Assembly: GCA_003153975.1 (NCBI GenBank)
Contig: PMBZ01000071.1
Span: 4,755-45,527 of the forward strand
From: Hyphomicrobiales bacterium
GTDB lineage: Bacteria; Pseudomonadota; Alphaproteobacteria; Rhizobiales; Rhodomicrobiaceae
Length of the DNA: 40,773 nt
Direction of reading: 5' to 3'
Shown here piece by piece: positions 1-40,773 of this stretch (position 1 is its first letter; each line of letters starts with the position of its first letter). The notes beneath the pieces are model-generated. The model was not told the DNA's origin and did not search any database. It saw nothing but the letters and a program-made list of their open reading frames with translations. A program made the translations under genes and the position numbers.

Positions 1-79
1 CGCGGTAGATATCCCGCGCGTGCGGCGGGAGATGGTTGCGGACGGGAGGCGGCAAGTCCTCATCGGTTGCATAGGGCAT
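1..79 (-). CDS. chaB: ChaB family protein, N-terminal fragment (truncated by window edge)
   Basis: Reverse strand reads MPYATDEDLPPPVRNHLPPHARDIYR, matching the ChaB N-terminus pattern (MPY..xDLP..V..HLP.HAQDIY). Confidence 0.75.
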   Translation of the reverse strand, partial: MPYATDEDLPPPVRNHLPPHARDIYR

Positions 80-210
80 GGTTCCCGCTCCATATACGTT
101 GACGGCAGCGTAGCGGTTAATCCTTGCTAAAGCGGCGTGCCGCCGCTTAAACACAGGTTCAACATCCGTAAGCGCCCGCCTTGCCAGGCAGTTCCAGGAG
201 GCAGTCAGTC

Positions 211-1143
211 ATGGCCTTACGTGTCGTCTTCATGGGCACGCCCGACTTTTCCGTCCCGGTGCTGAGCGAGATCGCAAGCGCCGGGCACGATGTCGTGGCG
301 GTATACACGCAGCCGCCAAGGGCCGCCGGGCGCGGCATGGGGGAGCGGAAGTCCCCGGTTCACACCTTCGCGGACGAGGCGGCGATCCCGGTGTTCACGC
401 CGAAGAGCTTGCGCCGTCTGGAGACGCAGGAGGAGTTCGCGGAACTGGCGCCCGATGTGGCCGTGGTGGCCGCCTATGGCCTGATCCTGCCGCGCGCGAT
501 CCTGCAAACGCCGCCGCTCGGCTGCCTGAACCTGCATGCGTCCCTGCTTCCGCGCTGGCGGGGCGCCGCCCCCATTCAACGCGCGATCATGGCCGGCGAT
601 AAGGAAACCGGCGTCATGATTATGAAGATGGAGGAAGGGCTCGACACCGGCCCGGTGGCTCTCATGTACCATATGCTCATCGGTCCGGATAGCACGGGGG
701 GCGAAATTCACGACCAGCTCTCGCTGGTGGGCGCAAACCTGATGCTCACGGCGCTTTCCATGCTGGAAGCCGGCGAGTTGGACTTCACGCCGCAAGCCGC
801 CGAGGGGAAAACCTACGCGCCCAAAATCACCAAGGAGGAGACGCGCATCGACTGGAGCCTGCCCAGCACCGAGGTTCACAACCGTATCCGCGCCCTCTCG
901 CCCTATCCGGGCGCCTGGTTTGAGGCGCTGCTTGGCGGAAGGGCCGAGCGGGTCAAGGTGCTGCGCTCGGTGCTTGTGCAGAACAAGGGCGATCCGGGGC
1001 TGCTTCTCGACGCCAATCTGACCGTGGCCTGCGGTTCGCAGGCCGTGCGGCTGACCCAGGTGCAGCGTGCGGGCAAGCGGCCGATGGGCGGCGCGGATTT
1101 TCTGCGCGGCTTCCCGCTGGGCCGGGGCACGCAGTTCGAGTGA
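211..1143 (+). CDS. fmt: Methionyl-tRNA formyltransferase
   Basis: [42 protein letters not shown] at 211 preferred over the upstream start at 181. Confidence 0.95.
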
Positions 1144-1148
1144 GCGGG

Positions 1149-1637
1149 CTAAATCGTCGCGAGCACCAGGACCGCGACGAAATCGAGGAGAAGAAAGGCC
1201 AGGCCCAGCACTAGGCACAGGGGCGAGTAGAGGCGCACATCAAGGCTTGCGAACGGCTCCGCGGGGTGGAGGCGGCGCCAGAACGGGAGGTAGCCTACGA
1301 TCCCGCGTGCGAGGAACGCCAAACCCGCCAAGAACGTGGCGCCAAACGATCCCCCAAGCACGCTGAGCGGAAGGTTCAGCGTGTAGATCAGGCTCCAGGA
1401 GACCGGGGCAATCGCGAGCGGCAGCAATGCGGTGCCCGCCAGCGCGATGCCGGCAATCGCGGTGATCCATGCGGGGGGCATCTTGTCGCGGCGCGGATTA
1501 CCGATAACAGTGTCGATGAGCTGCCGGGCCGAGCGCGCAGGCCACAAGCCGCCCGCCGCCCAGTAAAGGTGCAGGGCGGCGATGGCGGCCAGGGTGGCGG
1601 ATGCCGCTATATCGATCGCGTAAAATAGGAAGACCAT
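1149..1637 (-). CDS. DUF3995 family membrane protein
   Basis: Multiple hydrophobic helices, HLYWAAGGLWPA motif; ATG at 1637 preferred. Confidence 0.65.
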   Translation of the reverse strand: MVFLFYAIDIAASATLAAIAALHLYWAAGGLWPARSARQLIDTVIGNPRRDKMPPAWITAIAGIALAGTALLPLAIAPVSWSLIYTLNLPLSVLGGSFGATFLAGLAFLARGIVGYLPFWRRLHPAEPFASLDVRLYSPLCLVLGLAFLLLDFVAVLVLATI

Positions 1638-1850
1638 AGGCGGCACCTTCCGGTTAGCTGCGTTTCCTGGTGTGAAAGAGAGATCATCGGCTGCGATTAC
1701 GGCGGAGCCTGGGTTTGTCCGCGGCGGCACACCTGTTTTCCGGGAAGCCTTGGCGATGCGGCAACCGGACAAAGAGACGTGACTGGCAGTTGAAGCTCGC
1801 ATTTTGCATTCTCTCTCTCTGGAGACTTACCAGTTGTGCCGGAGGTGCTT

Positions 1851-2594
1851 GTGATCAGGTTTTCCGCTTTTGGGCTCCTCGCCCTGGCGGTTTTTCTCGC
1901 CGGCTTCGAGCGTAGCCTCGCGCAAGAGGAGGCCAGGCCGGCAAAAATGTCGGTCGTCGAGCTGTTCACCAGCCAGGGCTGCTCGTCATGCCCCGCCGCC
2001 GACCGGGTCCTCCGCCAGCTTGCGCAGCGTCCAGGCGTGATCGCACTCAGCTTTCCGGTCGCTTATTGGGACTATCTGGGCTGGAAGGATACGTTTGCGC
2101 GGCCCGAAAATGCCCTGCGCCAGCGGCGCTATGCGGCCATCAAGGGCGGCGAGGTGTATACGCCCGAAGCGATCGTGAACGGGCTGCGGCATTGCGTGGG
2201 CAGTAATCTCGACGCGATCGAGTATGCGCTGAAGGCGACCGATCCCATCATCCGCGGCGAAGCCGTTTGGCTGAGCGCCCGGCGGCAGGATGGAAGGCTC
2301 ATTATCGAAACGGGTGCGGCGCGGGACAGCGCACGCTATAAGATGGGCAAGGTTTGGGTCGCGGCGGTCCAGCGCTCGGCGGAGGTCGCAATCAAGGCCG
2401 GCGAGAACTCGGGCCGGAAGATAACCTACACCAACGTGGTGCTGGGCCTTACCGAGGCGGGGGCATGGGAAGGGGCGCCCGCGTCCTACGCGGTGCAGCT
2501 AAGCTCGATCCCGAAAGGCGCGCAGATGCTCGTGGCCTTCCTGCAGGCGGAACCCTTGGGTCCCATTATCGGGGCAGCCCAGCTTAGTGGATAG
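1851..2594 (+). CDS. DUF1223 domain-containing secreted thioredoxin-like protein
   Basis: Signal peptide then VVELFTSQGCSSCPAAD; GGAGG located 5 nt before GTG at 1851 (ORF track starts at 1836). Confidence 0.85.
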   Translation: MIRFSAFGLLALAVFLAGFERSLAQEEARPAKMSVVELFTSQGCSSCPAADRVLRQLAQRPGVIALSFPVAYWDYLGWKDTFARPENALRQRRYAAIKGGEVYTPEAIVNGLRHCVGSNLDAIEYALKATDPIIRGEAVWLSARRQDGRLIIETGAARDSARYKMGKVWVAAVQRSAEVAIKAGENSGRKITYTNVVLGLTEAGAWEGAPASYAVQLSSIPKGAQMLVAFLQAEPLGPIIGAAQLSG

Positions 2595-2606
2595 ACGGCA
2601 TTTCGC

Positions 2607-3029
2607 ATGGCTTTTTGGCTTTTCAAAACGGAACCGGAGACATTCTCCTGGGCGGATCAGGTCGAGGCCGGGGCGCGAGGCGAGGAATGGAGCGGGGTCC
2701 GCAATGCGCTTGCCCAGAAGCATATGCGGGCCATGAAGCTTGGCGACCTCGGCCTCTTTTATCATTCCGGCGGTGAAAGGAGCGTCGTTGGCGTGGTCCG
2801 CGTCGTGGCGGAGATCCACCCCGATTCGACCGATCCCACGGGGCGCTGGAATTGCGTGGATGTCGAGGCCGTTGGGCCGTTTCCCAAGCCGGTGACGCTT
2901 GCCGCCATCAAGGCCGGGCCTGGCCTCGCGGACATGGTGCTGGTCAAGAACTCAAGGCTGTCGGTGCAGCCGGTAACCGCCGAAGAGTGGGCGCTCGTCT
3001 GCCGCATGGGCGGATACAAGGGAGCGTAG
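2607..3029 (+). CDS. EVE domain-containing protein
   Basis: MAFWLFKTEPETFSWADQ...W.GVRN..A...MR.MK.GDLGLFYHS is the EVE family signature. Confidence 0.9.
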   Translation: MAFWLFKTEPETFSWADQVEAGARGEEWSGVRNALAQKHMRAMKLGDLGLFYHSGGERSVVGVVRVVAEIHPDSTDPTGRWNCVDVEAVGPFPKPVTLAAIKAGPGLADMVLVKNSRLSVQPVTAEEWALVCRMGGYKGA

Positions 3030-3042
3030 GGGGGGCGGCCAT

Positions 3043-3675
3043 TTACACCTTTTGCGTCCACAATCTGGCAAACTCATGAGAGTGGACCGGGCCGTGGGCA
3101 TCGTCCATGAATTCCGCCTCTTCATATGAGAGCGTCCGCCCCTTTTCGAACCACCGGAGAAGCTGCCCTTTGCAAAAAAAGTGACGGATCTGGCTTCTGC
3201 ATTCGCTGACTGCCAGGCATTTCTCCCCCCGGCCGGCCCTGCAACCGGCATCCCCCTCAGTATGGCACTCGATGTACGCCACTCCGTAGGGTGCCAACCC
3301 GCCGTAAATCTTGCCGGCAAGGGTGCGGGCATCACGCACGCTGAGGTGATCCAGTATTGTCGCAGCGACGATCAATTCGTATCGCCCCGCCAGAATAGGA
3401 AAATTTAAGACATTGTCGTGAATTGCCACGATAGCTTTTTTCGCCGTCCTGGCAAAACTATCAAGTTGCTGTATGCCAATAGCTGATAAATCTACAGAGG
3501 TTACCTCGAAGCCCTTGTCCGCGAGAAATTTAGAGAAGCGCCCTTGACCGCATCCTAAGTCAAGAGCTTTACCGGCAAAAGGGACGTACCGCTTATAGGC
3601 CTCCTTAAAATGAATAGGAGGATAGCTACCAAAGTAATCAGGCGTGTCTTGGTAATACTTATCAAATAAATTCAT
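3043..3675 (-). CDS. Class I SAM-dependent methyltransferase
   Basis: ALDLGCGQGRFSKFLADKGFEVTSVDLS SAM-binding motif; lower GC than neighbours. Confidence 0.85.
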   Translation of the reverse strand: MNLFDKYYQDTPDYFGSYPPIHFKEAYKRYVPFAGKALDLGCGQGRFSKFLADKGFEVTSVDLSAIGIQQLDSFARTAKKAIVAIHDNVLNFPILAGRYELIVAATILDHLSVRDARTLAGKIYGGLAPYGVAYIECHTEGDAGCRAGRGEKCLAVSECRSQIRHFFCKGQLLRWFEKGRTLSYEEAEFMDDAHGPVHSHEFARLWTQKV

Positions 3676-3792
3676 TGTTGCGCTCTTCCATGTTGCCGTG
3701 CCGCAAAATTACACGAGTAGATGGATGTAAAGCTTATCTAATTGCGGATACCCATCTCCACTCCCGGGAACCGGGAACTGAGCGTTAGATTT

Positions 3793-4239
3793 TTACCGGC
3801 AACCCGTCTCCTGGCGCCTGCGCAGCGAAGCAATGGCGTCATCTATCAGCCGGTTGGCAGCCGCCATCTCGGATGTGGCGGACGAATCGCCGCAGCAGTC
3901 CGGGTGGCTCGCCCGCGCGAATTGGCGCCTCAACCGGCAAAGCTCTTCCATCGAGCCGGCCTTTCCAATCTGACTTTCCAGATCGGACAGCGAAAGTTGC
4001 GGTTCAGGCTGTGGCGGCTCATCCGGCATGGCTTCATAGCCCGAGGGCCGCCGCCGGGAGCCGTCCTTTTTCTTGGGGCCAAGCGCAGCCACCACAAAGC
4101 CCGCGCGCGCCGAAACGCGTAAGCGCGGCTCGCCCAAAGCCCTTTCCCAAGTCTCTTCCGCGCCGCCAAGGTCGTTCAATACCCGGCTGAAGCTCCGCAC
4201 CATCACGTCCATTCCTCCAGTGTGGGCGAACAATCCCAA
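3793..4239 (-). CDS. Small J-domain-like protein
   Basis: C-terminal LRRQFARASHPDCCG...AAANRLIDDAIASL resembles J-domain helix II, HPD loop and helix III. Confidence 0.55.
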   Translation of the reverse strand: MGLFAHTGGMDVMVRSFSRVLNDLGGAEETWERALGEPRLRVSARAGFVVAALGPKKKDGSRRRPSGYEAMPDEPPQPEPQLSLSDLESQIGKAGSMEELCRLRRQFARASHPDCCGDSSATSEMAAANRLIDDAIASLRRRQETGCR

Positions 4240-4482
4240 CCGGACCGCTTAGCCTATTTTACCCCCAGGCCTGGCACCATCCGGTAAATGCGCTCCCGCA
4301 CCGGCAACATCCTGCATTTGCCGTGAGCGGGCCTTGCGCCGCATCGACTTTTGGACCTCATCCGGAAAAAAAGAGGGCCTGTCTTATCCGAACGTTAAAA
4401 CTTGAGCGGTGGTTTTCCGCTTTTCGCAATCAGGCTCGTGCAAGCTGGGTCCAGTAGTCGAATCCTGCGCGAGGAGAGAGTT

Positions 4483-5367
4483 GTGACGATTGCATTGGGG
4501 CTCATGATCACCCTTGGCTGCATGCTGGGCGGCTTCGTGGTCATGGGCGGCCATGTCGGCGTGATCTGGCAGCCAGCAGAGTATGTCATTATCTGTGGAG
4601 CCGCGACCGGAACATTTATCGTTGGCAATTCCGCAAAGGTTATTAAGGACGCAGGCAAAGGAATCATCGAAGCTATAAAAAACGCGGAGCCGACGGAGGG
4701 TGAGTATCTCGCGGTGCTTGGGTTACTATACTCCATGATGCGCGAACTCAAGGCCAAGCCAAAGAACGAAGTCGAAGTTCATATCGAAAAGCCGGCGGAG
4801 TCGCCGATTTTCGCCAAGTTTCCCGCAGTTCTAAAAAATAAAGAGTTGACTCAATTTATCTGCGATTACTTTCGCCTGTATATCATGGGACATGCACGTC
4901 CCGACGAGATTGAATCCCTGATGGATGAGGAGATTCAGACGGTGAGGCATGACGCCCTCAAATCGTACCATGCGCTGGTAACGATTTCGGAAGCTTTCCC
5001 TGCACTTGGCATCGTCGCCGCGGTTCTGGGCGTGATCAGGGCGATGGCCGCGCTCGATCAGCCGCCGGAAGTGCTGGGCGAGCTTATCGGCGACGCCATG
5101 GTCGGCACGTTTTCGGGCATCCTGTTTTCCTATGCGCTGGTTTCGCCAATCGCCGCAAAAATCAAGATCGTGAGAGAAAAGCAGCTCCGGCTTTATCTCT
5201 TGGTCAAGCAGGCAATTCTCGCATTCATGAATGGCGCCATGGCGACGGTCGCGGTGGAGCATGGCCGCAAGATGATTTCCGCATACGAACGGCCCAGCAT
5301 CGACCAGATGGAAGCGAACCTCAGCGGGGCGAACGATGGAGGTGGCGGCCGGAAAGAAGCTGCTTGA
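4483..5367 (+). CDS. motA: Flagellar motor stator protein MotA
   Basis: MTIALGLMITLGCMLGGFVVMGGHVGVIWQPAEYVIICGAATGTFIVGN; GTG at 4483 preceded by gaggagag. Confidence 0.93.
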   Translation: MTIALGLMITLGCMLGGFVVMGGHVGVIWQPAEYVIICGAATGTFIVGNSAKVIKDAGKGIIEAIKNAEPTEGEYLAVLGLLYSMMRELKAKPKNEVEVHIEKPAESPIFAKFPAVLKNKELTQFICDYFRLYIMGHARPDEIESLMDEEIQTVRHDALKSYHALVTISEAFPALGIVAAVLGVIRAMAALDQPPEVLGELIGDAMVGTFSGILFSYALVSPIAAKIKIVREKQLRLYLLVKQAILAFMNGAMATVAVEHGRKMISAYERPSIDQMEANLSGANDGGGGRKEAA

Positions 5368-5423
5368 GAATTGAAATCCGCAGGGAGCCAAATCCAGGTT
5401 CCGGCATCTCGAAAGTATAGCGC

Positions 5424-5786
5424 ATGCAACCGAACAGCGAACACCCACTCTTCGAAGAGGCGCCAGAGAGCGCCAAGGCCGCCAAGCCGGGCGAGGCGGC
5501 CGCCGCGGGTGGTCAGCAGAGCAGCGGCGGCAACATGGACATCGTGCTGCGCATCCCTGTTCACCTCCGGGTTTTGCTCGGCTCGGCATCCATGCCGATT
5601 TTTCAATTGACCAAACTAGGGCGCGGCGCGGTGATTCCATTGGACCGCAGGGTGGGCGAGCCGGTGGACGTCATGGTCAACAACAGAATCATCGCCAAGG
5701 GCGAGATCGTGGTTCTGGACGAGGACGGATCGCGCTTTGGCGTGACGCTCACCGAGATGGTCGATAACGCCAAGCTTCCCGTTTAA
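5424..5786 (+). CDS. fliN: Flagellar motor switch protein FliN
   Basis: VLRIPVHLRVLLGSASMPIFQLTKLGRGAVIPLDRRVGEPVDVMVNNRIIAKGEIVVLDEDGSRFGV (SpoA domain). Confidence 0.9.
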   Translation: MQPNSEHPLFEEAPESAKAAKPGEAAAAGGQQSSGGNMDIVLRIPVHLRVLLGSASMPIFQLTKLGRGAVIPLDRRVGEPVDVMVNNRIIAKGEIVVLDEDGSRFGVTLTEMVDNAKLPV

Positions 5787-5806
5787 GTTAGCGGGTTACC
5801 AAGTCC

Positions 5807-6919
5807 TTGGCCGAAGACACCGATAAAGAAAGCAAAACCGAGGAAGCAACCGAGAGGCGCCGCACTCAGGCGCTCGAAACTCAGGGTGGCCCTTTTTCAA
5901 GAGAGGCAGGCTCCGCCGCGGTTCTCCTCGCGGCCGCCTTGCTGCTGGCCACGGCCGTGCCCAGCCTCTTGAGCAATACCGTACAGCAGCTCGCGCTTTT
6001 CATCGAAGACCCAGGCGGCTGGCGGCTGGAAAACGGCGCCGATGCCGTTCAGCTGCTGCAGGCGGCGATGGTGGCGGTCTCCGGGCTCATTATCACCTTC
6101 GCGGCCGTAATCTCAGCCGCGGGCATCGCGGCCTCGGTCTTGCAGAACACGCCGCGGTTCATGGTGGACCGCATCGCACCGGATTGGTCCCGCGTCTCGC
6201 CCGGTGCCGGAATCGGGCGGCTTTTCAACATCCAGGGCGTCATAGAACTTCTGAAGGGCGTGGCCAAGATCGTGCTCGTGGGGCTCGCCGGACTTTGGGG
6301 CCTTGGCGGCCTTGCCACGGGCTTCCATGCCTTGCACACCACCCCGGATGCCATCCCGGGAATCATTGGAGAGCTGACCCGCCGCATTGTCTTGATTAGC
6401 GCGCTCCTCGCCACGGTGATCGCGGCGGTGGACATATTCCTGTCCCGGCGCCAGTGGCTTGAACAACTGAAGATGAGCAAGCAGGAGCTGAAGGAGGAGA
6501 TCAAACAAACCGAAGGCGATCTGGCCTTCAAAGCCCGGCTCCGTGCCATTGCCCGCGCGCGCATCAAGCGCCGCATGATGCTGAACGTCCCGAAGGCGAC
6601 GCTGGTTATCGCAAACCCCACGCATTACTCGGTCGCGCTGCGCTACGTGAAGGGAGAAGATTCCGCGCCCAAGGTGATGGCAAAGGGCGTGGACGGGTTC
6701 GCGCTGAAAATACGGTTGATCGCGGAACGGCATAACATACCCATTGTGGAAGACAGGCTCCTGGCAAGGACGCTTTACGAGGCAACGGAAGTCGATCGGC
6801 AAATTCCGCCCGATTTCTATAAGGCCGTCGCCGAGATCATCATTTTCCTGAGTAGAAAGCAGCGGCCGGGAGGGGGAGGGGCGGGCAAGGACGGGCCGCC
6901 GCCGCGCAAGCTCCGCTGA
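5807..6919 (+). CDS. flhB: Flagellar biosynthesis protein FlhB
   Basis: DKESKTEEATERRR N-terminus; NPTH autocleavage motif in VIANPTHYSVALRY; TTG start. Confidence 0.95.
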   Translation: MAEDTDKESKTEEATERRRTQALETQGGPFSREAGSAAVLLAAALLLATAVPSLLSNTVQQLALFIEDPGGWRLENGADAVQLLQAAMVAVSGLIITFAAVISAAGIAASVLQNTPRFMVDRIAPDWSRVSPGAGIGRLFNIQGVIELLKGVAKIVLVGLAGLWGLGGLATGFHALHTTPDAIPGIIGELTRRIVLISALLATVIAAVDIFLSRRQWLEQLKMSKQELKEEIKQTEGDLAFKARLRAIARARIKRRMMLNVPKATLVIANPTHYSVALRYVKGEDSAPKVMAKGVDGFALKIRLIAERHNIPIVEDRLLARTLYEATEVDRQIPPDFYKAVAEIIIFLSRKQRPGGGGAGKDGPPPRKLR

Positions 6920-6995
6920 GCCCATAAGCCCCGCGCAAGACGAACAACCTAGACACCGGGCAGATTGCGCAGGTTGTGCGTAAAGCTCTCAGCAG

Positions 6996-7391
6996 ATGGA
7001 TGCTGATATGATCGCAAATGATGTATTCGGCGTCGCGGCGCGTCAGGCGTCGTGGCTGCTTGCGAGGCAAAGGGTGGTCGCCCAGAACGTGGCCAACGCG
7101 AACACGCCCGGCTACAAGGCTGCCGATTTGAAGCCGTTCGAAGCGACCCTTCATTCGGCCTCGCTGCCGCTTGTTACGACATCTCCCATGCATTTCACAA
7201 CGGCCGGCGAAGGCGAGCCCGCCGCGCCCGCCGCCGAGAAAGCGGACAATGCCGAGGTCTACTTTTCCGGCAACGATGTCAGCGAAGAGGCGGAGATGGC
7301 GAAGGGCAATGAGGTCTACCGCGCGTACTCGCTCAACACCTCCATTGTGACGGCCTTCAACAACATGATCTTGCAGTCGGTCAAGGGGTAG
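6996..7391 (+). CDS. flgB: Flagellar basal-body rod protein FlgB
   Basis: RQRVVAQNVANANTPGYKAADLKPFE. Confidence 0.93.
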   Translation: MDADMIANDVFGVAARQASWLLARQRVVAQNVANANTPGYKAADLKPFEATLHSASLPLVTTSPMHFTTAGEGEPAAPAAEKADNAEVYFSGNDVSEEAEMAKGNEVYRAYSLNTSIVTAFNNMILQSVKG

Positions 7392-7395
7392 CGCC

Positions 7396-7818
7396 ATGAT
7401 CGACAATCTCTCCGCCTCGTTCTCTATCGCCAACTCGGCGCTGAGCGCCCAGTCGCAGCGCATCCGTGTCGCCACCGAGAATCTCGCCAACGCCGAGTCG
7501 ACCGGCAATACGCCGGGCGCCGATCCCTACACGCGGAAAATCATTACCTTCGAATCGCACCTCGACGAGGCCACGGGGGTGAACCTCGTCGCGGCCGCCG
7601 GCGAGGATTTGGACACCACGCCCTACCGCATGGCGCTGCTCCCCGGCCATCCGGCCGCCGACAAAGACGGTTACGTCAAGTTCCCTAATGTCAGTTTGCT
7701 GATGGAGCTGTCCGACATCCGCGAAGGGAACAATTCGTATGACGCAAATGTGCAAGTTATCAAGCAGGCGCGTGATCTTGTGAATTTAACAATAGGCCTA
7801 CTGAAGAACACAGCATGA
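7396..7818 (+). CDS. flgC: Flagellar basal-body rod protein FlgC
   Basis: Follows flgB; IANSALSAQSQRIRVATENLANAEST... and C-terminal SYDANVQVIKQARDLVNLTIGLL. Confidence 0.93.
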   Translation: MIDNLSASFSIANSALSAQSQRIRVATENLANAESTGNTPGADPYTRKIITFESHLDEATGVNLVAAAGEDLDTTPYRMALLPGHPAADKDGYVKFPNVSLLMELSDIREGNNSYDANVQVIKQARDLVNLTIGLLKNTA

Positions 7819-8129
7819 CAGTAACATCCATACCGGCACTTTCGGATATACCCTTCGTTGGCAGTTCCATACCTACGCGGCCTGCCGCGCAGGGCGCGCA
7901 AGCCGCGGGCACTCCCGACTTTTCAAGCGTTCTGGCGGACATGGCCAAGCAGACCGCCTCAACCATCAGGACCAGCGAGGACATGGCCATCAAAGGCATG
8001 CAGGGGCAGGTGCCCGTGCAAGAGGTCGTCCAGGCCGTCATACAGGCGCAGACATCGTTGCAGACGGCACTGGCCGTCCGCGACAAGGTGGTTTCCACCT
8101 ATCAAAGCCTGACGCAGATGCAAATCTAA
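7815..8129 (+). CDS. fliE: Flagellar hook-basal body complex protein FliE
   Basis: ATGA overlap with flgC; VQEVVQAVIQAQTSLQTALAVRDKVVSTYQSLTQMQI. Confidence 0.92.
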   Translation: MTVTSIPALSDIPFVGSSIPTRPAAQGAQAAGTPDFSSVLADMAKQTASTIRTSEDMAIKGMQGQVPVQEVVQAVIQAQTSLQTALAVRDKVVSTYQSLTQMQI

Positions 8130-8141
8130 TAGGGGGAAACC

Positions 8142-8945
8142 ATGCTCGCAGTTTCACTAAACACCGCGGCAACCGGCATGCAGGTGCAGACGACCAATGT
8201 CGATGTGATCGCCAACAACATTGCCAACTCCAACACCACTGCCTTCAAGCGCTCGCAGGCACAGTTTGCCGACCTCCTCTATATGACCGAGCGGATGGCC
8301 GGCGTTCCCTTCCAGGGAACCGCCTCGACCGGGCAAGTCCCGGAAAGCGGGCAGGCGGGGCTCGGCGTGCAGACCGTTGCGATCCAAACATTGAACACAC
8401 AAGGCCCCCTCACCCAGACAGACAATATGTACAATTTGGCGCTGCAAGGCCGCGGCTGGTTCCAGGTTCAGGGGCCGAACGGCCAAACGCTTTACACCCG
8501 CGCGGGAAACTTCAGCCTGAATTCAAGCGGTCAGCTTGTAACGATGCTGGGTTATCCGCTCACGCCCAGCATCACCTTCCCGACAACGATTCTGGACGTT
8601 CAAATCAACACGACCGGAGCAGTCTACGTCGACCAGGGAACCCCTCCTGGGACGTACACGCAGATCGGGCAAATCCAGCTTGCGGTTTTCCCCAACGATC
8701 CGGGGATGCAGGCAATTGGCAACAATCTCTATGAGTCGACTACAGCTTCCGGGGCCGCACAAACAGGGAACCCCGGCAGCCCGGGTTTTGCGACCACCAT
8801 TCAGAAATATCTCGAACAGTCGAACGTCGACCCGGTGTCGGAAATCACAAATCTGATCACCGCCCAGCGGAACTATGAGCTGAATTCGAAGGTCATAACC
8901 GCCGCGGACGAGATGTACCAGACCATCACCAAGGGTACTCTCTAG
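8142..8945 (+). CDS. flgG: Flagellar basal-body rod protein FlgG
   Basis: LNTAATGMQVQTTNVDVIANNIANSNTTAFKRSQAQF...YLEQSNVDPVSEITNLITAQRNYELNSKVI. Confidence 0.95.
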   Translation: MLAVSLNTAATGMQVQTTNVDVIANNIANSNTTAFKRSQAQFADLLYMTERMAGVPFQGTASTGQVPESGQAGLGVQTVAIQTLNTQGPLTQTDNMYNLALQGRGWFQVQGPNGQTLYTRAGNFSLNSSGQLVTMLGYPLTPSITFPTTILDVQINTTGAVYVDQGTPPGTYTQIGQIQLAVFPNDPGMQAIGNNLYESTTASGAAQTGNPGSPGFATTIQKYLEQSNVDPVSEITNLITAQRNYELNSKVITAADEMYQTITKGTL

Positions 8946-8960
8946 AGGCGGGGGGCGGAA

Positions 8961-9422
8961 ATGCGAAGGACACTGTTCCGGCTGGTTGCCGTGGGCTCGC
9001 TTTGCCTTCCGGCGGGTGCGTTTGCTTACGACGCCGGCAGCAGCGTCCTTTTTCCAGTCCTCAAGGCGGCGGCCTATCCCGGCGACATCATAAGCGAGGA
9101 GATGATCGTCTTTATGCCGGCCGGGCACAGGTCGCCGCTCGGGGGCATCGTCACCGGCAAGGAAAGCGTGGTTGGCAAGATGGCGCGGCGCACGCTGCTG
9201 GCGGGCCAGCCGATCCCCCAGAATGCGTTGCGCGACCCCTTCGTGATCCGGCAGGGCAAGACCGTTTCCCTGATTTTCCAGTCAGGGAACATTTCGATCA
9301 CCGGCATCGCGGTGGCGCTGGAATCGGGAAGTGCGGGCGAGATCATCGGCGCGCGCAACCCCGATTCCGGAATGACTGTACACGGCGTCGTTCAGGCAGA
9401 TGGCAGTTTGCGGGCACAATGA
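8961..9422 (+). CDS. flgA: Flagellar basal body P-ring formation protein FlgA
   Basis: Signal peptide; VGKMARRTLLAGQPIPQNALRDPFVIRQGKTVSLIFQSGNISITGIAVALESG. Confidence 0.9.
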   Translation: MRRTLFRLVAVGSLCLPAGAFAYDAGSSVLFPVLKAAAYPGDIISEEMIVFMPAGHRSPLGGIVTGKESVVGKMARRTLLAGQPIPQNALRDPFVIRQGKTVSLIFQSGNISITGIAVALESGSAGEIIGARNPDSGMTVHGVVQADGSLRAQ

Positions 9423-10531
9423 TAATCAAGGGCCTCATGCTTGCGATTCTCCTTGCCGCCCCGGCCGAAGCCGCGACGAGGATCAAGGATATTTCGATTG
9501 TCAAGAATGTCAGGCCGAACCAGCTCGTGGGCTACGGCATCGTCGTGGGGCTCAACGGGTCCGGGGACACGCTCAGAGGCTCGCCGTTCACCAGCCAGTC
9601 CATCCAGTCCATGCTCGACCGTATGGGCATCAACGTCCGCAACAGCCCCGCCAACGCCGGCAATCCCATTCAAACGAAGAACGCCGCCGCCGTGATCGTG
9701 ACAGCGGAATTGCCTCCCTTCGCCAACGAAGGCGGGCGCGTCGACGTAACCGTCTCATCGCTCGGCAACGCGACATCGCTTTCTGGCGGAACGCTGATGC
9801 TCACGCCGCTCTCCGGCGCCGACAACGTCATTTATGCCGCCGCGCAAGGAGCGGTGAGCATCTCCGGCTTTGTCAGCACCGGCCGGGCGGAGAAGCTGAC
9901 GCAGGGCGTGCCGACCGCTGGCCGGATTGCCAACGGCGCCTTGGTCGAGCGCAGGCTCCCTAACAATCTCGAAAGCGAGAAGTCCTTTACGCTCGAACTC
10001 CTCAACCCCGATTTCGCAACCGCGGCGCGCGCGGCGGACGTGATCAACATCTACACGATGGAGCGCTACAAAGGCTACGCGGCGCGCGCGGCGGATCACC
10101 GTTCCATCGTCTTGCTGAGGCCGCCGCATCTGGATGCCACCCAGTTCTTAAGCGAAATCGGCGAACTGGCGGTCGAGCCGGACTCACCCGCGAAGATTGT
10201 CATCGACGAGAAGACCGGCACGGTCGTGATCGGCCACGACGTTCAGATCACCCCCGTCGCCGTCGCCCACGGAAATATCACGGTGCGGATAACGGAAACA
10301 CCGAAGGTGGTGCAGCCCCTGCCGTTTTCCCAGGGGCAAACAGCCGTGCAGCCGCGCACGGCGATCACCGCGGACCAGGCAGGCGGCGCATTAAACCTGG
10401 TTCAGGGAGACAATCTTCACACGCTTGTTGCCGGCCTGAACAGGATGGGACTCAAGCCGCAAGACATTATCACGATCCTGCAGACGATAAAGACCGCGGG
10501 CGCCCTGCAGGCGGAGCTTGTCGTACAATGA
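9419..10531 (+). CDS. flgI: Flagellar P-ring protein FlgI
   Basis: TRIKDISIVKNVRPNQLVGYGIVVGLNGSGDTL; true start is the ATG at 9419 overlapping the flgA stop, not 9002. Confidence 0.96.
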   Translation: MIIKGLMLAILLAAPAEAATRIKDISIVKNVRPNQLVGYGIVVGLNGSGDTLRGSPFTSQSIQSMLDRMGINVRNSPANAGNPIQTKNAAAVIVTAELPPFANEGGRVDVTVSSLGNATSLSGGTLMLTPLSGADNVIYAAAQGAVSISGFVSTGRAEKLTQGVPTAGRIANGALVERRLPNNLESEKSFTLELLNPDFATAARAADVINIYTMERYKGYAARAADHRSIVLLRPPHLDATQFLSEIGELAVEPDSPAKIVIDEKTGTVVIGHDVQITPVAVAHGNITVRITETPKVVQPLPFSQGQTAVQPRTAITADQAGGALNLVQGDNLHTLVAGLNRMGLKPQDIITILQTIKTAGALQAELVVQ

Positions 10532-11250
10532 AACAACAGGGCTGCATTCACTCGATCGCTTTGCTCCTGGCCGCGTGCGGCGCATTCGCGGTCCAGGCGC
10601 AGACCCCGTTCCAGACGGAGGTGGCGCCAAGCTGGGGCTGGAAGCCCGACGAGGTTAACCGCTACAAGGATTATCTCAAACCGGGAAGGAGCCGTCCCCC
10701 CTGGAGCACGGCCGTCGTTGCTCCCCCCGCGGGGGCCAAGCCGGCCGCCCCGAAGCCCGGAGAGGCACAGCCAGGTGCTGCGGGCGAAACGCCCCCCGCG
10801 ATCAAGGCCTATTGCCAGAATATCGAGGACCCCGCGCTGGATGCGCGCTTCCTGTATCAAAAATCGGAGCTTCAGCGCCTGGAGGGCGAGCTGAAAAAAA
10901 GCACTTCGGCTTTGGAGGCCAAAATTGCCGAGGATCAGCAGTGGGTACAACGGCGCGACGAGTTCATCAATATGGCCGACGGCACCCTTGTCGCGCTCCT
11001 CACCAAAATAAAGCCCGATGCCGCGGCGGCGGAGTTGGCAGGCATCGACGAAGCGGCAGCCGCCGCGCTTTTGCTGAAACTCAAACCCAAAATTTCCAGC
11101 GCCATTCTCGATCAGATGGACAGCACCAAGGCTTCCCGGCTCATCTCCGTCATGATCGGTGCGGCCAGGCGGCCGGAGAAGCCTGCATCCCCAGAAACCA
11201 AGCAGGCCGCGGCAACGCCGGACGCCGGCAAGGCACAAGGGACGCCATAG
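10528..11250 (+). CDS. motE: MotE-like flagellar/motility chaperone-type protein (MgtE N-terminal-like fold)
   Basis: Position between flgI and flgH; coiled coil followed by MNRK-type repeats (KIKPDAAAAELAGIDEAAAAALLLKLKPKISSAILDQMDSTKASRLISVM). Confidence 0.7.
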   Translation: MKQQGCIHSIALLLAACGAFAVQAQTPFQTEVAPSWGWKPDEVNRYKDYLKPGRSRPPWSTAVVAPPAGAKPAAPKPGEAQPGAAGETPPAIKAYCQNIEDPALDARFLYQKSELQRLEGELKKSTSALEAKIAEDQQWVQRRDEFINMADGTLVALLTKIKPDAAAAELAGIDEAAAAALLLKLKPKISSAILDQMDSTKASRLISVMIGAARRPEKPASPETKQAAATPDAGKAQGTP

Positions 11251-11273
11251 CCTCAACCCGCGGAGAAACAATC

Positions 11274-11999
11274 ATGACAAAAGCCGTATTTGCAGCGGGG
11301 GCGCTCACAGCTTTGCTGGGCGGATGTTTACAAGATATAACCGAAATCGCAAACGGACCAAAATTGTCGCCCGTGGGGACAGGGCTTACTCAGGACCAAG
11401 TGGCGATCAACAATATGCAGGCCGCCCCGATTGCCTATACAACGCACGCCTCGCTCTGGCAGGACAACGGCGCGGACTTGTTCAAGGATCCCCGGGCGGG
11501 CAGGGTCGGCGATGTCGTGACCGTCAGGATCGCCATAAAGGATCAGGCCTCGCTCAACAACTCGACGACCACCAAACGCGACTCGAACCGGGAGATCAAT
11601 GCAACCGAGACCACCACTTTGAGTTGGTCTCCAAGCAATATAAACGCCCAAAGCCAGGGGCAGGCGGACCCGAAGATCGAGACCCACACGAAATCCGACG
11701 GGTCGGGTGTGGTCACTCGCTCCGAGAGCATCGATCTGCTGATTGGCGCCGTTGTCACCGGCGTTTTGCCCAACGGCAACCTCATCGTGAGCGGGCGGCA
11801 GGAAGTGCTTGTGAACAAGGAAGTCCGGGAGTTGCTCGTTGCCGGCATCGTACGGCCCCGCGATATCGCCACGGACAACAGCATCTCCTACGACAAGATC
11901 GCGGAAGCTCGGATTTCCTACGGCGGGCGCGGCCGCGTCATGGAAATGAATTCGCCCAGCTGGGGCCACCGCCTCTTCGACATCGTCAGCCCATTTTGA
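11274..11999 (+). CDS. flgH: Flagellar L-ring protein FlgH
   Basis: Lipobox (LLGGC); SLWQDNGADLFKDPRAGRVGDVVTVRI; ATG at 11274. Confidence 0.94.
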   Translation: MTKAVFAAGALTALLGGCLQDITEIANGPKLSPVGTGLTQDQVAINNMQAAPIAYTTHASLWQDNGADLFKDPRAGRVGDVVTVRIAIKDQASLNNSTTTKRDSNREINATETTTLSWSPSNINAQSQGQADPKIETHTKSDGSGVVTRSESIDLLIGAVVTGVLPNGNLIVSGRQEVLVNKEVRELLVAGIVRPRDIATDNSISYDKIAEARISYGGRGRVMEMNSPSWGHRLFDIVSPF

Positions 12000-12022
12000 C
12001 GGTGTGAGCTGAGGCTGGCGGC

Positions 12023-12469
12023 ATGGCGGACGGCGAAAACTCCAAGGGTGCGGTTATCGGGCTGGTCATTGGCACAGTGGCCGCGATCGGCGGCGGCTTC
12101 GGCTTCGGCGCCATCTTCCTGAAGAAGCCCGAACCGGGAGCGGTCACCCAGGCAGCGGTAAAAGAGGCCAAGGCAAAAGAGCGCGAGGTCAAGCTCTTAG
12201 CGCCGATAGTTACAAATCTCGGCAATCCGCCGGATACTTTTATCCGCCTGCTGGGGGCCGTCGTTCTTGAGCCTGAGACGCCGGATTCCAACGCGCTCGT
12301 CACAAAGGTTGGCGACGATATCGTGACCTACCTGCGCACGGTTTCCCTGACCGAGATCCAGGGGCCAACCGGCTATCAATTCGTGAGAGAAGATTTGAAA
12401 AAGCGAGCCATCCAGATCGGCGGGGGGAAGGTCCACGATTTATACATTACAACTTTTGTCGTCGAGTGA
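12023..12469 (+). CDS. fliL: Flagellar basal body-associated protein FliL
   Basis: N-terminal TM segment; C-terminal FliL-like domain; position upstream of fliP. Confidence 0.8.
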   Translation: MADGENSKGAVIGLVIGTVAAIGGGFGFGAIFLKKPEPGAVTQAAVKEAKAKEREVKLLAPIVTNLGNPPDTFIRLLGAVVLEPETPDSNALVTKVGDDIVTYLRTVSLTEIQGPTGYQFVREDLKKRAIQIGGGKVHDLYITTFVVE

Positions 12470-12510
12470 ATGTAGGTTTCCGTACTCTTTAAAGGAATTT
12501 GGAGTTCGTC

Positions 12511-13287
12511 ATGCGCACAAGCGGAATTGCAGCGGCCGCCGTCAAGCTTTGTCTTGGCATATTTGTTTCATTTTTGCTCGTGGCATTGGCAGCGAGCCCG
12601 GCTGCCGCGGAGCCAACCGGCTTTAATACGATCCTTCAGGAGGCGAACAACATAACCTCCGCGCGCGTCATTCAGCTTATGCTTGCGATTACGGTTTTGT
12701 CGGTCGCGCCCGGCATCCTCGTAATGGTGACATGCTTCACGCGATTTATCATCGCGTTTTCCTTTCTGCGGTCGGGCCTTGGCCTGTCGTCGACGCCCGC
12801 AAACATCATTCTCATCAGCCTGGCGCTGTTCATGACGTTCTTCACCATGGCGCCGGTGTTCGACAAGGCGTGGGAGAGCGGACTCAAGCCGTACATGGAC
12901 AACAAACTCAAGGAGGAAGAAGCCTTCGAGCGCGTGAGCGATCCTTTCCGGCAGTTCATGACCCAGAATGTCAGGCAGAAGGACCTCGACCTGTTCGCCG
13001 AGCTGTCGCGGAACCGGGGCGGGAGCGAGGCCGCTGGGCAGGCGCCCCCGCTCCGGCTGCTGATCCCTGCGTTCATGGTCTCGGAATTGCGGCGCGGCTT
13101 CGAGATCGGTTTCCTGGTCACGCTGCCGTTCCTGGTCATAGATCTCATAACCGCGACGCTCACCATGTCGATGGGCATGATGATGCTGTCGCCTTCGGTC
13201 ATATCCCTGCCCTTCAAAATCCTGTTCTTCATCCTCATCGATGGCTGGAACCTGTTGGTAGGCGGGCTGGTGAGGTCGTTTCATTAA
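12511..13287 (+). CDS. fliP: Flagellar type III secretion protein FliP
   Basis: LMLAITVLSVAPGILVMVTCFTRFIIAFSFLRSGLGLSSTPANIILISLALFMTFF; MMMLSPSVISLPFKILFFILIDGWNLLVGGL. Confidence 0.95.
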   Translation: MRTSGIAAAAVKLCLGIFVSFLLVALAASPAAAEPTGFNTILQEANNITSARVIQLMLAITVLSVAPGILVMVTCFTRFIIAFSFLRSGLGLSSTPANIILISLALFMTFFTMAPVFDKAWESGLKPYMDNKLKEEEAFERVSDPFRQFMTQNVRQKDLDLFAELSRNRGGSEAAGQAPPLRLLIPAFMVSELRRGFEIGFLVTLPFLVIDLITATLTMSMGMMMLSPSVISLPFKILFFILIDGWNLLVGGLVRSFH

Positions 13288-13613
13288 GCTTGGGGTCAGC
13301 CCCGCCGCATACGCTCCCTTCCAGAACCCAGCCGCTTACTTTTCATGTGCGGATACGAATCGCCGATGCGGCCGTGATGGTTCATAGCTGCATGCCTGTG
13401 TGGCCCTGGATTGCTCTTTGTGGAGTATACGGAAGCGCCACGGACGAGGCTGGCCAGATAGGTTGCCGCGCCAGAGTTACAGTGTAACCCGTAAAGATTT
13501 GGACGAAAGGCTTGTTAAGCCTTTATTTATCATTCTGAACGAATGGTTGGCGATTTAACCTTTCGTCAAGACTTTGGGCGTCTTCTAAGTCTATACAGGA
13601 GCGAACCTTAGGC

Positions 13614-13619
13614 TATAAT
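13614..13619 (+). promoter_or_regulatory. Candidate -10 element (TATAAT) upstream of flagellin
   Basis: ggcTATAATc about 84 nt before the flagellin ATG; no convincing -35 at 17 bp. Confidence 0.3.
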
Positions 13620-13702
13620 CGGTTCGCAGGCATGATGCCGGTCCTGTATGCCGGATCAAGGCCGGTATGTCCCGTTCAGCTTCGTAACCTCAGGGACATC
13701 CC

Positions 13703-15073
13703 ATGACCAGTATCCTCACGAACGTCGCTGCCAACACGGCTCTCTTGAACCTCCAAAATACGGTTCAGAACCTTCAGAACGTTCAAAACCAAATCTCGAC
13801 CGGCTTGCGCGTAAACAGCGCCGCCGACAATGCAGCTTACTTCTCCATCGCAACCGTTCTGCGTAGCGACAGTGCAGCGCTGTCGACCGTTTCGGACGCG
13901 TTGAACCTTGGCGGCTCCTCGCTTGACGTTGCAAGCAGCGCGCTGTCCAAGATCAGCACCACCTTGAGCGACATCAAGCAGCAGTTGCTCTCGGCCACGA
14001 GCCCTGGTGTCGACAGAGCCAAGATCCAGGCGGCGATCACACAAGATCAAGCTCAGCTCAAGAACATCGCCAATTCGGCGAACTTCAACGGGCAAAACTT
14101 CCTCTCCGTCGACTCGGCCGCCACGGGTTATAACGCGACGAAAGAGTTCATCTCATCGTTCTCGCGTGATGCCGCCGGCCAGATCAGTGTGGGCACAATC
14201 GCGATCAACACCGCGAATACCGCACTCTTCGACTCTGGCTTTACAGGCGGTCCGGCGGTAGCTGCCTCCGAAGCTGCGACCGCGGCTCACCCCGCTAACG
14301 TCAGCGGCACCACCGATACCACGGTGACCAACGTCACCGCCGGCGCACTGACGATCACACACTACACCCCAGACGCGGGTGTGGCAGCTAATGCGAATAC
14401 GATAGCCGACACGGTAACGGTTGCGAGCGGCGCAAGTGCCGCCACGAAGGTGACCGTCGAGGCAGTTTCCGGGGCGACCACTTTGGAAACTGGCGATGCG
14501 GCTGGCGCGCTCTCGGCGTCTTCGAAATATACGTCGACCAAAGACGGCTCCAGCATGACGTTCTATGTTGCCCAATCTACGGACAGCACAGACGCGACCA
14601 AAGTCCAGTACTACAAATACACGGTCTCCGGGTTAACAGGTGTGACTGGCGGCATCCTTGACACTACCGATACGACCACTGTCGGCAAATACACGGATGC
14701 AGTTGGTACGGTTACTTCCAGCGCTGCTGGTACCGGCAAGTCTATCTACAACTTGGACATCGGTAGCCTGAACGACTCCGCGGCGAACATGGCAGCCCTG
14801 AATGCTTTCCAAAAGCAGGTCGACGCGGCGATTTCGAATGTTACCGCCTCGGCTTCGGCACTTGGCACGGCACGGGCGCGTATCACGTCCCAGTCGTCCT
14901 TCATTTCAAGCTTGCAGACCTCGATCAACGACGGTGTCGGCTCGCTGGTGGACGCAGACCTGAACGTGGCATCGACCCGTCTCCAGGCACTGCAAGTGCA
15001 GCAGCAGCTCGGCGTTCAGTCGCTCTCGATTGCGAACCAGTCGAATCAGTCGATCCTGAAGCTCTTCCAGTAA
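13703..15073 (+). CDS. Flagellin
   Basis: MTSILTNVAANTALLNLQNTVQNLQNVQNQISTGLRVNSAADNAAYFSIATVLRSDSAALSTVSDALNLG; C-terminal QQQLGVQSLSIANQSNQSILKLFQ; variable Ala/Thr/Val-rich centre. Confidence 0.95.
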   Translation: MTSILTNVAANTALLNLQNTVQNLQNVQNQISTGLRVNSAADNAAYFSIATVLRSDSAALSTVSDALNLGGSSLDVASSALSKISTTLSDIKQQLLSATSPGVDRAKIQAAITQDQAQLKNIANSANFNGQNFLSVDSAATGYNATKEFISSFSRDAAGQISVGTIAINTANTALFDSGFTGGPAVAASEAATAAHPANVSGTTDTTVTNVTAGALTITHYTPDAGVAANANTIADTVTVASGASAATKVTVEAVSGATTLETGDAAGALSASSKYTSTKDGSSMTFYVAQSTDSTDATKVQYYKYTVSGLTGVTGGILDTTDTTTVGKYTDAVGTVTSSAAGTGKSIYNLDIGSLNDSAANMAALNAFQKQVDAAISNVTASASALGTARARITSQSSFISSLQTSINDGVGSLVDADLNVASTRLQALQVQQQLGVQSLSIANQSNQSILKLFQ

Positions 15074-15087
15074 GCTCGCCTAGAAGG

Positions 15088-15109
15088 CGGAGGGCCAATT
15101 GGCCCTCCG
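15088..15109 (+). terminator. Stem-loop terminator downstream of flagellin
   Basis: Perfect palindrome CGGAGGGCCAATTGGCCCTCCG 15 nt after the flagellin stop; only a weak T-rich tail (tcattatagt). Confidence 0.7.
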
Positions 15110-15363
15110 TCATTATAGTAGCGGCGCCGGCCATGCCGTCACCGCTACTCTTCTTTTTCCTGTGTAGAAGCGGTCCCAGGCCGCGAAGGGAATGAGTCAG
15201 GCAGCAGCCGTTTGGCCCCGCCAGATCAATAACTTACTTGGACAGAGCGTTGCCGCGGCGCCCATCGGCGAAGCGGGAGCGCGCGTTTTCATTTCTGGGG
15301 TTATCCTGCTCCGCACAAGGTGGCACGCAAATCATCGCGTCGGAGATTCTCAATGCTGCGGGG

Positions 15364-16998
15364 ATGCAGGTGGCAGCTGGCGATCAACTGGAACGGCTCT
15401 GGTCGAACCTGAGCAGTCTCGGGGCGCAACGTCTTGCCGCGCTCGCTACCGTCGGCATAGCCATTTTCGTGTTCGTCGGTTTTGGCAGCTACTATCTCAG
15501 CAGGCCCGATTACGAAGTGCTCTATGTTGGCCTTTCCCCTACGGACGTGGCGCGGGTCGGGGCGGTGCTGCACGAGGCGGGCATCCTTTTCGACGCGAAC
15601 GCGGAGAGCACCAAGGTTCTCGTGAAGCACGGTGAGGCAGCCAGAGCCAGATGGATATTGGCGGAGAGAGGCCTGCCGAGCAGCACCACGGCGGGTTATG
15701 AGCTTTTCGATAAGCTGGGCTCGATGGGGCTGACTTCGTTCATGCAAAATGTGACGCGGGTGCGGGCCTTGGAGGGCGAGATAGCGCGGACAATCCAGGC
15801 CATGAAGGGGGTAAGGGCGGCACGCGTGCACCTTGTGCTTGGCGATCCTGGTTCGTTCCGGCAGGCGCCGCAAACTCCCTCGGCCTCGGTTGTCGTGCGG
15901 GCCGACGCCGCCCAATTGCCCTCGGCCGCCGCCATCCGCCAGCTCGTGTCCTCCGCCGTGCCGGGCTTGTCTCCAGAGCATGTGTCCGTGCTCAGCACCG
16001 ACGGAAGCATCCTGGCGGCCGGCAGTGAAGGCGGCTCGGTCGCATCGGGAAAGATGCTCGATCTTGAGAAGCAGGTTGGCCGGGAAATCAATGAAAATAT
16101 TCGAAAAACGCTGGCACCGTTTTTGGGGTACGGCAATTTCGAGGCGAGCGTTTCCACGCGGTTGAACCTGGACAAGAAGCAGACCAACGAGACGGCCTTC
16201 GATCCTGACTCGCAAGTGGCGCGCTCAACCAGGGTAACAAAAGAAACCAAGAACTCTCAAAATGAGAACGGCAAATGGAATGTCAGCGTCGAGCAGAACA
16301 TTCCCAACGCCGAAGCCGGTGCCGCCAAGCCCCAGAATCAATCGCGCCGGAGCGAAGAACGGAAAGATGAAGCCACGAATTTTGAGGTAAGCTCGAAAAC
16401 CACGTCCACGATAAGCGACGGTTACCGCATCGAAAATATCACGGTGGCGGTTGTGGTTAATCGCAAGCACCTCGTTTCGGCCGCCGCGGACAAGAATTCC
16501 GGCATGCCGGTGGACGAGCAGATCCGGTCCGTGGAGAAGCTCGTAGCCTCGGCTGCCGGGCTTGTTCCCGCGCGCGGCGATAAGGTCACGGTGGCTGCCG
16601 TCGATTTCGCCGCCGGGCACGAGCTTGAGCCGTTGCCTGGCCCTTCCCTCATGGATCAGATTGCAAGTCAGACAGGGAGCTACGTCGTGGGAGTCGCCAT
16701 TCTTCTATCGACGATCATCTTCATTTCGCTGGGCCTGCGCCCGGCGCTTCGCCTCGTGCTTGAGACCAAGCACCCGCCATTCGAGCTGGCAGCGCCGAAA
16801 CTCGCGGAAGAAGGCAAGCCGCCGCTTTCGATCGAGGCGGCGGCCGCCGCATTGCCGCAGTTGCAGGCGCCAGGCGAGGTACTGGCAGCCGCCGCGGCCG
16901 CCAGGAAGCAGTCGCTCATCAAGCAGGTTGAAAAAGCGTTCACGGAAAACGAGCAGCAGGCAGTCGAGATTTTAAAAGAGTGGATCAAAGAGACATAG
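15364..16998 (+). CDS. fliF: Flagellar M-ring protein FliF
   Basis: SYYLSRPDYEVLYVGLSPTDVARVGAVLHEAGI...GYELFDKLGSMGLTSFMQNVTRVRALEGEIARTIQAMKGVRAARVHLVL; C-terminal acidic tail; start uncertain (ORF opens at 15238). Confidence 0.93.
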   Translation: MQVAAGDQLERLWSNLSSLGAQRLAALATVGIAIFVFVGFGSYYLSRPDYEVLYVGLSPTDVARVGAVLHEAGILFDANAESTKVLVKHGEAARARWILAERGLPSSTTAGYELFDKLGSMGLTSFMQNVTRVRALEGEIARTIQAMKGVRAARVHLVLGDPGSFRQAPQTPSASVVVRADAAQLPSAAAIRQLVSSAVPGLSPEHVSVLSTDGSILAAGSEGGSVASGKMLDLEKQVGREINENIRKTLAPFLGYGNFEASVSTRLNLDKKQTNETAFDPDSQVARSTRVTKETKNSQNENGKWNVSVEQNIPNAEAGAAKPQNQSRRSEERKDEATNFEVSSKTTSTISDGYRIENITVAVVVNRKHLVSAAADKNSGMPVDEQIRSVEKLVASAAGLVPARGDKVTVAAVDFAAGHELEPLPGPSLMDQIASQTGSYVVGVAILLSTIIFISLGLRPALRLVLETKHPPFELAAPKLAEEGKPPLSIEAAAAALPQLQAPGEVLAAAAAARKQSLIKQVEKAFTENEQQAVEILKEWIKET

Positions 16999-16999
16999 C

Positions 17000-17602
17000 A
17001 TGGCAGGCGTCCCCCTTATCTCCTTCCTTGAACGCAAGCACCGCGAACTCACGGGAGCTTCCGCCATCCCGACGGCAGAGGACATCCAGACCACCACCGA
17101 AATCTGGTACGAGAAGGGCTTCAGGGAGGGCACCGAGCATGTCAAAGCCTCCTGCGATGCCAAACTGGAGGTCAAGGAGCAGGAGTGCAAGGCCTGGATA
17201 GAGAGCGCGAGAACGGTCTGGGCGGAAGCCGAAGGCGCCCGGCTGGCCCAGCAGCTCGCCGATGCGGAGGCAAGCATCAAGACGGATATCTCAAACGCGG
17301 TTGCACGCATACTCGGACCGCTGGCCGCCCAGAAGCTTGTTGATGAAGCTTTAGCTCAACTTGCTCATGAAATCGATAAGCTCCTTTCATCCGAAGATGC
17401 GATACATCTTAAGATCTCAGGTCCTGCCGATCTTGTGTTCGAGTTACGCAAGAGCATCCCTTCGAATGCGATCGTAACGGTGATGGCTGGGGAAAGGCCT
17501 GAAGTAACGGTCACAGCGAACAAGACTGTGATCGAGACGAAGTTGAGCGAATGGCTAGAGCGTATACGGGTAGATAGCCGTGTCCAAGAACTTGAACCCT
17601 AA
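17000..17602 (+). CDS. FliH-like flagellar export protein (divergent)
   Basis: Between fliF and motB; central coiled-coil Glu/Lys/Ala helix and C-terminal FliH/YscL-like domain. Confidence 0.55.
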   Translation: MAGVPLISFLERKHRELTGASAIPTAEDIQTTTEIWYEKGFREGTEHVKASCDAKLEVKEQECKAWIESARTVWAEAEGARLAQQLADAEASIKTDISNAVARILGPLAAQKLVDEALAQLAHEIDKLLSSEDAIHLKISGPADLVFELRKSIPSNAIVTVMAGERPEVTVTANKTVIETKLSEWLERIRVDSRVQELEP

Positions 17603-18791
17603 GGATCTGAAGCACGTTGCCCCTATCGTTAAGAAAAAGCTGCACCCTGAGGAAGCCGGTCATCACGGGGGTGTGTGGAAAATAGCTTACGCCGACTTCA
17701 TGACGGCGATGATGACATTTTTCCTCGTGATGTGGCTCATCAACTCCGCCTCCAAGGAAAAGATTATCCAGTTAGCCAATTACTTTAATCCGGTAAAGCT
17801 GAGCGATCGCGTCCCCACCACGAAGGGTGTTCACGAAAATCAGAAGAGTGGGCCGGAGGCCGAGAACGCGACCGACGAAAATAAACAAAAGGAAAAAGAA
17901 AATATAAAGGCGAAGGAAAAGGAAAGCGCAAAACAAGCCGCGAAATCCAATAATAACAACGACAATTCCGCGCGCAAGGCCGACGAAGAAAATCTGTTCC
18001 GCAATCCATTCGGTGTGCTCACGCAGCTCGCTTCCCAGGCGGATGGAGCGATGGCAGCGGTGTCGGCCCAGTCCAAGCAGGACAAGCTCGATTCCGGCGG
18101 CTCATCCCACGACCCATTTGTTACAGACCCGATCATGAGCCAGATCGTCAGCCGGACCGCAGGCGCGGGTGAGCGCTTGGGACAGGCCCGGGACGCTGGA
18201 GGCGGCGCGGCGGCCTCTCAAAAGGCGGACGCTTCCGCCCATCCGGAAGAAAAAGCCGCGGATGCAAAGACAAACCCAGGCCTTGCGGAAAAACAAGAGA
18301 AAGATAAGCAAGGAAAGGCGGAAGGGCAGGAGAAGGCTGCTCAGTTAGAAAAGGAGCTGGCCCATCTGGCTGGGGCACTGCCGCAGTCGTTCCGGCCGAA
18401 CATAGCAACAAGAGCGACGGCCGAAGGCATCGTCATCAGCCTGACCGATGACACCAATTTCAACATGTTCAGGATTTCCTCGTCGGAGCCCTCTCCTCAA
18501 CTTGTGATTTTTCTTGAGAAGGCGGGAGGGCTTATCAATAAATATCCCGGCAGGATCGTAATCAGAGGGCATACGGATGGCCGCCCTTACGCCGGAGACC
18601 AGTACGGCAACTGGCGTCTGTCCGTCAATCGCGCCACCATGACCTATTACATGCTGTTGAGGGGAAAGGTCGACGACGGCAGGTTTCTTGCGCTCGAAGG
18701 CTACGCGGACCGCAGCCTCAAGAACAAGGGAGACGCCCTGGCTGGAGAAAACCGCCGCATCGAGATTCTCATCAAGGCCCCGGAGGCGTGA
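17580..18791 (+). CDS. motB: Flagellar motor stator protein MotB
   Basis: HHGGVWKIAYADFMTAMMTFFLVMWLINSAS plug/TM segment; C-terminal OmpA-like IRGHTDGRPY...NWRLSVNRA. Confidence 0.95.
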   Translation: MSKNLNPKDLKHVAPIVKKKLHPEEAGHHGGVWKIAYADFMTAMMTFFLVMWLINSASKEKIIQLANYFNPVKLSDRVPTTKGVHENQKSGPEAENATDENKQKEKENIKAKEKESAKQAAKSNNNNDNSARKADEENLFRNPFGVLTQLASQADGAMAAVSAQSKQDKLDSGGSSHDPFVTDPIMSQIVSRTAGAGERLGQARDAGGGAAASQKADASAHPEEKAADAKTNPGLAEKQEKDKQGKAEGQEKAAQLEKELAHLAGALPQSFRPNIATRATAEGIVISLTDDTNFNMFRISSSEPSPQLVIFLEKAGGLINKYPGRIVIRGHTDGRPYAGDQYGNWRLSVNRATMTYYMLLRGKVDDGRFLALEGYADRSLKNKGDALAGENRRIEILIKAPEA

Positions 18792-19978
18792 TGAACTGGA
18801 TGCGGACGGCGATGGCGGCTTTTGCGGCCTTGTGTTTGCCGCTCCAGGCCGCGTTCGCTGCTGAAACGGCCGAAACGGAGGAGACGCTGATTAAGCAAAT
18901 TCGTGCAGCCGCGCAGCAATACGACGGTATTGCGGACCGGGGCGTGTCCCAGGCGCCCGATCTGACGCAGGTTCGCGACTTGTACTTAAGGATTCTGAAG
19001 CAGGCCGCCGCGTCCGGAAGTCACAGCCAGACCATGAGAGAGATGGCTGAGGTCTACGTTCTTAGCGGAGGTGAGCCCGGAATATTGGCGAATTGGAAGG
19101 AAGGGCTCGATCCGGGCAGCACGGAGGGCAAAATTTTCGAGGGCGTCCTAGCTTATGGCGAGGGGAAGACCATGGACGCCGAAACGAAATTGCTCCGTTT
19201 CGACCCGGTAAGCATGACACCATGGCGCGGAGGGCATTTGGCCCTCGCCCAGGCGCTCCTTACCGTCCGGACCGACGCGAAACGCGCGTTTCACTATTTG
19301 AGTATCGCGGCGCTGTTGCTTCCCGGCACGCTTGTCGAAGAAGCCGCCTTGCGGCAGAGCGCCATTCTCGCGGCCAGGACAGCCGGCGCGGCCGAGTTCT
19401 CCACCGCGATCACCGCCTATTTCCGCCGCTTTCCCAGGTCGGCCTACCTGCCTGGCTTCGAGGGGCAGGCGGTGTTCTATATCGTCCGCTTCGGGGACAA
19501 GGATGGGTCGCGCATTTTGCAAGATCTGCTTTACGCGCTGCCCGAAGGATGGGGCCGGTGCTTGTCTTGCTTTCTTACCACCATCGCTGAGCAAGCCCTT
19601 CTGACAGGCAAAATCGAACTGGCCGGAAACGCTTCGGCTGCCGCCATGCCGCTTGCCGCCAGCGATAGCCGGGAGCGGCAGCGCCTCCTGATTTATTCAG
19701 GCGCCGCTATGTTTCTCGGCGGAAAGTTTCAAGATGGATTGGCGTCGTTGAACTCCGTTCAGCCGGCGAAGCTCAGCGAAAACGACCGGAGCCTGCTCGA
19801 TGCTACGCTTGCCGTTACAGACAAGGTTCGGAAAACCCCGGTGCTGTTAAGTCAAGCTGAGCGCAGCGCCGCCCTCCGCCCGGTGAAGGGAAATCGCGCT
19901 TTCCCTGTCAGTGGCCCAGAAGAAGCCGCGAGGCGCGCACTCGCGGCTGCCGAAACAACTTTGAACAGTGCACAGTGA
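18791..19978 (+). CDS. motC: Chemotaxis/motility protein MotC
   Basis: Signal peptide, helical-repeat periplasmic protein directly after motB (rhizobial motB-motC order); LKQAAASGSHSQTMREMAEVYVLSGGEPGILANW. Confidence 0.8.
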   Translation: MNWMRTAMAAFAALCLPLQAAFAAETAETEETLIKQIRAAAQQYDGIADRGVSQAPDLTQVRDLYLRILKQAAASGSHSQTMREMAEVYVLSGGEPGILANWKEGLDPGSTEGKIFEGVLAYGEGKTMDAETKLLRFDPVSMTPWRGGHLALAQALLTVRTDAKRAFHYLSIAALLLPGTLVEEAALRQSAILAARTAGAAEFSTAITAYFRRFPRSAYLPGFEGQAVFYIVRFGDKDGSRILQDLLYALPEGWGRCLSCFLTTIAEQALLTGKIELAGNASAAAMPLAASDSRERQRLLIYSGAAMFLGGKFQDGLASLNSVQPAKLSENDRSLLDATLAVTDKVRKTPVLLSQAERSAALRPVKGNRAFPVSGPEEAARRALAAAETTLNSAQ

Positions 19979-21726
19979 TGGTACCGACCCAACAACTCTC
20001 GTCTTCCTCAAGTGCAGCGCAGCTTGCGCCGTCCGCGGGTAAAATTTCGCAGAAACAGGCGGGGGACGATGAAGCTTTCGCCAGCCTGTTGGGAATGAAT
20101 AATGGAAACGCAACGGAGGCAGGCCCGGACAGCTCGACAGCCTCCGCCGGCGTTGCACAGCCACCAGCGTGGTCTCCCAGCAATGGGCAGCAGACAAAGC
20201 CGTCCGCGGATGACGGCACTGGCCAGCCTTCCGGCACATCCGGCACGGGGGAGGCTACAGCGCCGGCGGTGGAAGCGCAGCCTCCTGTAGCTAGGCGCGC
20301 CTCGCTCCCAGCAAGCGATCTTGCCTTCCTCTCGCGCTCCTTTTACGCGATCGGCACCCCCCCCGGCGCCGCTCCGGTCCGGGTAGCGGCAGGGACAAGC
20401 GCCAAAACGGGGACAAGCGCCGATACCAAGAATGCCAAGGAAGCCAGTGGTGACCCCTCCCAGGCAGCCACCCCGGCTGCCACCCAAATAGACGTTGGCG
20501 CAAACGGCAGCCTCGCCGTTCTCGCAGCGCAAATCCAAAACGCGCCGGCGCCTCAGACTGCGGTGGAGCAGGGACAGGGCGCGGAACAGGCATTAATCGC
20601 GGGCGCGGCCGGTGGCGGCTCTGGCGCGGGGCGCGCAGGCTCCAGGGGCAGTGCAAATACCCAAGCTTTGCCGCAGGCCTCCGGATTCGTGTCGGGAGGG
20701 GACATCAAAGGCATGCCAGACACTGGCAGCAGCGGACAGGGGCAGGCCATGCCGGCGGACGGCACGCCACCCGCGGCCGCCACACTCTCCAACGCCGCAA
20801 GCGGCTTCCAGTCCGCGGGGGGCGCGCCCTCGAAGCCGGCGGCCGATGCTGCCGCGCAGGGCGTGACCGTCACGGACGTCCGCACGTATCTCGCTCCGGA
20901 GAGGCAGACTGCCAAACTTCAAGTGCAGGAAGGCGCGTCCGGCGCAGGCTCCTCTCTGCCCACCGATCTTCATGCCGTGCCAGCGGCAGCATCCAGCACG
21001 GGCCAAGCTGGCCAGCCGGCAACGGTAACCGGGAGCACGGGTTCTCATCGCGACCCTTCCGGCGGAGACACGCCGGCATCGCCGCAAACGGTCAAGCCGG
21101 CGGTGCAGTCCTCTGAAACAGACACCGCAACTGGCACCGCGCCCACGGCGTCTCTTTCCAGTCAAACGGCGTCTCCCGCCGGCCAAGCCGCGCCGCCTCC
21201 AGCGCAGCAAATATTCAACGCCATCCAATCCGCGATGTCAGAAGCGGCCAGCGCCCAGCCGGCGGCCCAGACGGGCAATCCATCCATTCCGTCCGGCTAC
21301 CAGCCTCTGAAAACCATTACCATCGCGTTGCAACCAGACGGCCTTGGCACGGTTGCCATACAGCTTTCCCTGAGGAGCAGCCATCTCGGTGTGCGCGTCG
21401 AGGCAAGTGAGGCTGGCACCGCTCAGCTCCTCCGGCAGCATGACGGCGACCTGACCGCGCTCTTGCAATCGGCTGGCTACGCCGTGAGCAGCATCGCCGT
21501 TCACGCAGCCCCGCAACAGGCGCCGGCGGAAGGCGCGGCACAGCAGGCTGGGACTGGCGGTCAGGGCGGATTCAACCCCTCGAACCCAGAGGGCCGCGGG
21601 ACTGGCGGAGGCAGCTCGGGCACTCAGGGCGAAGGCCAGCGCCAGCCCGGCAGCCGTAACGAACAGAGGGAGGGGGGATATGGGCGCCCTGATACGGCTA
21701 ATAGCGATAAGTCTCTCTATGTTTAG
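19975..21726 (+). CDS. fliK: Flagellar hook-length control protein FliK (MotD-type)
   Basis: Low-complexity Ala/Pro/Ser/Gln/Gly body; C-terminal LKTITIALQPDGLGTVAIQLSLRSSHLGVRVEASEAGTAQLLRQHDGDLTALLQSAGY. Confidence 0.85.
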   Translation: MMVPTQQLSSSSSAAQLAPSAGKISQKQAGDDEAFASLLGMNNGNATEAGPDSSTASAGVAQPPAWSPSNGQQTKPSADDGTGQPSGTSGTGEATAPAVEAQPPVARRASLPASDLAFLSRSFYAIGTPPGAAPVRVAAGTSAKTGTSADTKNAKEASGDPSQAATPAATQIDVGANGSLAVLAAQIQNAPAPQTAVEQGQGAEQALIAGAAGGGSGAGRAGSRGSANTQALPQASGFVSGGDIKGMPDTGSSGQGQAMPADGTPPAAATLSNAASGFQSAGGAPSKPAADAAAQGVTVTDVRTYLAPERQTAKLQVQEGASGAGSSLPTDLHAVPAAASSTGQAGQPATVTGSTGSHRDPSGGDTPASPQTVKPAVQSSETDTATGTAPTASLSSQTASPAGQAAPPPAQQIFNAIQSAMSEAASAQPAAQTGNPSIPSGYQPLKTITIALQPDGLGTVAIQLSLRSSHLGVRVEASEAGTAQLLRQHDGDLTALLQSAGYAVSSIAVHAAPQQAPAEGAAQQAGTGGQGGFNPSNPEGRGTGGGSSGTQGEGQRQPGSRNEQREGGYGRPDTANSDKSLYV

Positions 21727-22318
21727 TGCCATGCCGCCGGCACATGCTCAAGAGGTAAACCTTTGTGAGAAGGAGATGACGCAGGCTGCTGGAAAGTATA
21801 ATGTTCCGCTTGGTATCCTTTATGCTGTCGGATTGACCGAGACCGGCATCAACGGAAATCTTCACGCTTACGCGCTTAACCTCGAAGGTAATACCGTTTA
21901 CTCGCTCAACAAGGAACAAGCGATCGAGCGCTTCCATACGGCCAGGGCCGCTGGGCTTAAATTGATCGATGTGGGCTGCATGCAGCTCAACCACCACTTT
22001 CACGGCGATCGCTTTTCCTCAGTCTCCGATATGCTCGATCCTCACCGCAACGTCGACTACGCGGCCAAGTTTCTTGCCGAATTGAGAGAACGCGAGGGAA
22101 GCTGGACGCTGGCCGTTGCCCGCTACAACGCCGGAAAGAACAACGATCCGGCCCAGAAGCGCTACGTTTGCAGGGTGCTGGACCGGCTCGTGAAGAGCGG
22201 CTTCGGCGCCTGGACGGCTAAATCCTCTGCATTTTGCAGAGATGAGTTGCGAAGGGGCAATAGCGCGTCGCCGGGTGCCGCAAAACCCGGCGAAAACAGT
22301 CTCGCACAAGTTCGCTGA
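21680..22318 (+). CDS. Lytic transglycosylase (SLT domain), probable flagellar muramidase
   Basis: Signal peptide; GILYAVGLTETG catalytic region, DVGCMQLNHHFHG, VARYNAGKNND; starts inside the fliK 3' end. Confidence 0.85.
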   Translation: MGALIRLIAISLSMFSAMPPAHAQEVNLCEKEMTQAAGKYNVPLGILYAVGLTETGINGNLHAYALNLEGNTVYSLNKEQAIERFHTARAAGLKLIDVGCMQLNHHFHGDRFSSVSDMLDPHRNVDYAAKFLAELREREGSWTLAVARYNAGKNNDPAQKRYVCRVLDRLVKSGFGAWTAKSSAFCRDELRRGNSASPGAAKPGENSLAQVR

Positions 22319-22396
22319 GACAACCTTCACGCAGCGTTGCGACTGCAATCACTTCCCGCGTTTAGAGCTAAGGGCATTCAAGGAGCTCAAAAGCCA

Positions 22397-22783
22397 ATGG
22401 CCTCGAACCTAAAGATCCTCGTTGTCGACGATTACAATACCATGGTGCGCATCGTCCGGAAGCTTCTCAAACAAATCGGCTACGAGGACGTCGATGAAGC
22501 TTCAAATGGCGAGATGGCCTTGGGTATGATTCAGAAGACCCAATACGGGCTCATCATCTCCGATTGGAACATGGAACCCATGACGGGATTCGAACTGCTC
22601 CAGCGGGTGAGGGCGGCGGAGGCGACGGCAAAAACGCCGTTTATACTCGTGACCGCCGAATCCAGGCCGGACAACATCATCGCCGCTCAGAAATGCGGAG
22701 CGAACGAGTACCTGGTAAAGCCGTTCACGGCCCCAGTGCTTAAAGAAAAGATCGAGAAGGCACTTGCCGCGGCTGCCGCATAG
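22397..22783 (+). CDS. CheY-like single-domain response regulator
   Basis: LKILVVDDYNTMVRIVRKLLKQIG...LIISDWNMEPMTGFELL...TAES...YLVKPFTAPVL; phospho-acceptor Asp, Thr and Lys present. Confidence 0.93.
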   Translation: MASNLKILVVDDYNTMVRIVRKLLKQIGYEDVDEASNGEMALGMIQKTQYGLIISDWNMEPMTGFELLQRVRAAEATAKTPFILVTAESRPDNIIAAQKCGANEYLVKPFTAPVLKEKIEKALAAAAA

Positions 22784-22798
22784 AAACCGCCTGCCGTT

Positions 22799-22816
22799 CC
22801 CGCGCAGCGGCGCGGG
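22799..22816. other. GC-rich hairpin between cheY-like gene and flgF
   Basis: CCCGCGC-AGCG-GCGCGGG: 7-bp perfect stem with 4-nt loop, no T tract. Confidence 0.5.
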
Positions 22817-22876
22817 CTGGAGAGCATGTGAAAAAGTCTAACGGCGTACCGCTCGCAGTGCCAGCGGAGAAATGAA

Positions 22877-23599
22877 ATGCAATCAGCCTTATACGTCGGA
22901 ATATCGGCGCAGGTAGCGCTTCAGGATCGCGTTGACGTGATTGCGCAGAACGTGGCGAATGGGGACACGGCTGGCTATCGCGGCACGGAGGCCAAATTTG
23001 ACACCGTGCTTTCGAATCTGAGCGCGGACCCAGTCTCATTCGCCACCTCAAATGGCCAGATCGTCAGCCAAATGCCCGGCGCACTTTCCAAGACCGGCAA
23101 CCCGCTGGATGTGGCTGTGAAGGGAAGTGGATGGCTTTCCGTAGTAACCGCGCAGGGCCCCATATACACCCGCGACGGCCGGATGAAGATCAATCAGGGT
23201 GGCACTCTTGTTACCTTGAATGGCGCGCCGCTGCTGGATGCGGGGGGCGCGCAGATACAGCTCGATGTTAGCGGTGGCGCGCCGGATATCGGCGCGGATG
23301 GAGGGGTCAAGCAGGGCGGAAAATTAATCGGAGCCCTCGGGCTTTACTCCCTGCCTCCGGACGCCAAGCTTTCCCGTGTGGAAGGCGGCGTCGCATCCAG
23401 CGTTCCAGGAACGCCCGTTGCGGATTACAGTAAGAACGGGGTCGTCCAGGGCTTTGTGGAGCAATCCAACGTCAATCCGATCATGGAGATTACCCATCTG
23501 GTATATGCGCAGCGCGCCTTCGAAGGCGTCAGCGCCGCCATACAATCCGTCGAGACAAGCTTCAAGAATGCGATCCAGACGATCGGATCGTCGACCTGA
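22877..23599 (+). CDS. flgF: Flagellar basal-body rod protein FlgF
   Basis: QSALYVGISAQVALQDRVDVIAQNVANGDTAGYRGTEAKF; VEQSNVNPIMEITHLVYAQRAFEGVSAAIQ. Confidence 0.92.
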   Translation: MQSALYVGISAQVALQDRVDVIAQNVANGDTAGYRGTEAKFDTVLSNLSADPVSFATSNGQIVSQMPGALSKTGNPLDVAVKGSGWLSVVTAQGPIYTRDGRMKINQGGTLVTLNGAPLLDAGGAQIQLDVSGGAPDIGADGGVKQGGKLIGALGLYSLPPDAKLSRVEGGVASSVPGTPVADYSKNGVVQGFVEQSNVNPIMEITHLVYAQRAFEGVSAAIQSVETSFKNAIQTIGSST

Positions 23600-23629
23600 T
23601 GCTTGTTTTTTGCTTGAAGGCGGTTGCGA

Positions 23630-24982
23630 ATGAATGCCCTTGAACGCTTGGCGGTGGATTTCGAAGCCGCGGCCGGCGGCAGTTTGCTTTCGGTATGGGG
23701 CAGCGTAACCGAATTGACAGCCAGCCACGTCCGGGTTGCCGGCTTGTCACGGTTCGCAAAGCTGGGCGATTGGGTGGCGATCGAAACCGAGACAGGCGAG
23801 CAGACCGGCGAGACCATCCGGGTCGACTTCGAGACCATCTCGGTGCGCACGTTCGAGGATAGGGTCCGGGCCGCCATCGGTGCCAGGGCGAGGATTGCGC
23901 CCACTTTGGAGCTTCGGCCGGATGTGTCCTGGAAAGGGCGCGTGATCGATGCGCTGGCCCAGCCGGCGGATGGCGGACCTCCACTGGCAAAGGGCCCCTG
24001 TTGCATGCCGCTCGACCGGCCGCCCCCGCCTGCCTTCTATCGCGAGCGGCTGAACACACCTGTAATGACCGGGACGCGGGCAATCGATGTGTTCACTCCC
24101 CTCTGCGCCGGGCAGCGTATCGGCATCTTTGCCGGCTCGGGCGTTGGCAAATCGACGCTACTGTCGATGCTGGCGAAGGGAAACAAGTTCGACACGGCTG
24201 TTTTCGCGGCGATCGGAGAACGCGGGCGCGAGGTGAAAGAGTTCGTGGAGGACGCGCTCGCCGGCGGCATGGGCAAAGCGATTGTCGTCGTATCGACCAG
24301 CGATGAAAGCCCGATGATGCGCCGGCTTGCCGCGAAAACCGCGCTGTCGACCGCCGAGTATTTCCGGGATCAGGGCGAGCGGGTCTTGCTCATATTCGAT
24401 TCGATCACCCGCTATGCCCAGGCAGCTCGTGAAATTTCGCTCGCTGCGGGCGAACCGCCGGTTTCCAGGGGCTTTCCGCCAAGCGTTTTCACCGAGCTTC
24501 CGAAGCTTCTGGAGCGCGCCGGCTGCGATGCCAAGGGAGGATCGATCACTGGCGTGTTTTCGGTCCTCGTGGAGGGCGACGACCATAACGATCCCATCGC
24601 CGACACGATCAGGGGTATTCTCGACGGGCACGTCGTGCTTGACCGGGCAATCGCGGATCAGGGCCGTTTCCCGGCCATCGATATCCTGGGTTCCGTTTCA
24701 AGACTTGCAATGCGGGTCTGGACACCCGCGCAGCGCGTTGCCGTGCGGGAACTCAAGAGCCTGATCGCCAAATACGAGGAAACCCGCGATATCCGGCTGA
24801 TCGGCGGCTACAAGCCGGGCAACGATCCGCAACTCGACAAGGCCATGCTCATCGTGCCGCCTCTTTACCAATACCTTAACCAGGGGCCGGATGATGTCCG
24901 GCAGGACGAGACCATCGACGGCATGCTCCGGGTGATGCTGGGAGGCTACCAGCAGCGGGCGGAGGCCGCGCCTTTGACGTAG
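23630..24982 (+). CDS. fliI: Flagellum-specific ATP synthase FliI
   Basis: Walker A GIFAGSGVGKSTLLSMLAK; AAIGERGREVKEFVED; LLIFDSITRYAQAAREISLAAGEPPVSRGFPPSVFTELPKLLERAG. Confidence 0.96.
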   Translation: MNALERLAVDFEAAAGGSLLSVWGSVTELTASHVRVAGLSRFAKLGDWVAIETETGEQTGETIRVDFETISVRTFEDRVRAAIGARARIAPTLELRPDVSWKGRVIDALAQPADGGPPLAKGPCCMPLDRPPPPAFYRERLNTPVMTGTRAIDVFTPLCAGQRIGIFAGSGVGKSTLLSMLAKGNKFDTAVFAAIGERGREVKEFVEDALAGGMGKAIVVVSTSDESPMMRRLAAKTALSTAEYFRDQGERVLLIFDSITRYAQAAREISLAAGEPPVSRGFPPSVFTELPKLLERAGCDAKGGSITGVFSVLVEGDDHNDPIADTIRGILDGHVVLDRAIADQGRFPAIDILGSVSRLAMRVWTPAQRVAVRELKSLIAKYEETRDIRLIGGYKPGNDPQLDKAMLIVPPLYQYLNQGPDDVRQDETIDGMLRVMLGGYQQRAEAAPLT

Positions 24983-24986
24983 CAAG

Positions 24987-25023
24987 GGCCGGCGGCCTGA
25001 TGCGAAGGGTCGCAGAGCCGGCC
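24987..25023 (+). terminator. Possible hairpin terminator after fliI
   Basis: Inverted repeat GGCCGGC...GCCGGCC starting 5 nt after the stop, long loop, no T tract. Confidence 0.3.
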
Positions 25024-25456
25024 GTTGGGGGGGGGTAAGAATTGCTCATCAACTGTCTTCCAGCGCGGGCCAAACCGAACGGAGAACCTTGCCCGATGCC
25101 TCGCGCCACGGCAAATCAGGCAGCTTGCCTGAGCCTGCTCCAGGAATTCGCTTGGCGGGCGGCAAACGAGTGCGAACTTCAGGCCGGCTCCAATAGCCTG
25201 TGGGTATCTGTCGCATGAGAGACAGGCCCGCCCGGCCCCGCTGCCGCACCGCTTTCCCACCTTCGCGATGAAACGCTGCAAATGCAGTTACTTGCGGTAG
25301 CGCACAGCCGCTTTCGACGTGGGCATTCCTTATCGGCTCCGGCAAAGGCAAGGATTTTGCGCTTAACCGTAATTTTTCGCTTGTAATAGCGGGCAAAGGG
25401 GGGCAATAGCCCGCCCTGTTCATATCTGGACATCTACTGGTTGGGGAGGACGCCAT

Positions 25457-25969
25457 ATGGCATTCCATGACGGCCTCTTCCAATTGGGGATGGACTTGGA
25501 TCGAGGTTCAAGCACCGCCCAAACGGAAGAAAAGCATGCCCTCGCCGTTACGCGCACCGACGGCGATTTGAAGAAGGACTGCTTTTGCGAGCGCAACGGT
25601 ATCGAGTTTGCCGGAACGCAGCTTCTTACCTGTGTGTTGTATCGCGCGCAACCCAGCGGCATCGATCACATCGAGCAAGCTTCCAGGCGGCTTTTAGAGG
25701 TGCCGGAGGCCACGCTCCTGCACCTCCCTTCGCATCGTTTCAGGCCCAAAGGCGGGGTATCTGGGGTGGCGGCGCCGCTGGAATTGCACATTTCGATCCG
25801 TAGCTGGCCAGAACGCGGCCGTGTCGCCACCGGCACTTTCATGTGCGGCCCCTCCAAGCCCCATCTGACGATCGATGCGATCTGGCAGGCGTCTGAACAG
25901 GAAGAGAAAATCGGCAGGAAAGAGCGGCGGGGGCAGCAAGCGGCCTGGCAAATGAGGCTCGCGGCGTAA
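25457..25969 (+). CDS. S-adenosylmethionine decarboxylase (SpeD)-like protein lacking pyruvoyl-forming Ser; possible pseudoenzyme
   Basis: AGTQLLTCVLYRAQPSGIDHIEQASRRLLEVPEATLLHLPSHRFRPKGGVSGVAAPLELHISIRSWPERGRVATGTFMCG aligns with bacterial SpeD (..HHFSPxGVSGV..xESHxSIHTWPE...D.FxCG) but has ELH for ESH and IRSWPE for IHTWPE. Confidence 0.75.
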   Translation: MAFHDGLFQLGMDLDRGSSTAQTEEKHALAVTRTDGDLKKDCFCERNGIEFAGTQLLTCVLYRAQPSGIDHIEQASRRLLEVPEATLLHLPSHRFRPKGGVSGVAAPLELHISIRSWPERGRVATGTFMCGPSKPHLTIDAIWQASEQEEKIGRKERRGQQAAWQMRLAA

Positions 25970-26195
25970 GCCGTGCGCTTTCTGCGCATTTGCGCAATGC
26001 AAGCGCCCGCTCAACTTCAAAAATTGGCAGCGGGAGAAATAAGCAGCTTGTGGACGGCCGTCGTTGCCGCAGCCGTGTTTGTTCCCTAACGGTTCACAAA
26101 CTCGCGGGCAGCCTGTTATCGCACAGTCAAGAATCGCAGCTACCATCGAGCTGTTCTATTGAGCACTTTCGCAACACACAGAAGGATATGCTTCC

Positions 26196-27422
26196 ATGGC
26201 CGAAGGAACGGTACTTATAATAGGCGCGGGGGGCGTCGGGAGCGTAACGGCGCATAAGTGCGCCATGAACGACGGTGTTTTCAAGAAGATCCACCTGGCA
26301 AGCCGCTCAATAGCAAAACCCAATGCTATTAAGAATTCCATCAAGGTGCGCACGGGCGTGGATATCGACACACATATCGTGGACGCTGACGAGGTAAGCC
26401 AGGTGGCTGGTCTCATTGAGAAGGTGGCGCCTGAAGTGGTTATCAACGTAGCACTTCCCTATCAGGACCTTGCGATCATGGAGGCGTGCCTGACGGCAAA
26501 GGTGCCCTACATCGATACGGCCAACTACGAGCACAAGGACAAGGCGCATTTCGAGTACAAGCAGCAGTGGGCGTTCCACGATAGATACCGGAAGGCGGGC
26601 ATTCTGGCCGTGCTGGGCGCCGGTTTCGATCCTGGCGTCACCAACGCCTATTGCGCCTATGCGCTGAAGCACTATTTCGACACGATCCGGTTCGTCGACA
26701 TTGTGGACGCGAATGCGGGCTCACACGAAAAGGCCTTTGCGACCAACTTCAACCCCGAACTCAACCTTCGCGAAGTGACGCAGGCGGTCCGGCACTTCGA
26801 TAACGGCAAGTGGGTGGAAACTCCTGCCATTCTCGAAAAGGACAGCATCCATTTTGCCTTCGATTACCCTTTCGCCGGTCCTAGAGAGAGTTATTTGCTC
26901 TTCCACGAAGAATTGGAATCGCTCGCCAAGCATCTTCCCGGGCTGGAGCGCATCCGCTTCTGGATGACATTCTCGGAAAACTACCTGACGCACCTGCGCG
27001 TGATACGCAATATCGGCATCGACAGCATCGAGCCCATCGATTTTCAGGGCCAGAAAATCGTGCCCATGGAATTCCTCAAAGCGCTGCTGCCCGATCCAGC
27101 TTCGCTTGCCGCCAATTACAGCGGCAAGACAGTCATCGGCTGCATCGTCACCGGCCTCAAGGACGGCCAGGAGAGCACGAAATTCATCTACAATATCTGC
27201 GACCACGCCGAGACGTTCAAGGAAGTCGGCTCTCAGGCGGTTTCATACACAGCCGGCGTGCCGCCCATGGTCGCGGCCATGATGGTCATGCAGGGCAAAT
27301 GGGCCGGCGCCGGCGTCTACAACGTCGAACAACTCGATCCGGACCCGTTCCTGCAAAGCTTGTCCGTAAACGGGTTGCCACATGAGGTGATCGATTATCA
27401 CCCCCTGCCGGCGAAGATATAG
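26196..27422 (+). CDS. Carboxynorspermidine/carboxyspermidine dehydrogenase (saccharopine dehydrogenase family)
   Basis: VLIIGAGGVGSVTAHKCAMN, VINVALPYQDLAIMEACL, GAGFDPGVTNAYCAYA, MMVMQGKWAGAGVYNVEQLDPDPF. Confidence 0.9.
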   Translation: MAEGTVLIIGAGGVGSVTAHKCAMNDGVFKKIHLASRSIAKPNAIKNSIKVRTGVDIDTHIVDADEVSQVAGLIEKVAPEVVINVALPYQDLAIMEACLTAKVPYIDTANYEHKDKAHFEYKQQWAFHDRYRKAGILAVLGAGFDPGVTNAYCAYALKHYFDTIRFVDIVDANAGSHEKAFATNFNPELNLREVTQAVRHFDNGKWVETPAILEKDSIHFAFDYPFAGPRESYLLFHEELESLAKHLPGLERIRFWMTFSENYLTHLRVIRNIGIDSIEPIDFQGQKIVPMEFLKALLPDPASLAANYSGKTVIGCIVTGLKDGQESTKFIYNICDHAETFKEVGSQAVSYTAGVPPMVAAMMVMQGKWAGAGVYNVEQLDPDPFLQSLSVNGLPHEVIDYHPLPAKI

Positions 27423-27466
27423 AACGGAAAAAATCGAAAATGCAGGCGCCGGCAAGGAGCCCGCAG

Positions 27467-27547
27467 CGTCGTCCCCGCGAAAGCGGGGACCTATATAAGA
27501 GCTTGTTCCCATGTCAGAAATGGAATCCCGCTTTCGCGGGAATGACG
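27467..27547. repeat. Interspersed palindromic repeat element (CCCCGCGAAAGCGGGG ... CCCGCTTTCGCGGG)
   Basis: Two GC hairpins (GTCCCCGCGAAAGCGGGGAC; TCCCGCTTTCGCGGGA) bracketing ctatataagagcttgttcccatgtcagaaatgg. Confidence 0.8.
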
Positions 27548-27594
27548 TTGCGGTGCAAACTGCGCGGGAATAACAACCGGCGGCTCTGCTTTGA

Positions 27595-28833
27595 ATGAAG
27601 GTGCTCTCGAACATGGAAAAGCGGCCCAGGTCTTCAGTCGAACCGGCAAAGGTGGGCGCGGCCTCCTTCGTCATAGAGGAGGATATTCTCCGCCACAATC
27701 TGAGTGTCCTGAAGTACGTCAAGGAGCAAACCGGCTGCAAAATGTTCCAGGCGCTGAAGACCTGGTCCACCTGGCCGCTTTTCAAAATCACCAGGGAATA
27801 TCTGGACGGGACCGAGGTGAGTTCGTTGAATGAAGCCCGCCTCGGCTACGACGAGTTCAATCATGATGTGCACATGTATGCGCCGGCATACAGCGAGGCC
27901 GAGTTCCCTAAGATCCTCAACTATTGCAGCACGGTCATCTTCAACAGCTTTGCCCAGTGGGAGAAGTTCAAGCCTCGGGTGGATGCCCGCGTCAGCCGGA
28001 CGGGCAAGAAGATCGAATGCGGGTTGCGCATCAATCCGGAATATGCCGGAAAAGACGAGCATGGCGGCTTATGGACGCCCTGCGCTCCTGGATCGCGCCT
28101 CGGCATTCGCATCGATGAGTTCAAAGCCGCGCTCGCCAAAAATCCCCGCGCGCTCGATGGGATTGGCGGGTTGCACTTCCACATCTTTTTCGACAAGACC
28201 TTCGAAGACCTGAGAGATGCGCTAGGCGTCATCGAGGAGCGTTTCGGCGAGTATTTTTCGCGAATGCAATGGATCAATTTCGGTGGCGGCCAGAAAATCA
28301 CCGATGACGATTACGATGTTGAAGGGCTTATCCAGCTCGTCAACGCGTTCCAGAAAAGGCACGGCGTGACCGTTCACATGGAACCAGGCGCTGCCATCGT
28401 AAAAAATGCCGGCGTGCTGGTTGCGAACGTGCTGGATATTGTCGAGCGCGACGACGTGGGCTTCAAAATCGCGATTTTGGATATGTCGTTCAATGCGCAT
28501 ATGCCAGATTTCCTCTTGAGCCCGGAGCTGGACATGCCGGTGGCCGGCGCGGAAATCGTGCGCGATGCGGCGGAGCTGAAAAAGCACGCGCATGTCTACA
28601 GGCTGACCGGGGGCACCTGCGTTTCAGGCGATCAGCTTGGGCACTATCACGCTTTTCAGGAGCCACTGAAACCAGGCGATAAGGTGATTATGGAGGATGC
28701 CATCCAATACAATTTGGTGCAATGCACGATGTTCAACGGCGTCCAGCATCCGGCCATCCTGCTCTGGAAAAACGGCCAGCTGGAGGGTGTCCGGGAGTAT
28801 ACCTATCAAGACTACCGGGCCCGGATGGGATAA
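27595..28833 (+). CDS. nspC: Carboxynorspermidine decarboxylase (PLP-dependent, alanine racemase fold)
   Basis: FQALKTWSTWPLFKITREYLDGTEVSSLNEARLG; LHFHIFFDKTFEDL; INFGGGQKITDDDYD; MEPGAAIV; GGTCVSGDQLGHY; alternative start ATG 27613. Confidence 0.9.
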   Translation: MKVLSNMEKRPRSSVEPAKVGAASFVIEEDILRHNLSVLKYVKEQTGCKMFQALKTWSTWPLFKITREYLDGTEVSSLNEARLGYDEFNHDVHMYAPAYSEAEFPKILNYCSTVIFNSFAQWEKFKPRVDARVSRTGKKIECGLRINPEYAGKDEHGGLWTPCAPGSRLGIRIDEFKAALAKNPRALDGIGGLHFHIFFDKTFEDLRDALGVIEERFGEYFSRMQWINFGGGQKITDDDYDVEGLIQLVNAFQKRHGVTVHMEPGAAIVKNAGVLVANVLDIVERDDVGFKIAILDMSFNAHMPDFLLSPELDMPVAGAEIVRDAAELKKHAHVYRLTGGTCVSGDQLGHYHAFQEPLKPGDKVIMEDAIQYNLVQCTMFNGVQHPAILLWKNGQLEGVREYTYQDYRARMG

Positions 28834-28922
28834 CCGGCGCGTTCGAACCTGCGGAAAGTTGTATCCCGCCTTCGCTGGGGCCACGCCGAAGCGAGAGGTG
28901 GCTGGCTAGCTGTGCTCCCTGT

Positions 28923-30698
28923 CTAAGGCTTCGCGCTGGGCGGGATATTCAGCTCCCGGCAGGTGAAATCGATCATCTGGGCGGCGCGCTCGCGGATTTC
29001 GGCGTGCGTCCAGGCAGTCTTCTCCGCGACGCTGGCGAGCGTGCGGTATTTTTTCGACTGCTCCTTGATGACCGGAAGCTTCTGCTGAAAGTCGGAGTTC
29101 ATGAGCCTGACGTTCTCGGCGTAGTCCATGAGCGCGAGGTTGCCGATGGAATGGCAGGCCGAGAAGCGCTCCTCCTCGTCGGGGAAGTCGGCAAGCCATT
29201 GCGAGTCCTTGGCCGGGCGCTTGGGCAAAATGTGCTCGACCGTGGCCCGCGGGGTATCCCCGTCCACTTCGGGACCGCCGGACACCGATTCAATCCACCG
29301 GACGAGTGCAAGGCGCATCTCGTCGTCGTAAAGCGGCGTCGCCAGGGTTTCGAGGATGCGTTCGATCTGAGAGGCGCGGAAGGTCAAGGCGCCGGGCCGT
29401 CCCGTGCTGGTCGAGAAGGGGTTGCGGCTTTGCGATAGCGCCCGGCCGAAGATACGGGCGCGGTCGTTGGCGGAAAACTTGGCCAGCATCATCATCATGC
29501 AGATGCGGTGCAGGGCCGCGAAGCGCAGGCGAAACGTCCTCTCCGCCTTGGTTCCGGTGCCGCTCGCCTTCGCACTCCGCTTGGCATTGTACGCGTGATA
29601 CCAAGTCAGCGCCACCGGCTGCCATTCGGGCCATTTAAAGAAGCGAAGGCGCCAGACATCCAGATCCGCCTCCGAGGCGGGCGCCGCGCTCAGCTTCTCC
29701 TGAAGCGAAACCCAGGTGGAGGCATGGCGCAGAATATCGTCCAACACCTCGGGTAGGCGCTTCGCCCCATAATTCCTCTCGATACTGGCCGCGAGCTTGG
29801 CAAGGTGGTCGGCGCCCTGAGGCTCGCATCGCTTCACGAAGTCGTAGGCGCGCATGAAGTCTTCGATGCCGTTGCCAGCCAGATGCTGGAGGCCGTGCCA
29901 GCGCCGGGCAACCATTTCGGCAGGCTCGCCGTCCCCCGCCAGATCGAGGAGCTGGCCCTTGAAAATGTCGGCCGGACTGAGCTGCACTCCGCGATTGTTG
30001 GCCGTGATGAACACTTGGCGCGCGAGCGTGTGGCTCTCCGTCTCGGAGACGACCAGCAGCGTGTGCGAAAGCAGAAAGTCCGCGAACAGCGACAGGCGTT
30101 CCTGGTCCCAGGCGGAGAGATAGCCATGGAAGATCGAGCGCGAATGCCTGATGCGCGTGCCCCTGGCGCCGGCTGGGCGCTTGAAAGTCTTGAGCGTCTG
30201 GCCTGGACCCTGGATTTCGCTGGAAAGCGTGTAGTCGGCACCGGCGATGTGGAGCCTGTTGGTGCCGCGGTCCTGGATCAGGCCGCCGATCCGGCCTCGT
30301 AACTCTCCGGACGCGGTGAGGTCGCGAATGATGCAAAGCAGGATGGTGAGCGTGGTCGCGCGCTGTAGTCCGTCGAAGATTTCGCATGTGCCGGGACCCG
30401 CGCGCCGGAGCACCATGGCGCCCAGGTGGTAGCCGGCGGCATCCTCCTGCCCGGCGGGTAGAACCCAGGCTCCATCGGCGGCATCGGCTTCCTCGCCCGT
30501 GTCGCCGGCGATCGATATCACCGGCCCGCTGTGCTGCTCGGGCTCTGGCAAATGCGCGGCGCAGGCACGCTCGATATCCGCGAGCAGTTCCTCGCTCTGC
30601 TTGGCATCCCAGACATAATCGCGCTGTACGTTTGCCGCGGTGAAGATGCCCAACCGGAAAAACTGTTCGACCGTCAATACGCGCGCAGAGAGCAGCAT
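28923..30698 (-). CDS. DUF262/DUF1524 protein, GmrSD-like (possible type IV restriction enzyme)
   Basis: QRDYVWDAKQSEELLADI and FDGLQRATTLTILL (DUF262); ATVEHILPKRP...HSIGNLALMDYAENVRLMNSDFQQK (DUF1524 HNH-like). Confidence 0.85.
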   Translation of the reverse strand: MLLSARVLTVEQFFRLGIFTAANVQRDYVWDAKQSEELLADIERACAAHLPEPEQHSGPVISIAGDTGEEADAADGAWVLPAGQEDAAGYHLGAMVLRRAGPGTCEIFDGLQRATTLTILLCIIRDLTASGELRGRIGGLIQDRGTNRLHIAGADYTLSSEIQGPGQTLKTFKRPAGARGTRIRHSRSIFHGYLSAWDQERLSLFADFLLSHTLLVVSETESHTLARQVFITANNRGVQLSPADIFKGQLLDLAGDGEPAEMVARRWHGLQHLAGNGIEDFMRAYDFVKRCEPQGADHLAKLAASIERNYGAKRLPEVLDDILRHASTWVSLQEKLSAAPASEADLDVWRLRFFKWPEWQPVALTWYHAYNAKRSAKASGTGTKAERTFRLRFAALHRICMMMMLAKFSANDRARIFGRALSQSRNPFSTSTGRPGALTFRASQIERILETLATPLYDDEMRLALVRWIESVSGGPEVDGDTPRATVEHILPKRPAKDSQWLADFPDEEERFSACHSIGNLALMDYAENVRLMNSDFQQKLPVIKEQSKKYRTLASVAEKTAWTHAEIRERAAQMIDFTCRELNIPPSAKP

Positions 30699-30944
30699 GG
30701 CTGATCCAGAAGTGAGGGACGCAAGGCAACCGCAGTGGACACCGCAAAAAGCGCGAAGGCGCTAACCCTCGCACGATTTGCATTTAATCCGGATAAACAG
30801 CTTAAGCGGTTTGCGCAAGAAGCGCCGGGGCCTTTCCCTCGTCCTGGACGACATCGAAAAAAATCCGTGGTCAACGAAACCCGCGCCGGCCGGTCGAGTG
30901 GGGTTATACACCATAACCGTTAACCTGCCCAGCGCGAGGGCGGC

Positions 30945-31409
30945 CTATTTCACCGCCAGGAGTTCGACCTCGAAGAGCAGCGTGGCATTCGGCGGAATGA
31001 CACCGCCGGCGCCGCGCGCGCCATAGCCGAGGTTCGCCGGAATGATGAGTGTGCGCTTTCCGCCCACCTGCATCGTGGCGACGCCCTCGTCCCAGCCGCG
31101 GATCACTTGGCCAGCCGCGATCTTGAACTCGAAGGGCTCGCCACGGTCGAGCGAGCTGTCGAACTTCTTGCCCTTGGCGCCGTTCTCGTAAAGCCAGCCG
31201 GTATAGTGCATGACGCAGATTTGGCCTGGCTTGGGCTTGGGGCCAGCGCCGACGGTGGTGTCCTGGATCTGCAAGCCTGAAGGTGTGGTCATGGTTTGTC
31301 CCGGGGTTTGTGCCATTGCTTCGGAACCGGCCGCCGGCAGCCCGGCCGGCACGCCGATGAGCGCCAATGCGATTAGAACGCCGGCCCGGTGAGCCGCGAA
31401 TACACGCAA
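30945..31409 (-). CDS. FKBP-type peptidyl-prolyl cis-trans isomerase, exported
   Basis: Signal peptide; VMHYTGWLYENGAKGKKFDSSLDRGEPFEFKIAAGQVIRGWDEGVATMQVGGKRTLIIPANLGYGARGAGGVIPPNATLLFEVELL. Confidence 0.95.
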   Translation of the reverse strand: MRVFAAHRAGVLIALALIGVPAGLPAAGSEAMAQTPGQTMTTPSGLQIQDTTVGAGPKPKPGQICVMHYTGWLYENGAKGKKFDSSLDRGEPFEFKIAAGQVIRGWDEGVATMQVGGKRTLIIPANLGYGARGAGGVIPPNATLLFEVELLAVK

Positions 31410-31625
31410 TTCCTTTACTCCTCGTAAACTATCCCGCCTGCTGCCTGTTTAGCGGAAAGTTAACGGGCCTGCATTCTTTTTTGCCGTTTCGGTTAAAGCG
31501 GGGCCTTAAAGCGACAACTTTTGAATTTATGCAAGAGCGTCATGAGTTTCGCATAAGCTTTAGCGATTCGGTAATCATAAAGCGCGAAAAGGCAGTTCCA
31601 GCGTGCAACCAAACGGGACCTTGAG

Positions 31626-31856
31626 ATGAAACCCGAGGATATAGCGAAGTGCAAATGGCACATCGAATCGGCGCTCCACATAATGGAGCGTGAGGCCGAT
31701 ACCCAGCCGGAAGTCCATGTGCTGATCTGCATTCGCGAACTCATGGAGGACATCGAGTGGCTCGAAGCGTATGAGGCGCAGTCGGCGGGCAATATCGTGC
31801 GTTTGTCGGACGTGAGGCATCTTCGCGCATTAAGCGTCGTGCGCGCCGTGGAGTGA
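31626..31856 (+). CDS. Hypothetical small helical protein
   Basis: 76 aa, acidic helical ORF MKPEDIAKCKWHIESALHIMEREADTQPEVHVLICIRELMEDIEWLEAY. Confidence 0.5.
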   Translation: MKPEDIAKCKWHIESALHIMEREADTQPEVHVLICIRELMEDIEWLEAYEAQSAGNIVRLSDVRHLRALSVVRAVE

Positions 31857-31916
31857 TGGACCGCATGAGGGGGGGGCGCTTGTGTTCGAAGGTTGAGAAC
31901 CGCATGCAGCGAGTCT

Positions 31917-32022
31917 CCCCTCACCCTGCCCCTCTCCCCACGGGAGAGGGGACGGTGTTGAGCGGGCACGGCCTGCATTCGGGCGTTCCTTCTCCCGTTG
32001 GGGAGAGGGACAGGGTGAGGGG
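31917..32022. repeat. Palindromic repeat element, family A, copy 1
   Basis: CCCCTCACCCTGCCCCTCTCCCC...GGGGAGAGGGACAGGGTGAGGGG terminal inverted repeats. Confidence 0.8.
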
Positions 32023-32063
32023 TTGAACCGCCAGTTCCTTGCTCCGCCTTCGCCGCATCCTCT

Positions 32064-32477
32064 TCAATAAATCGGCCAGAGGCCGGGGGTGGCGAGTTCG
32101 ATCAGGTGGCCGTCCGGATCGCGGAAATAGATGCTCTTCCCGCCGCGCGGCCAATCGGTGCGCCCTTCGATTTCCACCCTGTTCGCCTTGAGCCTTTCCT
32201 CCCAAGCGGCAAGCTGGTCCGCGCCGGTCGCGAACGCCAAGTGCAACGGCCCCGCGCCATCGTGTGCGGGAATCGTGCCGCCCGGCAGCACGGCCGGCTC
32301 AAGGGAGGCGCCCCGCTTGAACACCAAGAGCACGCTGCGCCCGGCCACATCGTAGGCGGTCAGCCGCCGGTCCTGGAACATCGGCTTGAGCCCCATCACC
32401 TCTTCGTAGAAGGCTTGCGCGCGCGCCATATCGTCCACATAGACGGCCGTTTCGAGAATTCCGTTGAGAGTGGTCAC
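32064..32477 (-). CDS. VOC family (glyoxalase-like) protein
   Basis: ILETAVYVDDMARAQAFYEEVMGLKPMFQDRR...FRDPDGHLIELATPGLW. Confidence 0.92.
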   Translation of the reverse strand: MTTLNGILETAVYVDDMARAQAFYEEVMGLKPMFQDRRLTAYDVAGRSVLLVFKRGASLEPAVLPGGTIPAHDGAGPLHLAFATGADQLAAWEERLKANRVEIEGRTDWPRGGKSIYFRDPDGHLIELATPGLWPIY

Positions 32478-32616
32478 GATGCTCTCCCTGGTTGCCGCCG
32501 CTGCCGCGAATAAGCCTAAAAGTCACGAGACATCGGGAGCCCCGCGAGTGTAACATATTGCGTCGAATTGCCACCAACGCCGGCTGCCTCCCGGCCCGGC
32601 CAGAGGAACTGGAAGC

Positions 32617-33033
32617 ATGGATGCGCTGACGCTTGCCCAAGCCAACGAACTCACCCGGCTCGCGATGGAAAAGGCCAAGGCGGAGTATAGCCGCCCGATT
32701 TGCGTGGCCGTCTGCGATCCGGCGGGCTTCCTGATCGCCTTCCAGCGCATGGAAGGCGCGCCCCTGCGCAGCATCGCCATCTCGCAGGGCAAGGCCTATA
32801 GCTCCGCGCGCATGATGGTGAGCACCGACGCGCTGCTCCAGCGGCTGGAGAAGGAGAACATCCCGGTCGGCTATTTCTGCGACGAGAAGCTCACGGCCCT
32901 GCCGGGCGGCAGCGTTTTGAAGAACGCGGACGGCAAGATCGTGGGCGCTGCGGGCATCAGCGGCCTGACCTCGGCGGAAGACCAGGAGGTCGCCGATTTC
33001 CTCGCGAACATGGCGGCGCAGTCGGTGGTGTAG
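32617..33033 (+). CDS. Heme-binding protein, GlcG/HbpS family
   Basis: LTLAQANELTRLAMEKAKAEYSRPICVAVCDPAGFLIAFQRMEGAPLRSIAISQGKAYSSARM...VGAAGISGLTSAEDQEVA. Confidence 0.88.
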   Translation: MDALTLAQANELTRLAMEKAKAEYSRPICVAVCDPAGFLIAFQRMEGAPLRSIAISQGKAYSSARMMVSTDALLQRLEKENIPVGYFCDEKLTALPGGSVLKNADGKIVGAAGISGLTSAEDQEVADFLANMAAQSVV

Positions 33034-33040
33034 CAGGGAA

Positions 33041-33146
33041 TAACCCTCTTCCCATCCGCTTGCGGGTGCGGAAGCGGAAAGAGGCAAGCTCGCCAAGACC
33101 AGCTTGCTGGGAGAGGGTGGCCGCGAAGCGGCCGCGTGAGGGATTA
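33041..33146. repeat. Palindromic repeat element, family A, diverged copy 2
   Basis: TAACCCTCTTCCC...GGGAGAGGGT...GTGAGGGATTA; same length class and layout as copies 1, 3 and 4 but degenerate. Confidence 0.5.
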
Positions 33147-33623
33147 GCCGCGCGCCGCATCGGTTCAGCCAGGAATCTGCTGGCGTGGCTGAGAGCTTCG
33201 AAACATCCAGGCGACCCAAAACCATGTTCGCTGCGCCGCTCGCCGCTAACTGCCCGTTAACCAGGGCGGAGCGGGTTTTCCATGTTTTGGCGCGTGTGGA
33301 GGCCGGTTCATTCATGCCGCTACTATAGGGCGGAAAGTTTTCTAAAGTTTTAAGTGCGCGCTAAGTCATTGTTTTGATGACGTGAATCCATAGTGCCGCA
33401 CGGCGCTTGCAGGCACAAGATGCGTCAAATCGTGGTTAATATTAAAATCACAGCTATATTTAACGGTGTTTTCGAAACGCGAAAATCGACCTGAAAACGG
33501 AAAAATTTCGCGAAAATTCGCTAGAAAAGCAGGTGAAGTTTTGCCGTTTACCACGCCGTCATTAACCATGATGCGCTGCCTGCGGGGATTTACTTTGTTT
33601 TAACCCGGCTGCGGAGCTTTTGG

Positions 33624-33736
33624 CTCCCCCTCACCCCCAGCCCCTCTCCCGCAAGGGGAGAGGGGAGTGAGGCTGTGCCCGTTGAGCGGCCGTTCCCCTC
33701 TCCCCTTGCGGGAGAGGGGGCAGGGGTGAGGGGGAG
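33624..33736. repeat. Palindromic repeat element, family A, copy 3
   Basis: Perfect 14-bp terminal inverted repeat CTCCCCCTCACCCC / GGGGTGAGGGGGAG with internal CCCCTCTCCCGCAAGGGGAGAGGGG. Confidence 0.85.
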
Positions 33737-33778
33737 AGCAAAGACCTCAGCCGGTTGTCCGCGCAATCTCTCCGCGTT

Positions 33779-34285
33779 TCACTCCAGCGGGGCGCCCGGC
33801 TCCTGCTTCGCGGTCTTGATCGTGATCGCGGTTTTCACCGAACTGACGTTCGGCGCGGCCGTCAGCTCACGGATGATGAAGTTCTGAAACGTCACGACAT
33901 CGGGCGCGACGCACTTCAACAGAAAATCGGTATCCCCGGACAGCATGTGCGCCTCGCGCACGATATCCCACTGGCGTGTCCGCGCCTCGAATGCCGACAG
34001 GTCGGCCTCGGACTGGCTTTCGAGCTTCACGTAAGCGAAGGCCGTCAGGTGGAAGCCCAGCCGGGGCAGGTTGAACGCCGCGTGATACCCGGAAATAACG
34101 CCGGCGCGTTCCAGTTCCCGGACGCGCCTGAGGCATGGCGGAGCAGAAAGACCCACCCGGAAGGCAAGCTCAACATTGGTCATCCGGCCGTTTTTTTGCA
34201 GCTCGGTCAATATTCGCCAGTCGGTGGCATCCAATTTCGCAGGTTTGTTCACGTCGTTAAGCGTCCGTGTAGAGGCCATGGGCAC
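33779..34285 (-). CDS. Lrp/AsnC family transcriptional regulator
   Basis: LDATDWRILTELQKNGRMTNVELAFRVGLSAPPCLRRVRELERAGVISGYHA plus RAM domain. Confidence 0.95.
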   Translation of the reverse strand: MPMASTRTLNDVNKPAKLDATDWRILTELQKNGRMTNVELAFRVGLSAPPCLRRVRELERAGVISGYHAAFNLPRLGFHLTAFAYVKLESQSEADLSAFEARTRQWDIVREAHMLSGDTDFLLKCVAPDVVTFQNFIIRELTAAPNVSSVKTAITIKTAKQEPGAPLE

Positions 34286-34503
34286 CCTCTAGGCTAAACC
34301 TATTCTGATAACCGGCAGGAGCAGGATAAAAAATGATTAAGATCAAAAAATGCAAATTCAGAAGCAAAGTTTCGTTAATGTGAGCGGATGCGGGCGCCGC
34401 CCGCCGCGCCCGGACGCCGTGCCCCCAGTTAATCTTCTTGCAAAAACCCCTTGCAAGCCCACTTGTGCGATGCAACACAAGGGGACGGGGAGAGAAATGC
34501 GCC

Positions 34504-35466
34504 ATGACAGAGCGTAAGGCGAGGCTCGTTATCGTTGGGTCCGGTCCGGCGGGCTATACGGCGGCAATCTATGCCGCCCGCGCCATGCTGCAGCCGGTTC
34601 TGATCGAGGGAATGCAGCCGGGCGGCCAGCTTACCATAACCACCGATGTCGAGAACTATCCGGGCTTCGCGGCGGCGATCCAGGGGCCGTGGCTCATGGA
34701 GCAGATGCGCGCGCAGGCGCTGCATGTGGGCGCGGAGATCGTCCAGGATCACATCGTCTCGGTGGACTTCGCGCGGCGGCCGTTCACGCTGCAAGGCGAT
34801 TCCGGCACAAGCTACACCGCGGAGGCGGCGATCGTTTGCACGGGCGCCCAGGCCCGGTGGCTTGGCCTGCCAAGCGAACAGAAATTCCAAGGCTATGGCG
34901 TATCGGCCTGCGCGACCTGCGACGGCTTTTTTTATAAGGGCAGAGACGTTGCCGTGATCGGCGGCGGCAATTCCGCTGTCGAGGAGGCGATATTCCTGAC
35001 CAACTTCGCGCGCTCCGTCACCGTGATCCACCGCCGGGATTCCTTCCGCGCCGAGAAGATCCTGCAGCAGAGGCTGTTCGCGAACCCGAAGGTGAAGGTG
35101 GTTTGGAACGCCGCGCTCGATGAGGTTTTGGGAAGCGAGAACCCGAAGGGCGTGTCCGGCATAAGGCTGCGCGACGTGAAGACCGGCGCGGCCAGCGAGC
35201 TTGCCGTGGACGGCGTGTTCATCGCCATCGGCCATGCGCCCGCGACCGCGATATTCAAGGGACAGCTGGAGATGAGCCCCTCGGGTTATATCGTGACCGC
35301 CCCCAAATCGGCGGCGACCAACGTTCCGGGCGTGTTCGCCGCGGGCGATGTGACCGACGACACTTACCGCCAGGCCGTTACCGCCGCCGGCATGGGCTGC
35401 ATGGCGGCCCTGGACGCCGAACGCTATCTGGCAAGCCTGGAAACCCCTGCGCAGGCCGCCCGCTAG
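34504..35466 (+). CDS. trxB: Thioredoxin-disulfide reductase
   Basis: [78 protein letters not shown]. Confidence 0.96.
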
Positions 35467-35493
35467 GCGCCTGGAATCCCGGAGGCAAAAGCT

Positions 35494-36390
35494 ATGCCCT
35501 TGGATTGGGACAAGCTGCGTATATTTCATGCCGCCGCCGAGGCGGGAAGCTTCACGCACGCGGGCGAAGCGCTGGCCATCAGCCAGTCCGCCGTCAGCCG
35601 TCACATCAGCGCGCTCGAACGGGATCTGAACGTTCCCCTGTTCCACCGTCACGCGCGCGGCCTGGTGCTGACCGAGCAGGGCGAGCTGCTCTACCGGACC
35701 GCGCAGGACGTGCTGAACAAGCTTGCGACAACGCAGATCCTGCTCGCGGATTCGCGGGGCAAGCCCAGCGGCGAGCTGAGGGTGACAACGACGCAGGCGT
35801 TCGGAACGGGCTGGCTCACGCCGCGCCTGAACGAGTTCATGAAGCTCTATCCGGATATCCAGCTCAACCTCCTGCTTGGCGACGAGACCCTCAATCTCAC
35901 CATGCGGGAGGCGGACGTGGCGATCTGGTTCGGCGCTCCGACCCAGCAGGATCTCGTGCGGCGGAGGCTGTTCACCGCGCACTATCACACCTACGCCGCG
36001 CACGAGTACATAAAGCGGCACGGCAAGCCGCAGTCCGCCGGCGATCTCGATAAGCACCGTATCCTGACCTATGGCGGGCCGGTGCCCAGTCCGTTCAAAG
36101 AAATGAATTGGCTTGAGACGGCAAACCGCGATGCCAGGGGGCCGCGCGAACCGGCACTCAGAATCAACAGCCTTGTCGCGCTGCGTGAGGCGGTCGTGCA
36201 TGGCATCGGCATCGCCGTCCTGCCGGATTATCTCGCGAAAGACGACCCGCGCCTGGTCAATGTCCTGGAAGAGATGGAAATGCCCGTATTCGACGCATTT
36301 TTCGTCTATCCGGAGGACTTGAAGGACACGAAACGCGTTAACGCATTCCGCGACTTCCTCGTGGCGAAATCGCGCGAGTGGTCATTCTAA
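35494..36390 (+). CDS. LysR family transcriptional regulator (LsrB/VtlR-like by position after trxB)
   Basis: LDWDKLRIFHAAAEAGSFTHAGEALAISQSAVSRHISALERDLNVPLFHRHARGLVLTEQGELL. Confidence 0.92.
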   Translation: MPLDWDKLRIFHAAAEAGSFTHAGEALAISQSAVSRHISALERDLNVPLFHRHARGLVLTEQGELLYRTAQDVLNKLATTQILLADSRGKPSGELRVTTTQAFGTGWLTPRLNEFMKLYPDIQLNLLLGDETLNLTMREADVAIWFGAPTQQDLVRRRLFTAHYHTYAAHEYIKRHGKPQSAGDLDKHRILTYGGPVPSPFKEMNWLETANRDARGPREPALRINSLVALREAVVHGIGIAVLPDYLAKDDPRLVNVLEEMEMPVFDAFFVYPEDLKDTKRVNAFRDFLVAKSREWSF

Positions 36391-36738
36391 TTCGGCGAAG
36401 CTCACGGGCGGCCGCGAACGCCGGCCGTTCCCCTGGAGGTGCCGCGTCCGGCTCCGTCACCGCGGCCACGCAAGCTTCGATCCACCGAAGCATGTTTTGC
36501 TCCCCCTTGCCGATTGTGGTGCAATTCCGCAACGAGTGTGATGAATTTGAGGCGAACTGGCGCGACAGCCATTCGCACGGGGCCGAAACTGTTTACACTT
36601 TATTAGTGCTGAGTGATTCGGCTGCAATTTCAAAAGCCGAGAAGGATGGCGTGGGTGCGTAAAGCGAGTTTCCCAGGGGGCCAGGCTTAAGAGGCGCATG
36701 ATCGCCTCGCGAGCCAATCAGGCGGAACGAGGCGAGCT

Positions 36739-37380
36739 ATGAAGCTCTTTCAAATTATCGCAAGCGCGCAGGGTAGCCGCGCATTTTCGAACATGGGGCA
36801 GGCGTTCGGCTTCACGGATGAGCTGATGGCGCAGGCTGTCCGGTATTTCATCCCGCCGATGGCCAAGGCCATCGAGAAGCGCGCGCAGACGCATGAAGGG
36901 CTGCTTGCGGTTCTGGAGTTCCTGGGCTCGCGCCGCTACGACCGCTTCCTCGACGATCCGCGCATCTTCGGGCACGGCCAAGTGCAGAAGGAAGGCGAGC
37001 GGGTGCTCGAATATCTGTTTGTGCGCGATTCCCGGGTGAAGAAGATCATCGAGAACCGGACCAAGGTTCTGCCCATCGAGGCCCCGGCGCTGCAGAACAT
37101 CCTGCCCTATATCGCCGTCATGGTAATCGGCGCCATCGAGGTCAAGACGCGGCGCCCGCTTGGTGTGATCTGGCACCGCATCGCCAAGGGCGCGGCCGAC
37201 GACCGCGAGCTTGCCAATCCTTATCTCGCGCTTGCACAGCACCTCAGGAAGCAGGAGCGCGACCAGAAGGAACACCGCCGGCGGCGGTTCTTCTCCTTCC
37301 TCGGCGTGGGTTCCTCCCAGACGCCGCAGGTGCGCGACGAGCCGGTTCTCGATGCGCCCAACCTCTTCCAGTCCGCTTAG
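36739..37380 (+). CDS. DUF937-like conserved hypothetical protein
   Basis: Helical N-terminus MKLFQIIASAQGSRAFSNMGQAFGFTDELMAQAVRYFIPPMAKAIEKR...; open frame ending convergently at cobB. Confidence 0.6.
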   Translation: MKLFQIIASAQGSRAFSNMGQAFGFTDELMAQAVRYFIPPMAKAIEKRAQTHEGLLAVLEFLGSRRYDRFLDDPRIFGHGQVQKEGERVLEYLFVRDSRVKKIIENRTKVLPIEAPALQNILPYIAVMVIGAIEVKTRRPLGVIWHRIAKGAADDRELANPYLALAQHLRKQERDQKEHRRRRFFSFLGVGSSQTPQVRDEPVLDAPNLFQSA

Positions 37381-38786
37381 GGGCTGGATGCAAGGTCGGG
37401 GCTCCACCAGTCGATGACATGCAAAAAGGAGCCGGTGACGTTGCCGCGGCACAGGCCGTGCGCGGGGACTGGCTCTCCATCGGCGTTCACGGGGGTTAGG
37501 AGCTTTTCGCCCTCCTCGGCGAGCACTGTGGAATAATGGAACTCGTGGCCTGAAATCATGCCGCCGCGCTCGCCAAGAGCGCATGGCGCCAGGAGTTCGG
37601 CGCGCCGGTATCCCAGGTGAAGCTTTCGCGCGGCGAAGCTCGTTTCAAGCCGCAAAAGCCCCAGCATGGCGTGCCGTGCGCCCTTCGCATCGAGCAGGCC
37701 GTCGCCCAGCACCATGTAGCCCCCGCATTCGCCGTGAACGGGCCTGGTTTCCGCGAAGGAGCGCATCCCCGCGATGAAATTCGCAGCCGAGGCGAGCCGC
37801 CCCGCGTGAAGCTCGGGATAGCCGCCGGGCAGCCAGGCCACATCCGCCGATGCGGGCGGCGCTTCGTCCGCCAGTGGCGAGAATGGCAGAATTTCGGCCC
37901 CCGCATCCCGCCAGCCTTTGAGAATATGCGGATACACGAAGGAAAACGCCGCGTCCCGCGCAAGCGCGATGCGCTGCCCTGGGGGAGGCAAGGCCCCTCT
38001 CACCCTGTCCCTCTCCCACGAGGGGAGAGGGGACGATGTGGCCGCCGGCAGGCTCCCTCTCCCCTCGCGGGAGAGGGCGGGGGGTGAGGGGGCTATTTCC
38101 AGCAGCGCTTCGATATCGATATGTGTCTCCGCCACGTCCGCGAGCGCATCGAGGCAAGCTGAAAGCCCCGCGATTTCCCCGGCCTGCACGAGGCCCAGAT
38201 GCCGTTCGGGCAGCATGATCGCTCGATTGCGCGGGATCGCGCCGAAGACCCGCATGCCGATTTCGTCGAAGCCCGCGCGTGCCAGGCGTTCGTGGCGGGG
38301 GCTTCCCGCGCGGTTCAGGATGACGCCCGCGATATCGACGCCCGGCCGCAAACCGGCAAACCCGCGCGCGACTGCCGCCGCAGTCTGGGACTGCCCCGAA
38401 ATATCGAGCACCAGGACAACCGGCAGGCCCGCGAGTACGGCGATATCGGCGCTCGCGCCATTGCCCCAATGGCTTGGCGTGGCAATGCCGTCGAAAAGCC
38501 CCATCAGCGCTTCGGCGACGATGAAGTCGGCGCCATCCGCCTCGTTCAGCAGCGCGAGTGCGGTTTCCTTGCGCATGGCCCAGCTATCGAGGTTATAGCT
38601 CGGCCGCCCGCAGGCCGCCTCATGGAAGGCCGGGTCGATGTAATCCGGTCCGCATTTGAAGGGCTGGACGGCGAGGCCGCGCCGCCTGAGCGCGCGCAAG
38701 AGCCCGAGCGTCACCATGGTTTTGCCGGAGCCGGAGCGCGGCGCGGCGATAAGAATGCCATGCGGCTTGCTGCGAGAAGGAAACAT
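37377..38786 (-). CDS. cobB: Cobyrinate a,c-diamide synthase
   Basis: ILIAAPRSGSGKTMVTLGLLRALRRRGLAVQPFKCGPDYIDPAFH; VAEALMGLFDG; GATase part PGGYPELHAGRLA, HGECGGYMVLG; contains an in-frame repeat-derived segment. Confidence 0.93.
   Translation of the reverse strand: MFPSRSKPHGILIAAPRSGSGKTMVTLGLLRALRRRGLAVQPFKCGPDYIDPAFHEAACGRPSYNLDSWAMRKETALALLNEADGADFIVAEALMGLFDGIATPSHWGNGASADIAVLAGLPVVLVLDISGQSQTAAAVARGFAGLRPGVDIAGVILNRAGSPRHERLARAGFDEIGMRVFGAIPRNRAIMLPERHLGLVQAGEIAGLSACLDALADVAETHIDIEALLEIAPSPPALSREGRGSLPAATSSPLPSWERDRVRGALPPPGQRIALARDAAFSFVYPHILKGWRDAGAEILPFSPLADEAPPASADVAWLPGGYPELHAGRLASAANFIAGMRSFAETRPVHGECGGYMVLGDGLLDAKGARHAMLGLLRLETSFAARKLHLGYRRAELLAPCALGERGGMISGHEFHYSTVLAEEGEKLLTPVNADGEPVPAHGLCRGNVTGSFLHVIDWWSPDLASSP
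37995..38092. repeat. Palindromic repeat element, family A, copy 4, inside cobB
   Basis: CCCCTCTCACCCTGTCCCTCTCCCACGAGGGGAGAGGGG ... CCCTCTCCCCTCGCGGGAGAGGGCGGGGGGTGAGGGGG. Confidence 0.85.
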
Positions 38787-38803
38787 TGCTCTACATAACG
38801 CCT

Positions 38804-39925
38804 ATGAGCGATAGCGGCAAACCTTCGCATTCCAAGTCCGATGCAATCCCCGGCACTGCCCTGCGCCGCGGCTGGACGACGGGAACATGCGCGGCCGCCG
38901 CCTGCCGCGCCGCGGCCCAGGCGCTTTTCGGCGGCGGCTTTCCCGATCCCGTCGCGGTGACGTTGCCGGGCGGGATGCGGCCAAGCTTTGCGCTCGCCCT
39001 TGAGGAGATAGGCCACGGCTTTGCGCGCGCGGGCGTGGTCAAAGACGCAGGCGACGATCCCGACGTAACGCATGGCGCGCTGATCGTTGCGACGGTTTCG
39101 CGTGGGGCACCTGGTAGCGGCGTCACCTTCAGCGCGGGCGCGGGCGTGGGCACGGTGACGCGGGCCGGGCTTCCCATTCCGCCAAGCGAACCCGCCATCA
39201 ATCCGGTGCCGCGCGCGATGATCCGTGAGGCCGCGCGCGAAGCAGCGGAGCTTTTCGGCGGGACGGAGGATATCGCGGTCGAAATCTCCATTCCCGGCGG
39301 AGAGAAGATCGCGGAGCGGACGCTGAACGCGCGGCTTGGCGTGATCGGCGGCCTTTCGATCCTCGGCACCACCGGGATTGTCGTTCCCTATTCCTGCGTG
39401 GCCTGGATCGACACCATCCATCGCGGCATCGACGTGGCGCGCGCGGCCGGGCTCACGCATATCGCGGGCGCGGCGGGTGCCACCTCGGAAGCGGCGGCGG
39501 CGCGGGAGTACGGCCTGCCCGAGATCGCGCTCGTCGACATGGGCAACTTCGCCGGCGGCATGCTCAAATATCTCAAGACGCACCCGGTGCCGCGCGTCAC
39601 CGTCGCTGGCGGGTTCGCGAAAATGTCGAAGCTCGCGGGCGGCCGGCTCGACCTGCATTCGAAGCGGGGACTCGCGGACATCCCGGCGCTGGCGGGCTGG
39701 CTGGCCGGGCTCGGCGCGGATGAAGCCCTGGTGCAAGCGGCACGGCAGGCGAAGACCGCGCAGGAGGTGCTTGCGCTCGCCGGGCAGGCGAAACTGCCGC
39801 TCGCGGATTGCGTCGCGCGCCTCGCCCTGCAAGAGGTGCGGAAGGTGCTGAACAATCCGGGCATCGAAGCGGATATATTGATCGTTTCCCGCGATGGCCG
39901 CATTATTGGACGTGCCCGCGCTTAG
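38804..39925 (+). CDS. cbiD: Cobalt-precorrin-5B (C1)-methyltransferase
   Basis: LRRGWTTGTCAAAACRAAAQALFGG; VGVIGGLSILGTTGIVVPYSCVAWIDTIHRGIDVARA (CbiD). Confidence 0.94.
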   Translation: MSDSGKPSHSKSDAIPGTALRRGWTTGTCAAAACRAAAQALFGGGFPDPVAVTLPGGMRPSFALALEEIGHGFARAGVVKDAGDDPDVTHGALIVATVSRGAPGSGVTFSAGAGVGTVTRAGLPIPPSEPAINPVPRAMIREAAREAAELFGGTEDIAVEISIPGGEKIAERTLNARLGVIGGLSILGTTGIVVPYSCVAWIDTIHRGIDVARAAGLTHIAGAAGATSEAAAAREYGLPEIALVDMGNFAGGMLKYLKTHPVPRVTVAGGFAKMSKLAGGRLDLHSKRGLADIPALAGWLAGLGADEALVQAARQAKTAQEVLALAGQAKLPLADCVARLALQEVRKVLNNPGIEADILIVSRDGRIIGRARA

Positions 39926-39980
39926 GCGCCGGGCAGCAGCGATTGGGCTGGGTTGAGAGAACGGAGCGGGGGAGAGCAGC

Positions 39981-40541
39981 ATGAGCGGCAAGCTTAAGCC
40001 ATGGACGGTGCGAGGCTCGAAGCACGTGCTTCGCAGCCCTTGGATTTCCGTGCGCGCGGACGATTGCGTCACGGCGGAGGGCGTGGAGATCTCTCCCTTT
40101 TATGTGCTGGAATACCCCGATTGGGTGAACATCGTCGCTCTCGACGCCGAGGACCATGTGATCCTTGTGCGGCAGTACCGGCACGGGCTCGGGCGTATCA
40201 CGCTTGGAGTGCCCGCGGGCACCATCGAGGCAGGCGAACCCATCCTGGAGGCTGCTGCCCGCGAGCTTCTGGAAGAGACGGGTTATGGGAATGCGGCGCA
40301 GCTCACGCTCGTTGCGAGCCTTTCCGCCAACGCGGCAAGCAACACCAATCTCTGCCACACCGTGCTGGCTGAAAACGTGTCGCAAATCTCTACGCTGCGC
40401 CACGACCCAACCGAGGTGATCGAGGTGGAGCGCATGCCCTATCGCGAGGCTTTGGAGCTTGCCATTGGCGGCGCGCTAACGTCGATCACCGTGGCCTCCC
40501 TGATGCTCGGCCTTAACGCGGCCAATAAAATCAGCCTGTGA
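39981..40541 (+). CDS. NUDIX hydrolase
   Basis: GVPAGTIEAGEPILEAAARELLEETGYG is a Nudix box. Confidence 0.95.
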   Translation: MSGKLKPWTVRGSKHVLRSPWISVRADDCVTAEGVEISPFYVLEYPDWVNIVALDAEDHVILVRQYRHGLGRITLGVPAGTIEAGEPILEAAARELLEETGYGNAAQLTLVASLSANAASNTNLCHTVLAENVSQISTLRHDPTEVIEVERMPYREALELAIGGALTSITVASLMLGLNAANKISL

Positions 40542-40594
40542 GCAGGTTTCCGTGGTAAGCGGCCTCGCGGCGGCAAACGGGCGAGGGTTTTGCA

Positions 40595-40773
40595 ATGCTT
40601 TCCTTGGCGCAGTTCTGGTCGATGCGAAGCCGTCTGCGCTCGCTGGTCTTTCTGTTCTGGGTCTACAGCTTCGTCAGCCGGTCGGTCGGCGCGTTCTCGG
40701 CGATTTACATCTATAAGCTGTTCGACAGCGTGCAGCTCAACATCGTTGCCGCGATGGCGAACTTCACCGGCAT
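40595..40773 (+). CDS. MFS-type membrane protein, N-terminal fragment (truncated by window edge)
   Basis: MLSLAQFWSMRSRLRSLVFLFWVYSFVSRSVGAFSAIYIYKLFDSVQLNIVAAMANFTG runs off the end; hydrophobic. Confidence 0.5.
   Translation, partial: MLSLAQFWSMRSRLRSLVFLFWVYSFVSRSVGAFSAIYIYKLFDSVQLNIVAAMANFTG

Follow-up and report, generated by a model that had tools for sequence, protein, structure and literature searches.

A conserved 5′ RNA element retained on an inactivated speD gene beside a carboxyspermidine pathway in Alphaproteobacteria

INTRODUCTION

The AdoMet decarboxylase SpeD depends on a serine that self-cleaves to form the pyruvoyl group, a processing histidine, and a catalytic cysteine (Ser63, His68, and Cys83 in Thermotoga maritima). 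Here, we describe a speD homologue in which the first two are replaced. It lies in a 40,773-nucleotide stretch of DNA, the window, from an alphaproteobacterium of the family Rhodomicrobiaceae (GenBank assembly GCA_003153975.1, contig PMBZ01000071.1, positions 4,755 to 45,527 of the forward strand). The encoded protein is homologous to the class 1b SpeD (AdoMetDC) of T. maritima (1tlu and 1tmi S63A) and is predicted, with low confidence, to have a SpeD fold but, unlike that enzyme, it has no pyruvoyl serine, processing histidine, or SpeE partner.

Two other groups of proteins resemble it in part. The ornithine and arginine decarboxylases (ODC/ADC) derived from SpeD retain the self-cleaving serine and form a pyruvoyl enzyme (PMC10407285). 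The window shares with them a SpeD homologue, the lack of SpeE, and an adjacent alternative triamine pathway (CASDH/CASDC), but it does not have their self-cleaving serine. The AdoMetDC prozyme of trypanosomatids is also a catalytically dead protein of the SpeD fold; however, it activates a live paralogue (PMC5201418), and none was found in the window genome, which is 88.8% complete.

Structured leader RNAs of polyamine genes offer a second comparison. The Spermidine-I riboswitch, a SAM-I variant, is found in the leaders of polyamine genes including speD (PMC10853860), whereas the element described below matches no Rfam family, SAM-I included, and reaches into the coding region. The alphaproteobacterial speF RNA (RF00518) is a structured leader on a polyamine gene of the same class, but it is located on speF, is about 400 nt long, and is intergenic; speD is not mentioned in the paper describing it (PMC1273637).

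RESULTS

Inactivation of the window speD gene

The speD ORF at positions 25457 to 25969 (plus strand) encodes 170 amino acids. Its match to PF02675 (46 bits; cutoff, 25) establishes homology to SpeD, its TIGR03330 score (51 bits) is under the equivalog cutoff of 75.65, and it aligns without gaps with the intact SpeD of a Rhodomicrobium congener (G001) at 62.9% identity. As the initial annotation had proposed, the position of the pyruvoyl-forming serine (ESH) is occupied by Leu110 (codon TTG, 25784 to 25786), the processing histidine of the IHxWPE motif (IHTWPE) is replaced by Arg115 (CGT, 25799 to 25801), and the catalytic cysteine of FxCG is still present as Cys130 (TGC, 25844 to 25846), all on the plus strand. 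Thus, of the features of an active SpeD, the PF02675 domain and the cysteine were found, and the serine, the histidine, and a genomic SpeE were missing. In all, 10 of the 40 body positions that are at least 95% invariant in intact homologues are altered (H55Q, D67S, H91P, V106A, L107P, S110L, H115R, Y122R, D126G, and F146S), compared to 0 of 40 in the congener. The S→L and H→R changes, proposed for a check of their conservation in relatives, do not occur in the congeners G001 and G002, which are intact, and other Ser-less SpeDs mostly show Ser→Gly.

The ORF was the sole PF02675 match in the window genome (G000; 88.8% complete), which leaves its suggested role as a prozyme-type activating partner unsupported. 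With the window protein as the lone query, a protein scan of the genome contigs found no relatives. A neofunctionalized pyruvoyl-dependent ornithine or arginine decarboxylase was also considered, since a SpeD without SpeE that clusters with CASDH and CASDC, among others, is one setting in which these decarboxylases occur (PMC10407285). They too depend on the self-cleaving serine, however, which is Leu110 here, and the processing histidine is gone. The displaced functional serine envisaged in the initial annotation did not appear either, as none is conserved in the Ser-less group. The ODC/ADC assignment was rejected for Ser-less SpeDs because the serine is missing, and we regard it as scarcely credible.

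Replacement of speE by casdh and casdc

The polyamine pathway has been swapped in the window. Downstream of the speD ORF, where congeners have speE, are genes for a carboxy(nor)spermidine dehydrogenase (CASDH; 26196 to 27422, plus strand; PF03435 and PF16653 over cutoff; NF043000 at 401 bits, below the cutoff of 800) and a carboxy(nor)spermidine decarboxylase (CASDC/NspC; 27595 to 28833, plus strand; PF00278; TIGR01047 at 408.8 bits, just below the cutoff of 409.05). The gap between the ORF and casdh is 226 nt, and no terminator-like site was found in it on the plus strand. No SpeE over cutoff was found in the 88.8% complete window genome, as judged from one model and its cutoff (best TIGR00417 match, 158 bits; cutoff, 249.55). 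In the congeners G001 and G002, by comparison, SpeD is intact and SpeE is over cutoff, and speE follows speD in the same orientation at a distance of ∼1 kb; in G001, a MaoC-like gene, by our own reading of the sequence, lies between the two. The upstream neighbor of speD also differs, being fliI in the window and a TsaC-like gene in G001, which means that the speD locus has moved too. In two other Rhodomicrobium genomes (G003 and G004), NspC is present and neither SpeD nor SpeE was matched. The window CASDH and CASDC are 55% and 37% identical, respectively, to those of other Rhodomicrobium; given this low identity, the pair may have been imported from elsewhere. A gene for a GmrSD-type restriction endonuclease (PF03235 and PF07510; 28923 to 30698, minus strand) adjoins casdc.

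A similar association was apparent among the genomes compared, several of which are incomplete bins. All six Ser-less genomes tested (G000, G008, G059, G155, G179, and G289) were without SpeE over cutoff and all six had NspC, whereas SpeE was present in 11 of the 12 genomes tested that have an intact SpeD. Likewise, speE was downstream at 37 of 45 intact speD loci compared to 0 of 10 Ser-less loci. One genome, G128, retains the serine with SpeE below cutoff and NspC present, a possible intermediate state. At another locus (L119:5516-6061, in a bin labeled Hyphomonadaceae), a Ser-less speD adjoins convergent casdc and casdh genes.

Decay of the SpeD body

The body of the window gene has evolved under relaxed constraint. 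First, in the aligned body, 47 amino acid changes are unique to the window compared to 4 unique to G001, and the tip lengths in the tree are 0.84 for the window and 0.022 for its sister. Second, omega was ∼0.57 on the window branch compared to ∼0.02 on the G001 branch, a three-taxon counting estimate from the window-G001, window-G005, and G001-G005 distances rather than a maximum-likelihood test. Third, the AF2 model of the window protein had a mean pLDDT of 54 despite 28 homologues. On the other hand, invariant sites have changed less often in the window than variable ones (Fisher p = 0.0026), indicating that some constraint lasted for part of the window branch. The ORF is without stop or indel; survival of the frame was discarded as proof of constraint because it is too weak, the probability of no stop under neutrality being 0.08 to 0.32 by simulation.

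Our reading of the window SpeD body is that its constraint has relaxed and that it is decaying, a retained function being the less likely alternative; most likely, the ORF is in decay after the pathway swap. Of the two alternatives in the initial annotation, decay after replacement by the carboxyspermidine pathway fits the window best (SpeE lost, NspC present, and a long and relaxed branch), and a prozyme-like partner would need an active paralogue, which was not found. Intact relatives, with this copy evolving neutrally, had also been anticipated; the congeners are indeed intact, and the invariant sites of the window copy point to some constraint for part of its branch.

The retained function would be that of a pseudoenzyme, a polyamine/AdoMet sensor or a CASDH/CASDC partner, with the 5′ element described below kept to regulate it. 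Two new prolines at invariant positions (H91P and L107P), the long tip branch, and a Ser→Leu change where almost all others have Ser→Gly make this unlikely for the window, even with an open frame free of indels and fewer changes at invariant sites. The low-confidence fold also contrasts with the good fold of a Hyphomicrobium homologue, a loose comparison since the alignments differ in make-up. A further argument for a pseudoenzyme comes from elsewhere, namely, from the Ser-less SpeDs of the Hyphomicrobium group, which carry the same element and are under purifying selection.

A conserved RNA element at the 5′ end of speD

The most informative feature of the locus, which the initial annotation missed, is a conserved RNA element at positions 25428 to 25530 (plus strand), consisting of the leader and the first ∼25 codons of speD. 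The leader and first 29 codons of the window gene are nearly identical to those of the congener, whereas the remainder has diverged: 133 of 423 body positions differ compared to 2 of 104 aligned positions in the element, one of the two being a single-base gap just before the start codon. The probability of only 2 differences is 0.003 if 10 are expected and 9e-5 if 14 are expected under neutrality, these expectations being our own estimate from the nonsynonymous rate. This means that selection acted on the element during decay of the protein, suggesting that the transcript is still of importance. A plain recent pseudogene, in which neither the ORF nor the element is under selection and decay has yet to reach the element, would agree with the redundant pathway and relaxed body, but such a small number of element differences sits badly with ∼0.25 to 0.3 nonsynonymous changes per site on the window branch, and we consider it quite improbable.

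Conservation of the element is base by base. Codons 7 to 9 and 11 are CTC, TTC, CAA, and GGG, each in 29 of 29 intact loci gathered by protein search without a DNA filter, and mean codon entropy in 27 loci that had passed a loose DNA pattern was 0.03 bits in the element compared to 1.27 bits in the core. The covariance model matched the window copy (G000:C122:30182-30284) with 107.7 bits (E = 8e-25), this copy being one of the 30 sequences that built the model. The model found the element in 38 of the 385 genomes of the class, 39 of the 199 of the order, and 10 of the 299 of the phylum, one per genome, and all 10 phylum-level matches belonged to the same class, Alphaproteobacteria. Every match inspected was at the 5′ end of a speD ORF, either intact or Ser-less. 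An exact 24-mer of the element occurs in at least 118 GTDB stretches, nearly all of them Alphaproteobacteria by label among the matches listed. One bin labeled Chloroflexi (L127) has the 24-mer and groups with Hyphomicrobium in the tree; its label looks like contamination.

In six loci and in the window stretch, the element had no Rfam match (SAM, SAH, speF, and other RNAs) at E values of up to 1, and no speD leader RNA of Alphaproteobacteria was found in the open-licence literature. The element is apparently undescribed and class-wide. Short ORFs in L061, L080, L115, L125, L138, L147, and L151 were rejected as stand-alone elements, as those inspected stop at contig or chunk ends (L080 and L125 were judged from their lengths). 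Further upstream, Hyphomicrobiaceae have another covarying helix ∼30 to 90 nt before the start codon (L030:1386-1477 and L022:1227-1318), possibly an aptamer arm, and Rhodomicrobiaceae have hairpins of different sequence at a similar place.

Two mutually exclusive helices

RNAfold predicted two alternative folds of the element, in different members. In helix A, the leader CAUCURCUGGUUGGGGAGG pairs with CCUCUUCCAAUUGGGGAUG of codons 6 to 12, which buries the Shine-Dalgarno sequence and places the start codon in the loop. In the window, the 5′ arm, CATCTACTGGTTGGGGAGG, which holds the Shine-Dalgarno sequence, is at 25431 to 25449 and the 3′ arm, CCTCTTCCAATTGGGGATG, within the coding region, is at 25474 to 25492. 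Helix B is a hairpin within the coding region, UCUUCC..UUGGG..UGG.CUUG-loop-CAAG..CCG CCCAA..GGAAGA, and leaves the Shine-Dalgarno sequence free; its 5′ arm (TCTTCC, TTGGG, TGG, and CTTG) is at 25476 to 25498 and its 3′ arm (CAAG, CCG, CCCAA, and GGAAGA) is at 25509 to 25530, all arms being on the plus strand. Since the strand at 25476 to 25492 belongs both to the 3′ arm of helix A and to the 5′ arm of helix B, the two helices are mutually exclusive. Exclusive helices over a Shine-Dalgarno sequence, as in an expression platform, are thus seen here in computed folds and pair counts.

Both helices are supported by covariation. The window sequence allows 18 of 18 pairs for helix A and 18 of 18 for helix B, and in the 30 trimmed sequences, 98.9% (A) and 97.4% (B) of cells are paired, compared to 40 to 66% in slid controls. 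In 44 sequences, double-sided change was seen at 8 pairs of helix A, with 20 compensatory cells against a shuffled mean of 4.6 (a count reached in 0/500 shuffles); helix B, with antisense matches excluded, has 11 such pairs in 40 sequences, with 26 cells against a shuffled mean of 4.8 (0/500). Slid controls were below both helices in compensatory counts. These counts lean toward the structures, since divergent covariance-model alignments fitted to each structure were included; the MAFFT alignment A2 of less divergent members gave one double-sided-change pair per helix. An example of a hairpin kept despite peptide change is L283 (MGSDSLNAAQ), where it is rebuilt with CUCAG/CUGA.

That example also bears on whether the N terminus is conserved as a peptide, through nascent-chain arrest or as a polyamine-sensing leader peptide, rather than as RNA. 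The amino acids LFQLGMDL..SSTAQ are conserved too, and the N terminus is predicted to be disordered, but synonymous sites are frozen, conservation extends to the untranslated 5′ arm, and the helices persist despite peptide change, so that a peptide function is very unlikely. The nature of the RNA signal is a separate matter. G-U pairs abound in helix A, which covers the Shine-Dalgarno sequence, TTGGGGA-GG occurs twice (in the leader and in the coding region), and the element has no known ligand, all of which would suit a thermosensor or a site targeted in trans by a small RNA or protein. This reading concerns the RNA part only and is compatible with decay of the ORF; we hold it to be somewhat unlikely, as association with one metabolic gene only, two competing helices, and the extra upstream helix in Hyphomicrobiaceae are features more usual in metabolite switches.

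Ser-less SpeDs of Hyphomicrobium and relatives

Among 119 distinct proteins of the SpeD type that were collected, the serine is missing in 21, with Gly in 19, Val in 1, and Leu in the window. Besides the window, these loci (L022 to L025, L029, L060, L062, L084, L086, L105, L111 to L114, L119, L126, L132, L161, L165, and L170) mostly belong to Hyphomicrobium or other members of the Hyphomicrobiaceae; some are in bins labeled Devosia, Bradyrhizobiaceae, or Hyphomonadaceae (labels as given). In many of them, the histidine or cysteine is also missing. Four switches between having and lacking the serine are required on the tree, and well-supported branches force three of these.

These proteins look like maintained pseudoenzymes. 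Body dN/dS was 0.14, 0.15, and 0.16 for the close pairs L024/L062, L161/L170, and L029/L084, respectively, and 0.23, 0.26, 0.31, and 0.34 for L023/L132, L114/L132, L084/L161, and L084/L170. The median for intact SpeD pairs of comparable dS is 0.35, so that purifying selection here is of an ordinary and not an unusually strong kind. The predicted fold of the Hyphomicrobium protein L084 has a core pLDDT of 80 to 94 and its best match is the T. maritima AdoMetDC (Foldseek E = 3e-8; TMt = 0.76), which the window model matches more weakly. The pseudoenzyme idea of the initial annotation therefore suits this separate group, in which selection is purifying and SpeE is absent from the five genomes tested, and the window itself better fits decay. 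In Hyphomicrobium L022 and L084, the next gene after the Ser-less one lies on the other strand, so the element there presumably regulates the pseudoenzyme itself.

Other Hyphomicrobium SpeDs (L118, L131, and L146) keep the serine and have the catalytic Cys changed to Ser, or seemingly so, a possible intermediate state. In G289, a second, short SpeD homologue (L227:1300-1797; ETSHVAVH, Ser kept), which may be a SpeD-derived decarboxylase, accompanies the Ser-less SpeD of the genome.

DISCUSSION

The explanation that we favor, and consider probable on balance, is that a pathway swap left a dead speD to decay while its RNA element was kept, likely as a regulated leader for casdh-casdc. The ancestor would have made spermidine via SpeD and SpeE from a speD mRNA that starts with the element. 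Translation of speD was probably switched by helix A, which would bury the Shine-Dalgarno sequence, and helix B, which would free it, in response to a polyamine or AdoMet as the putative signal. In the window lineage, casdh-casdc would then have taken over spermidine synthesis at the place where congeners have speE, speE would have been lost, and the SpeD body would have lost its serine and histidine and then decayed. The transcript probably has a continuing need of the element, which would explain its retention; the leading possibility is that the dead speD ORF now serves as a regulated leader for casdh-casdc. Counting against the leader role, a 226-nt gap precedes casdh, which could have its own promoter. 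That role concerns one locus: no other genome with the element, Ser-less speD, and casdh in one direction was found, nor was a leftover element found at casdh-casdc of G003 and G004.

More tentatively, as a possibility that falls well short of probable, the element may represent a novel class of alphaproteobacterial riboswitch, with one half in the speD coding region. It would sense a polyamine or an AdoMet-derived metabolite and would either outlive the dead enzyme as a leader for the replacement pathway, as in the window, or govern a retained pseudoenzyme, as in Hyphomicrobium and relatives.

A structured RNA embedded in the start of speD, a central polyamine gene, and present in many alphaproteobacterial families but not in Rfam, could account for the control of speD in the class and is a candidate riboswitch for a polyamine or AdoMet. 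Because it survives on dead SpeDs, selection on the switch can be told apart from that on the enzyme. The selected Ser-less SpeDs of Hyphomicrobium and relatives, in turn, are a natural set for asking what noncatalytic role a bacterial SpeD may have.
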